From positions 50,371 through 114,370 of the forward strand of contig BQJJ01000011.1 in assembly GCA_021604645.1 (NCBI GenBank): a stretch of DNA of 64,000 bases, read 5' to 3'. The notes beneath the pieces are model-generated. The model was not told the origin of the DNA, ran no database searches, and saw nothing but the letters and a program-made list of their open reading frames with translations. Positions within the stretch are counted from its first letter, which is position 1; each line of letters starts with the position of its first letter. The translations under genes were made by a program, and so were the position numbers. The DNA comes from Methyloligella sp. Its GTDB lineage: Bacteria; Pseudomonadota; Alphaproteobacteria; Rhizobiales; HXMU1428-3. This document shows positions 1 to 64,000 of the stretch, piece after piece.

Positions 1-623
1 CAATCATAACCAGTGCCAAAATCAAGGCTGTTATCTGCATAACGACTATCCATGTCCTCAAAACAAGCTGTCTGCTTAGATGGATCATGCTCGGGTTGAG
101 ATTTAGGCGGCAAAGGAACAATCGTTAAATCAACAGTACTGCCCCGCGAGTGAGTAGAGCGCCGGGCAATATAACCAAGACCAAATAATTTTGATTTTTT
201 TAATGTCGGATAAAATTCAGCCTTGGTTTTTATGTCAGTTGGTTTCTTCGCCCAAGCAATAAAATCATTCACAGCTCGTTGTGGTCGATAACAATCATAA
301 ACTTTTAAAGAAAGCCCTCTTGGGCGCAATCGTTTTTGAACCTTTTTCAAAGCTCGTGCAGCCGGCATCGTTAAAATACATTCAGCCGCCTTATATCCTT
401 TCACCCGGCGCCCCAAAAAATTATGAGATCCATAATAGCGCATCTCTTGTAAAATACTCGGATCAACAGCTTTAAGGTAAGTAAAAAATTTGGGTAACTC
501 ACCGGCTCTAACCGGCGCGAGTGAAAATAGAATAAAGAAAGTGATAAGTGAAAAACTGAATAGAAAACATCGATTCAACAAAAACAAAGCACGCTTTTGA
601 AATGGCACCAATTGATAAACCAT
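1..623 (-). CDS. D-alanyl-D-alanine dipeptidase (VanX-like, peptidase M15D), truncated by window edge (C-terminus missing)
   Basis: Manual translation of the minus strand from ATG at 623: MVYQLVPFQKRALFLLNRCFLFSF...LQEMRYYGSHNFLGRRV...VYDCYRPQRAV...STHSRGSTVDLTIVPL...DNSLDFGTGYD. The SxHSRGxxVDLT and FGTGYD motifs fit M15D. Absent from the ORF track because it runs off the edge. Confidence 0.85.
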   Translation of the reverse strand, partial: MVYQLVPFQKRALFLLNRCFLFSFSLITFFILFSLAPVRAGELPKFFTYLKAVDPSILQEMRYYGSHNFLGRRVKGYKAAECILTMPAARALKKVQKRLRPRGLSLKVYDCYRPQRAVNDFIAWAKKPTDIKTKAEFYPTLKKSKLFGLGYIARRSTHSRGSTVDLTIVPLPPKSQPEHDPSKQTACFEDMDSRYADNSLDFGTGYD

Positions 624-678
624 CACACCCTCACAAACTTTAAATAAGCTAAGTAAAATACAGCCACCAAATCAAAAT

Positions 679-2355
679 TTAAGGTCGCCGGCCCGTAGAC
701 ATATTCGCCAAATACCGGCCAGACGCCCAACCAGAAACATTTTTCCAGTTAACAATACACCAACGGCTTTTTCGTGACCCGATTGACTTACACTGACGCA
801 CAGTAACATTTTTCCCATTATGAGGAATCCGCCCAACGATCGCATATTTTGTCGAAGGCCCGCGGCGAACATTTAATTTATCCGGATATGTATGATCAAT
901 CACCCGGTAATACTTGCTAGCAGAACCACCAACAGGTTTGCGATCATTATAAGTTAAGTACTTGCCAGAAGCCCAACCACTTACACAACGATACTTTACC
1001 AAACACCAGTTTCGAGACGTACATTCAACCCGCCGCACACCAGTACCATGAGGAGGAATTGCTCCCACAATCGGATAACGAGTAGAAGGTCCCTGGCGCA
1101 CATTTAAAACATCATCAGAGCGAATATCAATCACACGCCATTTCCCATGCGGATGACCGCAATATTGACGCGTCTTTTTTATTTCTTTAGGAGGCACAAC
1201 ATAAGCCGTCTGCAAACTCTTCAAACGGGCCTTTGCTTCACCCTTATAATCCCCATCAGGAAACGCTGCCAAATACCGCCGATAGCCAGAAGCTTTATTT
1301 TGTTTTTTTATCCGTTGCCACATTTTATCATCCGCAATACTACGAATAATCTGGCGCACACGGGCTGCATTTTCATGTTTTGGAAATGTGCGCAAAAAAG
1401 ATTTATACCCATCAAGCGTATTATCTTCGACAGCTTTTAAATAAGCCAATTGCGCATCAGGCGCGCGTTCTTCCGGCTTCACTTCTCCAGGTTCAACAAC
1501 ATCTTCAATTTTAGGTTTCGCTTCAACTTCAACTTTCGGTCGCGTCTCACTTCCTTCAGGTAAAAAGTAAAAGTCACCCGTAAGCGAAGAACTCTCCCAA
1601 GGGGTTTGAGTTTCTTTCGTCTCCTCATGAACTTGCAACCGCACCCGCTTAAATACCCGCTCAATCGTCAAACCAGGTTCTTGCATCGTCTTCACCAAAG
1701 CAGCAGTATATGGAGAGTTCTCCCCCTCACCATCAGCAGCCACATCACCAGGTGACGTCGCATAGGCAATCAAAGAGCCCTTAGGCGCATTAATCCGCGC
1801 CAACCCGCGCGATAAAGACCGAGTTGAAGATTTAAAAGGATTATCACGGCACGCGTCTAGAACAACCACATTGAAACCATTGCCAGCGACATTCATCGCA
1901 TTTGTCACAACTTCAAGGTCTATAGATTCAATCTCCACATCAACAGCAGATGAGATTTTCGCACTCACTGGAATAAGGTAATTCCGCCCACCAACTTGCA
2001 CACCATGCCCGGCATAATAAAACAATCCAACCGTACCGCGACCACCAGCTTCTAATTTCTGCGCAAAAGTTTTAATCGCGCGTTTCATATCATTTTGAGA
2101 AAGGTCCAACGAAGAGATAACATCAAACCCAAGTTCTTTCAGAACTTTCGTCATCACAAGCGCATCATTTTTAGGATTATCAAGCGGAGATGTATGTTGA
2201 TATGCCGAGTTACCAATAACAAGAGCGACCCGCCCTGTTTCAGCAAGCGCCGAATTAGTAAAATTCAAAAAACCCAAAGCAACCAAAGATATAAAAATAA
2301 AACGCACCATCAGCCAATTCCCCAAAAACCGGATATGAAACAAAACAATAATCAA
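679..2355 (-). CDS. Secreted caspase-like (peptidase C14) protein with C-terminal SH3-like repeats
   Basis: RVALVIGNSAYQ, YYAGHGVQVGGRNYL (His), VVVLDACRDNPF (Cys); two C-terminal repeats 'YRVIDHTYPDKLNVRRGPSTKYAIVGRIPHNG...VSGWASGRYL' typical of SH3b; N-terminal signal-like segment. Confidence 0.88.
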   Translation of the reverse strand: MIIVLFHIRFLGNWLMVRFIFISLVALGFLNFTNSALAETGRVALVIGNSAYQHTSPLDNPKNDALVMTKVLKELGFDVISSLDLSQNDMKRAIKTFAQKLEAGGRGTVGLFYYAGHGVQVGGRNYLIPVSAKISSAVDVEIESIDLEVVTNAMNVAGNGFNVVVLDACRDNPFKSSTRSLSRGLARINAPKGSLIAYATSPGDVAADGEGENSPYTAALVKTMQEPGLTIERVFKRVRLQVHEETKETQTPWESSSLTGDFYFLPEGSETRPKVEVEAKPKIEDVVEPGEVKPEERAPDAQLAYLKAVEDNTLDGYKSFLRTFPKHENAARVRQIIRSIADDKMWQRIKKQNKASGYRRYLAAFPDGDYKGEAKARLKSLQTAYVVPPKEIKKTRQYCGHPHGKWRVIDIRSDDVLNVRQGPSTRYPIVGAIPPHGTGVRRVECTSRNWCLVKYRCVSGWASGKYLTYNDRKPVGGSASKYYRVIDHTYPDKLNVRRGPSTKYAIVGRIPHNGKNVTVRQCKSIGSRKSRWCIVNWKNVSGWASGRYLANMSTGRRP

Positions 2356-2456
2356 AGGATTATAGCTGATTGAAAAGAAAAATGCGATCTCTCAACCACT
2401 AAGTTTTAGATTAAATTATCTTAATGAACTTGCTCAAAGCGAAATGCTCTAAGAAA

Positions 2457-2496
2457 CATTAAGCTTCAGCTCATAAAATAAATCGTGAGAAAGAGA
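2457..2496 (+). repeat. Degenerate 3'-end fragment of family A element
   Basis: TTAAGCTTCAGCTCATAAAATAAATCGTGAGAAAGAGA resembles the 3' end of the element at 2508-2711 (TGAGCTTCAGCTCATAGAATAGCCCGTGAGAGA). Confidence 0.5.
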
Positions 2497-2507
2497 AAAT
2501 CTAACAG

Positions 2508-2711
2508 TACGAAGAAGGGAGTGCTCTACTTCAGAGTACGGACATGACGCCAGCGCGGTTGTTAGTGGGCAAACTAAAGCTCAAATAAATGGCGTCCGGT
2601 GCACCAGATCAGCCCGAACGGAGCATAGCGAGTACGGATAAGCTGATCGTAAGAAAAGCACCGCCCCTCGGAGGCCTATGAGCTTCAGCTCATAGAATAG
2701 CCCGTGAGAGA
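2508..2711 (+). repeat. Family A multi-hairpin element, copy 1 (carries two internal insertions)
   Basis: TACGAAGAAGGGAG-[GTGCTCT..AGAGTAC]-GGACATGACGCC...GGCGTCCGGTGC...GCACCGCCCCTCGGAGGCC-[hairpin]-GAATAGCCCGTGAGAGA; same linkers as the copies at 5667, 37153, 41659 and 46043. Confidence 0.85.
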
Positions 2712-2738
2712 AATAGAGAGAAACCAAACCAACACCAC

Positions 2739-3161
2739 CTAATGAATTTGCTTGCGAATATAAATAGATTTATTTGTCGAGATCTCACCAGTTGGCAACT
2801 TAACCTCTTGCAACACAGCCATCTGCGTCCCATCAGGAGATAACCGCCGAATAACAGACATCAACACAACCCCGTTCATGGCAGCCGCACTATTCAACTC
2901 ATGAGATGAAACAGATGTGATAGAAAGCGCATCGACCAAATCCCCCCCATTAAACGGAGCCAACTTGCCATCAGGTTTCCCGCACAGCGTCATTTGGTGT
3001 GTTTCATTATTTTGATCAGTAAGACTCATATCAAAGATAAGGTCAGAGCCCTCATCATGAATATGATAAGTCGCAGCGAATGGCACCTCGCCCTGTTCAA
3101 AATGGCAAAGCTCAGTATCCAACACCCACTCACCTAAAAACAAATCATAGGACTTACTCAC
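2739..3161 (-). CDS. Hypothetical protein (140 aa, small beta-rich/lipocalin-like look)
   Basis: Intact ORF, MSKSYDLFLGEWVLDTELC...; no confident family. Confidence 0.6.
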   Translation of the reverse strand: MSKSYDLFLGEWVLDTELCHFEQGEVPFAATYHIHDEGSDLIFDMSLTDQNNETHQMTLCGKPDGKLAPFNGGDLVDALSITSVSSHELNSAAAMNGVVLMSVIRRLSPDGTQMAVLQEVKLPTGEISTNKSIYIRKQIH

Positions 3162-3287
3162 AAATAAGCTCCAAAAATCATAAAAGTTTAACCATCAAAC
3201 GCAAAAAAACCGCTCACATTATGATGCAAACGGCTCGGAAGTTCAAAAAATAAACCAAATTATCTTCTAAAAATCAAAAAGATAAAA

Positions 3288-3362
3288 TGGAGCGGGCGAT
3301 GAGATTCGAACTCACGACCCCAACCTTGGCAAGGTTGTGCTCTACCCCTGAGCTACGCCCGC
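3288..3362 (-). tRNA. tRNA-Gly(GCC)
   Basis: Reverse complement GCGGGCGTAGCTCAGGGGTAGAGCACAACCTTGCCAAGGTTGGGGTCGTGAGTTCGAATCTCATCGCCCGCTCCA: full cloverleaf, anticodon GCC, encoded CCA. Confidence 0.95.
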
Positions 3363-3575
3363 TAAATAATGGGTCATCATCTAAATACAGAAAACCCTGT
3401 ACCAACAAGATGATGTGGAGCGGTTCTAGATCATTCCGACAAACTTGTCCAGAGCAAAAAATCAATTTTTTTATTCATTCCGCACTTCACAAAAAATAAC
3501 TCAATAAATAGCTATTGAAAATCACCGTTGAAAAGCCCACACTTATATAAAGATAACTAACCAATAATTTATAAA

Positions 3576-4517
3576 GTGAGAATTTCCGTGAGTGAATTTG
3601 GACAAGGATCTAATCAGCAGGGATCAAACCAAAACGACCCATCCCTAATAAAAAGCGATCTAATCAAAGACAGCACCACTCAAACCTTCATGGAAGATGT
3701 GATCGCAGAATCTCAAAAAGTTCCTGTGATTGTAGATTTCTGGGCTCCAAATTGCGCCCCTTGCGCTCAATTAACACCAGCACTTGAAGCCGCAGTTAGA
3801 GAAGCAGGTGGCACGGTTAAATTGGTTAAAATTAACACCCAGGCCTGCCCAGATCTCGCAAGCCAATTTCGTATTCAATCAGTACCAACGGTTTATGCCT
3901 TTAAAGATGGTCAACCAGTAGACGGGTTCCAGGGCGCAATGCCTGAAAGTGAATTGAAAAAGTTCGTAAAAAAATTAAGCGGTGCCATCGAAGGCTTGGC
4001 TGAAATTATCGCAGAAGCAGATGAAAAGAGAGAAGCAGGCGAAGCTCAACTCGCCGCCGATCTTTACTCCCAAATCCTTTCGCAAGATCCACAAAATCCA
4101 GACGCCATTGGCGGGCTCATGAAATGTTATATTGACATTGGCGAACTGGAAACAGCTCAACAAGCCCTGACCATGATGCCGAAAGAAATTGAAAATCATC
4201 CTGCAATCATCAGTGCCAAAGCTGCATTAGATCTCGCACTTAAATCTGGTGATACCGGTGATTTAGATGAGCTAATAGCAGAAAGTCAGGCCAATCCGGG
4301 AAATCATGAAAAACGATTTGAACTGGCAATCGCCTATAATGCAAACAACAAACAAGCAGAAGCCGTAAATGAGCTGATAGCAATTCTAAGAAACAACATG
4401 CAATGGAATGATGGCGCAGCCCGCACTCAATTACTTGAGTTTTTTGAAGCCTGGGGCCCTAAAGACCCAAATACAATTGAGGGGAGAAAAAAATTATCTT
4501 CCCTCCTTTTCGCTTAA
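3576..4517 (+). CDS. Thioredoxin-domain co-chaperone with TPR tail (YbbN/CnoX type)
   Basis: VDFWAPNCAPCAQLTPALE thioredoxin fold (CAPC active site) followed by a TPR-like C-terminus. Confidence 0.85.
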   Translation: MRISVSEFGQGSNQQGSNQNDPSLIKSDLIKDSTTQTFMEDVIAESQKVPVIVDFWAPNCAPCAQLTPALEAAVREAGGTVKLVKINTQACPDLASQFRIQSVPTVYAFKDGQPVDGFQGAMPESELKKFVKKLSGAIEGLAEIIAEADEKREAGEAQLAADLYSQILSQDPQNPDAIGGLMKCYIDIGELETAQQALTMMPKEIENHPAIISAKAALDLALKSGDTGDLDELIAESQANPGNHEKRFELAIAYNANNKQAEAVNELIAILRNNMQWNDGAARTQLLEFFEAWGPKDPNTIEGRKKLSSLLFA

Positions 4518-4657
4518 ATTAGAGTTTAGACTACGTATCAAAGATAGATCTCGCATTAAGAGAGTTTCGTTTATTATCAAATACAGATGTGCGGCATAGT
4601 TATTGTCGCCTGTTAACAGATAAAACACATGAAAGCGTCAGCTAGAAAATAAAAACT

Positions 4658-5341
4658 ATGACAAGCCCAGCGCATAAATACCGTCTAATTTCAGATTTAC
4701 CTGAAACAATCCCGCTTTTTCCTTTGAAAAACGTGATTTTGCTTCCACGTAGTAACTTGCCACTAAATATATACGAACCAAGATATCTACAAATGACGGA
4801 TGATGTGCTTGGAAATGAACGGTTAATCGGTATGATTCAACCAGAATCAGGATTTGAAGCCGAACTCTCAGCAGATATCTTTGTGCCGTTAAGAACAACC
4901 GGTTGCATTGGTCGACTAACAGAGTTCTCTGAAACCGAAGATGGACGTCTGTTAATCACGTTAACAGGCATTTGCCGGTTTGATATTTTAAACGAAGAAA
5001 AAACAGACCTGCCATACAGACAGTTCAAGGTAGATTATTCAAGGTTTGAAAAAGACCTTGAGCAAGGCTTTGGCGAAGATGAAGTCGATCGTGAAACTCT
5101 ACTCAGTATCCTTAAAACCTACTTGAAACTCCATGAACTAGATGCAGATTGGGAGTCGATCAACCAATCTTCAAACGAATTTTTAGTCAACACCCTCTCA
5201 ATCATCAGTCCATATGGAACAGAAGAAAAACAAGCTCTATTGGAGACACCAGACCTAAAAACCCGCTCAGAAGTTCTCATGGCCTTAGCAGAAATGGACA
5301 TAGCGTCCAGAAATGACGATACAGGCAACACAATCCAATAA
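4658..5341 (+). CDS. LON peptidase substrate-binding domain-containing protein
   Basis: ETIPLFPLKNVILLPRSNLPLNIYEPRYLQM...IGMIQP is characteristic of the Lon N-terminal domain. Confidence 0.9.
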   Translation: MTSPAHKYRLISDLPETIPLFPLKNVILLPRSNLPLNIYEPRYLQMTDDVLGNERLIGMIQPESGFEAELSADIFVPLRTTGCIGRLTEFSETEDGRLLITLTGICRFDILNEEKTDLPYRQFKVDYSRFEKDLEQGFGEDEVDRETLLSILKTYLKLHELDADWESINQSSNEFLVNTLSIISPYGTEEKQALLETPDLKTRSEVLMALAEMDIASRNDDTGNTIQ

Positions 5342-5389
5342 AATCAACACCATATAAAATTGAACTAAATCACTGAAAATGAATGAAAA

Positions 5390-5596
5390 ATGGAAAATTC
5401 AGAAGAAAACAATTTAGAAATTGATCCTAAGCTTCTAGAAATTTTGGTTTGTCCCTTAACCAAAACACACCTTATTTACGACAAAGAAGCAGGCGAACTC
5501 ATCTCAAAAAAAGCCAAACTGGCCTATCCAATCAATAACGGAATCCCCGTAATGCTCCCCTCAGAAGCAAGGCAACTGAAAGACGAAGAATGCTAA
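5390..5596 (+). CDS. Trm112 family protein
   Basis: [21 protein letters not shown]...[13 protein letters not shown]. Confidence 0.9.
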
Positions 5597-5666
5597 ATTA
5601 TGCTTGTTCTACGCCCACAAAGTGCAGAGAGTAGAGTTAAAAACTCTAATATCCCAAAACTTCCAA

Positions 5667-5779
5667 TATGAAAAAGGAGTTCAGCTCACTTCGGGCTGAA
5701 GGACATGGCGAAGCCCGGTGCGTTGCACCGCACCTCGTAGGCCCCAAGCGCCTTTCGCGCTTGGAATAGCCGTGAGAGA
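5667..5779 (+). repeat. Family A multi-hairpin element, copy 2
   Basis: ATGAAAAAGGAGT-[TCAGCTC acttc GGGCTGA]-AGGACATGGCGAAGCCCGGTGCGTTGCACCGCACCTCGTAGGCC-[CCAAGCGC..GCGCTTGG]-AATAGCCGTGAGAGA. Confidence 0.88.
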
Positions 5780-5964
5780 GAAAAAAACAAAAACTTCACA
5801 AAAAACTATACATTTCTCCCAAACTAAGCTATATGCTGACCTCTTCAAGAAGGTAATATGTTAAAACCTTGTTGATTTTCATGAAAATATAGGCCGCAAG
5901 AGCTGTGACGCACTCGTTTGGGTGGGACCGCTCCTCTGTGAATATAGTATAGGAAGTTGTAATA

Positions 5965-6651
5965 ATGAACATTATTGAACAACTCGAAAAAGAACAAATT
6001 GAAGAACTAAACAAAGTTCGTGAAGTTCCTGAATTTGCTCCTGGTGATACAGTTAGAGTTAACGTGAAAGTGGTTGAAGGTGACCGTTCACGGATTCAGG
6101 CATATGAAGGCGTGTGTATTGCACGTTCTGGCAAAGGCTTGCACGAAAATTTCACAGTACGTAAAATTTCTTATGGTGAAGGCGTGGAACGTATTTTCCC
6201 TGTTTTCTCACCATTGATCGATTCAATCGACGTAGTACGCCGCGGTAAAGTTCGCCGTGCTAAGCTTTATTATCTACGTGGCCTACGTGGTAAAGCTGCA
6301 CGTATTGCTGAACGCAAAGATGCTAAAGGCACACTTACTAAGAAGAAAAAAGCCAAATTCAAAGGCTTTGATCGCCCAGAAGGTGATGCTGAAGATCTAA
6401 CAGTGATCGAAGGTTTGAACGCAACAATTCAAACTCAGATCAACAAGCTTGGCGTGATCAAACTAGAACAAATTGCAAACCTGAGTGATGATGAAATCGT
6501 TCAACTTGACGAAGCTCTCGGACTTAGTGGCAAAATTGAAAAAGACGACTGGGTTTCAAAAGCTCAAGAAGCTATGACAGCAGCAACTGTTGAAGAAGTC
6601 CCTGAAGAAGAAGCTGAAGGCGCTAGCTCTGACGAAGAGAAAAGCGAATAA
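5965..6651 (+). CDS. rplS: 50S ribosomal protein L19 with a long C-terminal extension
   Basis: L19 core [36 protein letters not shown]...[14 protein letters not shown], then ~110 aa extra. Confidence 0.95.
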
Positions 6652-6786
6652 GTTTTATTCTTTTTTGAAATACTCTGGTGACCTTATTTTATCGTATATT
6701 AAAGGTCACCAGAAATTTCACCCGATCAAAACAATTCGAATAAATTACCAATGATGTAAAATCGAATTTATCGGCATCAAAAAAAC

Positions 6787-7305
6787 ATGGCGAAGAACCA
6801 TACAATCCGGCATGCACAAAAAGAAGATGTTCCTCGAATACAAACTCTTCTACAAGTCACTTGGCATTCATCTTACGATAAAACCTTAGGCCATAAAAAA
6901 GTCTCAGAACTTATCAATGAGTGGCATACTAAAGAACGCTTGGAAGAAGACATCCTCAAAGAAAACTGCCAATTCCTTGTCTGTGCTGAAGAAGGCGACA
7001 TTATCGCAACCAGTTTTCTTAACAAACAAGAAAAAGATGCAATTTTAGGCCGGATGTATATTCATCCAGGCAAGCAGAATAAAGGCATTGGATCAGAGCT
7101 GATGGAAAAGATTTTATCTTCAATCAGTAAAGAGACTTGCATTTCTTTAACTGTTGAGCCACAAAACATCAGCGCCATAGAATTTTACAAAAGATTTGGG
7201 TTTACAATCCAAGGACCAGGCAGCTGCAGTGAAGACCCTCACGATGAAATACCAACCCTCATCATGAGACGGCCCCCAGAAGAAACGGCCAAGAATAAAA
7301 CTTGA
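6787..7305 (+). CDS. GNAT family N-acetyltransferase
   Basis: IRHAQKEDVPRIQTLL...LGRMYIHPGKQNKGIGSELMEKIL...FYKRFGF. Confidence 0.88.
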   Translation: MAKNHTIRHAQKEDVPRIQTLLQVTWHSSYDKTLGHKKVSELINEWHTKERLEEDILKENCQFLVCAEEGDIIATSFLNKQEKDAILGRMYIHPGKQNKGIGSELMEKILSSISKETCISLTVEPQNISAIEFYKRFGFTIQGPGSCSEDPHDEIPTLIMRRPPEETAKNKT

Positions 7306-7367
7306 AATTAAAAACTTTAAATTAGACTAACGAATAGTCATAAACATCAAAAATTTAGCTATCATTT

Positions 7368-8780
7368 ATGGAGACAAAAATGGGCAAGACACTTTACGAT
7401 AAAATTTGGGACGATCACGTAGTTGAGACCAGCGAAGACGGAACATCGCTTCTCTATATTGATCGCCATCTTGTTCATGAAGTAACAAGCCCACAAGCCT
7501 TTGAAGGCTTGCGTATGTCAGATCGCACAGTTCGCGCTCCAGAAAAAACTTTAGCAGTACCAGACCATAACGTGCCAACTGAAGGGCGTGCCCAAGGCAT
7601 CAGTGACCCGGAATCAAAACTCCAGGTAGATACTCTCGAGAAAAATGCTAAAGATTTTGGCATCGACTTTTATGACATGGCGGATAAACGCCAAGGCATT
7701 GTCCACATCGTAGGCCCAGAACAAGGCTTTACACTTCCTGGCATGACAATCGTTTGTGGTGACAGCCATACGTCAACTCATGGTGCATTTGGCGCGCTTG
7801 CTCACGGCATCGGTACATCTGAAGTAGAGCATGTCTTAGCCACGCAAACTCTAATCCAGAAAAAAGCAAAAAATATGCGCATCACCGTAGATGGTGAAAT
7901 TCCAGACCACGTCACAGCAAAAGATATCATTCTCGCTATCATCGGCGAAATCGGAACAGCTGGCGGCACTGGTCACGTAATGGAATATGCAGGTGCTGCA
8001 ATCCGCAATCTGTCTATGGAAGGCCGTATGACCGTTTGTAATATGTCTATTGAAGGCGGTGCCAGAGCTGGTCTCATTGCACCTGATGAAACGACATACG
8101 AATATATTCAAGGCCGCCCACGTGCACCAAAAGGAGCCGCATGGGACATGGCACTTGCCTATTGGAAAACTTTATTCACGGAAGATGATGCAAGTTTTGA
8201 TAAAGAAATCACGCTTAATGCATCTGACCTTCCTCCAATTGTTACCTGGGGCACAAGCCCGGACAACGTAGTTTCAATTACTGGAAATGTTCCAAATCCA
8301 GATGATGTTACAGATCCTGGCCAAAAAGATGCCATGATCAGAGCGTTAAACTATATGGGTTTAACGGCTGGGACAAAAATTACAGACATTAAACTGGATC
8401 GTGTATTCATCGGATCATGTACTAATGGCCGCATTGAAGATTTACGTGCTGTTGCCAAATTAGTGGAAGGCAAAAACGTAAACGAAAATGTAAATGCCAT
8501 GATCGTACCTGGTTCAGGCTTGGTAAAAGAACAAGCTGAAAGTGAAGGACTAGATCAAATCTTTACAAAAGCAGGATTTGATTGGCGCGAACCAGGATGC
8601 TCTATGTGCCTGGCTATGAACGCAGATAAATTGGAACCTGGTGAGAGATGTGCGTCGACATCAAATAGAAACTTTGAGGGCCGTCAGGGCCGTCAAGGTC
8701 GCACACATCTAGTCTCACCAATTATGGCCGCAGCAGCAGCGATTGCTGGTCATTTTGTAGATGTAAGAGACAATAACTAA
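7368..8780 (+). CDS. leuC: 3-isopropylmalate dehydratase large subunit (likely start 7380)
   Basis: [14 protein letters not shown]...[32 protein letters not shown]...[12 protein letters not shown]...CSMCLAMN. Confidence 0.97.
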
Positions 8781-8783
8781 TAT

Positions 8784-9383
8784 ATGGCAAGACGAAGCGA
8801 TCATAGCCGAGAGGAAATAAAGGAACTCGCCTTAAATGCTACAGAAGAAATTGTAGCCGAGGCGGGTTTCCAAGCCCTAAGCGCCAGAAAAGTCGCCAGT
8901 GCAATCGGATACACCGTTGGCACGATTTATCTGGTGTTTAAAAATCTTGATGATCTCATCATGCAGGTCAATGCGCGCACACTAGAAACTTTATTCAAAG
9001 AAGTCAGCGCTCATCAAAATCAAAAAAATCAAAAAGAAAACCTCGTTCAGTTTGGCCGGGCCTATTATAATTTTGCCAAAAAAAATCCCCATCTCTGGAG
9101 TTTAATTTTTGAGCATCATGTGGCAGGTGGCGGAGATATTAATCCAGATTTAGGAGAAAATATTCAAACGCTTTTTGATCTGGTTGAATCTGAAATCGGC
9201 TCGTTAGACGTAAAAAAAGACAAAGCCGAAATCCATGCCGCTTCCTTGGGACTTTGGAGTAGTGTGCACGGGATAACCATCTTAGCAATAACAGATAAAC
9301 TCTTCATGGCGGATGAGATCACCCCCCAAGAAATGATCGATCAGCTTATAAACAATTTCCTCACAGGTTATTGCGCAAAATAG
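8784..9383 (+). CDS. TetR family transcriptional regulator
   Basis: N-terminal HTH: LALNATEEIVAEAGFQALSARKVASAIGYTVGTIYLVFKNLDDLI. Confidence 0.88.
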   Translation: MARRSDHSREEIKELALNATEEIVAEAGFQALSARKVASAIGYTVGTIYLVFKNLDDLIMQVNARTLETLFKEVSAHQNQKNQKENLVQFGRAYYNFAKKNPHLWSLIFEHHVAGGGDINPDLGENIQTLFDLVESEIGSLDVKKDKAEIHAASLGLWSSVHGITILAITDKLFMADEITPQEMIDQLINNFLTGYCAK

Positions 9384-9464
9384 CCTGTGATTTAGCCCTT
9401 ATGGATATTTGCCACTGATAAATTAAATATTTTCATGATAGAATAATCCCACAAATGTATCTGT

Positions 9465-10733
9465 ATGGGATGGAGATATAAAATGAAAAGAAAAACATCA
9501 AAGATGAGGAAAACAAGCCCAGTCTTTTTTCTTTTATTTTCCTTTTTTCTTTTATTTTCTAACCTCTTATTTGTACATTTCAGCTCAAACACATCTCATG
9601 CAAAATCATTCAGTTCAAACATTTCTATAAAAACTCCAAACAAATCATCCATCGACCATGTAAGAAAAATTGCAGTTCTTGGAAAAGATAATCGCATTAG
9701 TCTACCTGCTAAGTATCAAGCCCTTGCAGCAGGCATCGGGATAATAGGACAACCAGGAAAAAAGGGATGGCGCTGTACAGCCTTTTGCGTAGCTCCAAAT
9801 ATCATAGCAACAAACGCCCACTGCATCGTTAGAAATCCAACAATGGGCAAACGGTTAAATCTCGCAAAAACAATTTTTATCCTCCCAGCTCTTACAAAGT
9901 CCCCTTTAAATCACAAATACAAACCCCGTATCTCTTATCCAGAATATGTACACCAAAAAATGCCAGGCCTTTCTGTCTATTCTGGTAACTACGCAGAAGC
10001 ACGGCATCTCAACTCTCAAAAACAAGACTGGGCTTTTACCAAATTAATCCATTCAGTCTGTAGAGGACGCACTCTTGATTTCGGAAAAGAAAAATTAAAA
10101 CAGATTAAAAAAGCCGCACAAAAAAATGAAGTCTTCATGATTGGCTATCATGGAGATAAAGATATGTCTGAACGGTTATATTCAAATAAATGCCGCATTC
10201 GCTCGCGCAATAACAAAACGTTTTTCATGAAAAAACAGCGCAGACAGATGACAAGAGAGGCTCTTCTTCTCCCTCATACATGCGACGCATTCAAAGGTTC
10301 ATCCGGCTCACCTATATTTTTAAAAAAAGATAATAACTATAAAGTCATCGGTATCAATCTTGGTTCATTAAAGTACGAACATTTCCGCATTAGACGAAAT
10401 CGATATACAGGCAAGATCATCAGCCGTAAGAAATTAAAAACGGGCAAAGAAACAAACATCGCCATTCAACCAAAAATCTTTCTCGAAGGGTTAAAACGAT
10501 TTCAGGAAGAAACCTTGCTAACAAACATCGAGCAATTTAGAAACTTCCAAAAAGGACTAAAAGCCCTAAATTTCTACAGGGGAAAAATTGATGGGCGCTT
10601 TGGTAAACAAACCAAAAGAGCTATTTACGCTTTTGAGAAAAAGATGAAACTTGCCCCTATAGGATTGCCAACAAAAGAACTTCTAGACACTCTTAACATT
10701 GAAATACATAAACAAAAAATATTTAAACAATGA
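9465..10733 (+). CDS. Secreted trypsin-like serine protease with C-terminal peptidoglycan-binding-like domain
   Basis: CTAFCVAPNIIATNAHCI (His), QKQDWAF (Asp), FKGSSGSPIF (Ser); C-terminus GLKALNFYRGKIDGRFGKQTKRAIYAFEK resembles PG_binding_1. Confidence 0.85.
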   Translation: MGWRYKMKRKTSKMRKTSPVFFLLFSFFLLFSNLLFVHFSSNTSHAKSFSSNISIKTPNKSSIDHVRKIAVLGKDNRISLPAKYQALAAGIGIIGQPGKKGWRCTAFCVAPNIIATNAHCIVRNPTMGKRLNLAKTIFILPALTKSPLNHKYKPRISYPEYVHQKMPGLSVYSGNYAEARHLNSQKQDWAFTKLIHSVCRGRTLDFGKEKLKQIKKAAQKNEVFMIGYHGDKDMSERLYSNKCRIRSRNNKTFFMKKQRRQMTREALLLPHTCDAFKGSSGSPIFLKKDNNYKVIGINLGSLKYEHFRIRRNRYTGKIISRKKLKTGKETNIAIQPKIFLEGLKRFQEETLLTNIEQFRNFQKGLKALNFYRGKIDGRFGKQTKRAIYAFEKKMKLAPIGLPTKELLDTLNIEIHKQKIFKQ

Positions 10734-11988
10734 AACTTGAGAGCACATCATCATTCGTGATGTCTTCAATATGATAGCCTGTTTTATCCAATTCGCCTTC
10801 CAAAACCTCAAAATTCTCAGCCCGTTTACTTTCAACACCCATAAGTATTGTACCAAAATTTCGAGCTGATTTTTTCAAATATTCAAAACGCGCAATATCA
10901 TCATCAGGCCCAAGCAAGTCGAGCAATTCACGCAGCGCACCTGGGCGTTGTGGCATACGAATTAAATAATATTTCTTAAGGCCCGCAGCTTTTAAGGCCC
11001 GCTCTTTCACTTCTGGCAATCGCTCAAAGTCAAAGTTCCCCCCAGAAGCAATACAAACAATGGTTTTGCCTTTTAATTTATCTCGCGGTATCCAGCGCAG
11101 AGCATCCACTTCCAATGCACCAGCAGGCTCTAACACAATGCCTTCAATATTAAGCATCTCAATAATCGTCTCACACAAACGATCTTCAGGAATAAGCATC
11201 ACAGAATTCGGATCTGTATCTTTCAAAAGATCAAAATTCAATTGTCCCATCTGTCCAACAGCAGCCCCGTCAACAAAATTATCAACACGCTCTAATAAAA
11301 CTCGTTCCCCCTGTATGAGACTCTCTTTAAAGCTTGGAGCTCCTGCGGGTTGTACAAAAATCATTTCTGTTTTAGGAGAACACTCTTTCATGACCTCAGC
11401 CACACCGGCAGCCAAGCCACCACCACCAACAGGTAAGATAAGCAAATCAATCGGTTTATCAATTTGAGCAAGTATCTCTAGCCCAACACTTGCCTGCCCT
11501 TCAATTATATCTTCATGATCAAATGGCGGCACCATAACCGCACCGGTTTCATCAGCATATTCGATAGCTGACTTGTAACACTGATCAAAAAAGTCGCCGA
11601 AAATCTTAATTTCAACTTGTTCACCACCAAAAACTTTCGTTTTTTCTTGTTTTTGCTGTGGTGTGGTGACCGGCATGAAAATCACACCTTTCACACCAAA
11701 ATGCTGACAGGCGAAAGCAAAGCCTTGAGCATGGTTGCCCGCAGACGCACAAACAAATTGTTGGTTTTTACCGTTTTTTAAAATGGCCTTGCGAAAAAAA
11801 TTAAACGCTCCTCGAATTTTATAACTCCGAACAGGTGTTAAATCTTCTCGCTTTAAATAAATATCAGCCTCATGGCGTTTAGAGAGAAATGCATTTCGTT
11901 GCAAAGGCGTTTGCGCAATAACTGATTTATGCAATTGCGCCGCGAGTTTAACATTTTCGATAAACTGTGATTTTTGATTTTCTGACAT
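10723..11988 (-). CDS. ilvA: Threonine ammonia-lyase / threonine dehydratase
   Basis: KREDLTPVRSYKIRGAFNF, ASAGNHAQGFA, GGGGLAAG, with C-terminal ACT-like region YYLIRMPQRPGALRELLDLLG. Confidence 0.95.
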   Translation of the reverse strand: MSENQKSQFIENVKLAAQLHKSVIAQTPLQRNAFLSKRHEADIYLKREDLTPVRSYKIRGAFNFFRKAILKNGKNQQFVCASAGNHAQGFAFACQHFGVKGVIFMPVTTPQQKQEKTKVFGGEQVEIKIFGDFFDQCYKSAIEYADETGAVMVPPFDHEDIIEGQASVGLEILAQIDKPIDLLILPVGGGGLAAGVAEVMKECSPKTEMIFVQPAGAPSFKESLIQGERVLLERVDNFVDGAAVGQMGQLNFDLLKDTDPNSVMLIPEDRLCETIIEMLNIEGIVLEPAGALEVDALRWIPRDKLKGKTIVCIASGGNFDFERLPEVKERALKAAGLKKYYLIRMPQRPGALRELLDLLGPDDDIARFEYLKKSARNFGTILMGVESKRAENFEVLEGELDKTGYHIEDITNDDVLSSFIV

Positions 11989-12238
11989 AATCCATATATG
12001 TCAGCTCATATCTTTGCTGACAAGTGACAAAACCACGCTGCTCCAGCAATCAGTTAATCCATTATAACTCAGTCAGCTCATACATTAACCTTAACAATCC
12101 CAAAATCGCCCTTTTGAAAAATAATTATAATTGAGATCTTGTAATTAAACACTGTTCAGTTTATATCCTAAAAATACTGATCCATTAAGCAATATTCAGT
12201 AAAGACACGATAAAACACAACAGATCAAAGCAATAACA

Positions 12239-15200
12239 ATGGAAAGAAAAGAAAAAGTGGCTCATTCTCAGTTTGAACTTTTAAAGACCAGAAGGTTTCT
12301 TCCTCTATTCATAACCCAAGCCTTAGGCGCGTTTAATGATAATGGTTTTAAAAACGCTCTCGTTATCCTTGTCACTTATAAATTAGCTGAAGCACAAGGT
12401 TTAAACGGCCCTCTATTTATAACCATTGCTGCTGGTTTATTTATTTTACCCTTTTTTCTTTTCTCAGCCACAGCCGGACAACTCGCTGATAAATTTGAAA
12501 AAACCAAACTCATCCATAAAATCAAATTTGCCGAAATCATTTTAATGCTACTCGCCATAGCTAGTTTCTATTTCGAGTCAGTCACACTTGGCCTCATAGT
12601 CCTCTTTTTACTTGGAACTCAATCTACCTTCTTCGGTCCCATTAAATACGGCATCTTACCTCAGCACTTAACTGAAGATGAACTTATTGGCGGCAATGGC
12701 TTAATCGAGACAGGAACCTTTCTTTCAATTTTGCTAGGCACACTCTTTGGTGGCATCCTCATCCTAATGGATAACGGTCTTATCTATGTTTCCATTGCAC
12801 TACTATCACTCTCAATTGCTGGCTTTATAGCAAGCCTCTATATCCCAAAAGCCGAAGCCCCCTCACCAAACCTAAAAATCAATCCGAACTTTTTAGCTGA
12901 AACCATGAACATAATGCGCATGGCCAGCAAAGATCGAAATGTATTTTTATCTATTTTAGGCATCTCATGGTTCTGGTTTGTCGGAACCATTTTCCTCACC
13001 CAATTCCCAACCTTTGCCAAAGAAAGTTTTTTTGCAAATGAACAAGTGACCAACCTCTTTATCGCAACCTTTACAGTCGGCATCATGGTTGGTTCACTTA
13101 TGTGTAACAAATTATTAAAAGGAAAAATCACAGCCAAATACGTCCCCCTTGCTGCAATAGCAATCACCATTGCAAGTTTAGGGCTTGTTGGCCTCACTTC
13201 CTCCCTCACCATTCCACAACCAGCTGAAGGTACGCTCTATAATGTAACGGAGTTTCTAGAAATATCCGGAGCCTCCCTAGTTCTTTTATCCCTTTTTATG
13301 ATCGCCGTATTTGGTGGTATCTACGCTGTTCCTCTATTTGCTATGGTCCAACATTTAAGTGATCCAAAAGAACTCTCACGCACAATCGCTGGCAATAATA
13401 TTATCAACGCAGTCTTCATGGTCTGCGCTTCACTCCTTGCTATTCTCATGATTAGCTATGGATATGGCATACTTGCAATCTTTACAACTGTGGCCATTTT
13501 AAATGCCTTTGTCGCGTTATATATTTGTAAATTGCTGCCACAAGAGTTAGTAAAATCAATCGGCCGTTTTATCTTTCGCTCGCTCTATCGGGTCGAAGTA
13601 AAGGGTATGGAAAATTATGAAAAAGTCGGCGACAGGGCCGTCATCATCGCCAACCATACATCATTTCTTGATGCCCCGATTTTAGGTTGCTATCTACCAG
13701 ACACGCCTCTTTTCGGCATCAACTCTCACATTGCAGAAAAATGGTGGGTGAAGCCAGCATTTGCATTATTTGATCTCTTCCCTCTTGACCCAACCAGTCC
13801 AATGGCATTGAAAGGTTTAATCAAAGAAGTCGCAAACGGTAAAAAATGCGTTATCTTTCCAGAAGGTCGCATAACACTCACTGGTGCCCTGATGAAAGTC
13901 TATGAAGGCCCTGGTATGATTGCAGCCAACGCAGGTGTAGAAATACTCCCGATCAGAATAGATGGCGCTCAATATAGTCTGTTCTCAAAACTAAAAGGAA
14001 AAATGCGTTTAAGCCTGTTTCCTAAAATCACCATAACAATTCTACCACCTCAAAAAATGGAGGCCCCAGAGGACCTCACTGGTCGCCAAAAACGAGCCAA
14101 AATTGGCCGTGACCTTCACGATGTAATGACCAACATGGTATTTGAAACAAGCAATACAGACAGAACATTGTTTCAAGGGTTACTTGACGCTGCCAAAATT
14201 CACGGAAAATCCTTGCCAATCCTGGAAGACGTCGAACGCAACCCAATGAGCTATAAACGCCTCATTTTAGGAAGCCTCATCCTAGGCAAGAAATTTGAAA
14301 ACTTCTCAAAACCAGGCGAAGCGGTGGGTGTACTCCTACCAAACACAAATGGCACCGTTGCCACATTCATGGGACTACAATCAATCGGCCGTGTCCCCGC
14401 AATGCTAAACTTCTCAGCCGGCCCTGCAAGCATGGTCGCGGCAACCCAAACCGCAGCCATTAAAACAATCATCACATCAAGGCGTTTCATTGAACTCGGG
14501 CGCTTGGAACAAGTTGAGCTAGAATTAAATAAAGTCGCGAAAATTATATATCTTGAAGACATCAAGGAGGATGTATCAACCTCAGATAAACTTCTAGGAT
14601 TGATAAAAACCAGATTGATTTCTTTTATTTACAATCCAAAGAAATACAACAGCACTCCAGATGATACAGCCACCATCCTGTTCACATCAGGCTCCGAAGG
14701 TACACCAAAAGGCGTTGCATTAAGTCATAAAAACTTACTCTCAAATGTCCATCAGATTAGTGCAAAGGTAGACTTCAGCCCCTCAGACACTGTCTTTAAT
14801 GCCTTGCCAATTTTTCATGCCTTCGGTTTATCAGACGGTACGTTACTTCCCCTTCTTTCAGGGGTGAGAACATTTCTCTACCCATCTCCGTTACATTACC
14901 GCATCGTTCCGGAAATGATCTATGACACCAATGCTACAATTATGTTCGGTACAGACACCTTCTTAAAAGGTTACGCAAACAAAGCCCACCCTTACGACTT
15001 CTATTCAATAAGATATGTATTCGCTGGTGCAGAAAAACTCTCAAAAGAAACAAGAACCCTCTGGTCAGATAAATTTGGCATTCGTATTTTCGAAGGGTAT
15101 GGCGCAACAGAAACATCACCCGCCCTTTCATTCAACACGGCAATGGAGTGCAAACCAGGAACTGTTGGTCGCTTAATGCCAGGAGTGAAGTACAGATTAG

Positions 15201-15691
15201 AAAACATTCCAGGCATAGATGACGGTGGACGTCTGTTCGTTTCCGGTCCAAACATCATGAAAGGCTATATGTTCCATGATAACCCTGGCGTTATCCAACC
15301 ACCTGAAGACGGATGGTACGACACGGGAGATATTGTTGACCTTGATGAAGAAGGGTATATCACCATTAAAGGGCGTGCCAAACGCTTCGCTAAAATTGCT
15401 GGTGAAATGGTCTCCCTCACCATGGTGGAACAATTCCTATCAAAACACTGGCCAGAAAATATGCACGGCGTTGTTACCTTACCATGCCAGAAAAAAGGAG
15501 AACAAATTATACTCCTTACTGATTTAAAAAATTTAGAGCGTAGTGAGCTCATGTCAAAAGCAAAAGAAGATGGTTTAACAGAACTCGCCATTCCTAAAAC
15601 CATTCATACAAATGAAACAATCCCAATTCTCGGAACAGGCAAACTAGATCATGTAACACTAAAAACTCTAGCTGCAGAAAAGATGGGATAG
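12239..15691 (+). CDS. Fused MFS transporter / PlsC acyltransferase / AMP-binding acyl-ACP synthetase (LplT-Aas-like)
   Basis: MFS segment (RFLPLFITQALGAFNDNGFKNALV), PlsC motif (NHTSFLDAPIL, FPEGRITLTG), AMP-binding motif (ILFTSGSEGTPKGVALSHKNLL; YDTGDIVDLDEEGYITIKGRAKRFAKIAGE). Confidence 0.93.
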   Translation: MERKEKVAHSQFELLKTRRFLPLFITQALGAFNDNGFKNALVILVTYKLAEAQGLNGPLFITIAAGLFILPFFLFSATAGQLADKFEKTKLIHKIKFAEIILMLLAIASFYFESVTLGLIVLFLLGTQSTFFGPIKYGILPQHLTEDELIGGNGLIETGTFLSILLGTLFGGILILMDNGLIYVSIALLSLSIAGFIASLYIPKAEAPSPNLKINPNFLAETMNIMRMASKDRNVFLSILGISWFWFVGTIFLTQFPTFAKESFFANEQVTNLFIATFTVGIMVGSLMCNKLLKGKITAKYVPLAAIAITIASLGLVGLTSSLTIPQPAEGTLYNVTEFLEISGASLVLLSLFMIAVFGGIYAVPLFAMVQHLSDPKELSRTIAGNNIINAVFMVCASLLAILMISYGYGILAIFTTVAILNAFVALYICKLLPQELVKSIGRFIFRSLYRVEVKGMENYEKVGDRAVIIANHTSFLDAPILGCYLPDTPLFGINSHIAEKWWVKPAFALFDLFPLDPTSPMALKGLIKEVANGKKCVIFPEGRITLTGALMKVYEGPGMIAANAGVEILPIRIDGAQYSLFSKLKGKMRLSLFPKITITILPPQKMEAPEDLTGRQKRAKIGRDLHDVMTNMVFETSNTDRTLFQGLLDAAKIHGKSLPILEDVERNPMSYKRLILGSLILGKKFENFSKPGEAVGVLLPNTNGTVATFMGLQSIGRVPAMLNFSAGPASMVAATQTAAIKTIITSRRFIELGRLEQVELELNKVAKIIYLEDIKEDVSTSDKLLGLIKTRLISFIYNPKKYNSTPDDTATILFTSGSEGTPKGVALSHKNLLSNVHQISAKVDFSPSDTVFNALPIFHAFGLSDGTLLPLLSGVRTFLYPSPLHYRIVPEMIYDTNATIMFGTDTFLKGYANKAHPYDFYSIRYVFAGAEKLSKETRTLWSDKFGIRIFEGYGATETSPALSFNTAMECKPGTVGRLMPGVKYRLENIPGIDDGGRLFVSGPNIMKGYMFHDNPGVIQPPEDGWYDTGDIVDLDEEGYITIKGRAKRFAKIAGEMVSLTMVEQFLSKHWPENMHGVVTLPCQKKGEQIILLTDLKNLERSELMSKAKEDGLTELAIPKTIHTNETIPILGTGKLDHVTLKTLAAEKMG

Positions 15692-15708
15692 ATAAAAATC
15701 ATATAAAA

Positions 15709-15742
15709 AAGCTTCAGGTCTTTTTGAAAAGTCCTGAAGCTT
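15709..15742. terminator. Hairpin terminator (possibly bidirectional)
   Basis: AAGCTTCAGGtctttttgaaaagtCCTGAAGCTT between convergent ORFs. Confidence 0.75.
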
Positions 15743-15828
15743 TCAAACATGAAAAAGTTTTAAGGTTAAAAAATGCGAAAGAGAGTACGGATCACATCAA
15801 TTTCACCCTAAAATAAATTCCAAACGAT

Positions 15829-16032
15829 TTAAGGAAAATCAATTGGATCAATTTCTGAAGAATTTTCAACGAATGTTGGGTACTTAATACCAAAGCTTTC
15901 GTCCCCTGCTTGAGCAGAAATTACACTCCCAAACAAAGTAAATACAATAACTGATAATGCGATTAATTGTTTCATTTTTATCTCCATAATAAAATTTTGA
16001 AAGCAATGATTGCTTTTCGTTGAAGACAACAT
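15829..16032 (-). CDS. Small secreted hypothetical protein
   Basis: 67 aa, likely start at MKQLIALSVIVFTLFGSVISAQA signal peptide. Confidence 0.55.
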   Translation of the reverse strand: MLSSTKSNHCFQNFIMEIKMKQLIALSVIVFTLFGSVISAQAGDESFGIKYPTFVENSSEIDPIDFP

Positions 16033-16329
16033 GAAGTGTTTTTGAAAAGAAAAAAAGAGCCTCTCACACGACCGTGAATTCGTTTGATCTCAAGTGTAAA
16101 TCGATGAAATTTTGTGATCAATTTTCACGAGGAAGTGATGCTCAGTCACTAAAAAGAGAGGGGAATACCCCCCCTTCACATGGGTGTGAACTTACATACA
16201 ATCTTGTAGCAACTCCCATAATTATTAACCATCACTCATTGTGATATTTATCACATACCTTCTCCCAGCAGTTCGTTAAATTTAACTCATCAAGACGAAA
16301 CAAATCGTCTGGACATGAAACTACGAACA

Positions 16330-16405
16330 GCGCGGATGCTACACCGGTAGCCTTATAGGCAATCTAAAGGTGAACTAAAAACTAGCATCTGGAGCGCAAC
16401 TAAAA
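16330..16405 (+). repeat. Family B hairpin element containing a second family B element in its loop
   Basis: Outer GCGC-GGATGCTA ... TAGCATC-TGGA-GCGC-AACTAAAA; inner CACC-GGTAGCC..GGCAATC-TAAA-GGTG-AACTAAAA at ~16342-16381. Confidence 0.75.
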
Positions 16406-16406
16406 A

Positions 16407-16444
16407 GCGCGGATGCTTTGTGGGCATCTGAAGCGCAACTAAAA
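16407..16444 (+). repeat. Family B hairpin element, adjacent copy
   Basis: GCGC-GGATGC-TTTGTGG-GCATC-TGAA-GCGC-AACTAAAA followed by TGGAGAGAAAAATG (RBS/start of the next gene). Confidence 0.8.
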
Positions 16445-16752
16445 TGGAGAGAAAAATGAACACTTTAAAGAAAACAGTTGTAACAGCTTGTGCTATCGCA
16501 ACGATCAGCTTTGCAGCTCTTGGAGCAACAAGCACAGGTGCAAGCGCTGGATGGAAAAAACACCGCCATCACCACCACTTCCATGGTCGCTTTTTTAAAC
16601 CACACCACTACGGATACAACTACGGCTATGGCTACCGCTGCAAACCAAAATACCGCAAAATTTGGGTATGGAGTCCTCGCAGAGGTCGTAATGTGAAACG
16701 CCTGGTAAGGGTAGGTAAATGGTGTAACGGTAGATATTACAACTACTACTAA
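16444..16752 (+). CDS. Small secreted His/Tyr-rich protein (likely start 16456)
   Basis: MNTLKKTVVTACAIATISFAALGATSTGASA signal peptide followed by WKKHRHHHHFHGRFFKPHHYGYNYGYGYRC. Confidence 0.7.
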   Translation: MERKMNTLKKTVVTACAIATISFAALGATSTGASAGWKKHRHHHHFHGRFFKPHHYGYNYGYGYRCKPKYRKIWVWSPRRGRNVKRLVRVGKWCNGRYYNYY

Positions 16753-16781
16753 GTCAAAACAAAAAACAACTGCACAAAAAC

Positions 16782-16808
16782 AAGCCGGTCTCAAAGCTGA
16801 GGTCGGTT
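16782..16808 (+). terminator. Putative terminator hairpin
   Basis: AAGCCGGTCTCAaagcTGAGGTCGGTTTG, one mismatch. Confidence 0.5.
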
Positions 16809-16931
16809 TGTTTGTATTAAATACAAGCAAAAAGAATGATTTTTCAAACTGTGATATTTCACACAGCTAAAAGAAATCCAAGAAGATAAATTAAAAGAAG
16901 TGGAGACAATAAATCAAAAAAGGAAAGAACA

Positions 16932-17027
16932 ATGCAACCAATTGCAAAAAAGAAAATCCAATTACTAATGAAAGTAAGCTTCACCTTATTGTTAATAATT
17001 GCCTGTGCGTCTCTACAAGCAAATTAA
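16932..17027 (+). CDS. Possible 31-aa small hydrophobic protein
   Basis: RBS-like AAAAAAGGAAAGAACA then MQPIAKKKIQLLMKVSFTLLLIIACASLQAN*. Confidence 0.35.
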   Translation: MQPIAKKKIQLLMKVSFTLLLIIACASLQAN

Positions 17028-17065
17028 AAAACACAGACCATGTAAAACTTTAGAGGCAAAACAAA

Positions 17066-17158
17066 ATGGAGATTTCTATGACCATAATTTTTAAACTAAG
17101 CATTACTCTCGCATTTATCTTTTTATATCTGCCAACAGAACCACCCAAACAAGATTAG
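17066..17158 (+). CDS. Possible 30-aa (or 26-aa) small membrane protein
   Basis: AAAATGGAGATTTCT-ATG: MEISMTIIFKLSITLAFIFLYLPTEPPKQD*; internal ATG at 17078 has the better-spaced GGAG. Confidence 0.3.
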   Translation: MEISMTIIFKLSITLAFIFLYLPTEPPKQD

Positions 17159-17176
17159 TTCAATTATAAAGCTCGC

Positions 17177-18412
17177 TTATATCTGGCGAAGTAAATAACC
17201 AGCGTTAATCACACCAACACCACGTAACTCAGTGACATCCAAATTGGTAAATTGAAAAGTATCTTGAACGGCGGCAACAAACGCTTCACTACAATGAATA
17301 CGAGACGGTAAACTCTGCGCTTCCAATCTGGCAGCACAATTTACTGAACTTCCCCAAACATCATAAGTCATCCGCTGATCACCAATGATACCAGCTGTCA
17401 CAGGCCCACGGTGAATACCTATACGAAGAGATAAAGTATCAAGTCCTAAAAAAGAACGATTATTCATTTGCTCAATCATATCCAGAGCTAAAAACCCAAT
17501 CGCCCGAGCACCACCAGCATCATGCAATCCACCAACTGCTAAATAACCATCACCAATCGTTTTAATTTTATCAACTGAATAATTCTCACATAAACCATCA
17601 AAGGTCGTAAACAAATCATCCAAATAAGCAACCACATCCTCAGGTGGCACATTATGAGAAGCCCTCGTAAACCCAACCAAATCAGCAAACAAAATGGTCG
17701 CATCCTCAACCCTGTCAGCAATACGCTCTTTAGGGGCAGCCTTAAGACGCTCCGCTATAGGCACAGGTAAAATCGTTGTTAATAATTTTTCAGACCGCTG
17801 ATACTCCAAAGCCAAAGCTTGCTCAGCTTTATAAAGCGAACTAAGAGCATAAAAAATTAAGAGACAGTTGATCAAAATCGCATTCACATAAGCCTGAAGT
17901 GCAAGCTCACGGCGAAAGGCCTGATCACCAACCATCAAAAACCCTTCATCACTTGCAAAATAATAAACCCCGATCAAGGCCATAAGGCCGGCACCAAGCA
18001 GCGGTAAATAAACATGAGTATTCTGGACCCCGACCATGAAAATAAAAGCACCAGCCAAGGTAAAATAAATCTGCAGATCACTATTCAGCCCAAAGGCCAT
18101 CACCACAAAACTATTTCCAAAGAAGATAAAGCAAGCAAGTAAAACAGCCGCGAGAAACTCACCATACCGATGCACAAACACAAGCGAGAGAGCGCAAATA
18201 ATCATACCCAAATTATAAATATTAACTGGTAGCAAGGCCCAAAAATCATGCAAGCCATTCATGATCAAATGATGAAACGCATTAAACGCCGTGACTATAA
18301 GCACCATATTGGTGAAACGATGCCGGCGGCGCACGCCCTCATCAGTACTGACAATACCGACATTAAGAATCTTATGTCCAAAATCGATTAAATACGCTTT
18401 CACTTTATTCAT
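17177..18412 (-). CDS. Membrane-anchored class III adenylate/guanylate cyclase
   Basis: VEDATILFADLVGFTRASHNVPPEDVVAYLDDLFTTFDGLCENYSVDKIKTIGDGYLAVGG ... RIGIHRGPVTAGIIGDQRMTYDVWGSSVNCAARLEA. Confidence 0.93.
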   Translation of the reverse strand: MNKVKAYLIDFGHKILNVGIVSTDEGVRRRHRFTNMVLIVTAFNAFHHLIMNGLHDFWALLPVNIYNLGMIICALSLVFVHRYGEFLAAVLLACFIFFGNSFVVMAFGLNSDLQIYFTLAGAFIFMVGVQNTHVYLPLLGAGLMALIGVYYFASDEGFLMVGDQAFRRELALQAYVNAILINCLLIFYALSSLYKAEQALALEYQRSEKLLTTILPVPIAERLKAAPKERIADRVEDATILFADLVGFTRASHNVPPEDVVAYLDDLFTTFDGLCENYSVDKIKTIGDGYLAVGGLHDAGGARAIGFLALDMIEQMNNRSFLGLDTLSLRIGIHRGPVTAGIIGDQRMTYDVWGSSVNCAARLEAQSLPSRIHCSEAFVAAVQDTFQFTNLDVTELRGVGVINAGYLLRQI

Positions 18413-18415
18413 AAC

Positions 18416-19096
18416 TTAATTCAAAGCCGCAGCAATGCGCCCCTCCAGCTCTGCCACATCCAAAATCACCAACCCACCACGAGTTTTTTCTAAGATACCA
18501 TCTTTCATAAGAGCAGATAGTTCTCGGCTAACCACTTCACGCCGACACCCAATGCGACCAGCTAAATGATGATGAAACGGCGGAGGAGAAATAATTCTTT
18601 GTTCTTTATTCGAACGGCGAGGAACTGACAAACGAAGTAATTCAGCATAGAGTCTTTCGTTGGTTTTTAATACGCTCATTTCAGAAAACCGAAGATCTAA
18701 TGATCGAATACGAGAAACCAAAACCTTCAATATCTCAGACGCAACCTCAGGCACACCAGTCGCAAGTTCTAAAAAATGGGACGAAGAAAGACGAGCTATC
18801 TCACTGCGCTGCAACGCCGTAACATTAGCAGATCGTCCCTTGCCATCAATTGCAGAAAGTTCACCAAAAAAATCACCCTCAGAAAGGTCCGCCAGTATCA
18901 CTTCTCGCCCGAGTACAGAACGATACAAAACCCGCACCTTACCTGAAAGTATAAATAACACATCTGATGATGGGTCTTCAAAATCAAGAATCAACTCATT
19001 CTCATTATAAGTTCTTGTAACTATCTTTTTCTCCAAACTCTCACACTGCCCCTCAGACAGAGAAGAGAACAAAGAAATCTTGTTCAAAGCACCCAT
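18416..19096 (-). CDS. Crp/Fnr family transcriptional regulator
   Basis: cNMP-binding fold (LSEGDFFGELSAIDGKGRSANVTAL) plus C-terminal HTH (HLAGRIGCRREVVSRELSALMKDGIL). Confidence 0.92.
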   Translation of the reverse strand: MGALNKISLFSSLSEGQCESLEKKIVTRTYNENELILDFEDPSSDVLFILSGKVRVLYRSVLGREVILADLSEGDFFGELSAIDGKGRSANVTALQRSEIARLSSSHFLELATGVPEVASEILKVLVSRIRSLDLRFSEMSVLKTNERLYAELLRLSVPRRSNKEQRIISPPPFHHHLAGRIGCRREVVSRELSALMKDGILEKTRGGLVILDVAELEGRIAAALN

Positions 19097-19400
19097 ACCC
19101 GTAAATAAACTTTCACTTATTAGTTAATAAGGGGCCAACCCCCAACCGCAACAAATCATAGCCAATTTCTGAAACTCTACAAGCATCATAAAAATCATCA
19201 ATGCTAAAAAATTAATGACATTTTTACCTAAAATTTTAAAAAAATTAGAATCAAATAAAAAAGTATTTTTATTAAATAAATAAGCAAATAAGAATAAACA
19301 TTTAGTAAGTATTTACTACAGTTTTACTTCGCTTATTTGTCTTTTTTTATTTTATTCCTGCTAATCTAAAAGCATCAAGAAATAACCACAACCAGTATTA

Positions 19401-19490
19401 CGTGGATGCTATAGCTTGTAACTTAAAAGTGGATACCGGTTTTAAGAGAAATGACAAGCTTAAACAAAGAAAGAGAGCATGTCCCTAAAT
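19401..19490 (+). repeat. Composite nested palindrome, B-like
   Basis: GGATGCTATAGCTTGT ... ACAAGCT...GAGCATGTCC with inner CTTAAAAGTGGATACCGGTTTTAAG. Confidence 0.55.
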
Positions 19491-19526
19491 TCATTACAAA
19501 GAGACAGTCTCTAATGGAATAAAACA

Positions 19527-20276
19527 ATGATTGAGCAAGCATTACAAACAGTCAAAACACCAGGGATACCAGTCTCTCAAGCTGGCCCTGATAGAAAAGA
19601 CAATGTAAGCGCTTATGAAAAAATCAAAGCAAAGCGCGCCCAAGATAAACAAACCGAAGAACATGGTCCAAAATTCACAATTGATCGCCAATTTTCTAGT
19701 AGTTCTAAAGTTTTGGCAAAAAGTCTCGGTCGGTTCAATAAAGTTTTAAACTACCTCGAAACATCTGTTCCTTCAAAACCCGCTGAAGAAACAACAATGT
19801 TTGCTGGTTTAAAAATTAGTAAGAAAAGAACAGAGCCGACAAACAATGGCATAGAAAATAAAAGTCAGCCCCCAGATAGCTCTCAAGAAAAAACTAGAGA
19901 AAATAAAATTTATGGTAAGCAATTAGAGCTGGATTTATTTCCGAATGAAAAGAAATTAGAAGTCAGTGAAAATCAAAAACCTCCAGTTGAGGTTAAAAAA
20001 TTTGATGAACCACCTCAAAAATCACTAGAGATTGAACAAGTCCCTTCAATAGATGTAGGACATAATCCAACTGACTTTAAAATACATAACATCATCACAG
20101 ATGAAATAATTAAAGCCATCTCACAAAGCGAGCCATCTATAAAAGTGAAAGATGTGAGTGAACATCTTGCTAGTAAATTAGCTAATGAAGTGAGAAAGCA
20201 ATTAGCAAACTTACCCCATGCAATAGCAACAAATGAAGACAGTGCCCCAGTAACCGTTTTTGACAAGGAGATATAA
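19527..20276 (+). CDS. Hypothetical protein (low-complexity, likely disordered)
   Basis: Intact 249-aa ORF; no recognisable domain. Confidence 0.6.
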   Translation: MIEQALQTVKTPGIPVSQAGPDRKDNVSAYEKIKAKRAQDKQTEEHGPKFTIDRQFSSSSKVLAKSLGRFNKVLNYLETSVPSKPAEETTMFAGLKISKKRTEPTNNGIENKSQPPDSSQEKTRENKIYGKQLELDLFPNEKKLEVSENQKPPVEVKKFDEPPQKSLEIEQVPSIDVGHNPTDFKIHNIITDEIIKAISQSEPSIKVKDVSEHLASKLANEVRKQLANLPHAIATNEDSAPVTVFDKEI

Positions 20277-20424
20277 TAAGAAGAACCAATAAGTTAACTA
20301 CTTAAGGTTCCTTTGCTTACCCCCTGATCTCGCCATGTCTCAAAAAGCAAAATAATGATCACCTGCAAAAATTCATGGCGAGGCCTTTTAAAAAGTCCTG
20401 AACAAAAATAATAAGATAATAATT

Positions 20425-20457
20425 TAAAGGCGTACCTGCTGAAAAGGTGCGCCTTTA
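20425..20457. terminator. Hairpin terminator
   Basis: TAAAGGCGTACCtgctgaaaaGGTGCGCCTTTA. Confidence 0.65.
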
Positions 20458-20597
20458 TCATTTCTATATCTACCCATAAAAACACAGCCTTTCTTTCAGT
20501 CTAATCGATCACTTGATAATTAAATTAGATGAGCTGATGCGGAAAAAGCATCATAAGGTCTAATTGATTTTTGCGGCAGTTATGATAAGAAAGACTT

Positions 20598-21488
20598 ATG
20601 CAAGCTATCTCGACAAAACAACTACGATATTTCCATGCGCTCTCACGCCTAAAACATTTTGGCAAAGCAGCAGACCATTGCGCAGTTACTCAGCCAGCCC
20701 TTAGTATGCAAATAAAAGACCTGGAACACATCCTTGGGCTTAGTTTGGTTGTACGCGGAAAATCAAAGATTACACTTACCTCAGATGGAGAAGAAATCGC
20801 ACTGCGAGCAGAAAAAATCTTAGCTGATATTCAGGATATTGGAGACTATGCCAGAACCAGAGGCGGCGTATTAGCTGGAACTTTCAGGTTAGGAGTTATT
20901 CCTACCATCGCTCCCTACATTTTACCAAAAATACTGCCAGCACTTGGCAAAGACTTTCCCGATCTAGACTTAAAATTAAAAGAAACAACGACCCCTCATT
21001 TATCAGATGCTTTATTGCAAGGACAATTGGACGCCATTTTGGTCGCGTTACCCATCCATCATGCCGAGCTAATGACAAAAGAGCTCTTTTCCGACCCCTT
21101 CTTTTTGGTCATTAATAGTGAAAGTTCAAACCAAACAACAAACCCAATGAAACTCTTAGAAGAAAATAATCTTCTTCTTTTGGAAGAGGGCCACTGTTTA
21201 AGAGATCAAGCAATTTCACTGTGCGAAAATGTGAGTCAACAAAGTCTCTCCCAATTCGGTGCTACTAGTCTAAAAACATTGATTGAATTGGTCGCAAACA
21301 ATCAAGGCATAACACTCGTTCCAAAACTAGCCGCAAAAGTTGAAATCCCACAAGACAGCCCCTTGCGCCTCATACCTTTTGATCCACCAGAGCCAGTACG
21401 AACCATCGGTCTTGTTTGGCGCAAATCATCACCGCGCATAAAAGATTTCAGCGCCCTAGCAAATACAATCACAAATGCAATCAAATAA
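20598..21488 (+). CDS. LysR family regulator, OxyR-like hydrogen peroxide sensor
   Basis: MQAISTKQLRYFHALSRLKHFGKAADHCAVTQPALSMQIKDLE; conserved Cys region LLLLEEGHCLRDQAISLC as in OxyR. Confidence 0.85.
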   Translation: MQAISTKQLRYFHALSRLKHFGKAADHCAVTQPALSMQIKDLEHILGLSLVVRGKSKITLTSDGEEIALRAEKILADIQDIGDYARTRGGVLAGTFRLGVIPTIAPYILPKILPALGKDFPDLDLKLKETTTPHLSDALLQGQLDAILVALPIHHAELMTKELFSDPFFLVINSESSNQTTNPMKLLEENNLLLLEEGHCLRDQAISLCENVSQQSLSQFGATSLKTLIELVANNQGITLVPKLAAKVEIPQDSPLRLIPFDPPEPVRTIGLVWRKSSPRIKDFSALANTITNAIK

Positions 21489-21603
21489 AATACGCTCTCA
21501 ATAGCACTCTTTCCTTGCATAAAAGCCAACCTTTGATTAGCTACTCTTAAGAATTAATTTTCTAGAGCGTACCACCTATATCTGCATTCTAGTTTTACTA
21601 ATT

Positions 21604-21640
21604 GCGCGGTTGCAAGTGGACAACCTAAAGCGCTACTAAT
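21604..21640 (+). repeat. Family B hairpin element
   Basis: GCGC-GGTTGC-AAGTGG-ACAACC-TAAA-GCGC-TACTAAT. Confidence 0.75.
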
Positions 21641-21652
21641 ACACACTAAAAC

Positions 21653-21692
21653 GCGACGGTTGCTAGTGGGCAACCTGAAGGAGCACTAAAAA
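21653..21692 (+). repeat. Family B hairpin element, directly upstream of murJ
   Basis: GCGAC-GGTTGC-TAGTGG-GCAACC-TGAAG-GAGC-ACTAAAAAG; outer stem imperfect. Confidence 0.65.
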
Positions 21693-21702
21693 GAGGAAGC
21701 CA

Positions 21703-23268
21703 ATGCGTCTCTATAAAGCCTTTGCAACTGTCGGCGGCATGACACTCATCAGCCGCGCTCTTGGATTCATTCGAGATATCCTCGTTGCCTTCGTATTGGG
21801 CACCGGCCCTATTGCAGACGCCTTCTTTGTCGCCTTTCGTTTTCCAAACTTGTTCCGAAGACTTTTCGGCGAAGGCGCCTTTAACGCAGCCTTTATTCCG
21901 CTTTTTGCAAAAGAATTAGAAGGGGATGGCAAACAAAGTGCAAAAAACTTCGCCAATCAAGTCGCCAGTGTATTAATCACGGCTCTCCTCATCACAACAG
22001 CGCTCGCCGAGCTAACAATGCCATGGCTGATATATTTCATCGCACCCGGCTTCAGTGAAAACCCGGAAAAACTCGACCTAGCAATTTTCCTCACGCGGAT
22101 TACATTCCCTTATCTTACATGTATGTCACTGGTTGCCCTTCTCTCAGGCATGCTCAACGCATTAGATAAATTCGCAGCCGCAGCCGCAGTCCCTATTTTA
22201 CTAAATGTCATTCTCATCGCCGCTATGAGCATCGCCGCTTTTCTTGAATTAAACGAAACAGCTACCGCAGGCATCATCTTAAGTTGGGGTGTCGCAATTG
22301 CTGGCTTCGCTCAGTTATTTTTGCTTCTTTTTTGCGTCACAAGACAAGATTTCGCCCTAAAGCTAAAACGCCCACGCCTCACCCCTCAGGTGAAAAAATT
22401 TCTATGGCTCAGCATCCCAGGCATCCTTGCCGGCGGCATCACTCAAATTAATATCATGATCGGCACCATCATAGCGTCCATGCAAGAAAGCGCTGTGTCT
22501 TTTCTTTATTATGCAGACCGACTCTATCAATTACCCCTAGGTATTGTCGGTATCGCAATCGGTGTCGTCTTGCTGCCTGAGCTATCAAGAAAGTTACGCG
22601 CCAATGAAATAGAAGCGGTGCATGACGCTCAAAACAGGTCTCTAGAATTCTCAGCTCTTCTAACAATGCCAGCCGCTGTTGCCCTATTCACAATTCCAGA
22701 ACCAATTATAAAAGTCTTGTTTGAGCGCGGCGCATTTGATGCAAGCGCAACCACAGCAACCTCAGCAGCGCTCGCCGCTTTTGCAATTGGCCTACCAAGC
22801 TTTGTGCTTATCAAAGTTTTCTCGCCCGGTTTTTTCGCAAGAGAAGACACCAAAACACCAATGATCTTCGCTGGCATTTCAATGATCATCAATGTGAGCT
22901 TGAGCCTCCTCTTATTCACTCAGTACAAACATGTCGGCATCGCCATAGCAACTTCCGTTGCCGGTTGGGCAAACGCCATTCTCCTTGGAACCCTTTTATA
23001 TAAAAGAGGGCACTTCATTATAGACAGAGCCCTGATATCAAAACTACCACGCATCTTTTTATCAAGCCTCATAATGGGGCTAGTGCTATATTATGCAGGT
23101 CACTATACAAGCCCCTATCTAAGCCTGGATAATGGCATTTGGATAAGATTCCTCTCTCTTTTTGCTTTAGTCTCTTGCGGAGTTATGGCCTATGGTTTAT
23201 CAGCAGAAATAACAGGTGCAACGAGCTTAAAATCTTTAAAACAAAGTTTGCGGCCAAATCGCCAATAA
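21703..23268 (+). CDS. murJ: Lipid II flippase MurJ
   Basis: LISRALGFIRDILVAFVLGTGPIADAFFVAFRFPNLFRRLFGEGAFNAAFIPLF. Confidence 0.97.
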   Translation: MRLYKAFATVGGMTLISRALGFIRDILVAFVLGTGPIADAFFVAFRFPNLFRRLFGEGAFNAAFIPLFAKELEGDGKQSAKNFANQVASVLITALLITTALAELTMPWLIYFIAPGFSENPEKLDLAIFLTRITFPYLTCMSLVALLSGMLNALDKFAAAAAVPILLNVILIAAMSIAAFLELNETATAGIILSWGVAIAGFAQLFLLLFCVTRQDFALKLKRPRLTPQVKKFLWLSIPGILAGGITQINIMIGTIIASMQESAVSFLYYADRLYQLPLGIVGIAIGVVLLPELSRKLRANEIEAVHDAQNRSLEFSALLTMPAAVALFTIPEPIIKVLFERGAFDASATTATSAALAAFAIGLPSFVLIKVFSPGFFAREDTKTPMIFAGISMIINVSLSLLLFTQYKHVGIAIATSVAGWANAILLGTLLYKRGHFIIDRALISKLPRIFLSSLIMGLVLYYAGHYTSPYLSLDNGIWIRFLSLFALVSCGVMAYGLSAEITGATSLKSLKQSLRPNRQ

Positions 23269-23305
23269 ATGACCAAAACCAATTCTCTTAACGGGGCTCA
23301 AATAA

Positions 23306-24340
23306 ATGACACATCAAGAGCGTGTATTCTCAGGCGTACAGCCAACAGGCAACCTTCACCTAGGTAATTACCTTGGCGCCATCACAAAATTTGTTGCCTT
23401 GCAAGAAAGCCATGAATGTCTTTATTGCGTCGTAGACCTGCACGCCATCACAGTATGGCAAGACCCAAAAGAATTAGCCGGTAACATCAGAGAAGTTACT
23501 GCCGCCTTTATCGCCTCCGGTATTGATCCAAAAAAGCAAATTATCTTTAATCAGTCTCAAGTCTCTGGCCATGCTGAGCTAGCTTGGGTCTTAAATTGCG
23601 TCGCCCGCATGGGCTGGTTAAACCGCATGACCCAATTTAAAGAAAAAGCTGGCAAACACAAAGAAAACGCCTCTGTTGGTCTCTTTACCTACCCCAACCT
23701 GATGGCCGCTGACATCTTGCTTTATCACGCAACTCACGTACCCGTCGGTGAAGATCAAAAACAACACCTCGAGCTTGCTCGTGACATTGCACAAAAATTC
23801 AATGTGGATTTTGCAGATACAATTAAAGAAGCAGGCTTCGAAGAGGGCATCTTCTTCCCGCAGCCTGAACCGCTCATACAAGGCCCCGCCACCAGAGTGA
23901 TGTCTCTTCGTGATGGCTCTAAAAAAATGAGCAAATCAGACCCGTCAGAGATGTCACGCATCACCATGACAGATGACGCAGACACCATCGCCAAAAAAAT
24001 CCGCAAAGCCAAAACTGATCCTGACGCTCTGCCATCAGAAACAGACGGTCTGAAAGATCGCCCGGAAGCAAACAATCTCGTTGGCATCTATGCAGCCCTA
24101 AAAGGCGTGAGCAAAGAAGACGTTCTAAAAGACCACGGCGGCGCTCAGTTCTCAACCTTCAAACCAGCTCTAGCAGAACTTGCTGTTGAGAAAGTGAGCC
24201 CTATCGCAGATGAAATGCAAAAGCTATTAAATGATCCAGCCGAACTAGACGCCATCCTAAAAGACGGCGCTAATCGAGCCTACACCATCGCCGACCCAAT
24301 CATGAAAAAGACAAAAGAAATCGTTGGGTTTATAGGATAA
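23306..24340 (+). CDS. trpS: Tryptophanyl-tRNA synthetase
   Basis: [21 protein letters not shown] ... [14 protein letters not shown]. Confidence 0.98.
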
Positions 24341-24499
24341 ACCCAACACTTTCAGCTTTTCTATCATTAAGGGAAGCGAACATTTTTGTTTTAATCTTCG
24401 CTGAAGTGCCAAAGGCAGACATTACGAATGTTTAATTTATATGTACATATTATTCATGTATAATGATTTAAATCACTAATGTTATTTGGAATTGGCTGA

Positions 24500-25900
24500 A
24501 TGCGCATTGTTTATTTTTTTATATGCATAATCTTGTTTGTGCCGTCTGCTCAGGCGAAGGATTCTGATTGTTTTAAACCGAAAGAGAAAAACACTAAACG
24601 TGTGATAAAATCTTGCACAAAAATTATCACGTCCAAACGGTTATATAAAAAAAGAATTTCGAATGAGAAATTAGCTGAAGTTTATCTCAACAGAGGTTTA
24701 AGTATTCAGTTACAGGTAGAAACAGGAGTTTCTGGTCATAATACCCTGCATTTTGCTTTAAAAGACTTTGGTAAAGCTATTGATTTAAATGAACAGTTTG
24801 CTTTGGCTTATTATTATCGAGGTAAATACTATGAGGATTTTTACAATCATAGCAATTACAGTCCTTACGTTGGTATTTCTATCCAAAATTATAGGAGAGC
24901 TTTTTATTTGGATCCAAGTCTATCGGAAGCAAAAGCAGGGGTCAAAAGGCTTACCACTGTTAGAGAAAAATTAGACGCTATCCGAGATAAAGAAAATCAT
25001 TCTCAAGCACTGAGTAAATGGGAAGAAATTCAGCAGAGAAATAAGAAAAATCAATCTACCAAAGTAATAATTGATGTTCCTCCTCCAAAACAAAAAGCAT
25101 TAAATTCAATTAAAAAACAAAAATCTGTTGTTGCAAATATTCAGCCCAAACAAAAATTCATCAAGAACACCAGCAAGCGCATTGCCTTAGTCATCGGCAA
25201 TAACAAATACACAAATCTACCTCGTGATTATCAGCTAAAAAAAGCACGTAATGATGCTCGTTCGACAGCCAATACATTTTCAGATCTAGGTTTTGACGTG
25301 ATAAGTGGCTTTGATCTCAAACGCCGCAAAATGAATGTGAAGCTCACCAAGTTCGCCAATAAAATAGAACCCGGCGATGAAGTAATGTTTTTCTTTGCCG
25401 GACACGGTGTTAGGATTGAGGGACAAAATTACCTCCTTCCTTCTGACATTCCCAAAATCACAGATGCAAATGAAGACCTCCTTAAATCAGAGTCACTAAG
25501 GGTCGATGCTATATCAGAGATGTTTCGCAAAAAAGGGGCTCGTTTATCTTTGTTGGTATTAGATGCTTGCCGCAACAACCCTTTTAAAGATACACGCGGT
25601 CGCTCAGTCGGTGGCACAAGAGGCCTTGCTCCAATGGACCCACCAGAGGGAACATTAGTATTGTTCTCAGCAGGCGCTGGACAAGAAGCTTTGGACCGTT
25701 TAAGCGATAATGATAAAAATCCTAATTCGGTCTTTACGAGGATTTTCCTGCCGATGGTCAAACAGGAGGGACTAGAATTATCTAGGCTTTCAAGACTAGT
25801 AAAAGGAAAAGTTAGGGATCTTGCCAAAAGCGTCGGCCACAAACAAACACCAGCCGTCTATAATGAAGTGATTGGGGATGTTTACTTGGCAGAAAAGTAA
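24500..25900 (+). CDS. Secreted caspase-like (peptidase C14) protein with N-terminal TPR-like region
   Basis: RIALVIGNNKYTNLP, MFFFAGHGVRIEGQNYLLPS, LLVLDACRNNPF; TPR-like LAYYYRGKYYEDF upstream. Confidence 0.88.
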   Translation: MRIVYFFICIILFVPSAQAKDSDCFKPKEKNTKRVIKSCTKIITSKRLYKKRISNEKLAEVYLNRGLSIQLQVETGVSGHNTLHFALKDFGKAIDLNEQFALAYYYRGKYYEDFYNHSNYSPYVGISIQNYRRAFYLDPSLSEAKAGVKRLTTVREKLDAIRDKENHSQALSKWEEIQQRNKKNQSTKVIIDVPPPKQKALNSIKKQKSVVANIQPKQKFIKNTSKRIALVIGNNKYTNLPRDYQLKKARNDARSTANTFSDLGFDVISGFDLKRRKMNVKLTKFANKIEPGDEVMFFFAGHGVRIEGQNYLLPSDIPKITDANEDLLKSESLRVDAISEMFRKKGARLSLLVLDACRNNPFKDTRGRSVGGTRGLAPMDPPEGTLVLFSAGAGQEALDRLSDNDKNPNSVFTRIFLPMVKQEGLELSRLSRLVKGKVRDLAKSVGHKQTPAVYNEVIGDVYLAEK

Positions 25901-26056
25901 ATTACTCATTTCCGCTTTGGTGTCAAAAGCTGACTATTCTATTTATAACTTGGTAACAAGCTGAAACTTCAGCTCAGGGTCAATAGCATACCATTTCACT
26001 ACACGGCACAACGCCCGCAAACCATTCAAAACAAGACCGAAACTAGTCAAACAAAA

Positions 26057-26285
26057 AAGCCCCATGAACCAATTACGGAACAGAAGGCTTTTCTTTCATA
26101 TTTCAAAAAACAAAACTACATAGGGCCTAGACCCCTAGCTGCTAGGTCCATACTTGAGATCTGTTTCATCAACAAGCAGGAAACCGCTTTGCGCAGGTCA
26201 GCGATTTTTTCTAAAGCCAAATCATTAACTTTAAACTCACCCAAACTCTTAACAAGGTCAGACCAGGCCACAACGTCTTTAAACG
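26057..26285 (-). pseudogene. Decayed partial duplicate of the 3' end (plus terminator) of the iron ABC transporter substrate-binding protein gene at 27003-28136
   Basis: Minus strand reads KDVVAWSDLVKSLGEFKVNDLALEKIADLRKAVS then frameshifts (1-nt deletion) relative to EGVAWSDLVKSWGEFKADDLALDKIAELRKAASLLVDETDLNNGPSS*; flanking AAAAAAGCCCC..GGCTTTTC hairpin also duplicated. Confidence 0.85.
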
Positions 26286-26320
26286 AATGAGTTGAGATTC
26301 TTTCTCACATCAATGATAAA

Positions 26321-26722
26321 TTAGTTCTTTTCATATTGTTCTTTTAACAAAGCATTCCGCTGCTTTGTTAATTTGGCACGGCATATATTATTGAAGATAG
26401 GTCTTAATTGGCCTACGACTTGTAAAGAATAGCTATAGCAATCCAGTAAGCGATATCTGGTCCAAGCTATTTGAGCCTTGTTCAGGGCCTTTTTGTGCTT
26501 GTCATCAAGACCTTTGCTGAGACGATCAAGAGTTTTTTTAAGTGTTTTTTCAGCAGCTTGATATTTCAGTTCAGCACAAGGCCTCATTTCTTTAATAGAC
26601 CCCGAAGCCAATATACCTTCGCAAGACATATCAGCCCTAACCGGGCTATTCATCAAAGTTAGAGATACCAGGAAGAGCATCAAATATTTTAAATAATAAG
26701 ATATAGTACACCTTCCCCTCAT
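26321..26722 (-). CDS. DUF1311 / LprI-like small secreted protein
   Basis: LTLMNSPVRADMSCEG...CAELKYQAAEKTLKKTLDRLSKGLDDKHKKALNKAQIAWTRYRLLDC fits the lysozyme-inhibitor LprI/DUF1311 pattern. Confidence 0.75.
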   Translation of the reverse strand: MRGRCTISYYLKYLMLFLVSLTLMNSPVRADMSCEGILASGSIKEMRPCAELKYQAAEKTLKKTLDRLSKGLDDKHKKALNKAQIAWTRYRLLDCYSYSLQVVGQLRPIFNNICRAKLTKQRNALLKEQYEKN

Positions 26723-26908
26723 TCATTATCGAACAATTCTTTTACCAGCTTTTATCAACATCCAAAAGAATTATTAATTTTTGTGGTGTTAGAGACATGA
26801 TCTCAATCTTTTTGTATTTTCATTACGTCTTAGTTTTCTCCCTCACTCAATGGAGCATTCCTGTTTGAATATTAGAAATGCTTTCAGAATTGAGAAGACT
26901 ACTGGCGA

Positions 26909-26952
26909 AAAAAAAGCCCCCTGAACCAAATATGAAACAGAGGGCTTTTCTC
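26909..26952 (-). terminator. Terminator of the iron-binding protein gene
   Basis: AAAAAAAAGCCCCCTGAACC...GAAACAGAGGGCTTTTCTC. Confidence 0.65.
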
Positions 26953-27002
26953 TAAACAAGATAATCAAAGTCAAAAATATAAAAGGGACTAGTCCTTAGT
27001 CC

Positions 27003-28136
27003 CTAGCTGCTAGGTCCGTTATTGAGGTCTGTTTCATCAACAAGCAATGAAGCCGCTTTGCGCAATTCAGCGATTTTGTCTAAAGCCAAATCATCAGCTT
27101 TAAATTCACCCCAGCTTTTCACAAGGTCAGACCAAGCCACACCTTCTTTAACAGGATATTCAAAGTTCACTTTTGAATAAATCTGCTGAGCTTTTTCAGA
27201 TGATAAAAATTCCATCAATTTAACAGCAGCTTCTTTGTTCGGTGCATGTTTCGCCAAAACCATACCAGACAAATTCACATGAGCGCCGCGCGTTTTGGTA
27301 TTTGGGAAAAGCAATTTAACTGAAGCAGCCCATTTTTTCTGTTCAGGCTTTTTCTCATTATTTTGCATTTTGCCCATATAATAAGTGTTACCAATCGCCA
27401 AATCACATTGGCCAGCAAATACAGCTTTAATCTGAGCCCGATCATTGCCAGAAGGTTTGCGAGCTAAATTCGCTTTTAAACCCTTAAGCCATGTCTTGGT
27501 TTTCTCAGTACCGTTATGAGCAATCATAGACGCAATCATCGCAACATTATAAACATGCTGCCCAGAGCGCATGCAAATTTTACCGCGCCATTTAGGATCA
27601 GCCAACTCTTCGTAACTAATCGCATCTTGGCCAACACGATCCTTAGAAGCATAAACAACCCGAGAGCGAACAGTTAGACCAAACCAGTCACCTTTCGCAC
27701 TTCTGTATTTCGCAGGAATATTGCCTTCAATAGCTGAAGATTTAACCGGTTGAGAAATTCCTTTTTCAACGGCTGCAGATAAACGACCAATATCAACGGT
27801 TAGCAGTACATCAGCTGGGCTTAATTTACCTTCAGCTGCAATTCGCTCGATTAGACCTTTTTTCGCAAAAATAACTTTAGTTTGAATGCCAGTCTGTTTG
27901 GTGAATTCTTCCAAAAGCGGCTTAACCAAATATGGCTGGCGATAGGAATAGATATTCACAACGCCCTTCTCAGTTGCGGCTTTGTCAGCAGCATGAGCTT
28001 CAGTAGCTAAAAAAGTTGAATTTGAGAAAGAGGAGAGAGAAACAACGCCAAAAGTGGCAACAACAAGAGAGTACGAACAAGCTTTAAGCTTACGCTTAAG
28101 AAGCGCAGCAGGAAATAAAAACATATTTTCCTCCAA
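27003..28136 (-). CDS. Fe(3+) ABC transporter substrate-binding protein (FbpA/FutA-like)
   Basis: GVVNIYSYRQPYLVKPLLEEFTKQTGIQTKVIFAKKGLIERIAAEGKLSPADVLLTVDIGRL...CDLAIGNTYYMGKM. Confidence 0.92.
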   Translation of the reverse strand: MEENMFLFPAALLKRKLKACSYSLVVATFGVVSLSSFSNSTFLATEAHAADKAATEKGVVNIYSYRQPYLVKPLLEEFTKQTGIQTKVIFAKKGLIERIAAEGKLSPADVLLTVDIGRLSAAVEKGISQPVKSSAIEGNIPAKYRSAKGDWFGLTVRSRVVYASKDRVGQDAISYEELADPKWRGKICMRSGQHVYNVAMIASMIAHNGTEKTKTWLKGLKANLARKPSGNDRAQIKAVFAGQCDLAIGNTYYMGKMQNNEKKPEQKKWAASVKLLFPNTKTRGAHVNLSGMVLAKHAPNKEAAVKLMEFLSSEKAQQIYSKVNFEYPVKEGVAWSDLVKSWGEFKADDLALDKIAELRKAASLLVDETDLNNGPSS

Positions 28137-28370
28137 TAGATGAGGGTCAAGGCCCCAAAATTGAATTAATCTTCAAGAAATTTAGAAAAATAATTAAATC
28201 CCTAAATTCCCAATTACTCCTCAAGCTAGACTGAAGCAGTTAAGTCTGTCAATAAGATAAAGTGTACAATAAGTAGCCGGCAAAAATATAATTAAGCCTG
28301 TGCACCATCTTCCAAAGTAAAAACTGAAACTACAGAACTATATCAACTGTTGTTTTTTATTGTTTTTATC

Positions 28371-29132
28371 TCAAATTAGCTCCGGTAAAACAGACGCCAA
28401 AACAAAGAGCATCAGCATCTCAGATACTTGCTGCCCGGCACCATAAATATCACCGGTTAATCCTCCATACCGCCGCAGTGCAATTAAACTAACAATCAAC
28501 ACACCCGCACCACTAATTAAAAACACCAGGAAAACGACATACCAAGGAAGCAAAGCAAAAAACACGATTGCACAAAAAGCCAAAGCAAATAAAACTGAAA
28601 TCCAAGATGCTGCCCCACTAGAAACAGCCAAACCATCTGACCGAGCCCGTGGTAAAAGTAACAAAGCTCCCATAAACCCACGAGAACCAATATGAGCAAG
28701 TAACAAACTAAGCCCAACCAAATGAACTGAACCCAATTCAAATAAGGCCACACCTCGCCAAGCAAAACTCACCAAAAGCGCAAGAGCCCCAAAACTCCCC
28801 ACCTGGCTATCCCTCATCACCTCAAGGGCACGCGCTCTATCATAAACCCCAAGTCCGTCGAAGAAGTCAGCAAACCCATCTTCATGAAGAGCCCCAGTAA
28901 GAAAAATTCCTAAAACAAGCACAGAAAGACACTGCAAATGAAACGGAACACCCAGCCTCTCCAAAAGGAGAAGAGCCCCCCAAAGAAGTCCACCAATAAA
29001 AGCACCCACAAGAGGAAAGCACCAAGCCGCAGCTGCGAGAGGCAGTTTCTCTGAAGAAGAGGGTACAAAGGAAGGCACGGGCAAACGTGTTAAAAATTGA
29101 AAGCACAAAATAATTTGCTTTAAAAACAACAA
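28371..29132 (-). CDS. cobS: Adenosylcobinamide-GDP ribazoletransferase
   Basis: FLTRLPVPSF, GALHEDGFADFFDGLGVYDRARALEVMRDSQVGSFGALAL. Confidence 0.95.
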   Translation of the reverse strand: MLFLKQIILCFQFLTRLPVPSFVPSSSEKLPLAAAAWCFPLVGAFIGGLLWGALLLLERLGVPFHLQCLSVLVLGIFLTGALHEDGFADFFDGLGVYDRARALEVMRDSQVGSFGALALLVSFAWRGVALFELGSVHLVGLSLLLAHIGSRGFMGALLLLPRARSDGLAVSSGAASWISVLFALAFCAIVFFALLPWYVVFLVFLISGAGVLIVSLIALRRYGGLTGDIYGAGQQVSEMLMLFVLASVLPELI

Positions 29133-29167
29133 GTCATAAATCCCTTACTAATCAGATAGATACCTAA

Positions 29168-30223
29168 TCAATCACGATTAGAAATTGCAGCTTCATCAAA
29201 CGTCGCCATGCGAGCATGAGTAGCAACCGCACCTTTAACAAGCTCCACAGCAAGCGCTGCTCCTGTCCCTTCACCCAAACGCATATTTAAATTTAGCAAA
29301 GGTTCCAGCCACAAACAATCAAGCAATCTTTGATGCGCTGGTTCTGCTGAACAATGAGCAGCCAAACAATGATCAAGCGCGTTAACTTCAAGCAAACTCA
29401 AAGGAGCAACAGCTGCTGTAACCACAAATCCATCAAGTAAAACAGGAATCCGTTTTAAACGTGCAGCAACAACGGCACCTAAAAGAGCAGCTTGCTCTCT
29501 TCCGCCAACCAACCGAATAATATCAATTGGTGAAGATGAACCGGTTTTAGTCTTTTTATCTCTTTTTAACTTATGAAACGCCAAAGCCCGATCTATAACT
29601 TCACTTTTCAGATCAACTCCTTCAGAAGTAAGCCCCGTTCCAGGCCCGGCCCAGTCAGCACCGCACCCGCCACAAGTGGCTGCTGCTAATGTAGACGCAA
29701 TGGTTGTATTCCCAATTCCCATTTCACCAAAATAAACCAGATCCGCACCACAATTTTCAACGCAAGACGCTCCAATATTAAGTGCCTCAAGCGTCTCTTC
29801 CGCTGTCATGGCAGCAGCAAGGGTAATATTCTTCGTAGGTTGATCAAGATGAAGAGGAATAACAGAAAGTTCATGCCCAAAAACGGTTGTCAGCGCATTG
29901 ATAGCAGCACCACCATTGTAAAAATTTTGCACCATCTGCTCGGTAACGGTAGCGGGGAAAGGAGAAATTCCTTCCTCAACAACCCCATGGTTCCCAGCAA
30001 ACACAAAAGCTGAAATTTGATCTAATTTCGGACATTCTCGGCCTTGCCATCCAGCTAGCCATATAGCAATATCTTCCAAGCGCCCAAGAGAACCATTTGG
30101 CTTTGTTAATTGGGTTTGCCGCGTCTGTGCCGCCTCTTGAAACTCAACTTCAGCAGCCGGCAAAGAATTTAATCTGGAAAGAAAGCTATCGATAGTCTCA
30201 AACATAAAATAATTCGTATCCAA
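29168..30223 (-). CDS. cobT: Nicotinate-nucleotide--dimethylbenzimidazole phosphoribosyltransferase
   Basis: TKPNGSLGRLEDIAIWLAGWQ, VFAGNHGVVEEGISPFPATVTEQMVQNFYNGGAAIN, GEMGIGNTTIAS, LRLGEGTGAALA. Confidence 0.96.
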   Translation of the reverse strand: MDTNYFMFETIDSFLSRLNSLPAAEVEFQEAAQTRQTQLTKPNGSLGRLEDIAIWLAGWQGRECPKLDQISAFVFAGNHGVVEEGISPFPATVTEQMVQNFYNGGAAINALTTVFGHELSVIPLHLDQPTKNITLAAAMTAEETLEALNIGASCVENCGADLVYFGEMGIGNTTIASTLAAATCGGCGADWAGPGTGLTSEGVDLKSEVIDRALAFHKLKRDKKTKTGSSSPIDIIRLVGGREQAALLGAVVAARLKRIPVLLDGFVVTAAVAPLSLLEVNALDHCLAAHCSAEPAHQRLLDCLWLEPLLNLNMRLGEGTGAALAVELVKGAVATHARMATFDEAAISNRD

Positions 30224-30282
30224 TAAGGGTTGCCTACATGATTATCTAAAAAATCACAGAAAAACAAACATTTAATGACAAA

Positions 30283-30834
30283 ATGTCAAATCATTCTAGA
30301 ATGATCAAAACGAAATTCGTGAGCCCTATGAATAAAATTTCACTGATTTTTGGCGGAGCAAAAAGCGGCAAAAGTAATTACGCTGAAAATCTAGCCATCC
30401 CATATTCAAACAAAATCTATATCGCCACAGCTGAAGCCAGAGATGAGGAGATGCAAAAACGCATCAAAAACCATCAAAACCAGCGAGACGACAACTGGCA
30501 TACAAATGAAGAACCAATAAACCTCATTCCTCACCTAACCAAGCCATATACAGAAAACACTGTCATCCTCATCGATTGTATGACTATTTGGCTCTCCAAC
30601 GTCATGGAAAAAAGTCTAAGTATTACAGATATGACGGATACACTATTAAATAACCTACCAAACTGTTCAGCTGATGTGATACTTGTTTCAAATGAACTTG
30701 GCCTTTCCATCGTCCCAGAAAATGCCTTAGCCCGCAAATTTCGCGATGAACAAGGAATACTGAATCAAAAGCTTGCCAAAGTAGCCTCTAATGTAGTTTT
30801 TATAGCCGCAGGTCTGCCTATTAATTTAAAATAA
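30283..30834 (+). CDS. cobP: Adenosylcobinamide kinase / adenosylcobinamide-phosphate guanylyltransferase (likely start 30328)
   Basis: ISLIFGGAKSGKSNYAENLA; ILIDCMTIWLSNVM; SNELGLSIVPENALARKFRDEQGILNQKLA. Confidence 0.95.
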   Translation: MSNHSRMIKTKFVSPMNKISLIFGGAKSGKSNYAENLAIPYSNKIYIATAEARDEEMQKRIKNHQNQRDDNWHTNEEPINLIPHLTKPYTENTVILIDCMTIWLSNVMEKSLSITDMTDTLLNNLPNCSADVILVSNELGLSIVPENALARKFRDEQGILNQKLAKVASNVVFIAAGLPINLK

Positions 30835-30874
30835 CCATCATTTCTGATGAATTCATGAGAAGAGATTTCTTAGT

Positions 30875-31924
30875 ATGTCGAATAAAATTCCCGTCACTGT
30901 CATCACCGGCTTTCTTGGCGCTGGTAAAACCACCCTCATCCGTAACTTGATTGAAAGCGCAAACGGCAAGCGCCTAGCTCTGATCATCAATGAATTCGGC
31001 GATGTTGGCGTAGATGGTGAAGTTTTAAAATCTTGCGGTGATGAAAATTGTACCGAAGACGACATAGTAGAGCTCGCCAACGGGTGCATCTGCTGCACGG
31101 TGGCTGAAGATTTTATTCCCACAATGGAAAAACTATTAAGCCGCGATCAGCGCCCAGATCACATAATTATTGAAACATCGGGCTTGGCTCTTCCCCAACC
31201 ACTTGTGCGCGCCTTTAATTGGCCAGAGATTAAAACCGAAGTAACCGTTGATGGTGTCGTAACAATCGTCGATGCCCCTGCCGTCTCTGAAGGCCGCTTT
31301 GCCGCCAATGAACATCAAGTCCAAGCTCAGCGAGAACAAGACGAAGCCCTAGATCACGAAACTCCACTTGGCGAGCTTTTTGAAGACCAGGTGAATTGCG
31401 CTGATTTGATTGTTCTCTCGAAAACAGATCTAATCGATGATCAAGCCATAACCAATGTAAAGGCCCTCGTGTCTAAAGAAACAAGAGACGGTGTACAAAT
31501 GGTGCAATCCCAAAAAGGAAAACTTCCTTTAAATGTGCTCCTAGGCCTCGACATGAAAGCTGAAGATGACAACCGCATGTCACACCATGAGCGCCATCAT
31601 GCAGCCCAAGGCGATGACATCCACCACCACCATCATCACGACCATGATGATTTTGAAAGTTTCAGCATTGCCTTTGAAACAATCGATGACGTGGAAGGCT
31701 TTAAAGCCAAACTGGTTGAGACCATCAAAACTCACGACATCTTGCGGCTTAAGGGCTTTGTATCTGTAAAAGACAAAGACATGCGCCTCCAAATCCAAGC
31801 CGTCGGCCCAAGACTAGACGCCTACTACGACAAACCCTGGAACATGGAAGAAACCCGCACGTCGAATTTGGTTGTGATTGGCCAGGCTGGAATGGATAGA
31901 GAACAAATAGTCAAAAAATTTTAA
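30875..31924 (+). CDS. cobW: Cobalamin biosynthesis protein CobW (GTP-binding metallochaperone)
   Basis: VTVITGFLGAGKTTLIRNLIE, NGCICCTVAEDF, His-rich linker HHERHHAAQGDDIHHHHHHDHDD. Confidence 0.95.
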   Translation: MSNKIPVTVITGFLGAGKTTLIRNLIESANGKRLALIINEFGDVGVDGEVLKSCGDENCTEDDIVELANGCICCTVAEDFIPTMEKLLSRDQRPDHIIIETSGLALPQPLVRAFNWPEIKTEVTVDGVVTIVDAPAVSEGRFAANEHQVQAQREQDEALDHETPLGELFEDQVNCADLIVLSKTDLIDDQAITNVKALVSKETRDGVQMVQSQKGKLPLNVLLGLDMKAEDDNRMSHHERHHAAQGDDIHHHHHHDHDDFESFSIAFETIDDVEGFKAKLVETIKTHDILRLKGFVSVKDKDMRLQIQAVGPRLDAYYDKPWNMEETRTSNLVVIGQAGMDREQIVKKF

Positions 31925-31929
31925 TTAAA

Positions 31930-33111
31930 TCAAATTTCACTTAATCTTTTTATTTCATATTCTAGTTGCTCTCTAGTCCTATAACTAGTTTCTAACTCAT
32001 TAAGTTCACTAATTTTAGGACCATTTTGTTTATGAATATAATATTTAGATGAAGAAAAAGGACCTATAAACATTTTTTTCCCGGGAACTAAAACAACAGC
32101 AAACTCATTTCCGTATCGGTCAAAAATATCACTAGAAAATTTATTAGCTTCATTTGAAATCGCAATTTGAAAGTTTTTTCCGGTAGGTAAATATACTGAC
32201 AAATAAGCTTCATCAAAAACACGACCAAAATGAAATGTAAAACAGCCTGGAACAGTTAATATTTTTTCAAATTCATTACTTAGTTCAAATAAGCTTTTGC
32301 CATAAATAAATAATTCATTCCGTTTTTGAAAAGATCCCTCTTTTAAACAAACACGAAAAGTATCAGCATAATCAGAGTTAAGGTATTTTTCTCCAAATAA
32401 CTTATAACCAAAACCCAAAGCAATTTTTGCTTGAAATCGTAATCCAAAATCTAGAGGAAACTCGAAATAGCTGTGCCTAGTTTTTGAAAACTTTAATAAA
32501 CTTATGAACTCTCTATCCTTACTCGATTGATCAGTTTCATGATCAAAAAATCGAGTAAATTTCGGGTCATCAAATACACACAATGATCTAAATTGCGCTT
32601 TTTTAAAAAAAACATTAACAGACTTTATGGCCAATAATATCCAATAGAAATTCTCTGTACAAAAATCTATATATACTCTTCCCTTATCCTTTCTCCTAGA
32701 AATTGGATTTCCTTTAGCTAAATGATTCAAACTCTTTTCATCATTTTTTCTAAAATAATAAATAGTTTCATTGCTAGGACCTAACCAAAATTCACAAACT
32801 TCATCGTTATCTGGAGCATCTCTTGATTTTCCCATAAAAATCAATGGTACTGCTTCAATATTTTTACAATCGAGAAAATGAAAAAAACTAAAAAACAACT
32901 CTGCACTAATAGGCTGGCTTTTCTGAAATTCAGCATCAACAAACAAACCAGCAATATTATTACATTTCTTACATACTTTATCAGTTCTAAAAAAATCTGG
33001 AGCATAATTACCACCCAACCCTGATGGCCAAATATGCTCTAAAGACTGCTCATCATGAGTTTTGTACTCACCACAATAAATACAGCAAAATTCATTATTA
33101 CAATCAAACAT
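31930..33111 (-). CDS. HNH-endonuclease-like hypothetical protein
   Basis: N-terminal CCIYCGEYKTHDEQSLEHIWPSGLGGNY...KVCKKCNNIAG (CxxC...EH...CxxC-N). C-terminus unassigned. Confidence 0.6.
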   Translation of the reverse strand: MFDCNNEFCCIYCGEYKTHDEQSLEHIWPSGLGGNYAPDFFRTDKVCKKCNNIAGLFVDAEFQKSQPISAELFFSFFHFLDCKNIEAVPLIFMGKSRDAPDNDEVCEFWLGPSNETIYYFRKNDEKSLNHLAKGNPISRRKDKGRVYIDFCTENFYWILLAIKSVNVFFKKAQFRSLCVFDDPKFTRFFDHETDQSSKDREFISLLKFSKTRHSYFEFPLDFGLRFQAKIALGFGYKLFGEKYLNSDYADTFRVCLKEGSFQKRNELFIYGKSLFELSNEFEKILTVPGCFTFHFGRVFDEAYLSVYLPTGKNFQIAISNEANKFSSDIFDRYGNEFAVVLVPGKKMFIGPFSSSKYYIHKQNGPKISELNELETSYRTREQLEYEIKRLSEI

Positions 33112-33261
33112 ATAACACCCCTTTAACCATCTTACCCGTATTGTTTTTTAAAGTATTTGTTATTCCTACTTTCAACAATAGACAAAACCATCCCCATCCA
33201 TTAAATCTATTCCACTAATGCACAGGCCAAAAAACTTTCAGATTTTGTTTTTGAGTAGGCA

Positions 33262-33323
33262 AAGAAAATTTTTAGGGCCGCAGAATAGTTAGATCTATTT
33301 AAGGGTCTAAAAATTTTCTTTAA
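33262..33323. repeat. Perfect 15-bp AT-rich inverted repeat upstream of cobN
   Basis: AAAGAAAATTTTTAG ... CTAAAAATTTTCTTT with ~33 nt spacer. Confidence 0.8.
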
Positions 33324-33339
33324 CGCCCTCAAAAGCTAA

Positions 33340-36300
33340 ATGTGGAAGTTTTTTATGCATCTTTTAACGGCACAAGCTGGCGGCATCGACGACGGCAAAG
33401 ACCCAATTGACCTGGCCCAAACGCCGGGCGATATCGTCGTGCTTACATCCGCAGATACAGAAATCGCTGGCCTTGCAAAAGCTTACTCTGGTTTTCAAAA
33501 CACGTCCTCTTTACGCTTAGCTAACTTACTCAATCTCAATCACAATTATTCTATTGATCTCTATATCGAGCAAACCTTAAAGCATGCCAAGCTGATCATT
33601 GTGCGTGTGCTTGGCGGTCCTTCATATTGGCAATATGGCCTTGATGAATTAACGCGCCTTTGTCGCGGTAATAATATAAAACTCAGCGTCATGTCAGGCT
33701 CGGCTTATAAAGACGAAACCCTGGACCCTTACTCTACAATCGATCAAGAAACCACTGATCAACTTTGGTCATACCTCATCGAAGGCGGCCCAGAAAATTA
33801 CAGTAATTTTTTAAACCACTGCGCCTATATTATTGAGCCCGACAAAACCGAAAAACCAAACCCAGCTCACCCCTTGCCCAAAGCAGGTATCTACTGGCCA
33901 GGTCAAACGATAAAATCGATCGATGATATTAAATCTCATTGGGATTTATCGCAGTCTATAACCGCAATTACCTTCTACCGTGCGCTACTACAATCAGGTG
34001 ACCTAGAGCCCATCGATCAACTTATAAAGAACCTTCAAGCTGAAGGTCTCAATCCACTCCCCATTTTCGCAAGCAGCTTAAAAGACCAAGTCGCAAAAGA
34101 TATCATCACTCAAATTTTCGAAGACGCAAAACCAGCGACCATCATCAACACCACAAGCTTTGCCATTTCAAAACCAGGCACTGAGTGGCAAGGAACTATT
34201 TTAGACCAGTCTGAGAGACCTGTTTTTCAGGCTATTCTTTCAGGATCCAATAAAGACACATGGGCTAACAATCCAAGAGGGTTGATCTCCAGAGACATCG
34301 CCATGAATGTCACCTTGCCAGAGATCGATGGCCGCATCACCACAAGAGCCATCTCATTCAAATCAGATTTCGGCAGAGATGAAAATGTAGAAACCTCTCT
34401 TGTTGGTCATAAAGCTGAACCGAGCAGAACAGAGTTCGTCGCAAAACTAGCAGCCAATTGGGCCAAACTACAAAGCACTGAAATTACGAACCGCAAAGTC
34501 GCCCTCATTCTCTCTAACTACCCATCAAATGATGGCCGCATTGCCAATGGCGTCGGGCTAGATACACCAGCCGGCACCATCAAGCTTTTAGAAGCCATGA
34601 AAGAAGCCGGCTATAACCTAAGCTCCATTCCTGAAAACGGTGATGAGCTCATTAAAAAATTACAACACGCCACAGCTGATAAAACCAAGTGGCATGAATA
34701 CTCATTAACGGACTACCTGAAGGCCTGGAACAATCTCGATGAAACATTCAAAGATGAGATTGTAGATCGATGGGGACTTCCAGAAAAAGATCCTTCATTT
34801 AATATTGAAGATGGCAGTTTTCTCATCCGCACCATTTCACTTGGAGCTGTCGTCGTTGGCGTGCAACCCGGGCGGGGCAGCGGTCTGGACGCCAAACTCT
34901 CACATCATGATGCAACAATCCCGCCTACTCACGAATACCTCGCCTTTTATTTTTGGCTGCGAGACCAGTTTAAAATGGATGCCATCATCCATATGGGCAA
35001 ACACGGCAATTTAGAATGGCTCCCCGGCAAAGCTCTTGCGCTCAGCAAATCTTGCGCGCCTGAAGCCATCCTTGGAGCTACACCACATATTTATCCCTTT
35101 ATTGTCAATGACCCGGGCGAAGGCGCACAAGCCAAACGCAGAACCAGCGCCGTCATCATTGATCACCTAACCCCGCCCCTCACCAGAGCAGAAAGCTACG
35201 GCCCTTTAAAAGATTTAGAGTGCTTGGTCGATGAATATTACGAAGCCGCTGGTGTTGACCCAAGACGTACCAAACTGTTGGGCGAAGACATCATCTCACT
35301 TGCACAATCAATAGGTCTCTCGAAAGATTGCGATATTAAAGAGAGCGATTGCGATGACACCAAACTACAAAAGCTCGACAATTTTCTCTGTGAATTAAAA
35401 GAACTCCAAATCAGAGACGGCTTGCACATCTTCGGCGAAGCACCAAAGAACGAGCAAAAAATCAATCTGCTCTTGGCGTTAACAAGACTCCCTCGCGGTG
35501 AAATCAGAAAAGAAGAAGGCGAGATCGTCAGCACAGCGAAAACTGAGCATCAATCCATCCTACGCGCTCTTGCAAACGATCTGGGCTTAAATTTTGATCC
35601 CCTCATCACCGAAATGGCAACACCTTGGCAAGGCCCAAAGCCAGAAGTTCTGCAAACAATCACAGACCAGTCCTGGCGTACAAATGGTGATACGGTTGAG
35701 AGACTAGAAATTCTTGCCGAGCAACTCGTCAATGGGACACATGAAGCAGATCCTGCCTGGAAAGAAACTAATCCTGTATTGGAGTACATCAAAACTCATC
35801 TAAGCCCCCTATTAGAAGACTGTGCCTCAAAAGAAATAGAGGGCGTGCTAAAAGCCTTAGACGGAAAATTTGTCGAACCAGGTCCCTCAGGTGCACCGAC
35901 CCGTGGCCGCTTAGATGTGCTCCCTACAGGGCGAAATTTTTACACCATCGATAACCGCACCATTCCAACAGAAACCGCTTGGCGCTTAGGCAAGCAATCT
36001 GCCGAAACGGTTATAAAAGCCTACACCCAAGCCAATGGTGAGTGGCCTAAACAAATCGCTCTCTCTGCATGGGGCACCTCAAACATGCGCACCGGCGGCG
36101 ATGACATTGCACAGGCCCTTGCCTTCATCGGCACAAGGCCAACATGGGATAGTGCCTCGCGCCGCGTCACCGGCTTTGAAATCATTCCCTTGTCTGAATT
36201 AAACAGACCAAGAGTTGATCTTTTATTGCGTATTTCAGGTTTTTTTCGAGATGCCTTCCCTGCACAAATTGATCTGCTGCAAAGTGCTATCAATGCCGTG

Positions 36301-37128
36301 GCTGACCTAGATGAAAATGAAAACGCCAACCCTTTGCGGGCAGCCTTTCTAAAACAAAAAAAAATCCTTCAAAATGAAGGGTACTCAAAACCAGACGCAG
36401 ATAAACAAGCCAAAGCACGCATTTTCGGCTCAGCTCACATGAGCTATGGCGCCGGCCTCAAAGACATGATCCATCAGGGTCAATGGACATCAAGAGAAGA
36501 TCTTGCAGATCAATATATCAAATCAAGCGCGTTCACCTATGGTCAGGCCAAAGAAAACGAAATAGATGGCAAAGAAGCGCTCGAACATTTCAAAGCCTTA
36601 CTCAAATCAACCAACCTTGTCGTGCATAACCAAGACACCAGAGAATTTGACATTTTAGATAGTGAAGATTTCTACCAATTTGAAGGTGGTCTCTCAGCCT
36701 CTGTTGAAAGCGTAAGTGGCAAAGCCCCAGAGATTTATCACAATGATCATAGCAACCCAGAGAACCCAAAAGTTCAAACCTTAAGCGAAGAGATTGCAAA
36801 AATCGTTCGCGGCCGAGCTGCCAATCCAAAATGGATTAAATCCATCCAGCGCCATGGCTCCAAAGGAGCAAGTGAAATTTTAGCCACCGTCACGAACCTT
36901 AGCGCATTTGCCAGCCTGACAAACGCCGTCGAAGAACATCATTTTGAAAGTTTGTTTGAAGCTTATTTAGTTGATGAAGACGTGCGCGAATTTTTGCAAA
37001 ATTCGAACAAACCCGCTATGGAAGAGATCGCAAAACAATTTGGCCAAGCCATAGAACGCGGCCTCTGGCAACCAAAGCGCAACAGCGCTTATCATTATCT
37101 AGAATCACTATACTCAAAGGCAGAGTAA
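33340..37128 (+). CDS. cobN: Cobaltochelatase subunit CobN
   Basis: 1262 aa; IIVRVLGGPSYWQYGLDEL, HMGKHGNLEWLPGKALALS, PTGRNFYTIDNRTIPTETAW, GSAHMSYGAGLKDMIHQGQW. Confidence 0.97.
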   Translation: MWKFFMHLLTAQAGGIDDGKDPIDLAQTPGDIVVLTSADTEIAGLAKAYSGFQNTSSLRLANLLNLNHNYSIDLYIEQTLKHAKLIIVRVLGGPSYWQYGLDELTRLCRGNNIKLSVMSGSAYKDETLDPYSTIDQETTDQLWSYLIEGGPENYSNFLNHCAYIIEPDKTEKPNPAHPLPKAGIYWPGQTIKSIDDIKSHWDLSQSITAITFYRALLQSGDLEPIDQLIKNLQAEGLNPLPIFASSLKDQVAKDIITQIFEDAKPATIINTTSFAISKPGTEWQGTILDQSERPVFQAILSGSNKDTWANNPRGLISRDIAMNVTLPEIDGRITTRAISFKSDFGRDENVETSLVGHKAEPSRTEFVAKLAANWAKLQSTEITNRKVALILSNYPSNDGRIANGVGLDTPAGTIKLLEAMKEAGYNLSSIPENGDELIKKLQHATADKTKWHEYSLTDYLKAWNNLDETFKDEIVDRWGLPEKDPSFNIEDGSFLIRTISLGAVVVGVQPGRGSGLDAKLSHHDATIPPTHEYLAFYFWLRDQFKMDAIIHMGKHGNLEWLPGKALALSKSCAPEAILGATPHIYPFIVNDPGEGAQAKRRTSAVIIDHLTPPLTRAESYGPLKDLECLVDEYYEAAGVDPRRTKLLGEDIISLAQSIGLSKDCDIKESDCDDTKLQKLDNFLCELKELQIRDGLHIFGEAPKNEQKINLLLALTRLPRGEIRKEEGEIVSTAKTEHQSILRALANDLGLNFDPLITEMATPWQGPKPEVLQTITDQSWRTNGDTVERLEILAEQLVNGTHEADPAWKETNPVLEYIKTHLSPLLEDCASKEIEGVLKALDGKFVEPGPSGAPTRGRLDVLPTGRNFYTIDNRTIPTETAWRLGKQSAETVIKAYTQANGEWPKQIALSAWGTSNMRTGGDDIAQALAFIGTRPTWDSASRRVTGFEIIPLSELNRPRVDLLLRISGFFRDAFPAQIDLLQSAINAVADLDENENANPLRAAFLKQKKILQNEGYSKPDADKQAKARIFGSAHMSYGAGLKDMIHQGQWTSREDLADQYIKSSAFTYGQAKENEIDGKEALEHFKALLKSTNLVVHNQDTREFDILDSEDFYQFEGGLSASVESVSGKAPEIYHNDHSNPENPKVQTLSEEIAKIVRGRAANPKWIKSIQRHGSKGASEILATVTNLSAFASLTNAVEEHHFESLFEAYLVDEDVREFLQNSNKPAMEEIAKQFGQAIERGLWQPKRNSAYHYLESLYSKAE

Positions 37129-37152
37129 ACTAAAATGGTAAGTAACCAACTA

Positions 37153-37303
37153 TACGAAGAAGGAGTGGCACCACTTCGGTGCCAGGACATGGCAGCAGGG
37201 CTGCCCGGCGCTTAGCGCCGCACAGTGCGGTTGCTAGTGGGCAACCCAAGCACAGCTAAAATGGAGGCCCATGAGCTTCAGCTCATGGAATAGCCGTGAG
37301 AGA
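37153..37303 (+). repeat. Family A multi-hairpin element, copy 3 (with a family B element inserted)
   Basis: TACGAAGAAGGAG-[TGGCACC acttc GGTGCCA]-GGACATGGCAGCagggGCTGCC (overlapping) CGGCGCttaGCGCCGCac-[B]-GGAGGCC-[CATGAGC ttca GCTCATG]-GAATAGCCGTGAGAGA. Confidence 0.9.
37225..37262 (+). repeat. Family B hairpin element inside family A copy 3
   Basis: GTGC-GGTTGC-TAGTGG-GCAACC-CAA-GCAC-AGCTAAAAT. Confidence 0.8.
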
Positions 37304-37334
37304 AAAAAAGCGCAAATAAAAAGGACCAAACAAA

Positions 37335-37946
37335 ATGAGCAAACCGATTGATAGTGAACGCCACCATGACAAAATGGTGCAACGCAAAGAACTACACGAC
37401 AAAAAAATGGCTGAGAAAACTGCGGACAAAGGTTTGCTCATTGTTCATACAGGCACAGGCAAAGGCAAATCTTCTTCAGCCTTTGGTATGGTTATGCGCG
37501 GCATAACTCACGGGTTTAACATCGGCATCGTCCAATTCATCAAAGGTGACTGGGAGTCGGGCGAGCGCGACGTATTGATGAAATTCCCAGAACAAGTTGA
37601 AATCCACGCCATGGGTGAAGGCTTCACTTGGGAAACTCAAGATAGAGACCGCGACATAGAGGTCACCAAAAAAGCCTGGGCTAAATCAAAAGAGTTTATC
37701 GAAGACCCAAATGTTAAAATGGTCGTACTGGACGAATTAAACATCGCGCTTCGCTATGATTATCTTGAGTTAGATGACGTCATCGAAACATTAAAAAATA
37801 GAGCAGCAGATAAACACATCATCGTCACTGGTCGCAACGCCAAACCAGAGCTGATCGAAGCTGCTGATCTCGTCACAGAAATGAAATTGATCAAACATCC
37901 CTTTAAGGAACAAGGCATCAAGGCCCAAAAAGGTATTGAATACTAA
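37335..37946 (+). CDS. cobO: Cob(I)yrinic acid a,c-diamide adenosyltransferase
   Basis: GLLIVHTGTGKGKSSSAFGMVMRGITHGFNIGIVQFIKGDWESGER; VVLDELNIALRYDYL. Confidence 0.97.
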   Translation: MSKPIDSERHHDKMVQRKELHDKKMAEKTADKGLLIVHTGTGKGKSSSAFGMVMRGITHGFNIGIVQFIKGDWESGERDVLMKFPEQVEIHAMGEGFTWETQDRDRDIEVTKKAWAKSKEFIEDPNVKMVVLDELNIALRYDYLELDDVIETLKNRAADKHIIVTGRNAKPELIEAADLVTEMKLIKHPFKEQGIKAQKGIEY

Positions 37947-38021
37947 AGTCTAGCCTAAGAATTTATCTAGACCCAATATTAATTTGTTCCCAAACAAGGC
38001 AAGAACCAAAGTTGATTTCAC

Positions 38022-39524
38022 GTGAATAAGCCACATAATAAAAAAGCATGCAAAGCCTTTATGGTTCAAGGCACCGGCTCCAATGTTGGCAAATCAATGT
38101 TGGTGGCTGGGCTCTGCCGGTACTTCACCAACAAAGGGCTAACCGTTCGCCCCTTTAAACCACAAAACATGTCAAACAATGCCGCAGTGACAAAAGATGG
38201 CGGAGAAATCGGCCGCGCTCAAGCGCTCCAGGCTATGGCATGTAAAACAGACCCAACCATTCATATGAACCCCGTTCTCTTAAAACCAGAGGGCGAATGC
38301 GGTTCACAAGTAATCGTGCAAGGCAAACGATTAGGTTCTTATAAAGCCAAGGATTTCTATAGCTTAAAAAAAAACCTCATGCCGAAAGTTTTAGAAAGCT
38401 TTGAGTTATTAAAACAAGAAGCTGATCTAGTCATTGTGGAAGGCGCTGGTTCTGCCTCAGAAATTAATCTGCGCGAAAACGACATCGCGAATATGGGCTT
38501 TGCGATCGCTGCCAATATTCCGGTTATTCTGGCCGCGGACATAGATAGAGGCGGTGTATTAGCTAATATTGTCGGCACACATGCCCTTTTGCCAGACGAT
38601 GAAATTAATCTCATCAAAGGCTATATTATTAATAAATTTCGTGGTGACCCAACTCTCTTCACATCAGCTGAAACTCTAATCACTGAAAAAACCAACTGGC
38701 AAAGCTTAGGCGTCTGCCCCTGGTTTCAAAAAGCCAATCTACTTCCAGCAGAAGATAGCCAAGATTTAGAGAACAACACTAAAATTAATAACTCAGATAA
38801 AAAATTAATAAAAATCGCTGTGCCAGTTCTCCCACGCATAGCTAATTTTGATGATCTTGATCCCTTAGCTGCTGAACCAAATGTTGAACTCAAATTGATC
38901 AAACAAGGCGAGCTTATCCCAGAAGATACAGACCTCATCATCCTCACTGGCTCCAAAGCAACCATTTCTGATTTAGAAGCACTCTATCAAGAAGGTTGGC
39001 ACATCGATATAGCCAAACACATCAGAAAAGGTCGATCTATTCTTGGTCTATGCGGCGGCTATCAAATGCTTGGACAAAAAATAAAAGATCCAAAAGGTCT
39101 GGAAGGAAGGCCGAGAGAAATTGAAGGTTTAAAATTATTAGATATTGAAACAACCCTAGAGGTCAACAAAACTCTAACTAAAGTGAAAGCTGAATTTCTA
39201 GAAACTCACTCAACTCTCTCAGCCTATGAAATGCATATGGGCAAAACAACCGGGCCAGATACAAACCGGCCACTTTTCAAAATTAAGAATAATGAAAACC
39301 AAATAGAAGGTGCCCAAAATCTTTCAGGAAAAGTCATGGGCACATATCTTCACGGCCTATTCCAAGCTGATGAATTTAGAAATAACTTTCTTCAAAAATT
39401 ATACAAAAATTTTGAAAGCCAAACAGCCTATAAAGCTCAAATTGAAACCATTCTCAATGAGCTGTCAGATCACATAGTAAAGACTTTGAATATCAAAGAA
39501 ATTGAAAAGGTACAGTCTCAATAA
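38022..39524 (+). CDS. cobQ: Cobyric acid synthase
   Basis: FMVQGTGSNVGKSMLVAGLCRYF, FKPQNMSNNAAVT, GLCGGYQMLGQKI, GTYLHGLFQ; GTG start. Confidence 0.97.
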   Translation: MNKPHNKKACKAFMVQGTGSNVGKSMLVAGLCRYFTNKGLTVRPFKPQNMSNNAAVTKDGGEIGRAQALQAMACKTDPTIHMNPVLLKPEGECGSQVIVQGKRLGSYKAKDFYSLKKNLMPKVLESFELLKQEADLVIVEGAGSASEINLRENDIANMGFAIAANIPVILAADIDRGGVLANIVGTHALLPDDEINLIKGYIINKFRGDPTLFTSAETLITEKTNWQSLGVCPWFQKANLLPAEDSQDLENNTKINNSDKKLIKIAVPVLPRIANFDDLDPLAAEPNVELKLIKQGELIPEDTDLIILTGSKATISDLEALYQEGWHIDIAKHIRKGRSILGLCGGYQMLGQKIKDPKGLEGRPREIEGLKLLDIETTLEVNKTLTKVKAEFLETHSTLSAYEMHMGKTTGPDTNRPLFKIKNNENQIEGAQNLSGKVMGTYLHGLFQADEFRNNFLQKLYKNFESQTAYKAQIETILNELSDHIVKTLNIKEIEKVQSQ

Positions 39525-40500
39525 GAAATAATAAGACACCGATTAAACCAATCAAAGGCAAAGTTAAAAATACCGCTCGTTTCATAACCGCCAAAGCCTG
39601 CCAGATATCTTCCGCATCAGCATCCAGACGCCCTTTCGCATTAATCCAAGGGTCCTGCTTCATCACATCAAAATAAACACGGGGACCAGCTAATGCTATC
39701 CCAAGCGCACCTGCCATAGCAGCCTCTGGCCATCCGGCATTTGGCGAACTATGCTTACCAGAATCTTTCATCATAACCCGAAAGACATCCCGCCCATTGG
39801 CATAGCGAAGTTGAGCAATAATCACAATTAACAACCCTGTTAATCGAGAAGGCACGAAATTAAGAACATCATCAAACCGCGCTGCAGCCCAGCCGAAACC
39901 CAAAAATCTCTGGGTTTTGTGACCAATCATACTATCAGCTGTATTCACGGCTTTATAAAAAATCAGCCCAGGCAAACCACCGATAAAATAAAACAAAACA
40001 GGCGCAATAAACCCATCCGATAAATTTTCAGCTCCAGATTCAATCGCTGCGCGCGCAACGCCTCGCTCATCAAGCGCAGTTACATCACGCCCAACAATTT
40101 GCCCAACAGAAAGTCGTGCTTCTTCAATGGTTTTAAATTTAAGAGCTTCGTTAACATCCCGAACATGCTCATAAAGCGAGCGACCAGAAAGTAAAATCGC
40201 AGCTAACAAAACTTCCAGAGCCATACCCCAAAACCCAATAACATTACAGATCAATGAAATCGCAATGCCAACCACCAACCAAATAGATAGATACAAAAAC
40301 AGGCCAAAGACACCACGAAATTTCTGCATGTTAAAAGAAACGGTTTGTTTATTAAAACGAGCCTCAATCAGGCTAAGCACATCTCCCATAAATTGAACGG
40401 GATGCGCAATATGACTATAAAGTCGTTTAGGGTCACTAATTAACCAATCAAGTAGTATCGCTAAAATGAGGAGGAGTGCCCTCAAATCCAAATCAGGCAT
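39493..40500 (-). CDS. cobD: Adenosylcobinamide-phosphate synthase
   Basis: ILLDWLISDPKRLYSHIAHPVQFMG; IESGAENLSDGFIAPVLFYFIGGLPGLIFYKAVNTADSMIGHK; SPNAGWPEAAMAGALG. Confidence 0.96.
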   Translation of the reverse strand: MPDLDLRALLLILAILLDWLISDPKRLYSHIAHPVQFMGDVLSLIEARFNKQTVSFNMQKFRGVFGLFLYLSIWLVVGIAISLICNVIGFWGMALEVLLAAILLSGRSLYEHVRDVNEALKFKTIEEARLSVGQIVGRDVTALDERGVARAAIESGAENLSDGFIAPVLFYFIGGLPGLIFYKAVNTADSMIGHKTQRFLGFGWAAARFDDVLNFVPSRLTGLLIVIIAQLRYANGRDVFRVMMKDSGKHSSPNAGWPEAAMAGALGIALAGPRVYFDVMKQDPWINAKGRLDADAEDIWQALAVMKRAVFLTLPLIGLIGVLLFLIETVPFQFL

Positions 40501-40576
40501 AAATAAAATCTCTAATCACCAAAATCAGAACAGAAATTACACAAAGGATCTGCAAAATAAAAGCAGAGCTAATCAA

Positions 40577-41584
40577 TTAAGCTGGCACGACCTGACTGTC
40601 CAATGCATCTTGAAATAGTTCTTCAAATTGCTTCAAATCACTCTGACTTTTACAAAGGCCAATCCGTAACCAATTTTGATTATAATCAAACCGTCTTGTC
40701 CAAATCGCACGCTTAGCTAATTCATGATGTAATGTGCGGGCATCAGGTACTTCAATCAAGTTAAACAATAAAGTACCCCCAACAACTTGAATAGAAAGCC
40801 GTTCAAACACTGCTCTATGCATTTTTGATTGCAATTCAAGCAATTGTAAGCTTTTTTCCGCCCACTCTTTATCCTGTAAAGCTTTACGGCCTAGTTCAAT
40901 CGCTGGTCCAGAGACAGCCCAGTCACCCATTAAATCTCTCAAACGGTCCAAAAATCGCTCAGGCCCAACAGCAAATCCTAACCGAAGCCCCGCAAGACCA
41001 TAAAATTTCCCAATAGAGCGCAAAACAATAACAGAACCATTATCATGAAGAGGCACATAACTTATTTCAGGATGACAATCAGCAAAAGCTTCATCAAGTA
41101 TCAATGCACCGCCCTTAGCTTTTAAAGCCTCTGCTATTTTACGAAATTTTTTAGGACTGATTACCGAACCGTCAGGGTTGTTAGGGTTTACAAGTACAAC
41201 AATTGTCGCATCCCCTACATCATCCAAGCTATCAATCAAATGAACATCATGACCATAGCGTCGCCAGGAAGCCTCATGAGATGAAAAAGTCGGACTGACA
41301 ATAGCAACTTTCATCGTCGGAAAAATTTGCGGTAAAGTTTGAATAAGAGCTTCAGACCCAGCCGCTGCAATGAGCCCAACCCCTTGCGGCACTGAATAAG
41401 TCTCACGAGCAACAGCTTCAAGCGCATTTAAATCAGATGGATCAGGAAGGCGGTGAAAACAGGATTGAGGTAAATCTTTAATAAAATACCCATTCGGATT
41501 AATGCCTGTAGATAAGTCTAACCACTTAAAAGGCTCGATTCCATAGTCCTTAGCAGCTTTTAACAGCTCTCCACCATGTAACAT
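40577..41584 (-). CDS. cobC: Threonine-phosphate decarboxylase
   Basis: FKWLDLSTGINPNGY, VNPNNPDGSVIS, LILDEAFADCHPE, VLRSIGKFYGLAGLRLGF. Confidence 0.94.
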   Translation of the reverse strand: MLHGGELLKAAKDYGIEPFKWLDLSTGINPNGYFIKDLPQSCFHRLPDPSDLNALEAVARETYSVPQGVGLIAAAGSEALIQTLPQIFPTMKVAIVSPTFSSHEASWRRYGHDVHLIDSLDDVGDATIVVLVNPNNPDGSVISPKKFRKIAEALKAKGGALILDEAFADCHPEISYVPLHDNGSVIVLRSIGKFYGLAGLRLGFAVGPERFLDRLRDLMGDWAVSGPAIELGRKALQDKEWAEKSLQLLELQSKMHRAVFERLSIQVVGGTLLFNLIEVPDARTLHHELAKRAIWTRRFDYNQNWLRIGLCKSQSDLKQFEELFQDALDSQVVPA

Positions 41585-41658
41585 GATCTAAAACTCCATA
41601 CAAAATGATCAACAATTGCTTTATTAGAATTCACAAAATACAATATTTTCGCTCTCAT

Positions 41659-41773
41659 TACGAAGAAGGGAGTGCCCTTTCAGAGGCACGGACATGACGC
41701 CTTAAGGCGTCCGGCGCAAGCGCCGCCCATCGGAGGGCTTTTCGCTGTTTTAGCGAAAAATAGCCCGTGAGAC
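41659..41773 (+). repeat. Family A multi-hairpin element, copy 4
   Basis: TACGAAGAAGGGA-[GTGCC..GGCAC]-GGACATGACGCCttaaGGCGTCCGGCGCaaGCGCCGCCCATCGGAGGGC-[TTTTCGCT..AGCGAAAA]-ATAGCCCGTGAGA. Confidence 0.88.
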
Positions 41774-41936
41774 AAAAAAGTGTTTCGTCAATCCTAACAA
41801 AAGCAACGCGCTCTAGCCCCCTAACTATGCCCCAAGGCAGGTTTTTCTGCAATCAACTTATAAACTTGACGCCACACCATTTTCAATACACTGTGCCGAG
41901 CTTCAAAGTGACATTTATTAAGATGATGAATAAAAC

Positions 41937-42362
41937 ATGACCATTGCACAATCCAATATCACACCTGAGCTGGAAATCTATATTTGCGGCGCTTGCCGCC
42001 CTAAAAATGCAAATCCAGATAACCCGGAACGCCCTGGTAAAGATTTAGCTGAACAGTTGCAAGAGGCCATAAACACAGAGCATCTGAACGAACGGTTCCA
42101 CGTTAAAATAATGCAGTGCATGAGTGTTTGTTCTCGGCCAGCAACAGTATCTCTCGTCGCACCAGGTAAATTCACATTTACTGTTGGTGACCTTGATCCA
42201 AAAACAGCTACGCAAGACATCATCACATTTGCAAAACTTTATGCAAGTTCTGAAGATGGTATCCCAGCCTGGAAAGACCGTCCCGTCTCATTCCAAAAAG
42301 GCGTCGTTGCCCGCACCCCCTCTTTCGGAGCCAGCCACCAAAGAATCACTGAATTAGATTAA
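41937..42362 (+). CDS. DUF1636-like metal-binding protein associated with cobalamin genes
   Basis: LEIYICGACRPKNANPDNPERPGKDLAEQLQEAI...IMQCMSVCSRPATVSLVAPGKFTFTVGDL; conserved Cys pattern. Confidence 0.8.
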   Translation: MTIAQSNITPELEIYICGACRPKNANPDNPERPGKDLAEQLQEAINTEHLNERFHVKIMQCMSVCSRPATVSLVAPGKFTFTVGDLDPKTATQDIITFAKLYASSEDGIPAWKDRPVSFQKGVVARTPSFGASHQRITELD

Positions 42363-42389
42363 AGTTTATTAGTATAAAAACTGACAATT

Positions 42390-43766
42390 CTAAGCAGCAT
42401 CAATCAAATGAACGAAAGATCCAGAGACGGTATTTTTTTGCAGACCATAACGGGAAGAACCGTCAACATCTTCATATAGAGCTTCTCCCTCTTCTCTGGC
42501 AATTGACGCATAGTGAAACTCATGCCCGCGAAAAACCTTACCGTCAGCACGTTTCACATGACGATAGCCAAGATGCAATTTCCTCTTAGCAAAAGATGTC
42601 TCAAGCGGCAAAAGGTCAGCCATTTGATGCCGCACACCATCTTTATCAACCAGCCCTGACCCAAGAGTCATATAGCCACCGCACTCACCATAAATCACTT
42701 TTCCTTCGCAAGCGGCTGTCCGTAGCCCCTTCATAAAATTATCTGAAGCAGCCAATCGGCCAGCATGCAGTTCAGGATACCCACCAGGTAGGTAAATCGC
42801 ATCAGCACTTTCATCCGGGGCTTCATCATTCAATGGAGAGAAAAAAGAAAGGTTAGCTTGAGCTTCTGACCATCCCCGTTTTAAATGAGGATAGAAAAAT
42901 CGAAACGCATCATCCTCCGCCACAGCAATATGTTGTCCAAGTGGTGGGATACCCTCACTAGGACAAAAATCATCTAAGGTAAAAGAGCTCGCTATCCCGG
43001 CAATCCGATCAACAGAAATATGAGCCTCGACATGATCAGCAATCCGGTCTATCTGAGCATCCGTCTCTGAACTCTCTGTTGCTTGAACCAAACCCAAATG
43101 CCGTGAAGGCAAGACCATTTCATCAAACCGGGGGATAGCGCCTACAACCGGCATTCCAATTTGATCAAGCGCCTGTTCCATCATCGTCACATGGCGCAAA
43201 GAGCCAAGTTTGTTCAAAATAACGCCAGCAATATGAACATCTTTATCAAACTCAGCAAATCCTTTAACAAGCGCCGCAACTGATTGCCCCATACCCGCAC
43301 AATCAACTACCAAGATAACTGGCAGTTTGAAAAACTTAGCAATCTCACAAGTTGCACCATGCCCCAAAACACCAGGTTTCACCGCACCATCAAATAAGCC
43401 CATAACCCCTTCAACCACACAAAGAGAATTATCTCTGCTCATTGCACTGCCAAGAGAATTCAAAGTCTCAGCCCCCATAGCCCAACCGTCCAGATTAAAA
43501 GAAGGGGTACCACTTGCTACCTCGTGGAATTGCGGATCGATATAATCCGGTCCAACTTTTGCGGGCGAAATATCAAATCCACGCCGTTTCAATGCCCGCA
43601 TCAAACCGATCGAAAGTGTTGTCTTACCAGACCCACTATGGGGTGCTGCTAAAACAAACCCCTTCGCAAGTGAAGGAGAGCATGGGGAATGTGAAGGGGG
43701 TATTGAAAGCGTCATAAAAATCTCAAATAAAATAAAACAAAAGTCCAAAATGATAAACACGCGCAC
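42390..43766 (-). CDS. cobB: Hydrogenobyrinate/cobyrinate a,c-diamide synthase (likely start ~43715)
   Basis: GFVLAAPHSGSGKTTLSIGLMRAL, VGPDYIDPQFHEVASG, VVEGVMGLFDG, YLPGGYPELHA, YGECGGYMTLG. Confidence 0.96.
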   Translation of the reverse strand: MRVFIILDFCFILFEIFMTLSIPPSHSPCSPSLAKGFVLAAPHSGSGKTTLSIGLMRALKRRGFDISPAKVGPDYIDPQFHEVASGTPSFNLDGWAMGAETLNSLGSAMSRDNSLCVVEGVMGLFDGAVKPGVLGHGATCEIAKFFKLPVILVVDCAGMGQSVAALVKGFAEFDKDVHIAGVILNKLGSLRHVTMMEQALDQIGMPVVGAIPRFDEMVLPSRHLGLVQATESSETDAQIDRIADHVEAHISVDRIAGIASSFTLDDFCPSEGIPPLGQHIAVAEDDAFRFFYPHLKRGWSEAQANLSFFSPLNDEAPDESADAIYLPGGYPELHAGRLAASDNFMKGLRTAACEGKVIYGECGGYMTLGSGLVDKDGVRHQMADLLPLETSFAKRKLHLGYRHVKRADGKVFRGHEFHYASIAREEGEALYEDVDGSSRYGLQKNTVSGSFVHLIDAA

Positions 43767-43927
43767 TGTACATAAGCTTTAAAGCCATAATATCAGTCAG
43801 GTGGATTAGTCATCAAACTACAGCCCCAGCTATGAAAAACAATAGAAAAACCCCTAAATATCTGTCATTTTCTAAAAAACAAGCCAAAGCGGCCTCACTC
43901 ATCATTGTAAACAGTCCGAAATGAATT

Positions 43928-44722
43928 ATGAATGCATCTATGAAAAAAAATATTCTCATTCTTGGTGGGTCCTCAGAAGCCTTCAATTTAGCTGAAAAAC
44001 TTGAAAATCACGGAAGTTTTCATCCCATCAGCTCCTTAGCTGGTCGAACCTCTGTGCCAAGAAAACCTGCTGGCACTTATAGAACCGGCGGTTTTGGTGG
44101 CGTTGATGGATTAGCTCACTATATTAAACAAGAGACCATCTCAGCTATCATTGATGCAACACACCCGTTTGCGCAAAAAATAACAACCAACGCAAGCCTT
44201 GCTGCAAATAAAACAAACTGCCCGATCATCCATATCTCGCGTCCGCCCTGGCAAAAGGAAAAAGGTGATAATTGGATCGAAGGGGCTTCAATGCAGGAGG
44301 TTGCTAAGAAAATAGCCCCCACACATAGTCCATGCTTTTTAACCATAGGCCGTTTAGAGTTAAGTGCATTTCTTAACAGAACAGATATTGAGTTCCTATG
44401 CCGCGCTATAGAGCCACCAAAAAGCACAGACCCAATCAAGCAAAATATTAGGATCCCAAAAAACGAAGATCAATGGCCAGAAAATTTTCGGTTTATATAT
44501 GCCAAAGGGCCATATAATTATGAAAATGAGCTAAGCCTTATAAAACAACACAGCATAAAATCGATCGTCACCAAAAACAGCGGCGGAGATAAAGCCAAGG
44601 CCAAACTCGATGTCGCAAGAAACCTAGACATCCCAGTTATTATGATCAAACGTCCTTGCCCTCCGAAAGGCATTACGGTTGAAACAACAAACGAAGCTCT
44701 GACCTGGTTAGAAACTATTTAA
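43928..44722 (+). CDS. cobK: Precorrin-6A reductase
   Basis: ILILGGSSEAFNLAEKL; SSLAGRT; RTGGFGGVDGLAHYI; IIDATHPFA; SIVTKNSGGDKAKAKLDVARNL. Confidence 0.95.
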   Translation: MNASMKKNILILGGSSEAFNLAEKLENHGSFHPISSLAGRTSVPRKPAGTYRTGGFGGVDGLAHYIKQETISAIIDATHPFAQKITTNASLAANKTNCPIIHISRPPWQKEKGDNWIEGASMQEVAKKIAPTHSPCFLTIGRLELSAFLNRTDIEFLCRAIEPPKSTDPIKQNIRIPKNEDQWPENFRFIYAKGPYNYENELSLIKQHSIKSIVTKNSGGDKAKAKLDVARNLDIPVIMIKRPCPPKGITVETTNEALTWLETI

Positions 44723-44739
44723 AACGAATAAAGACAGAA

Positions 44740-46014
44740 ATGATAATGACCAATCAAATTCAAAAGACTAAATGGCTAACCATTATCGGGTGCGGCACAG
44801 AAGGTTACAATGGCCTCTCTCAAAAAGCGAAAGAAACAATTGAAACCGCCAGTTACCTTTTCGGCAGCACAAGACAACTTTCTCTCATAGAAGAAGATAA
44901 GTCACCAAATGCAATAAGAGAAATTTGGCCAAGCCCTATGATGCCAAGAATAGAGGCACTCGCTGAACAAAAACCAAATAACACAGTCATCATCGCAAGC
45001 GGTGACCCTCAATGTTGGGGCATTGGACAGCATTTTAGTGCACACTTAAACAAAGAAGAATTTGAGTGTGTACCCTCTGTCTCAATCCTCACACGAACTG
45101 CAAATATCATGCATTGGCCAACAGCAACAACACCAAGCATTTCATTGTGCAGTCAACCGTTAGAAACTCTCTCTCTCTATTTTCAACAAAACCAAAAAGT
45201 GATACTGCTTTCTGCTGGCAAAGACACACCTGAAGAAGTTGGCCAGTTTCTAACCGAAAAAGGGTTCGGCCACTCCAAGATAACTGTTCTTGAAAATCTT
45301 GGAAATGAAACAGAAAGTATAAAATCGGCTAACGCAGATAACATCTCTGCAATCGCCCCCTTCAGCACCCTTAATTCGCTTGCGATCCATTTAAAAACAA
45401 ATGATCAAACAACATCATTATCATGCCATCCAGGTCTACCAGACAACAGCTTCGAGCATGATGGGCAAATGACAAAACAAAATATGCGCGCTATTACACT
45501 TGCCCACTTACGTCCAAACCCAGGTGAATTACTATGGGACATCGGCTCTGGCTCTGGCTCCATTGCAATTGAATGGCTGAGAGCAGGTACATTGTTTTTG
45601 GGCACCCCGTGCAAAGCAATCGGATTTGAGAAAAACCAAACGCGGTTAGAAAGAGCACAAAAGAATGCAAACAATTTAGGCGTACCTCACCTGGAACTTA
45701 TTTTAGGGAATGCAGAAGAGAACATTTTAAAGGCTGAAGCTCCTGATGCCATCTTCATCGGCGGCGGCATCACAACACCGGAGTTATTAGATAACGCCTT
45801 AAACGCTTTAAAGCCAGGTGGCCGCATGGTTGCGAACACCGTGACGATTGAAGGCGCTGCCAAACTAATCCAAAACTACAAATCACACGGGGGAGCTTTA
45901 AGCCAAATTGCAATGTCAAATGCTGACCCCGTTGGCCACTTCCATGGCATGCGTCCCCAAATGTCCATCACCCAGTGGGTCTTTAAGAAAAGTGCTAAAG
46001 TACAACAAAAATGA
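44740..46014 (+). CDS. cobL: Precorrin-6Y C5,15-methyltransferase (decarboxylating)
   Basis: LTIIGCGTEGYNGLSQKAKETIETA; ASGDPQCWGIG; LRPNPGELLWDIGSGSGSIAIEWLRA; IFIGGGITTPELLD. Confidence 0.96.
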   Translation: MIMTNQIQKTKWLTIIGCGTEGYNGLSQKAKETIETASYLFGSTRQLSLIEEDKSPNAIREIWPSPMMPRIEALAEQKPNNTVIIASGDPQCWGIGQHFSAHLNKEEFECVPSVSILTRTANIMHWPTATTPSISLCSQPLETLSLYFQQNQKVILLSAGKDTPEEVGQFLTEKGFGHSKITVLENLGNETESIKSANADNISAIAPFSTLNSLAIHLKTNDQTTSLSCHPGLPDNSFEHDGQMTKQNMRAITLAHLRPNPGELLWDIGSGSGSIAIEWLRAGTLFLGTPCKAIGFEKNQTRLERAQKNANNLGVPHLELILGNAEENILKAEAPDAIFIGGGITTPELLDNALNALKPGGRMVANTVTIEGAAKLIQNYKSHGGALSQIAMSNADPVGHFHGMRPQMSITQWVFKKSAKVQQK

Positions 46015-46042
46015 AAAACTGTTAAACATAGAAAACTGACAT

Positions 46043-46160
46043 TACGAAAAAGGAGCTCAGCCCATTTCGGGCTGAGGGACATGGCAGCAGAGCTGCCCGG
46101 CGCGTTGCGCCGCTCCTCGGAGGCCCAAGCGCTTTAAGCGCTTGGAATAGCCGTGAGAGA
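46043..46160 (+). repeat. Family A multi-hairpin element, copy 5 (cleanest copy)
   Basis: TACGAAAAAGGAG-[CTCAGCCC atttc GGGCTGAG]-GGACATGGCAGCagaGCTGCCCGGCGCgttGCGCCGCTCCTCGGAGGCC-[CAAGCGC ttta GCGCTTG]-GAATAGCCGTGAGAGA. Confidence 0.92.
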
Positions 46161-46171
46161 AACAAAAAACA

Positions 46172-48088
46172 CTAAAAGCGAACAGGGCGAACACGGTCAA
46201 CCAATTCAAGATCATCATGATCTTCTGTGCCAGGATCGTCAGGCGCAGGAGGAGCTACGAAAATTTTCGTTCTCTTGCGGCGTTTACGTTTTGATTTTGG
46301 TTTATTTTTCTCTTCAGTTTCTACTTTTTCAGCAGGACGTTTCGCAGCCACCAAATTTGAGCTATCAGTCTCTTTATCATCTGAAGCATCATTCACACTT
46401 ACATCTGCATCAATTTCATTGTCTGTTTCTATCTTACTTTCAGACTTTTGCCCCTGCTCTAAAGGCTCAATGTCTTCTTCAATATCAACATATTCAGCCT
46501 CAGCATTCAGCTCACCTTGTTGCATCTCAGCAGAGGCCACAACATGATCATCTTCTTTGTCATCACTATCTATGGGAACGACGCCTAAAGCTTCATCAGA
46601 GTTTTTTTTATCTTTTTTTTCTACAAACTCCGACGTTGAAGAAGTATCCGTTTCAGTTTCTTTAACTACAGGCACCAAAACCATATTAGCAGATGAACTC
46701 TCAGCTTCAGTCACATCAGCAGTTGCCTCTAATGCTTTTTGAGCTGTCAATCCTTCAGCCGTCACCAAGTCAGCCAATAATTTTTTAAGTGTATGGGTTT
46801 CTTCACTGATGATGTCATCCTCAGGCGGTACCTTCCATTCAAAACCATCAAGCTTGTGACTAATAGGAGAAAGAGCAGACCACTCGTCTGCCACCACACC
46901 ATCCGCAATCCATTGCGGATCTGGCATGGCATGAATACCTCTAGCTAACCATTCTTGAACTAAACCAATGTCACCGCCATCAGCCGCTTCAATCCGAGCC
47001 ATCAAGGTACAAACCCTTTGCGTCGGTCGGCCTCTTGTGAGAGGGCCAAGCGCTTCACGCGCAGATGCCCAATCTTGAGCTTCAATTGCAGCTGTACCAA
47101 CTGCAAGAGCTGCTTCTTTATGACCAGGTGTTAATCGCGCTAAGGATTTTATCCGATCAAGCCGATCTCTCACACTATCACCAGGCCGAGCAAATGCACT
47201 CACAACCGCTAAATCAGGGTGAGGCGCCAATTTCCAACATTTGCGAAGCACCTTAAGTGCAGGCGACATTTGACCTTTAGAAGCATAAACCCGCCCGGCA
47301 ACAACACTTGCAGGAATAAGGGCCGGAGCCAAACGACTTGCCTCTGTAGCAAGCTTCAAGGCTTCATCCATGTCACTATCTTCAAGATCAATAGCCAAAG
47401 CAGTTAATAACACAGCACGTTGGCGTTTAGCTTTCTTTGCTTGAACATGGCCGTTACTGGTTGCAATTTTTAAGGTATCTAAAGCTGCCCGCCATGCCTG
47501 TTTCTTACATTGCAAATCAAACAAGCCAAGAACTGCCCATGATAAATCTGGCCGCCTTTGAACAGCACGAGCTGCATATTGAGCCGCCGCTTCAATCTCA
47601 TTTTGCTGCAAAGCAAGCATATAGAGCCCGCGCAAACCAAAAATTTCAGTATCGGAAGCAGCCAGCATGCTTTCGTAAAGTTTTGTTGCTTGTTGGATAT
47701 CGCCCTTTAATTCAGCTGCTTGCGCACGCAGCATCAAAGTCATCGGATCATTCGGTAATGTTTTCTTGGCTTGCATGGCATATCGCTGCGCCATGATATC
47801 ATCACCAGAGCCAAGCGCGATTAAACCACTGCTTAAAGCATCAATGCCTTTTTTCTTCTTTTTTACCGAAAGGTAACGAGAGAAAGCTTCCGGAGAACTC
47901 ATAATCATCCGAAATACAGACCAAATCACCATTAACAAAAGAAACGCTGCAAACAAGGCCAATATGACAGATCTGAGAGAGGGCTCAATTTGACCACCCG
48001 CCCATTGAATAGTTAGATCACCCTCTATGAGTGAAAGACTATAGGAAATGCCTGCAACAACCAAAATGTAAAAGAATATACGAAACAT
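46172..48088 (-). CDS. hemY: HemY N-terminal domain / TPR inner-membrane protein
   Basis: Two N-terminal TM segments, FSRYLSVKKKKKGIDALSSGLIALGSGDDIMAQRYAMQAKKTLP, TPGHKEAALAVGTAAIEAQDWASAREAL, plus acidic disordered C-tail. Confidence 0.85.
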   Translation of the reverse strand: MFRIFFYILVVAGISYSLSLIEGDLTIQWAGGQIEPSLRSVILALFAAFLLLMVIWSVFRMIMSSPEAFSRYLSVKKKKKGIDALSSGLIALGSGDDIMAQRYAMQAKKTLPNDPMTLMLRAQAAELKGDIQQATKLYESMLAASDTEIFGLRGLYMLALQQNEIEAAAQYAARAVQRRPDLSWAVLGLFDLQCKKQAWRAALDTLKIATSNGHVQAKKAKRQRAVLLTALAIDLEDSDMDEALKLATEASRLAPALIPASVVAGRVYASKGQMSPALKVLRKCWKLAPHPDLAVVSAFARPGDSVRDRLDRIKSLARLTPGHKEAALAVGTAAIEAQDWASAREALGPLTRGRPTQRVCTLMARIEAADGGDIGLVQEWLARGIHAMPDPQWIADGVVADEWSALSPISHKLDGFEWKVPPEDDIISEETHTLKKLLADLVTAEGLTAQKALEATADVTEAESSSANMVLVPVVKETETDTSSTSEFVEKKDKKNSDEALGVVPIDSDDKEDDHVVASAEMQQGELNAEAEYVDIEEDIEPLEQGQKSESKIETDNEIDADVSVNDASDDKETDSSNLVAAKRPAEKVETEEKNKPKSKRKRRKRTKIFVAPPAPDDPGTEDHDDLELVDRVRPVRF

Positions 48089-48185
48089 CTTTCGCTCACC
48101 TTTTTAAAACCGTCAAACGTTCAAGTTAAGAGATAAATCCATCTTGAACAAAATTACTCTTCAAACAAAATTCTAAGCAAACCTA

Positions 48186-49757
48186 TCAAGATTTCGGGCT
48201 CAAAGAATTTAATAACTGATCTTCAAGCTTTCGCATTTCAGCCTCAACAAATAAACGCGCCTCAACTTGTTTCAACCATGGGGACATTACTTGTTTAGCC
48301 TGCCCGTCAAGCGCTTGAGCTTCTTTCAAAGCATCTTCCACATGACCGTCTTTAAACTTATGCTCAACACGAGCAAGAACAGCTTCTGCAGTTTCCCCTT
48401 TAACATCACCCGTTCGGCGATATTTAAAGGCTGTGCGTGCTTTATTCACCAATTGATCCCAGCTAAGTCCATCACCTTTTTTCTCATCGCTCTTGGCCAA
48501 AGCCTTAATTGCTAGTTCTGGAAATGTATCAAGCAAAGCCTGTTCATTAGGCACACCAGTTTCACTCAATCCTTCAAATGAAGAAAGGTTAACATCAGCA
48601 CCAGCCAATTGTTTTACAGTTTGCAACTCTGCAGAAAAACCTTCACCGCGATCCATTCCGCGTTTTAGATTTGCAAACGCAATAGCCAGCGCGCTCCGGC
48701 GAGCACTTGCTAGTGCTTCAGCTTCTCGTTTAGAAAACAGAGCAATCTTCTCATCAATCTCAGTAAGAGCAGAACGTAAAGGCGCAAGTTCAGTACCCAA
48801 TTTTGTAGATGAAATAGACGCACCCTCAACGCTCGTCAAAGTGCTTTTAAGTTGATCAAGGTCGGTAACAAGCTTTGATGATTGAGCATCTAAAGTAGCA
48901 ACCTTCTTTCCAAGTGTATCAGTTTTTAATTTCACACCTTCAAGTTGGCTAAGCGTCTCTTGTTCGGCAATCGCTTTAGACACTTGCTCAACTTCTCTAC
49001 GCAAGCTTTGCTTAAATTCCGTTTTAATGCTTTTTAGGTCTGCATTAACTCGTTCTTCGATTTTATTAAGTTTAGTTGCTATAGCCGTAACCTGTGCTAA
49101 TTGGTTCTTTTGACCATTTTCAGAATTTCCAAGAACTGATAAATCAGCCAAAGTCTTTTCAAGCTGCTGTACCCGTCCAGATAATGCCTCATCACTAGAA
49201 ACAGCCTCCACCTTAGATGAGAGACTTGAGATCTGCTGCTTTAGACCTTCAGCTTGATTGTTTTCAGAAAAGTTTTGTAATTGTTTCTCGAAGCCATCAA
49301 GACGGTTTGCGAGTGTGGAGCTATTTTGAATTTCACCTGATGTTACCAATTGCGGCATATATTGCTGACCTACCAATGCCAACACCGCACCAATGATCGC
49401 AGCAGAAAATGTTTTAAAAAATGAGCCAGAAGATTTCTTTTGTTGGGAAAGAACAAGTTCAGTGATTTGCTCAGCTGTAAGTTCAGGTCCACTATTTTCA
49501 GGCCCATCCTCAGCTTTATTACCATCTGAGTTAGAAATGGTCTCCTTAGCATTTTTCGCTTTCTCAGCTTTAGAAGAATCTTTTTTAGAGGTCTCTTTAT
49601 TCACGGCCTCAGTATCCATTTTAGCTTCTTCTTCTGTTGAGCTATCTTCAATAGCTTCAGAACTGACTTTTTCAGCTTTTAAATCCAAAGTAGCAGCCGG
49701 TTTCTTAGTTCGGTTTCTACCCCGGTTTTGATCACGCCTGACCATATTTAACTCCAA
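48186..49757 (-). CDS. Mitofilin-like (COG4223-type) membrane protein
   Basis: Disordered N-terminus, single TM (FKTFSAAIIGAVLALVGQQYM), long coiled coil, C-terminal WDQLVNKARTAFKYRRTGDVKGETAEAVLARVEHKFKDGHVEDALKEAQALDGQAK; located next to hemD/hemY. Confidence 0.82.
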   Translation of the reverse strand: MELNMVRRDQNRGRNRTKKPAATLDLKAEKVSSEAIEDSSTEEEAKMDTEAVNKETSKKDSSKAEKAKNAKETISNSDGNKAEDGPENSGPELTAEQITELVLSQQKKSSGSFFKTFSAAIIGAVLALVGQQYMPQLVTSGEIQNSSTLANRLDGFEKQLQNFSENNQAEGLKQQISSLSSKVEAVSSDEALSGRVQQLEKTLADLSVLGNSENGQKNQLAQVTAIATKLNKIEERVNADLKSIKTEFKQSLRREVEQVSKAIAEQETLSQLEGVKLKTDTLGKKVATLDAQSSKLVTDLDQLKSTLTSVEGASISSTKLGTELAPLRSALTEIDEKIALFSKREAEALASARRSALAIAFANLKRGMDRGEGFSAELQTVKQLAGADVNLSSFEGLSETGVPNEQALLDTFPELAIKALAKSDEKKGDGLSWDQLVNKARTAFKYRRTGDVKGETAEAVLARVEHKFKDGHVEDALKEAQALDGQAKQVMSPWLKQVEARLFVEAEMRKLEDQLLNSLSPKS

Positions 49758-50041
49758 ACAAAATTAACAAACAAAAAGAACCCAATGATTATACTCTTAA
49801 TATAATCACTTGCACCTGATCTGAAAATGGCAATTCAGAAAAAAATTGCTTCCCGAATAGAGAAACAAAAAAGAAAAATCAGGACATATGAAAATTTTAA
49901 GAGTGAACAACGAACCCTAACGAGAAAATAAGGCCCAAATATAAAATATTCGTCACCAAATCTCATTTTATTTCAATATTTTAACGCTCAAATTAAAGAA
50001 GTTTGCCTTTATATGAGGCAAAATAGATAAGAAGGGGTACT

Positions 50042-50929
50042 CTATTCCCCAAATGTTTCTTTGATACAATCAATCATATGTGATTGAGATGGAAATGAAG
50101 AGATTCGAATAAATGGAAGCTCAAACCCAGACTTAAGATCAATCAGCTCACGTTTTAAAACATCAGCCACTGCATCTGAAAGACAAAAATGCTGAATTTT
50201 TGCGACCTGCTGTTGAAGATCATAAAACTTCATCAATGAACAATAAACCCGCGCAGTTCGGGGCGACATAAGAACAACAGCCTTAATTTCATTGCTTTTG
50301 AACTCATTGAGCACGTCTAAAGATAACTCATCAGCTTCCTTCATTCGATAACATAAAACATCTTCAAACAAACCGTTAAGTGGAAGATTATGAGTTTCAA
50401 GAGCCGCTTTTAACGCAAAAGCCTGCTCATCCCCACGCAAATTAACAATGCGTTTTAAAGAACCATCATCACTGACTTCATCTCCGTAGACTTCATCACC
50501 ACAGGCTTGGTCATATTCACGAATAAGCGGTAGTAAACCCTCAGCCCTCCCTGATCCAACATGCACATCCTTAAAACCTAATGAACGTACCAACTCTCCA
50601 GTCGCCTTTCCAACAGTGAAAAAAGGCAGGTGAGTATATTTTTCAAAATCTTTCATGTGAGAAAAAGCACGGACCCCATTACGGCTCGTCGCCACCAAAG
50701 CACCAAGAGGAGGAGAGTTCAAAAACAACTGAGGATCAAGATCTAAAAATTCAACATCAAGCAAAGAATAAAGAGTTGGAGTAAGAGGAACAGGCAGTTC
50801 AGCATGCTCCAGCTCTTTACAGAATCTTAGAGCATCCTCTAAAGGCCTTGTAATCCATATCTTACTCAAATTTAAAAGACCTCCACAAATGGTACTCAGC
50901 TCAAGGCCTAATAGAATAGTCGACCACAA
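50042..50929 (-). CDS. hemD: Uroporphyrinogen-III synthase
   Basis: KIWITRPLEDALRFCKELE; LVATSRNGVRAF; VGKATGELVRSLGFKDVHVGSG; VVLMSPRTARVYCSLM; adjacent to hemC. Confidence 0.9.
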   Translation of the reverse strand: MWSTILLGLELSTICGGLLNLSKIWITRPLEDALRFCKELEHAELPVPLTPTLYSLLDVEFLDLDPQLFLNSPPLGALVATSRNGVRAFSHMKDFEKYTHLPFFTVGKATGELVRSLGFKDVHVGSGRAEGLLPLIREYDQACGDEVYGDEVSDDGSLKRIVNLRGDEQAFALKAALETHNLPLNGLFEDVLCYRMKEADELSLDVLNEFKSNEIKAVVLMSPRTARVYCSLMKFYDLQQQVAKIQHFCLSDAVADVLKRELIDLKSGFELPFIRISSFPSQSHMIDCIKETFGE

Positions 50930-50965
50930 ATAATGTCCTTTATTATATTAAGGGGTCTAGCCTCC

Positions 50966-51892
50966 CTACTCAACAAGAGACGCTAAAAATTCTGGACCAG
51001 CTTTTTCAATCAAGCTTTGTGCACTCTCTATCCCGATCTCAGTCGCGGCATCAATCGAACCTTTACGGTCATCAAAAAAGGAACGTTCTCCATTATGAGC
51101 TAAAATTTCACCACGAAATCTTAGTTGATCACCTTCAATTTCAGCCAGGGCTGCAATAGGTGTGCGGCAAGAGCCATCAAGTTTCCTTAAGAAAGCACGC
51201 TCAGCAGTGACACAAATTTCCGTCTCTTTATCGTTCAAAACAGCAACAAGCGGTTCAACACGCTCATCACCGGTGCGACATTCAATGCCTATCGCCCCTT
51301 GAGCAACAGCAGGCAACATCACATCTGTCTCAATAGAGGCAGTAAGCTCGCCCAACAATCCCAAACGTCTCAACCCGGCCACAGCCAAAAATGTAGCAGC
51401 CACTTCACCGCGTTCCAGCTTCTCTAAACGAGTTTGAACAGACCCTCTAAACGTCACCACATCCAAATCAGGGCGTCTCTTCTTAACCTGCGCTTGTCGC
51501 CGCAAACTCGACGTACCAACAACAGCCCCTTGCGGCAAAGCATCAATATTTGAAACAGAACGACTAATAAACCCATCACGTACATCTTCGCGCGGTAAAT
51601 GAGCCGTTATACGGAGTTCATCAATCAACTGAGTTTGGACATCCTTCATAGAATGAACAGCCAGGTCAATCGAGCCATCTAATAAAGCTTGTTCAATCTC
51701 TTTGGTAAAAAGTCCCTTGCCACCAAAATCTCTCAAAGCCTTATCTTGAATGCGATCTCCTTCAGTGGAAATCACTTTAATCTCAATCTTATCTTCAGCT
51801 ATGTCATGGGCCTTCATCAGACGCTTGCGAGTTTCATAAGCCTGTGCCAAAGCAAGCGGACTACCACGCGTGCCGATCTTAAGTGTCGTCAT
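50966..51892 (-). CDS. hemC: Hydroxymethylbilane synthase
   Basis: LKIGTRGSPLALAQAYETRKRL; STEGDRIQDKALRDFGGKGLFTKEIEQALLDGSIDLAVHSMKDVQT. Confidence 0.98.
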   Translation of the reverse strand: MTTLKIGTRGSPLALAQAYETRKRLMKAHDIAEDKIEIKVISTEGDRIQDKALRDFGGKGLFTKEIEQALLDGSIDLAVHSMKDVQTQLIDELRITAHLPREDVRDGFISRSVSNIDALPQGAVVGTSSLRRQAQVKKRRPDLDVVTFRGSVQTRLEKLERGEVAATFLAVAGLRRLGLLGELTASIETDVMLPAVAQGAIGIECRTGDERVEPLVAVLNDKETEICVTAERAFLRKLDGSCRTPIAALAEIEGDQLRFRGEILAHNGERSFFDDRKGSIDAATEIGIESAQSLIEKAGPEFLASLVE

Positions 51893-52129
51893 GAGATTAA
51901 AATTACTCCTTAAAGCAATAGATGTGGGAGCCGCTAATAAGTCTTACCCCCTAAAACTTCCTTCTAGCACATCACAATATAAAAATAGAACTCCCAAAAC
52001 ATATAATTTTCTGTAATCTGCCATAAATAACGAACAAGCCGAGCTTGTTTTGTCCTGTTTTTATCCTGTGTTTCAAAGGAAAGGTAAAAAAAACCTTGCC
52101 CTTACCTCTCTGAATGATATTTCAAGACC

Positions 52130-53242
52130 ATGAATAACAAACCTTTAAAAGATTTAGGCCCAATAAAAGTTTTAGGTATTGAAACCAGCTGCGATGAAAC
52201 AGCTGCAAGTGTGATAGAGCGCCATCCTGATGGATCTGGTAAAATTCTTTCCAACATAGTCCGAACTCAATTGGAAGAACATGCCGCTTTTGGTGGGGTC
52301 GTACCTGAAATAGCCGCACGTGCACACTGCGAAGCATTGGACAAAATCATCAAAGCCGCGATACTTGAAGCAGATTGCAAATTCAAGGACCTCGACGCAA
52401 TCGGTGCGTCAAGTGGCCCTGGCCTTATTGGCGGATTGCTGGTTGGTACAATGACAGCAAAAGCAATCGCCTCAGTTCACAAACTACCTTACATAGGGGT
52501 TAATCATTTGGCTGGGCACGCGCTTACAGCCGGCTTAACCAATCAAACAAAACCACCCTACCTTTTGCTTTTGGTCTCTGGTGGCCATACTCAACTACTC
52601 TGGATTGAAGCTGTTGGTAAATACACCCGTATTGGCAGTACCATTGATGATGCCCTCGGTGAAGCCTTTGATAAAACCGCAAAATTATTAGGGCTTGGCT
52701 ATCCAGGCGGCCCAGAAGTTGAAAAGTGGGCCAAAGGTGGTGATGAAACCCGCTTCAAACTACCCTCACCATTAAAGGGGCGTAAAGAACCAAATTTTTC
52801 TTTCTCCGGTCTGAAAACCGCATTGAGACAACAAGCTGAAAAACTGCAGCCTTTGTCAGATAAAGACATTCACGACCTTTGTGCATCCTTTCAAAAAGCA
52901 CTGATTTCAAGTGTGATGGATAGAGTGAAAATGGCCCTTCTACAGTTGGATAAACAATTTCCAATAAATGGAGAAAAGAATTTTGTTGTCGCCGGCGGCG
53001 TTGCGGCCAATCAAAAACTAAAATCTGAGCTGGAAAAATTTAGCGAAACACATAATCTAACTTTAATAGTCCCACCGCCAGCATTATGTACAGATAACGC
53101 TGCTATGATTGCCTGGGCAGCAGCCGAACAATTTGCAAACGGTCAAAGTGACCCTCTGTCTACTCCTGTCCGATCCAGGTGGCCCTTGGATGAAAGTGCA
53201 AAACCAATTTTAGGATCAGGAAAAGCTGGCACCAAGGCTTGA
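52130..53242 (+). CDS. tsaD: tRNA N6-adenosine threonylcarbamoyltransferase
   Basis: VLGIETSCDETAASVI; GGVVPEIAARAHCEALDKII; GVNHLAGHALTAGL; LLLVSGGHTQLLWI. Confidence 0.98.
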   Translation: MNNKPLKDLGPIKVLGIETSCDETAASVIERHPDGSGKILSNIVRTQLEEHAAFGGVVPEIAARAHCEALDKIIKAAILEADCKFKDLDAIGASSGPGLIGGLLVGTMTAKAIASVHKLPYIGVNHLAGHALTAGLTNQTKPPYLLLLVSGGHTQLLWIEAVGKYTRIGSTIDDALGEAFDKTAKLLGLGYPGGPEVEKWAKGGDETRFKLPSPLKGRKEPNFSFSGLKTALRQQAEKLQPLSDKDIHDLCASFQKALISSVMDRVKMALLQLDKQFPINGEKNFVVAGGVAANQKLKSELEKFSETHNLTLIVPPPALCTDNAAMIAWAAAEQFANGQSDPLSTPVRSRWPLDESAKPILGSGKAGTKA

Positions 53243-54288
53243 AGGTATATGAAGAAATATCATCAAACGAAATAAAGGACTTCGAAATGAGCAATTTTAA
53301 AAATATTGGTGTTATTGGCGGCGGCGCCTGGGGAACGGCTCTAGCGCAATCAGCTTGTTTAGCTGGATGCAACGTCACACTATGGGCTCGCGAAGAAGAT
53401 ACAGTAAACAACATCAATCAAAACCATGTAAATACTGCGTTTCTAAAAGACGTCCCGCTAGATCAGAAACTTACCGCAACAACGAGTTTAGCAGAAATAG
53501 CAAAACAAGACGCCATTCTGATTGTCACGCCGGCTCAATTTGTAAGAACTGTTTTAATCGATTTAGCTCCTTTTTTAAAATCCACTAGCACACCACTTAT
53601 CATATGTGCCAAAGGCATCGAGCAAACCTCATCCAAATTAATGACAGATGTCATTGCCGAGACAATACCAAATGCAACACCAGCCATACTGTCAGGCCCA
53701 AGCTTTGCAAGCGATGTCGCCAAAGGCTTGCCAACAGCTGTCACCCTCGCTGCCAAAAATAAAGCCCTAGGTAAAGAACTGGCCAATGCCCTTAGTCACA
53801 AAGCGCTCCGTCCCTATTGGACCGATGACCTCATTGGTGTTCAAATTGGCGGTGCTATTAAAAATGTCCTCGCCATAGCAGCAGGCATAGTGATGGGACA
53901 AAATTTAGGAGCCAGTGCCCATGCAAGTTTAATCTCAAGAGGATTTGCTGAACTAAGTCGTTTTGGTGAAAGCTATGGGGCTAAGAGAGAAACAATGATG
54001 GGTCTGTCAGGCCTAGGGGATTTAGTGCTCACCTGTTCAAGTCCACAATCAAGAAACATGTCTCTAGGAATTGAACTCGGTAATGGAAAAACCCTGGATG
54101 AAATCTTAGCGAGCCGAAATTCTGTCAGTGAAGGTGTTTATACCGCTGCAGCCGTTGTTGATATAAGCCGTCAGCGAAATTTTGAAATGCCCATTTCAGA
54201 AGCTGTGGAAGCCATCGTCACAAACAAACAATCCGTCAATGACGCCATCACTAACCTATTATCTCGCCCTTTAAAGGAAGAGATTTAA
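53239..54288 (+). CDS. gpsA: Glycerol-3-phosphate dehydrogenase [NAD(P)+] (likely start 53287)
   Basis: IGVIGGGAWGTALAQSACLAGCNVTLWARE; ICAKGIEQTSSKLMTDV; SGPSFASDVAKGLPTAVT; GLSGLGDLVLTCSSPQSRNMSLG. Confidence 0.97.
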   Translation: MKVYEEISSNEIKDFEMSNFKNIGVIGGGAWGTALAQSACLAGCNVTLWAREEDTVNNINQNHVNTAFLKDVPLDQKLTATTSLAEIAKQDAILIVTPAQFVRTVLIDLAPFLKSTSTPLIICAKGIEQTSSKLMTDVIAETIPNATPAILSGPSFASDVAKGLPTAVTLAAKNKALGKELANALSHKALRPYWTDDLIGVQIGGAIKNVLAIAAGIVMGQNLGASAHASLISRGFAELSRFGESYGAKRETMMGLSGLGDLVLTCSSPQSRNMSLGIELGNGKTLDEILASRNSVSEGVYTAAAVVDISRQRNFEMPISEAVEAIVTNKQSVNDAITNLLSRPLKEEI

Positions 54289-54315
54289 TTTCCAAAATCT
54301 TAAAGTGCAAAAAAA

Positions 54316-54340
54316 ACTGCGGAGCCAAAAGCCCCGCAGT
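54316..54340 (+). terminator. Hairpin terminator after gpsA
   Basis: ACTGCGGaGCcaaaaGCcCCGCAGT. Confidence 0.65.
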
Positions 54341-54422
54341 TCCAATCATTAGAAAAAGAAGACTGCAATCAAACTTTTTCTAATTCCAGTATTCTTTTCC
54401 AAAAACTTATGTTTGAGTGGGC

Positions 54423-55112
54423 TTAAAAGCGATATCCCAAACCAACACCAACGATCCATGGATCAACATCAATATCTGCGCGAACTGGCACCGCGCCTAA
54501 ATTTGTCTTAGCATCAACATTCAGCCATGTCTTTTTAACATCAACATTAAGATACCAATTGTCTCTAACCTGAATATCAACACCAGCTTGTAATGAAAAC
54601 CCAAAACCATTGTCAATTTTCAAACCGTTAAAACCAGCTGCATTACCTTCACTAAAGATCAAACTATAATTAACACCAGCACCAATATAAGGTTTAATTC
54701 CATTTCCAATATCAAAATGGTACTGCAACATCAAGTGCGGTGGAATGATATAGAAATCACCAACATCTACACCAGTAAGACTTCCTGAACCTTCAACATC
54801 ATGTTTTGAAATCGCTAAAACAAGTTCCAAAGCAATATTTTTGGTCAAAAAATATGTAATATCCAGTTCTGGTACATATCGGTCATCAATATCAAGACCA
54901 GCAGTTGGCGCAGCTGCACCGTTAATACTTACATCAGTGTCCGTATCAGGTAAAATCCCTAAAGCCCGCACACGAATGAGCCATTTGGCATAATTCTCTT
55001 CAACTGGTGTCATTTCACTGGCACTAACTGATGACTTAGATCCATCAACACCAAAAACACCCATGCCAATTAATAAAGCAACAGCATAGGCTATAAAACT
55101 ATTTCTCTTCAT
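54423..55112 (-). CDS. OmpW family outer membrane protein
   Basis: WLIRVRALGILPDTDTDVSINGAAAPTAGLDIDDRYVPELDITYFLTKNIALELVLAIS; LMLQYHFDIGNGIKPYIGAGVNYSLIF; C-terminal LGYRF. Confidence 0.92.
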   Translation of the reverse strand: MKRNSFIAYAVALLIGMGVFGVDGSKSSVSASEMTPVEENYAKWLIRVRALGILPDTDTDVSINGAAAPTAGLDIDDRYVPELDITYFLTKNIALELVLAISKHDVEGSGSLTGVDVGDFYIIPPHLMLQYHFDIGNGIKPYIGAGVNYSLIFSEGNAAGFNGLKIDNGFGFSLQAGVDIQVRDNWYLNVDVKKTWLNVDAKTNLGAVPVRADIDVDPWIVGVGLGYRF

Positions 55113-55440
55113 AATACGTCCCCTCTTGAAAAGAGCTTAAAAATAAGATCAAGCTTCAAGATGGTTTTCATATTCACCACTGAATATCATTGATAAATAT
55201 CAACTCTGATTATTCATATGCAGAAAATCTGAATACTGAGATCAAAAATAAAACCTAAAAAGCTTGTCCTAACACCGTTCAGCTTTCATAGGGACGCAAG
55301 AAAAAACAATGCGTCATATAGTTCAACTAAAGTATAAAAGTTTTTCTGATGCAATTAAGCATCTATTTTAAATTTAACTGATAAGTCGGTATTCAGTTAC
55401 TTTCCAACATGAAAAGCAAAGAGCCACAAGACTTAAAAAA

Positions 55441-55466
55441 AATGCCACGATTAATATCGTGGCATT
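55441..55466. terminator. Hairpin terminator
   Basis: AATGCCACGATtaATATCGTGGCATT followed by TTAAAAAAA. Confidence 0.7.
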
Positions 55467-55724
55467 TTAAAAAAACGTATGAGAGGTGCGTTTTTTTGCT
55501 GATGAATGACCAGGAAAGTTATCCATGGGGATGGAATAATAACTCATAGATTAATTAAACACTCTGTATTTAACCGCAATATTAGATCCCTTTTATATAA
55601 AGAGATCCACTATCAACGAAACATTCATCACTCTATAAAAGTTCCAAAATTTCCCCTCATAAACAATGTGACAAATGGACCAAAGCAATCCTTTTTTAAT
55701 CCTCAAAAAATAAAAATCAAAAAA

Positions 55725-55795
55725 AAATGCGGCATTGCAGCATTTTTTACTTGCATTGCTGCGATGCAGCGTATATATACAATGCAGACGCAGCA
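55725..55795 (+). promoter_or_regulatory. TGC-rich palindromic operator cluster upstream of the phasin gene (candidate PhaR sites)
   Basis: GCTGCGATGCAGC at 55758-55770 plus flanking GCGGCATTGCAGC and TGCAGACGCAGC; TATATATA AT-rich segment between. Confidence 0.55.
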
Positions 55796-55832
55796 TAAAT
55801 GGGACAGACACCCACATTCGGAGATGATCAAA

Positions 55833-56249
55833 ATGACTAAATTACAAACACCAGATTTCGCAAAAGCTTTCGAAAACCTTTTCGCTTCAACAGACACATC
55901 AGCTTTTAACGACGTTTTCAAAAACGCAGCTGAATTCAACAGCAAAATTAGCGACATCGCTATTAAAGCAGCTGAAAAAAATGCAGAGCTTAGCCAAGCT
56001 TGGACAAAAGAAACTCTAAGCAAACTAGAAACTGTAGCAAAACCTACAACAGATCCTAAAGAATACGCTCAAGTGATTTCAGAATTCACAACAGCTCAAG
56101 CTAAAGCTACTCCAGAGCACATCACAGCATTTGCTGAAGTTGCTAAACAAGCTCAAATGGACACAATGGAAGTTCTTCTTTCAGCTGGCCAAGAAGCTCA
56201 AACTAAAGCAACAACAGCTACGAAAAAGACAACAAGAAAAGCTTCTTAA
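55833..56249 (+). CDS. Phasin family protein (ORF track start at 55506 is over-extended)
   Basis: MTKLQTPDFAKAFENLFASTDTSAFNDVFKNAAEFNSKISDIAIKAAEKNAELSQAWTKETLSKLETVAKPTTDPKEYAQVISEF; RBS CGGAG 55819-55823. Confidence 0.88.
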   Translation: MTKLQTPDFAKAFENLFASTDTSAFNDVFKNAAEFNSKISDIAIKAAEKNAELSQAWTKETLSKLETVAKPTTDPKEYAQVISEFTTAQAKATPEHITAFAEVAKQAQMDTMEVLLSAGQEAQTKATTATKKTTRKAS

Positions 56250-56287
56250 GTCTTTTTCTAAGGTTTTTCCTTCCCAGGGATCACTTC

Positions 56288-56322
56288 AAGTGGATGCACC
56301 TTAAATGGTGTGTCCACTTTTT
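56288..56322 (+). terminator. Hairpin terminator after phasin
   Basis: AAGTGGATGCACCttaaatGGTGTGTCCACTTTTTT. Confidence 0.75.
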
Positions 56323-56404
56323 TCTTTGTTGCACCAAAGCTCAAGGTCTGACAGAGTTATCGCAGAATGCTGCACCGCAACAAGATTTGTGGTAAAATAA
56401 TTAC

Positions 56405-57094
56405 TTGAGTAAACGACTACGACCGGAGCCAGGCATGACAACTGAAAACGAAACCATCCTAATCAAACGTTATGCAAGTCGCCGCCTTTATAATACGATG
56501 ATCAGTGATTACGTAACGCTTGATGAAATCGCTCAATATATAAGGGATGGCAAAGACGTAAAAATTGTAGATCGGAAATCTGGAGACGATCTAACCAGAC
56601 AATATCTGATGCAGATCATCACAGATTATGAAAGCCGTGGTGAGAATGTTCTGCCAATAAATGTACTAACAGACATTGTCCGTTCCTATAATGATCAAGC
56701 TCAAAATTTCATTCCAGACTTTCTCTCAAAATCTTATGAGATGCTGAAACAACAGCAACAAGAAGTCCTATCCAACTTCTCTCAAAATATTCCAGATAGT
56801 CTCAATCCATTGAACAATCTTCCTAAAATGGAAGGCCTTGATCAATGGCAAAAAATGCAGGCAAATTTCCTAAATCAAATGATGGGCCCCATCGCAACAA
56901 GTATGGGTACATCTATGGGCAATAATAGAAGCGCTGAGAAATCAGAGAGTGAAGTAGAAGACGAACAAGAAAACAGTTCAGATAAAGCGCCAAAAACAAA
57001 AGCAACGAAAAAAGCTTCTACCGAAAAAGATCAAGATATTGAAGCTATGAAAAAACAATTGGCCGACCTACAATCCAAATTGCAAGATATGTAA
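56405..57094 (+). CDS. phaR: Polyhydroxyalkanoate synthesis repressor PhaR (likely start 56435)
   Basis: ILIKRYASRRLYNTMISDYVTLDEIAQYIRDGKDVKIVDRKSGDDLTRQYLMQIITDYE. Confidence 0.95.
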   Translation: MSKRLRPEPGMTTENETILIKRYASRRLYNTMISDYVTLDEIAQYIRDGKDVKIVDRKSGDDLTRQYLMQIITDYESRGENVLPINVLTDIVRSYNDQAQNFIPDFLSKSYEMLKQQQQEVLSNFSQNIPDSLNPLNNLPKMEGLDQWQKMQANFLNQMMGPIATSMGTSMGNNRSAEKSESEVEDEQENSSDKAPKTKATKKASTEKDQDIEAMKKQLADLQSKLQDM

Positions 57095-57181
57095 AGAGCA
57101 AAAAATCTATCACATATTTAAGCGTGATGTTTTTTGCTCTTTTTATTTCTTTTTTTATTCGAAAAATTAAACAAAACAATC

Positions 57182-57610
57182 CTACAAATAAAGAGACCCG
57201 ATTAAACTCGCTCCCGCAATGGCAGCAAACAATCCAAAGAAACGATAAACTTTTTCCGATAAGTTTAGCTTGGCAAAAAATCCAAGAAATTGACGTCGAA
57301 CCGCCAGTAATAATACACCTTCAATAAGCATAGCCCAGCCCATTAAAGAAACAAAACCTTCAGTAAACCCAGACCAATCATTATGAAGTCTGACAACAAC
57401 GACACCTAATGCAAAAACCAAAATAGCTCCAATATATCCAAGAGCTGGGTTTTCATAAAACTCATCAAGCATTGACTGATATTCATCTCCATCCAGAAGC
57501 AAACCTATCCCGGCTGCCAAAAGATAAAGTCCAAACATAAATGCAAGATATTCAGTTAAATTGAGTGAACTAAACATAACAACCACCTCCAAAAAAGACC
57601 TAAGTAACAA
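57182..57610 (-). CDS. Hypothetical multi-pass membrane protein
   Basis: Intact ORF with ~4 hydrophobic segments; likely start 57577. Confidence 0.65.
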   Translation of the reverse strand: MLLRSFLEVVVMFSSLNLTEYLAFMFGLYLLAAGIGLLLDGDEYQSMLDEFYENPALGYIGAILVFALGVVVVRLHNDWSGFTEGFVSLMGWAMLIEGVLLLAVRRQFLGFFAKLNLSEKVYRFFGLFAAIAGASLIGSLYL

Positions 57611-57785
57611 ACCTCAAGAGAACAGTTCAAACCATGTTAAATCCAAAAATTTTCAAATGAAGAGAACCGCTCCTCATAACTTATATATAAGATCAAAACT
57701 CATTTTTTTAAGATCTCACAAACCGATTTTACCACAAATCAATACCAAACAAATCAACTGTTAAATTTAGAACTATTCTAAACGA

Positions 57786-58292
57786 TTATTTTTTCTGACC
57801 TACCTCTGGATGATCAATATCATCTAGATCAACCAAATCAGCAGCTTGACCTTTATTCCTGTATATTCGTTTTTTTAAGTAAGGATAGTCACCAACATCA
57901 TGTGCTAAACGCTCTCCAACAACAATCACTTTTAAAGTCTCATCTCCATCGTTGACCAAATGATGAGCCTCTCCACCAGCCCGGTAACCAATAAAATCAC
58001 CACACCCAACGGAGAACTTTTCTTCACCAATATGGGCCGTAGCTGACCCTTCTAAAATATAAACACATTCATCTTCATAATAATGCTTATGATGTTCCGT
58101 CGAAACACAACCAACCGGTACTTCAATAATATGAAACCCAAATCCGTTTAAACACGTTAAATCCCCCAAGGACTTATTAACCCTCTTGGCGTTGTCATTT
58201 AGAAAATGCGTCTTCTCCAAGCCCGCCATTTCATTAATTTCAGATTTAGTGATGATGTATTTATCTGTTTTTATCTCTTTTTCTGTCATCAA
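57786..58292 (-). CDS. Cupin domain protein
   Basis: HHKHYYEDECVYILEGSATAHIGEEKFSVGCGDFIGYRAGGEAHHLVNDGDETLKVIVVGER. Confidence 0.9.
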   Translation of the reverse strand: MMTEKEIKTDKYIITKSEINEMAGLEKTHFLNDNAKRVNKSLGDLTCLNGFGFHIIEVPVGCVSTEHHKHYYEDECVYILEGSATAHIGEEKFSVGCGDFIGYRAGGEAHHLVNDGDETLKVIVVGERLAHDVGDYPYLKKRIYRNKGQAADLVDLDDIDHPEVGQKK

Positions 58293-58330
58293 CCTAACCT
58301 CACATCTAATCAGTAACTGCCCATAAAAAA

Positions 58331-58364
58331 AGTGGACACTTTAACTTCTAAAAGTGCCCACTTC
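58331..58364 (-). terminator. Putative terminator downstream of parB
   Basis: AAGTGGaCACTTTtaacttctAAAAGTGcCCACTT. Confidence 0.6.
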
Positions 58365-58388
58365 AAAAACGTAAAACAGTAGAAAGTC

Positions 58389-59276
58389 TTAGCTTACTGT
58401 TTTCTTCAACAAACGATTACGAATTTCATCAAGCTGCTCAAAATTCGTATAGCGAATGCGTAACTCGCCATTCTCACCAGAACCTAATTTAACCTGAACC
58501 TTCAGACCTAATGAATCAGTAAGCTCTTTTTCAAATGCTTTTGTATCCGCATCTTTTTCACGGCCCTTAGTAGATTTTCCTTGAGCACCTTTTAATCCAG
58601 TCTGCACAAGTGCCTCAGCATCACGAACGCTTAAGCCTTTAGAAATAATCTCTTTTACATAGTCTTCAGCATTTTCAACACCAACCAAACACCGAGCATG
58701 TCCTGCAGAAATTTCACCCGAACGGACAAAGCCTTGAATGCTTTCAGGCAATTTCAACAAACGAAGCATGTTCGCCACATGAGAGCGAGACTTACCAATC
58801 ACACTTGAAAGTTCATCTTGCGTATAACTAAACCGATCAACAAGTTCCTGATAGCCAAGAGCTTCCTCAACAGCATTAAGGTCAGCACGCTGAACATTCT
58901 CAATAATCGCAATCTCAAGCAATTGGCGATCTGTTAAGTCTCGAACAACAACAGGAACTGATGCCAACTCTGCCATCTGCGAAGCACGCCACCGGCGCTC
59001 ACCAGCAACAATTTCAAACCCACCTTCAAGACCATTTGATGGACGAACAATAAGCGGCTGCACAAGTCCCTTAGTACGAATAGAATTCGCCAAATCTTCA
59101 AGATCAGCATCCACAAAATCTTTACGAGGGTTTAAATGAGACGGGCGAACCTGTTCAATCGGAACAACACGGTGTTCACCTTCAGTTGGTAAAGGCGTTC
59201 CTTCAGAAGGGGCCACATCCCCAATTAAAGAAGCAATCCCGCGACCTAATCTATTCTTTTGTGCATTTGCAGACAT
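58389..59276 (-). CDS. parB: Chromosome partitioning protein ParB
   Basis: RLGRGIASLIGD; HRVVPIEQVRPSHLNPRKDF; IVAGERRWRASQMA; IENVQRADLNAVEEALGYQELVDRF. Confidence 0.98.
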   Translation of the reverse strand: MSANAQKNRLGRGIASLIGDVAPSEGTPLPTEGEHRVVPIEQVRPSHLNPRKDFVDADLEDLANSIRTKGLVQPLIVRPSNGLEGGFEIVAGERRWRASQMAELASVPVVVRDLTDRQLLEIAIIENVQRADLNAVEEALGYQELVDRFSYTQDELSSVIGKSRSHVANMLRLLKLPESIQGFVRSGEISAGHARCLVGVENAEDYVKEIISKGLSVRDAEALVQTGLKGAQGKSTKGREKDADTKAFEKELTDSLGLKVQVKLGSGENGELRIRYTNFEQLDEIRNRLLKKTVS

Positions 59277-59381
59277 AAAAGCCTCTGCCTTTCTTTTTAT
59301 TCTTATAAATCAGTCACTTATGTGACATAAACTCATAATTTCCCGTAGTCTTAAAACAAATTACTAATGTCCTTTAAGGAC

Positions 59382-60227
59382 TTAAGCAGCCATATATTTT
59401 TTCTCACGCTCAATAATTTCAGACGCCAGCTTAATATAAGAATGCGCCCCCGATGACTTGTGATCGTAAAGCAAAATCGGCTGACCAAAACTCGGTGCTT
59501 CCGCAATACGAATGTTGCGAGGGATCACTGAGTTATAAACCTTGTCACCAAAGAAGTTTCGAACCTCACTCGCCACTTCATTAGAAAGGTTAGTGCGCCC
59601 ATCATGCATGGTCAAAACCACACCTTGAATATAAAGATCAGGGTTCACAGCCGCCCGCACTTCTTCAATTGAATTAGCTAATTGAACAATCCCCTCAAGC
59701 GCAAAAAACTCACATTGCACCGGCACCAAAATAGATTGCGCTGCTGCCATTGAGTTAATGGTCAATATGTTCAAACTAGGTGGACAATCAATGAGCACAT
59801 AGCTAATGCGCTCCTCTTTCACCTTTGCAGCTTCTGCAATCTGTAACCGCGAAATCGCTTCGCGCAAACGAAACGCCCGGTCAGGAACACCGGCCAATTC
59901 AGCTTCTAATCCAGCCAAATCTTGTGTGGAAGGAACAACAGAAAGTCCAGGCACCCGCGTTTGCACACAAGCCTGAGTTAGTAACGCCTCACGGCGCAAC
60001 ACATCACAAACAGAAACAGAGCGCTGATCTTCATCAACCCCAAGTCCCGTACTCGCATTTCCTTGTGGGTCAATATCAATAATGATAACCCGCTCACCCA
60101 CAGCGGCAAGCGCAGTACCTAAATTAATTGCTGTGGTTGTTTTGCCAACACCGCCTTTTTGGTTGGCCAATGCCATAACCCGCACGTTCTGCGGCTCATT
60201 AGCTGGTGAAGAGATCTGTCCGTTCAC
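59382..60227 (-). CDS. parA: Chromosome partitioning ATPase ParA
   Basis: VMALANQKGGVGKTTTAINLGTALAAVGERVIIIDIDPQGNASTGLG. Confidence 0.98.
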   Translation of the reverse strand: MNGQISSPANEPQNVRVMALANQKGGVGKTTTAINLGTALAAVGERVIIIDIDPQGNASTGLGVDEDQRSVSVCDVLRREALLTQACVQTRVPGLSVVPSTQDLAGLEAELAGVPDRAFRLREAISRLQIAEAAKVKEERISYVLIDCPPSLNILTINSMAAAQSILVPVQCEFFALEGIVQLANSIEEVRAAVNPDLYIQGVVLTMHDGRTNLSNEVASEVRNFFGDKVYNSVIPRNIRIAEAPSFGQPILLYDHKSSGAHSYIKLASEIIEREKKYMAA

Positions 60228-60254
60228 CGGAATGCTCCTTTAATCAGGCCGCTA

Positions 60255-60354
60255 TGCGTATCTCTTTTCAAAGTAATTCCCTCTTTTGGGAATAGCCCGG
60301 TTGCCATTTTGAGCTAACAAAGTGGGCAACTGAAGCACAAATAAAAGATACGCA
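60255..60354. repeat. Nested palindromic segment between parA and rsmG, including a B-like hairpin
   Basis: Outer TGCGTATCT...AGATACGCA; inner AATTCCCtcttttGGGAAT-AGCCC and GGTTGCC...GTGGGCAAC-TGAAGCACAAATAAAA. Confidence 0.6.
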
Positions 60355-60363
60355 AAATAAAGT

Positions 60364-61002
60364 TTACGACCTCGGTTTAATATCATTAAGTTTAACTATG
60401 CGCCCCAAAGGATCGGTCAAACTTTCATAAGTCTCGTGACTAAAGTCCCAATCCTGTGATGCCTCTTCAATCTCTGCACGAGTGCCCTTTCCTTTAAGAA
60501 ATACACCTTTTGCTCCCTTTTCAAAAAGGGCTTGTCCAAAAGTCAAAAGAGTATTTAGAGGTTTTAGAGCTCGTGCAGTTACAACATCGATAGATTGGAT
60601 GGTACTCTCAATTGCAAAAACTTCAATTCTACAATTATGTATTTCCACATGCGCGCCAGTTTGCCTGGCAACATCCTTTAAAAACGAGCACTTACGAGAA
60701 TTGGATTCGACCAAATGAACACAAGAACCGTGTTTCTCCATGAGTAAAATGCCCAAAACAAGCCCGGGAAAGCCACCACCAGCCCCCATATCGACAATAA
60801 TTTTCGCCGAATCAAGATGATTGAGGACCTGTGCGCTATCAGCAAAATGCCGATGCCAAATCTCATCTAAGGTATTAGGTGCTACTAAATTCTGCGCTTT
60901 CTGCCACTTGATAAGCAGAGTTTCATAAAGTTTTAACCGCTCAACTGTTTCACGTGAAACATCAAACTGCTTCTGAAACTCTTTAGGCCCCGAAATAATC
61001 AC
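60364..61002 (-). CDS. rsmG: 16S rRNA (guanine527-N7)-methyltransferase
   Basis: FDVSRETVERLKLYETLLIKWQKAQNLVAPNTLDEIWHRHFADSAQ; IVDMGAGGGFPGLVLGI. Confidence 0.97.
   Translation of the reverse strand: MIISGPKEFQKQFDVSRETVERLKLYETLLIKWQKAQNLVAPNTLDEIWHRHFADSAQVLNHLDSAKIIVDMGAGGGFPGLVLGILLMEKHGSCVHLVESNSRKCSFLKDVARQTGAHVEIHNCRIEVFAIESTIQSIDVVTARALKPLNTLLTFGQALFEKGAKGVFLKGKGTRAEIEEASQDWDFSHETYESLTDPLGRIVKLNDIKPRS
60946..60961. promoter_or_regulatory. parS site, perfect 16-mer
   Basis: TGTTTCACGTGAAACA. Confidence 0.95.
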
Positions 61003-61264
61003 CCGCCGCTACTATCCTCTAAATTTTCAATCTTAATTTATGAAAGGAGCTATATCACATCTTAAGGCAACATATGTAATTTAAGTAGCTTCTCCTGGTG
61101 GTTTGCAGGAAAAATTCAGCGAAAATAAAGTCTGGAAAATTTCACGAGGCTGACAATATTGAGTATTAGATGTGGCCCTTAAATTATCGCCAAATAATTA
61201 TACAATTCCGGCTGCAAATAGATCTAGAATGTTTATAACCTGATATCGATAGGAATTAATTGAC

Positions 61265-61561
61265 ATGGAAACAGTTTTTACATTCATACAACTAGTTATA
61301 ATACCTGTTATGGCTGTTTCTATGTTTATAGCTCCATGGATTCAATCTATTTACAAACTATTAGGGGAAATAAAATCCGTTATTTTTTTAGCATTAATAT
61401 TGGTGATTCTACATATTATAGAATTTATTATTGCTGATTTAACTGTGCCAGCAGCTGGGCTTGCAACATTTTTTTCCGGAATCATTTGCTTCGGTTTGTT
61501 TATTTTAGCACTAATACTAGCAATATTTGCACAATCCAGACACTTAAACCAGAAAAAGTAA
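61265..61561 (+). CDS. Small hypothetical membrane protein (98 aa)
   Basis: ~3 hydrophobic segments; ORF intact; opposite strand to rsmG/mnmG. Confidence 0.5.
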   Translation: METVFTFIQLVIIPVMAVSMFIAPWIQSIYKLLGEIKSVIFLALILVILHIIEFIIADLTVPAAGLATFFSGIICFGLFILALILAIFAQSRHLNQKK

Positions 61562-61639
61562 ATTTCTATTTTTGGTACAAAAGCGGCCCCATAAAGCACA
61601 GCATCACGCCACTATCTGATACTATCTAAATAAACAAAA

Positions 61640-61655
61640 TGTTTCACGTGAATCA
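61640..61655. promoter_or_regulatory. parS-like site, one mismatch
   Basis: TGTTTCACGTGAATCA. Confidence 0.85.
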
Positions 61656-61686
61656 TAAACAAGGCCCAAGAGCCCATACCCAACCT

Positions 61687-63627
61687 CTAAGCTGATCGTT
61701 TATCAGAAGCAGTAGCCTTCATTTTACCAGCCCGTTTCAAATGAGCCAAAACCAACATAAGGGCAGCTGGCGTCATTCCATCAATACGCCCAGCTTGCGC
61801 CAAAGTCTCAGGGGCATTTTTTGCAAGCTTAGTTCGAAGCTCCGTTGAAAGCCCTGAGATACCTTCATAAGAAAAGCCAGCAGGAATAGACAACGCCTCA
61901 TCACGGCGAAGAGCTGCAATATCCGCATCTTGGCGCTCCAAATAAACCGCATAGCGGGCTTCGATAATAACCTGTTCAGCTATGCCATCCTCTAAAGACC
62001 CAATTTCAGGCCAAATAGCTGATAAATCTGCCAATGAGACACCCTTATATGAAAGCAATTCAAACGCCGTCCGATGGCGTCCATCCTTCTTGATGGAAAT
62101 TCCGTGGTTTTCAGCCTCATTAGGCGTTAAACTCAGAGATTTAAGAAGATCAATACCCTTCGAAATCTGAGCTTGTTTCACGTGAAACAATGATGCTCGC
62201 TCATCACTAACGAGCCCAAACTCAATACCAACAGGCGTTAAACGCTGGTCAGCATTGTCAGAACGCAAGCGAAGCCGATATTCAGCGCGAGATGTAAACA
62301 TACGATAAGGCTCGGTAACACCTCTGGTGACAAGATCATCAATCATGACCCCCATATACCCATCAGCCCGGCTAATCTTAAACTCTTTATCTGATCCATT
62401 CGCTTTCAAGCCTGCATTAACACCAGCAATTAAGCCCTGAGCTCCAGCTTCTTCATAGCCAGTTGTTCCATTAATTTGTCCAGCTAGAAACAAACCAGGG
62501 ATCTTTTGAACTTCTAACGTTTGAGAAAGCTCACGTGGATCAACATAATCATACTCAATGGCATAACCCGCCTGAGCAATACGAACATCCTCAAGCCCCT
62601 TCATCGTCTTTAAGAAGGCAAGCTGTACGTCCTCTGGTAATGATGTTGAAAGCCCGTTGGGATAAATAAGCTCACTAGTGAGCCCTTCAGGCTCTAAAAA
62701 CACCTGATGAGCTGACCGTTCTTTAAAACGCACCACCTTATCCTCAATAGAAGGGCAATAACGCGGTCCAACACCTTCAATTTGCCCCGTATACATAGGT
62801 GCCTGATCCAAATTAGAAGTAATCAGCTCATGCGTTTCTTCATTAGTATGAGTGATATGACAGCTAATCTGCGGTGTTGTGATCTCTGAATTCAAGAACG
62901 AGAAAGGCTCAGGCGGATTATCACCTGGCTGTTCTTCTAAGATCTCCCAATTTATAGATGCTTTATAAAGCCTTGCAGGTGTCCCTGTCTTAAGGCGGCC
63001 AATACGTAAGCCAGTATCATAGAGCCGGTCAGCCAGTTTAATCGCTGGCGCTTCACCAATTCGCCCAGCAGGCGTGCGCTCAGTACCTCGGTGAATTTCA
63101 CCGCGAAGGAACGTCCCCGTTGTCAAAACAACAGCACCAGCTCTATAAGTTTCACCATCAGCGGTAATTACACCAACACAAGTGCCATCTTCAATGAGCA
63201 AATCATCAACCGGCTGAGCTACAACAAACAGATTGTCCTGCGCCAATATCCCTTCTTGCATAGCAGCGCGGTATAATTCACGGTCAGCCTGGGCACGTGG
63301 ACCTTGCACAGCAGGCCCTTTCGAGCGGTTAAGAACACGAAATTGAATACCAGCCTTATCAATAACACGCCCCATCAAACCATCAAGCGCATCGATTTCG
63401 CGTACCAGATGTCCTTTACCCAATCCACCAATCGCAGGATTACATGACATCTCACCAATCGTCTCAAACTTATGAGTAATGAGCGCTGTCTTTGCGCCCA
63501 TGCGCGCTGAAGCACTGGCCGCTTCTGTTCCAGCATGACCACCACCAACAACAATCACATCAAAAGATACATCACCTGATACGATGTCTTTGTGAGAACC
63601 TGGCTCAGTGAGCAAAGTCATATGCAA
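61687..63627 (-). CDS. mnmG: tRNA uridine-5-carboxymethylaminomethyl(34) synthesis enzyme MnmG
   Basis: [74 protein letters not shown]. Confidence 0.98.
62174..62189. promoter_or_regulatory. parS site, perfect 16-mer, inside mnmG coding sequence
   Basis: TGTTTCACGTGAAACA. Confidence 0.95.
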
Positions 63628-63954
63628 AATCCTTAATTTAAAAAGTAATCTGGAAACTGGATTTAACTATATAAGAGTTATGTATCTCTAAAGTTATAAA
63701 TTCCAAGCAGTTTCAAATTTCGAGCCAATACAACGCCATTATAAATGATAAAGAATGTAGGCAATTGTATATCTACAAAGCTCAAGAAACCGTCTTTATA
63801 TTCTAACAATGGGAAGCAATCAACCAATCGCTCAAAATCAAGCCTATGTCAGGATTCAGAAAACAAAAGAATTCAACAAACATTTAATTAATCAACGTTC
63901 AATTAAATGATACGGAAATCCTCTCTAATGTATTTGTTTTCTACCTGTCTATAA

Positions 63955-63970
63955 TGTTTCACGTGAATCA
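63955..63970. promoter_or_regulatory. parS-like site, one mismatch
   Basis: TGTTTCACGTGAATCA. Confidence 0.85.
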
Positions 63971-64000
63971 TAATGTTCTAAACTATCGCTACAACTAACA

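What the first reader, a model, noticed from the sequence alone, without database searches (positions are those of the whole stretch)
2541..2663. Family A copy 1 carries two independent insertions, each within a hairpin loop
Relative to copy 4 (GACGCC-ttaa-GGCGTC), copy 1 has GACGCC-[agcgcggttgttagtgggcaaactaaagctcaaataaat]-GGCGTC, a family B unit in the HP2 loop. Relative to the others (CGGYGC-ntta-GCRCCG) it has CGGTGC-[accaGATCAGCccgaacggagcatagcgagtacggataaGCTGATCgtaagaaaa]-GCACCG, a different ~55 nt palindrome ('C') in the HP3 loop. Both insertions preserve the host stem.
Basis: seen in the sequence. Interest (0 to 1): 0.75.

Follow-up and report, generated by a model that had tools for sequence, protein, structure and literature searches.

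The report
Hairpin repeats nested inside hairpin loops
This marine bacterium carries hundreds of tiny hairpin-shaped DNA repeats of three families that sit inside one another's hairpin loops, almost all point the same way relative to DNA replication, and swap hairpins between copies, with no recognised enzyme found to move them.

Summary
Copy 1 (window 2511-2710) is a four-hairpin repeat 'A' with a 39-nt 'B' unit in the HP2 loop (2552-2590) and a 55-nt 'C' palindrome in the HP3 loop (2603-2657), both host stems intact. In sister genome G002 (89% identical overall, about 93% at this locus) the same A copy has both loops empty. Genome-wide this is a system of three families. There are about 155 A, 275 B and 61 C hits in the sequence fetched. 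About 50 C hits lie in the loop of one specific hairpin (HP3). B sits in loops of A, of other B units and of C. All three families lie on the same replication strand in 96-97% of copies (the lagging strand, anchored at the parS cluster in the window). A's stems covary strongly, and the four hairpins of a copy reassort independently. B occurs without A, so the families are separate. No Y1 transposase or reverse transcriptase was found in sister G002, so neither seems to be needed as a resident gene. Best reading: tiny non-autonomous hairpin elements that enter hairpin loops exposed at the replication fork, with content also spread by exchange between A copies. The enzyme is unknown. Nested palindromes and hairpin mini-elements are known; this organisation is a new variant.

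The parts
2511..2710 (+). Repeat A, copy 1 (GAAGAAGG ... GTGAGAG), interrupted by B and C
   Evidence: sequence; family of about 155 loci; orthologous copy in G002
2521..2539 (+). HP1 of A (GTGCTCT / AGAGTAC)
   Evidence: covarying helix 1
2546..2551 (+). 5' arm of HP2 (GACGCC)
   Evidence: helix 2
2552..2590 (+). B unit inserted in the HP2 loop
   Evidence: empty loop in G002; B family 275 hits
2591..2596 (+). 3' arm of HP2 (GGCGTC)
2597..2602 (+). 5' arm of HP3 (CGGTGC)
   Evidence: helix 3
2603..2657 (+). C palindrome (GATCAGC / GCTGATC stem) inserted in the HP3 loop
   Evidence: C hits lie at A-model positions 71-77, the HP3 loop; empty loop in G002
2658..2663 (+). 3' arm of HP3 (GCACCG)
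2676..2695 (+). HP4 of A (CTATGAGC / GCTCATAG)
   Evidence: helix 6
2462..2490 (+). Remnant of the 3' half of an older A copy, upstream of copy 1
   Evidence: direct repeat D15
5670..5779 (+). A copy without insertion; G002 and G003 carry a B just downstream of theirs
37160..37303 (+). A copy with a B at the CTC site between HP3 and HP4
41698..41805 (+). A-like copy with an empty HP4 loop; the G002 orthologue has a B in that loop
   Evidence: C11:92068-92230
46046..46160 (+). A copy without insertion; HP2 and HP4 differ wholesale in the G002 orthologue
58389..63627 (-). parB, parA, gidB (rsmG), gidA (mnmG), with parS-like sites at 60944, 61638 and 63953: the origin-proximal cluster that fixes the replication direction

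Best explanation
A, B and C are three separate families of non-autonomous hairpin elements. B (about 40 nt) and C (about 55 nt) move into loops of DNA hairpins that form on one strand when it is single-stranded at the replication fork. C recognises one particular loop, HP3 of A. B uses loops more widely: HP1-HP4 of A, the loop of B itself and the inner loop of C, besides plain intergenic sites. The result is Russian-doll nesting up to three deep (A holding C holding B). Shown: loop positions, recurrence, intact stems, occupied/empty pairs between sister genomes, strand orientation, near-identical recent B and C copies. Inferred: that insertion itself is coupled to replication and acts on single-stranded DNA, and that an unidentified trans-acting enzyme does it. 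Content is also spread secondarily by exchange of whole hairpins between A copies; hairpin swaps between orthologues are shown, their mechanism is not.
For: Locus test: G002 has the same A with both loops empty. Other occupied/empty pairs: C in the HP3 loop at C11:33041 (own empty, G002 occupied), B in the HP4 loop at C11:92093, B downstream of A at C11:56067, B alone in an intergenic site at C11:61001; B array plus A absent in own but present in OFTM213. Specificity: 43 of 61 C hits meet a strict HP3-loop rule and 9 more do by eye. At least 11 B-in-B nestings, all in the same orientation and none antisense, against 2 expected if the two half-B flanks were independent. B inside C in about four copies. 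Orientation: A 151/155, B 265/275, C 59/61 on the strand with A>T; fork direction from gidA-gidB-parA-parB-parS in the window; gene strand balanced 52/48. Separate families: B in G005 with no A found, and G001 with 59 A but 3 B. Recent mobility of B and C: nearest neighbours up to 100% and 98%.
Against: No mobilising enzyme was found. Y1 was not found in G001-G007, RT is missing from five of eight genus genomes, and IS110 was found only in G002. Many B copies (about 180 of 275 by this rule set) are not in a recognised loop, and standalone B flanks are only slightly more complementary than random sites (14% against 8% with a stem of 5 or more). At many HP4 sites B replaces the 3' arm instead of sitting in the loop. 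No clear target-site duplication was seen. The strand test on mismatches is mixed: A favours folding of the sense strand (28 G.T against 9 A.C), B the opposite.
Confidence: 0.5

Rival explanations
1. No transposition into loops today. B and C entered A copies rarely, and the present pattern comes from ectopic gene conversion or fork template switching between A copies, with crossovers in the short conserved linkers, so that whole hairpins with or without their inserts are exchanged. Copy 1 could then have received HP2+B and HP3+C from a copy such as C2:103566.
For: Hairpins of the same A copy are unlinked across 51 copies (Mantel r -0.06 to 0.10) while the arms within a hairpin correlate at 0.80-0.95. 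Orthologous A copies differ by whole hairpins while linkers and flanks match (C11:14448, 48356, 96333). HP2+B plus HP3+C also occurs at C2:103566.
Against: B and C also occur outside A, B occurs in a genome where no A was found, B nests in B and in C, and near-identical B copies sit at unrelated sites. Conversion cannot create those.
Confidence: 0.28
2. Insertion is random and the loop pattern is selection: A is functional and only inserts that keep its stems survive.
For: A's stems are under strong pairing constraint (94.6% of cells paired, 21 of 34 pairs with compensatory change), and inserts usually keep the stems.
Against: C sits in the HP3 loop about 50 times and hardly ever in the other loops, which tolerate B. 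B-in-B nesting needs no selection on A. Many HP4 inserts destroy the 3' arm and yet persist.
Confidence: 0.1
3. RNA-mediated retroposition: A, B and C are transcribed and their A-rich 3' ends are tails copied back by a reverse transcriptase.
For: All three end in A-rich runs (GAGAGAAAA, CACTAAAAA, CAAGAAAA); A behaves like a structured RNA on its sense strand.
Against: No RVT_1 gene found in G001, G002, G003, G005 or G007, of which G002 is 99% complete with 201 B and 145 A pattern matches. Orientation follows replication, not genes.
Confidence: 0.07
4. Classical REP/RAYT or IS200/IS605-type mobilisation by a Y1 HUH transposase.
For: Hairpin elements, replication-strand bias as known for IS608 (PMC6006769), and two Y1 genes in the own genome.
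Against: The own Y1 genes carry a different flanking repeat (AATTACGGTGACAG). No Y1 found in seven congeners, including the copy-rich ones.
Confidence: 0.05

Closest known systems
Short palindromic repeats of Volvox carteri organelle DNA (PMC2670323)
   Same: Palindromic elements of about 50 nt, intergenic, often inserted within one another to give composite repeats; no mobiliser established
   Different: Organelle DNA of a eukaryote; as read here, not described as loop-specific between distinct families, replication-oriented, or reassorting hairpins
REP sequences and REPINs with RAYT/TnpAREP, including REP dimers inserted within longer palindromes (PMC3733652, PMC6006769)
   Same: High-copy hairpin repeats in intergenic DNA; some REP dimers sit inside other palindromes; the IS200-type machinery works on the lagging-strand template
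   Different: A is about 115 nt with four hairpins; B and C are not inverted pairs; no cognate Y1 gene found; orientation about 97% fixed to replication; one element specific for one loop of another family
Small dispersed repeats of cyanobacteria (Elhai et al. 2008, Genome Res 18:1484; cited in papers read, full text not held)
   Same: Very small mobile repeats, tens of nt; insertion in stem-loops is from memory, a lead only
   Different: Different phylum and sequences; loop specificity and strand bias could not be compared
Double-hairpin elements of Allomyces mitochondria (Paquin et al. 2000; cited in PMC2670323)
   Same: Mobile double-hairpin mini-elements (title and citation only)
   Different: Mitochondrial; not compared at sequence level
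IS110-family elements targeting REP loops (IS621, ISPpu10; from memory)
   Same: Insertion into the loop of a repeated hairpin
   Different: Those encode their own recombinase; B and C are 40-55 nt and non-coding; IS110 was found in G002 only among the genus

Membership tests
REP / RAYT (TnpAREP) system | Cognate Y1 transposase gene flanked by the same repeats | tested here: not met
   Own Y1 genes flanked by AATTACGGTGACAG repeats, not A, B or C; no PF01797 found in G001-G007
REP / RAYT (TnpAREP) system | GTAG/GTGG tetranucleotide 0-2 nt 5' of the hairpin (definition in PMC6006769) | tested here: inconclusive
   B read on the opposite strand has AGTG or GTGG at the foot of its hairpin in many copies, but the outer stem and tag overlap and vary
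REPIN / BIME | Pairs in inverted orientation | tested here: not met
   Copies are co-oriented, tandem arrays are direct
IS200/IS605-type non-autonomous element | Replication-strand orientation bias | tested here: met
   96-97% on one replication strand for A, B and C
IS200/IS605-type non-autonomous element | Y1 HUH transposase available in the genome | tested here: not met
   Not found in seven congeners, several rich in A, B and C
Retroelement / group II intron-derived | Reverse transcriptase in carrier genomes | tested here: not met
   PF00078 not found in G001, G002, G003, G005, G007
IS110 (bridge RNA) passenger | IS110 recombinase in carrier genomes | tested here: not met
   PF01548 in G002 only among eight genus genomes
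Known Rfam RNA (Atu_C8 and others) | Match at gathering score | tested here: not met
   None in the window besides a tRNA; one full-length sub-threshold hit to Atu_C8 (17.2 of 50 bits) not repeated in other A copies, and no Atu_C8 hit in the own genome
Small dispersed repeats (Elhai) / RIME / ABC elements of rhizobia | Sequence or structural identity with published consensus | not testable with these tools
   Primary papers not held

The most novel reading that the evidence does not exclude
A dedicated but unknown system inserts tiny hairpin elements into loops of hairpins that form at the replication fork, with loop-level specificity, and hairpins behave as exchangeable cassettes that reassort freely between about 150 dispersed copies: in effect a genome-wide recombining population of hairpins driven by a non-Y1, non-RT mechanism.
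Probability: 0.3. Interest if true: 0.85.

Novelty: new variant of a known kind. Interest (0 to 1): 0.62.

Why it matters
How REP-like and other tiny repeats spread is an old open question. Here a bacterial genus offers many replicate events: an element that chooses one hairpin loop about 50 times, three levels of nesting, near-fixed orientation to the fork, empty and occupied sites in close sister genomes, and independent reassortment of hairpins between copies. That makes two ideas directly testable: that hairpin loops formed at the fork are insertion targets, and that short repeats exchange modules by template switching. It also argues that such spread need not depend on a resident Y1 transposase or reverse transcriptase.

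Tried and rejected
RAYT/REP partner: Y1 genes in the own genome have their own repeats and none was found in congeners. RT: missing from most carriers. IS110: only G002. Known RNA family: the Atu_C8 hit was sub-threshold and not reproduced. Orientation explained by gene direction: gene strand is balanced 52/48. KOPS-like GGGNAGGG polarity: not informative (12 against 11). Standalone B inside cryptic palindromes: only weak enrichment. The C seed pattern at two mismatches is not specific outside the genus. A first regex for B-in-B was too strict and found none, replaced. In one search the G.T and A.C totals are double-counted for the GT and AC keys; the corrected totals are 28 and 9. The automatic site classification undercounts the CTC and HP3 sites; I read the junctions by eye.

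Full report
1. The observation. The window is contig 11 (C11:50371-114370) of a 3.57 Mb genome in 27 contigs, 99% complete. Relatives with the same repeats are marine-type Hyphomicrobiales MAGs. Repeat A runs from GAAGAAGG (2511) to GTGAGAG (2710); a 39-nt B unit lies in HP2 (2552-2590) and a 55-nt palindrome C in HP3 (2603-2657), with both stems intact.

2. Not ancestral parts of A. HMM searches of about 0.7 Mb around known copies give about 155 A loci, 275 B hits and 61 C hits. Most A copies are 105-121 nt without insert. About a third hold C in HP3, and a handful hold B in HP2. Sister genome G002 (89% identical over 109 kb) has the same A copy at this locus with GACGCC-ACAA-GCGTC and GGTGC-GTT-GCGCC, i.e. 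both loops empty, and a B at another point. G003 lacks the A entirely, with a 14-nt direct repeat at the ends of the extra segment in our genome. Polarity is clear for B by parsimony (no other genome compared has it). It is open for C, because the A at this locus in the more distant G006 also has C in HP3.

3. The loop rule. Nearly all C hits abut A-model positions 71-77, which is the HP3 loop. A strict flank rule accepts 43 of 61 hits, and reading the remainder adds nine. B is found in loops of HP1 (antisense), HP2, HP3 and HP4, at the CTC segment between HP3 and HP4, and 28 times just 3' of A. In many HP4 cases B replaces the 3' arm. B is also found in the loop of other B units: at least 11 cases, all same-oriented and none antisense, against two expected if left and right half-B flanks were independent. 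About four C copies have a B in their inner loop, one of these C copies itself lying in HP3 of an A. Two-way occupied/empty pairs between own and G002 include C at C11:33041, B in HP4 at C11:92093, B 3' of A at C11:56067 and B alone at C11:61001. OFTM213 carries a B array plus A where our genome has an ordinary short intergenic sequence.

4. Separate families. B occurs in all eight genomes of the genus (3 to 201 pattern matches) and in one of 53 others (a single match); G005 has 16 B with no A found, G001 has 59 A and 3 B. B and C have near-identical copies at unrelated places (up to 100% and 98%), while no two full A copies exceed 87%. B and C look recently mobile; A looks older or faster-changing.

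5. Orientation. On contigs classed by AT skew, 151 of 155 A, 265 of 275 B and 59 of 61 C lie on the strand with A>T. Genes are balanced between strands. In the window, gidA-gidB-parA-parB on the minus strand with parS sites place the origin to the right, so the plus strand, which carries A, B and C here, is the lagging strand; negative GC skew agrees. The direction rests on the standard alphaproteobacterial layout of this cluster (established knowledge), not on a mapped origin.

6. Structure and reassortment. On 51 uninterrupted A copies the proposed stems pair in 94.6% of cells against 27-44% when slid; 21 of 34 pairs show changes on both sides, and the covariation score is 0.406 against 0.145 shuffled. 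Yet the hairpins of one copy carry no information about one another: Mantel r between hairpins -0.06 to 0.10, against 0.80-0.95 between the two arms of a hairpin. Orthologous A copies in G002 differ by whole hairpins while the linkers and genomic flanks match, for example at C11:14448, 48356 and 96333. Hairpins therefore behave as exchangeable cassettes. Mismatches in A stems favour G.T over A.C on the sense strand (28 to 9), suggesting that this strand folds; B shows the reverse. I treat this as a hint only.

7. Mechanism. Best-supported: non-autonomous hairpin elements enter hairpin loops that are single-stranded or extruded at the fork, in one strand sense, using an unidentified trans-acting activity, and A copies further exchange hairpins among themselves. 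Loop position, nesting, orientation and empty sites are shown; fork coupling and the enzyme are inferred. Conversion alone cannot explain B outside A, B in B, or B in a genome without detected A. Tolerance alone cannot explain why C chooses only HP3. Y1 was not found in seven congeners, and the two Y1 genes of our genome sit in a haemagglutinin-like locus with their own repeat AATTACGGTGACAG. RT is missing from five of eight genus genomes, including G002. IS110 was found only in G002. These absences rest on Pfam sensitivity and assembly completeness.

8. Known relatives. Palindromes inserted within palindromes are described for Volvox organelles (PMC2670323), REP dimers within longer palindromes for some bacteria (PMC3733652), and lagging-template single-strand transposition for IS608 and ISDra2 (PMC6006769). 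The cyanobacterial small dispersed repeats (Elhai 2008) are probably the nearest bacterial precedent, but the paper is not held. A has no Rfam family; the one weak Atu_C8 hit was not reproduced. I found no description of this combination: one element specific for one loop of another, a genome-wide fixed replication orientation, and unlinked hairpins. Only openly licensed papers could be searched.

9. Verdict. Observation confirmed; interpretation partly supported (the inserts are real and the families separate; independence in this copy and the RAYT link are not shown). New variant of a known kind, interest 0.62.

Noticed in passing
window 58389-63627 and 60944-63973: parB-parA-gidB-gidA cluster with three parS-like sites: the origin-proximal region of the chromosome lies at the right end of the window.
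   Followed up: partly
G002 C2, at the position matching own C11:92725 (window about 42355): A 101-nt insertion present only in G002 holds a C-like palindrome with a different stem (GCACAAT/ATTGTGC), suggesting C is a wider family with exchangeable outer stems.
   Followed up: no
L243 5335-9800 (C1:11335-15800): Two RAYT-like Y1 transposase genes inside a haemagglutinin/CDI-like locus, each flanked by AATTACGGTGACAG repeats of their own.
   Followed up: partly
A loci in own and relatives, e.g. window 41698-41805: An A variant has GGGC/GCCC instead of GGC/GCC around HP4 (CCCATCGGAGGGC ... AATAGCCC), a compensated change in the otherwise conserved linkers.
   Followed up: no
A-model positions 78-84, all copies: The residue before CCTCG covaries with the one after it (ACCTCGT, CCCTCGG) although the two are six nt apart, hinting at an extra pairing exclusive with CTC/GAG.
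   Followed up: no
contigs C1, C5, C6, C9, C10, C14, C15 against C2, C3, C4, C8, C11, C13: GC skew is near zero on half the contigs and about 0.13 in size on the others, while AT skew stays strong on all, and C3 changes along its length (near 290 kb).
   Followed up: no
window 26133-26282 and 27001-27151: Two adjacent duplicated stretches (46 and 103 nt, 86-91% identical) spaced about 869 nt apart.
   Followed up: no
G018 and G057 (other families of the order): 24 and 5 matches to A's conserved 3' end outside the genus, so A or a relative may occur more widely.
   Followed up: no

Follow-up and report, generated by a model that had tools for sequence, protein, structure and literature searches.

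Hairpins within hairpins in Methyloligella: a short repeat that may insert into the loops of single-stranded DNA hairpins

Introduction

How does a hairpin come to lie, whole, in the loop of another hairpin of its own family? In this article I will discuss this question for positions 16330-16444 of a 64,000-nucleotide stretch of a Methyloligella genome (the window, meaning the whole stretch that was analysed), where the original prediction had suggested an element that targets the loops of hairpins, perhaps those of its own family. The spread of the common small palindromic repeats has mostly been inferred so far, and the combination met here, of orthologous loops that are empty or filled, near-uniform polarity and no known mobilase, makes a single-strand, hairpin-into-hairpin route directly testable. 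I will argue that the repeat, family B, is probably a short non-autonomous mobile element, REP-like, and that insertion into the loops of hairpins formed by single-stranded DNA at the replication fork is the best explanation of its behavior.

The nested site

The focal site holds three units of family B, all on the + strand. The outer unit (16330..16405), recognized from sequence, fold and family homology, consists of GCGC (16330-16333), GGATGCTA (16334-16341), TAGCATC (16383-16389), TGGA (16390-16393), a second GCGC (16394-16397) and AACTAAAA (16398-16405), and its loop holds an inner unit (16342..16380; sequence and fold) made up of CACC (16342-16345), GGTAGCC (16346-16352), TTATA (16353-16357), GGCAATC (16358-16364), TAAA (16365-16368), GGTG (16369-16372) and a further AACTAAAA (16373-16380). 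The stem of the inner unit itself is not perfect, having one A-A mismatch and one G-T pair. A third, simple unit follows at 16407-16436, with its tail at 16437-16444; it is recognized from its sequence and by a covariance-model match (G000:C11:66777-66814, G000 being this genome), and has one counterpart in the sister genome G002 and none in G003. Its 3' end adjoins the ribosome-binding site (16446-16449) of the next gene (16456..16752, + strand), which encodes a conserved predicted protein of 98 aa without a Pfam family and was the anchor for the sister-species comparison.

Folding of the + strand of the site reproduces the nesting precisely (DNA z -3.0 to -3.1; RNA z -3.2 to -3.9), so that sequence and fold agree on a B-in-B pair followed by a third copy, as had been proposed; the inner unit folded alone as DNA is weak (z -1.1). 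The tail AACTAAAA taken alone is not enriched, with 8 occurrences in the window against 6.8 expected.

Three repeat families

Units of family B share one plan, namely a 4-bp outer stem, an inner stem of about 6 bp, a loop ending in GTGG, a 3' bulge TGAA, the outer arm and the tail AACTAAAA, giving an asymmetric two-stem hairpin of ~30 nt, which an A-rich 3' tail extends to ~38 nt, the consensus GCGCGGTTGCTnGTGGGCAACTGAAGCGCnACTAAAA and the conserved core GTGGGCAWC.TGAAG. The pattern GCATCTGAAGCGCAACTAAA, allowing up to 3 mismatches, has 106 matches in the genome and 0 when run backwards as a control, and a covariance model built from 40 units finds at least 177 copies, so the genome-wide search for a two-stem unit that had been proposed returned a large family. 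The same model finds at least 189, 186, 174, 150, 47, 46 and 4 copies in seven other genomes of the genus; this genome, G002, G003 and G006 belong to the high-copy members and G001, G004 and G005 to the low-copy ones. Exact B cores number 184, and G002 carries 122 pattern copies. Among 150 sampled genomes of the order, this genus alone has the core at high frequency, and a scan of named genomes found close copies in Hyphomicrobiales (the MAGs OFTM213, OFTM288 and HXMU1428-3, Rhodomicrobium sp. DHS20C08, and some Hyphomicrobium and Filomicrobium); literature searches turned up no account of this element from Hyphomicrobium or Rhodomicrobium. Exact cores also occur on four IMG/VR contigs (L129, L130, L131 and L132), one of them with two in tandem, and carriage between hosts by prophages or phages is possible.

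Family B shares the genome with two further families, and A-rich tails end all three alike. Family A is a + strand element of ~115 nt with four hairpins in fixed order, following the plan GAAGAAGG-hp0-GGACATG-hp1-CCGG-hp2-CCTCGGAGG-GGC-hp3-GGAATAGCC-GTGAGAGAAA; its copies in the window lie at 2511-2710, 5670-5778, 37156-37302, 41662-41772 and 46046-46159 (all +), and its end motif has 142 genome copies. The stems are nearly all different between copies, yet still paired, as if the hairpins were interchangeable modules. Like REPs, family A mostly stands behind a gene on the same strand (33 of 42 upstream genes; G000 loci L135-L164), and often the two genes around it are convergent. Family C (AAGATCAGCCCGAACGGAGCGAAGCGAGTACGGATAAGCTGATCGCAAGAAAA), seen in the window at 2595-2655 and also at L135, L138, L139 and other loci, recurs in family A, where it occupies the loop of hairpin 2.

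Gain and loss between sister species

Upstream of the 98-aa gene G003 has no unit, G002 has one simple unit, this genome has the nested pair and a simple unit, and G006 has two other nested units and a simple one; relatives thus do show the presence/absence polymorphism on which the insertion hypothesis had been staked. An empty-loop allele of the exact outer unit (16330-16405) was looked for in the sisters and found in none, so that the arrival of the inner unit by insertion at the focal site itself is something that I infer.

Empty and filled loops are seen directly elsewhere. Across ~190 kb aligned between this genome and G002 there are many further gains and losses of ~30-50 nt, and the two genomes are ~88% identical, which places single events beyond dating. 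Most clearly, in the family-A element at 41662..41772 (+) the hairpin-3 loop CGCTGTTTTAGCG (~41730-41760) is empty here and reads CACTA[B unit]AGAGCG in G002. At 2511..2710 (+) the difference runs the other way, with a B unit (2553..2589, +) in the hairpin-1 loop and a C unit in the hairpin-2 loop of the four-hairpin element, both loops being empty in the G002 orthologue, which has a B unit at a third place instead. Tandem copy number also varies between species, two units at 21604..21692 (+) corresponding to four in the G002 orthologue, and the whole stretch of a B-like unit with an enlarged loop (60295..60351, +) is absent from G002.

Not every empty site is base-exact, and some hairpin-3 sites of family A lose an arm, which resembles replacement more than a clean insertion. 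Family B has inverted arms, and of the two marks of a MITE, terminal inverted repeats and a target-site duplication, the second was not clearly seen in the filled/empty pairs, where boundaries are not base-exact. As to a conserved tetranucleotide target at the left end, which a derivative of IS200/IS605 would have, the bases to the left of B are A or TA in many cases, and no strict motif was seen in those pairs.

Loops are also preferred across the family as a whole: 52 of 382 units lie between arms that could form 6 or more Watson-Crick pairs with each other, and shuffled right flanks give a mean of 12.9 and a maximum of 20. These units are found inside other B units and inside each of the four hairpins of family A (0, 1, 2 and 3). 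In family A, insertions fall in loops or at two recurring replacement positions. In the family-A copy at 37156-37302 the CCTCGGAGG mini-hairpin position, which separates hairpins 2 and 3, holds the B unit 37225..37261 (+). Recurring insertions look like ready-made composites and were therefore not counted as independent events, the recurring nested forms being probably composites copied whole. Only ~14% of B copies are in a detectable loop; the rest are found in A-rich DNA, in many cases immediately following family A. Taken together, the differences between sisters, the empty and filled loops and the loop enrichment largely support insertion into the loops of hairpins, with B units themselves among the targets.

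Orientation and replication

Among the matches listed, B lies on the majority strand of its contig in 99 of 100 cases, and on each contig family A runs in the same direction as B, with few exceptions. In 78 of 80 copies the element lies on the A-rich strand, and masking the element itself leaves 76 of 79, whether nearby genes run with or against it: orientation follows strand skew, not gene direction. One rare B copy (L022 ~1436, minus strand) runs in reverse; it occupies the loop of hairpin 0 in a family-A element.

Over the whole window the + strand is rich in C and in A, and parB, parA, rsmG and mnmG stand at the right end together with parS-like sites. Three such sites (TGTTTCACGTGAAACA-type) lie at 60944-60964, 61638-61658 and 63953-63973, around rsmG and mnmG and beside parA/parB. 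Since the C-rich + strand has an origin-proximal gene set at its right end, it is probably the lagging strand; judging from parABS/mnmG and skew, the element most likely belongs to the lagging strand, and the complementary strand would be the template that is exposed.

Mechanism and alternatives

The original prediction held that the outer 4-bp stem covaries. At the focal site this stands for GCGC/GCGC and CACC/GGTG, and the third pair it had named, GTGC/GCAC, belongs outside the interval, at 37225-37253; TGCC/GGCA, GGGC/GCCC and others are seen as well. A covariation count on units chosen by pairing is partly circular, and the non-circular repeat used 107 copies from other genomes, picked by their core sequence without any requirement on the outer stem: outer pairs 2-4 are Watson-Crick in 88/77/69% of these copies versus 50/31/35% with shuffled partners, and pairing fades at position 5. 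An excess of G-T over A-C, sought as a sign of RNA selection, is absent in B (16 vs 13) and also in hairpin 3 of family A (10 vs 15). Because selection on an RNA strand should favor G-T and none is favored, the covariation suggests a process on DNA, and template switching is able to keep the arms of a DNA hairpin matched (PMC8794818).

The reading that I favor would then run as follows: single-stranded DNA at the fork, most likely the lagging-strand template, would fold into hairpins whose loops would be the accessible target; an element would be joined into such a loop in one polarity, fixed by its asymmetric structure; and template-switch correction during replication may maintain the match of its arms. 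The nested pair at 16330-16405 would be one product of such insertion. A bolder version, which I put forward tentatively and with clearly less confidence, is that these are a class of bacterial selfish DNA, single-strand hairpins that transpose into loops at the fork, by an enzyme of other than Y1 type or by host replication and repair alone, and so build the A/B/C mosaics.

Which enzyme might be responsible was approached through three candidates, Y1 transposases (RAYT/IS200), reverse transcriptases and IS110, and none tracks B copy number. None of the seven sister genomes, G002 and G006 among them, has Y1_Tnp, and within the genus it occurs only in this genome, as two RAYT-like genes (G000:C1:11499-15370, L183) that have their own ATTACGGTGACAGT end repeats and no B within 3 kb; no RVT_1 reverse transcriptase was found in G000, G002, G003 or G007, and IS110 has a single occurrence, in G002. 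Barring a divergent HUH enzyme with B copies about its gene in G002 or G006, RAYT is thus refuted as a presently active mobilizer, given the sisters without Y1 and the unrelated ends in this genome, and the reverse transcriptase and IS110 were set aside on the four genomes and the one occurrence just named. With no candidate tracking B, either the mobilizer lies outside those tested or the process is passive.

The passive alternative ranks first among the rivals, unlikely as I judge it: through replication errors, be they stalled lagging-strand synthesis, hairpin cleavage or long-range template switching, copies of abundant hairpins would enter other hairpins and be duplicated in tandem without a dedicated enzyme. 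It would account for the missing mobilase, for tandem copy numbers that differ between species, for the strong replication polarity and for stems that covary without G-T/A-C intermediates, as predicted for template switching (PMC8794818). However, known quasipalindrome template switches are local, whereas B reaches unlinked sites, and the conserved core and A-rich tail suggest that sequence is recognized.

More doubtful still is that B is a REP-type repeat moved in trans by a Y1 tyrosine transposase, a RAYT. A bulged, imperfect palindrome of 30-40 nt, intergenic and in high copy, is what such a repeat looks like, and replication polarity is known for IS200/IS605 (PMC6006769); but the GTAG or CGTC tag is on neither strand of the consensus, the Y1 genes of this genome keep to their own ends, and the seven sisters have none, not even G002 with its 122 pattern copies.

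A fixed structural or regulatory RNA with nested stems, such as a 5' UTR element, a terminator or a small RNA, is very improbable. The third unit abutting the ribosome-binding site, the good RNA fold and the covarying stems would suit it, yet G003 has no unit and each sister a different arrangement, orientation is tied to contig and skew rather than to gene direction, G-T is not favored over A-C, and Rfam covariance models match neither the window nor a family-A copy in a test stretch. Equally improbable is spread through RNA as a bacterial SINE-like element, which the A-rich 3' tails of B, A and C, the want of clear target-site duplications (at boundaries that are not base-exact) and the RNA route suggested for Allomyces elements (cited in PMC2800124) might recommend, but against which stand the four genomes without RVT_1 and stem pairs with no strand preference.

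Comparison with known systems

Returning to loop insertion by a mobile hairpin, several known systems share part of this behavior. IS1397, ISKpn1, IS621 and ISPpu9 target REP sequences and so, like B, insert into palindromes (PMC1525189); they are, however, full insertion sequences with a transposase, whereas B is a 38-nt hairpin that enters hairpins. The IS200/IS605 elements IS608 and ISDra2 recognize single-stranded hairpins and use the lagging-strand template, which would give the same orientation bias (PMC6006769), and B has the insertion polarity relative to replication expected of an IS200/IS605 derivative, with the origin placed from parABS/mnmG and skew; unlike them, B carries no gene, and no Y1 transposase was found in the genomes richest in it.

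REPs and REPINs are likewise imperfect palindromes of 20-40 nt, in high copy in bacterial intergenic DNA, and are thought to be mobilized as single-stranded DNA (PMC3116915, PMC3733652, PMC6006769). B shares with them the small imperfect palindrome, the high copy number and the extragenic position, but it forms head-to-tail tandems, nests in its own loop and keeps a strict contig orientation; a cognate repeat-flanked Y1 gene was found for it neither in this genome nor in the seven sisters and, with tag and RAYT both lacking, B was rejected as a REP proper.

The nearest behavioral relatives are the mobile hairpins of mitochondria, to which B is likened by the insertion of hairpins into hairpins, a likeness of behavior only, since the organism excludes membership. 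Loop insertion with uniform replication polarity is not known as a feature of these elements. The double-hairpin elements of Allomyces and the RHE of sponges (PMC2800124) and the GC clusters of yeast (GC42; PMC4478555) are, like B, tens of nucleotides long, hairpin-forming, intergenic and variable in copy number between close relatives, and they share the merging and shuffling of elements, as described for GC42. Unlike B, GC42 has short AG/ACT direct repeats at its flanks. If the favored reading is true, such elements would be a source of multi-stem sequences that resemble structured RNAs and possibly arose as DNA parasites, and the mobile hairpins of mitochondria, long debated, would have in family B their counterpart among bacteria.

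Follow-up and report, generated by a model that had tools for sequence, protein, structure and literature searches.

The REP/BIME/REPIN sequences, associated with the enzyme TnpA_REP (RAYT), are high-copy intergenic hairpin repeats of 21-65 nt, mosaic and in some cases found as inverted pairs; their movement is believed to take place at replication forks, in single-stranded form, by the action of Y1 enzymes related to IS200/IS605 (PMC6006769, PMC3116915). Tandem REP arrays of P. fluorescens SBW25 are reported to point forward along one side of the chromosome and in reverse along the opposite side (PMC3116915), and the IS200/IS605 elements IS608 and ISDra2 combine subterminal hairpins with a preference for insertion into the lagging-strand template (PMC6006769). 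Other described repeats include (i) the alphaproteobacterial CGTC-tagged REPs, high in copy number and devoid of a dedicated transposase (PMC3733652); (ii) the RIMEs, intergenic mosaics of the rhizobial order (PMC2573895); and (iii) BRE, a beta-proteobacterial intergenic repeat of about 90 bp that occurs in tandem copies and is reported not to be co-oriented with the replication fork (PMC3110155).

Family A, present in the window (the whole 64,000-nucleotide stretch of Methyloligella sp. DNA analysed here), resembles the REP/BIME/REPIN sequences as a short, mosaic, high-copy hairpin repeat that lies between genes and sometimes forms inverted pairs. It differs from them in (i) its length of about 118 nt with four hairpins; (ii) the lack of a GT[AG]G foot, the consensus feet being GGAG, GGAC, CAT, and GGC; (iii) the lack of a cognate Y1 gene flanked by the repeat; and (iv) a near-absolute replication polarity. 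Family A shares the replication-strand orientation bias of IS200/IS605 but comprises no ORF, and no TnpA/TnpB source is conserved among its hosts. The CGTC-tagged REP has one stem of 8-9 bp, an unpaired CGTC tag, and a CCA tail, whereas family A displays four stems and no such end tag; its ends also differ from each other (TACGAAGAAGG / GTGAGAGA), in contrast to the terminal inverted repeats of a MITE. BRE is of similar size, but family A, unlike BRE, is co-oriented with the fork. Family A is a new family, REP-like yet lacking the GT[AG]G foot and the cognate Y1 gene, and resembles the RIMEs as an intergenic mosaic of the rhizobial order. The preferred reading, to which we assign a probability of about 0.58, is that of non-autonomous, REP/BIME-like mosaic mobile elements whose insertion takes place at replication forks by way of single-stranded DNA.

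Architecture and distribution of family A

An earlier note on this DNA had described five copies with constant linkers. All five are confirmed at the positions given, with these linkers; they measure about 118 nt and lie on the forward strand, and a covariance model of the family (R1), built from 30 copies of the same genome, recovers exactly these five in the window, with 138.7, 113.1, 75.6, 74.9, and 71.5 bits (Table 1). The greater length of 2508-2711 and 37153-37303 is due to hairpin modules of other kinds, B and C, nested within them, and the account of the 41659 copy is corrected here, as it lies within a MITE-like element. The copy at 2508-2711 is antisense to both flanking genes, and the focal copy has a counterpart at the orthologous place in the congener G002. 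Elsewhere, the window encodes a caspase-like peptidase C14 of the metacaspase type with bacterial SH3 domains (679-2355, reverse strand) and contains a direct repeat of about 150 nt (26133-26282 / 27001-27151; 86-91% identical, 868 nt apart).

Table 1. Features of the window and of the focal family A copy
Feature	Position	Strand	Remarks
Family A, focal copy	46043-46160	+	118 nt; flanked by cbiET-like and hemY-like genes in convergent orientation
5' conserved segment TACGAARAAGGAG, focal copy	46043-46055	+	weaker ACTAACTA motif just before
HP1 CTCAGCCC-ATTTC-GGGCTGAG	46056-46076	+	fold, covariation
Invariant linker GGACAT	46077-46082	+	conservation
HP2 GGCAGC-AGA-GCTGCC	46083-46097	+	fold, covariation
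HP3 CGGCGC-GTT-GCGCCG	46098-46112	+	fold, covariation
Linker CTCCTCGGAGGC	46113-46124	+	CTCCT can pair with 46051-46055, or CUCG with UGAG 46154-46157
HP4 (CCAAGCGCT...AGCGCTTGG)	46125-46145	+	flanking GGC 46122-46124 pairs with GCC 46150-46152
3' conserved tail AATAGCCGTGAGAGA	46146-46160	+	followed by an A-rich run in most copies
Family A copy	2508-2711	+	B nested in HP2 loop, C in HP3 loop
Nested B hairpin module, HP2 loop of copy 2508-2711	2553-2589	+	
Nested C module (GATCAGCCCGAACGGAGC...GCTGATC), HP3 loop of copy 2508-2711	2603-2657	+	
Family A copy	5667-5779	+	between LON-domain gene and rplS
Family A copy (A::B composite)	37153-37303	+	between cobN-like and cobA-like genes
Nested B hairpin module, HP3-HP4 linker of copy 37153-37303	37224-37263	+	
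Family A copy	41659-41774	+	between divergent cobD-like and DUF1636 genes
MITE-like carrier of 41659 copy	41605-41816	.	degenerate terminal inverted repeats (GTTGCTTTATTAGAATTCAC ... CAACGCGCTCTAG)
parB-parA-gidB-gidA cluster	58389-63627	-	ori-proximal end of window
parS-like sites	60946-63970		ori-proximal end of window

The predicted fold of family A, the ends of which are placed by conservation alone, comprises the four hairpins, two outer pairings around HP4 (GGC/GCC and CUCG/UGAG), and a short stem enclosing HP1-HP3 (AGG/CCU), the last three pairings going beyond those noted earlier. Across 71 copies, standard pairs account for 94.9% of the pair cells, double-sided changes occur in 25 of the 31 pairs, and the covariation score reaches 0.458, compared with 0.152 ± 0.007 for shuffled and at most 0.072 for slid controls, all of these figures being biased towards R1 because the alignment was fitted to that model. 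At one and the same site, HP4 of the own genome and of a congener can belong to unrelated sequence types, so that part of the covariation corresponds to the exchange of whole hairpins. The covariation is real and partly module swapping; the compensatory stems proposed earlier thus stand as complementary arms that vary in concert, with the qualification that entire hairpins are partly what is exchanged. The reading as an element maintained in the form of a folded, multi-hairpin single strand, beyond a simple REP palindrome, is supported, as is the mosaic structure.

The same covariation would be expected if family A acted as a structured RNA in regulation or mRNA processing, as would the excess of G-U over A-C cells on the paired strand outside the outer helix (74 versus 33), but a similar excess of C>T over G>A appears at unpaired positions. 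No T-run adjoins the hairpins, an observation that also led to the rejection of family A as a terminator. Rfam returns a tRNA as the single match in the window at the gathering threshold and, for the focal copy at a relaxed threshold, Atu_C8 as the best match, scoring 17.2 bits where the cut-off for that family is 50, in agreement with the earlier statement that no known riboswitch or sRNA is recognised. A regulatory role is further weakened by module swapping, by the gain and loss of copies across the genus, and by an orientation that ignores transcription and neighbouring genes (see below), and we consider the RNA reading very unlikely. Between the folded RNA and the folded single-stranded DNA left open by the earlier note, the folded single strand is retained, and a mobile repeat fits the orientation, the site turnover, and the composites better than a role as RNA.

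The focal copy, used as blastn query, finds 46 matches in its own 3.57-Mb genome (best non-self E 4e-35), well beyond what chance would give. The genome-wide and cross-genome covariance-model search outlined in the earlier note discloses many further copies: at least 149 in the own genome, at least 150 in the approximately 90%-identical congener G002, and lower numbers in further families of the Hyphomicrobiales. Within the genus, a search of 41 genomes finds family A in every genus-mate (G001-G007), several with at least 89 matches; within the order, matches at E <= 1e-5 occur in 23 of 199 genomes and 11 of 99 genera. A pattern scan of named genomes places matches in the Hyphomicrobiales, including Hyphomicrobiaceae, Cohaesibacter, Devosia, Tepidamorphaceae, and other MAGs. 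The copies are mostly intergenic (overlap with an ORF call above 60 nt in 10 of 83). Blastn of three queries against 72,556 plasmids gave no family A match, nor did the viral contigs searched.

The second family, B, is a hairpin of about 38 nt, GCGCGGTTGCTAGTGGGCAACCTGAAGCGCNACTAAAA, widespread in the same genomes. Copies of A carrying nested B or C modules at recurring positions (the HP3-HP4 linker, HP4, and the HP3 loop) are found at many loci, which indicates that such composites have multiplied. Families A and B may both be viewed as non-autonomous intergenic mobile elements of REP/BIME type, in which constant linkers connect hairpin modules into mosaics.

Orientation relative to replication

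Orientation was compared with an independent reference, the skew at 4-fold degenerate sites averaged across the genes on both strands, which cancels the effect of gene orientation. In the own genome, each contig displays one prevailing strand and 144 of the 149 copies listed agree with the skew sign (p 2e-36), the lone contradicting stretch (C3:35-55 kb) containing a single forward copy. The AT4 skew runs from +0.16 to +0.31 where copies are forward and, in the four stretches whose copies are reverse, lies between -0.15 and -0.28. The rule extends to the congener G004, in which 40 of 43 copies agree with the gene-corrected skew sign (p 3e-9) and all 11 stretches conform, and to G032, from another family, with 24 of 24 copies (p 1e-7) and all nine stretches conforming by GC4 sign. 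Copy density bears no clear relation, by eye, to skew strength in the own-genome match list.

The written strand of family A is the C-rich strand and, the leading strand being generally G-rich, should correspond to the lagging nascent strand. The whole contig to the left of the parAB cluster keeps one skew sign throughout and, given the parAB/parS features at the right end, the replication origin is expected beyond the right-hand end of the window. Transcription, on the other hand, does not set the orientation, since flanking genes lie in the same direction as the repeat 75 times and in the opposite direction 61 times (p 0.26), the flanks are convergent in 23, divergent in 4, and tandem in 41 cases, and copies are found antisense, sense, between convergent genes, and between divergent genes.

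Family B matches the polarity of family A contig by contig. Comparison of own contigs C11 and C14 with C2 of G002 discloses 27 shared B copies, 26 of them polar, and 27 present in one genome only, again with 26 polar; if most of the latter inserted recently, the polarity is established at insertion rather than by gradual sorting. These data bear directly on the possibility of selected orientation sites, in which a replication or segregation factor would bind family A and mis-oriented copies would be purged, as for KOPS or Chi, although the element is long and structured. Near-absolute polarity in two families and the retention of A at 29 of 30 orthologous sites in G002 are what such selection predicts; the one-genome-only B copies, however, are already polar, A sites differ across the genus, one rule is common to two unrelated families, and own contigs C12 (112 kb) and C17 (46 kb) are without family A among the matches listed. 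Purging is accordingly judged distinctly improbable. Contig C17 has a skew near zero and may be another replicon or a terminus.

Insertion at replication forks, the preferred reading, would leave nearly every copy facing the same direction with respect to fork movement. The elements would enter the chromosome most likely via single-stranded DNA, a route that we infer, with hairpins and linkers as recognition marks for a mobilising enzyme, which would explain why the stems change yet stay paired.

The wrong-way copies follow two patterns. Most of those in G002, G004, and G007 pair inversely with a right-way copy a few hundred bases apart, as do 3 of the 5 in the own genome, partners in close inverted pairs. 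In addition, MITE-like flanks (GAATTCA, GCAACGTGCTCTA) border 3 of the 6 wrong-way copies read fully, and copies carried by a MITE would be accounted for if that MITE can insert both ways round. Polarity is not universal, since A-like elements form close inverted pairs in other Hyphomicrobiales, such as Cohaesibacter, Devosia, and BMS3Bbin10 (G018, L116, L147, L149, L168, L169, L178).

Site turnover and the search for a mobilising enzyme

Of 30 family A sites examined in the own genome, 29 are matched by an A copy at the orthologous place in G002; one site is own-only and two are G002-only, so that family A may be inactive at present. B sites are less stable than A sites. Gene order in the cob cluster is conserved throughout the genus while family A comes and goes: (i) the cobN-cobA copy is present in the own genome, G002, and G006 and absent from G003, G004, and G007; (ii) G001 carries instead a copy between cobA and cobQ; and (iii) the cobD-DUF1636 copy is present in the own genome and G002 and absent from the orthologous intergenic region of G003 and from G006. 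These lineage-specific copies could also be losses. The flanks are too rearranged, both between the own genome and G002 and within the cob cluster, to provide a clean empty site for a solitary A copy. At two positions of G002 C2 (joined stretches c11 92740 and c14 42950), precise G002-only insertions display inverted ends of the TAGAGCA/TGCTCTA type and are apparently MITEs accompanied by a short duplication of the TA(G) kind. In G005, the cobN-cobA and cobA-cobQ gaps (L232, C411) contain long, near-perfect inverted repeats with arms of about 70 nt.

HMM searches for candidate enzymes find Y1_Tnp in the own genome (G000; two genes), G018, and G033, and in none of the seven congeners or G032. 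The two own genes (G000:C1:11499-11819 and 15047-15370; L097 and L089) are RAYT-like and flanked by AATTACGGTGACAGT repeats of their own, unrelated to family A. Family A was rejected as the cognate repeat of these genes, which carry ACGGTGACAGT repeats; no A copy lies near either, and the other Y1 loci contribute one weak match (12.2 bits, E 0.046). Reverse transcriptase is found only in G000, where an RVT_1 gene occupies a small contig (C26:807-1514), G004, and G006, and is absent from G002 and G032. Y2_Tnp is absent from G002, G004, G006, G007, and G032, a fragment occurring in G000 only, and TnpB is absent from all nine genomes tested. Y1, reverse transcriptase, TnpB, and Y2 were therefore rejected as a genus-wide driver, being absent from G002, with its at least 150 copies, and from G032, in searches that miss divergent families and on assemblies of 67-100% completeness (99% for G002, 100% for G032).

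An ordinary REP/BIME mobilised by RAYT, the enzyme having later been lost from most of the genus, would agree with the size, copy number, intergenic preference, mosaic modules, and inverted pairs of family A, with its more frequent convergent than divergent flanks, and with the three genomes that do encode Y1. The hairpins, however, lack the GT[AG]G foot, the congeners and G032 lack Y1, the Y1 loci lack a clear A copy, and the alternating orientation described for BIMEs (PMC2817692) is exceptional in family A; such a history is unlikely. Spread through RNA, in which a reverse transcriptase would copy an A transcript at the fork in the manner of a small SINE, could account for the structured element, the A-rich 3' flank, and the replication-strand polarity. 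The A-rich flank is nevertheless short, the genome is A-rich on the same strand, and neither G002 nor G032 encodes the enzyme, which makes this route far-fetched.

The mobilising enzyme of the preferred single-stranded-DNA insertion would be an unrecognised one, one since lost, or a host protein. A fork-coupled spread of A and B that dispenses with every known single-strand transposase, reverse transcriptase, and TnpB-type system, driven by an unrecognised enzyme or by host replication proteins alone and yielding insertions of nearly perfect strand polarity, is a tentative and somewhat doubtful proposal.

A replication orientation bias is known for IS200/IS605, and no report was found, in the literature searched, of an intergenic repeat in high copy number with a polarity of about 97% across the chromosome. 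Family A resembles a strongly covarying RNA and should therefore be masked in RNA searches. The finding raises a testable question, namely how hairpin repeats come to be inserted at forks when the genome encodes no known Y1 enzyme, and such polar repeats are usable as internal compasses for replichores and for contig orientation.
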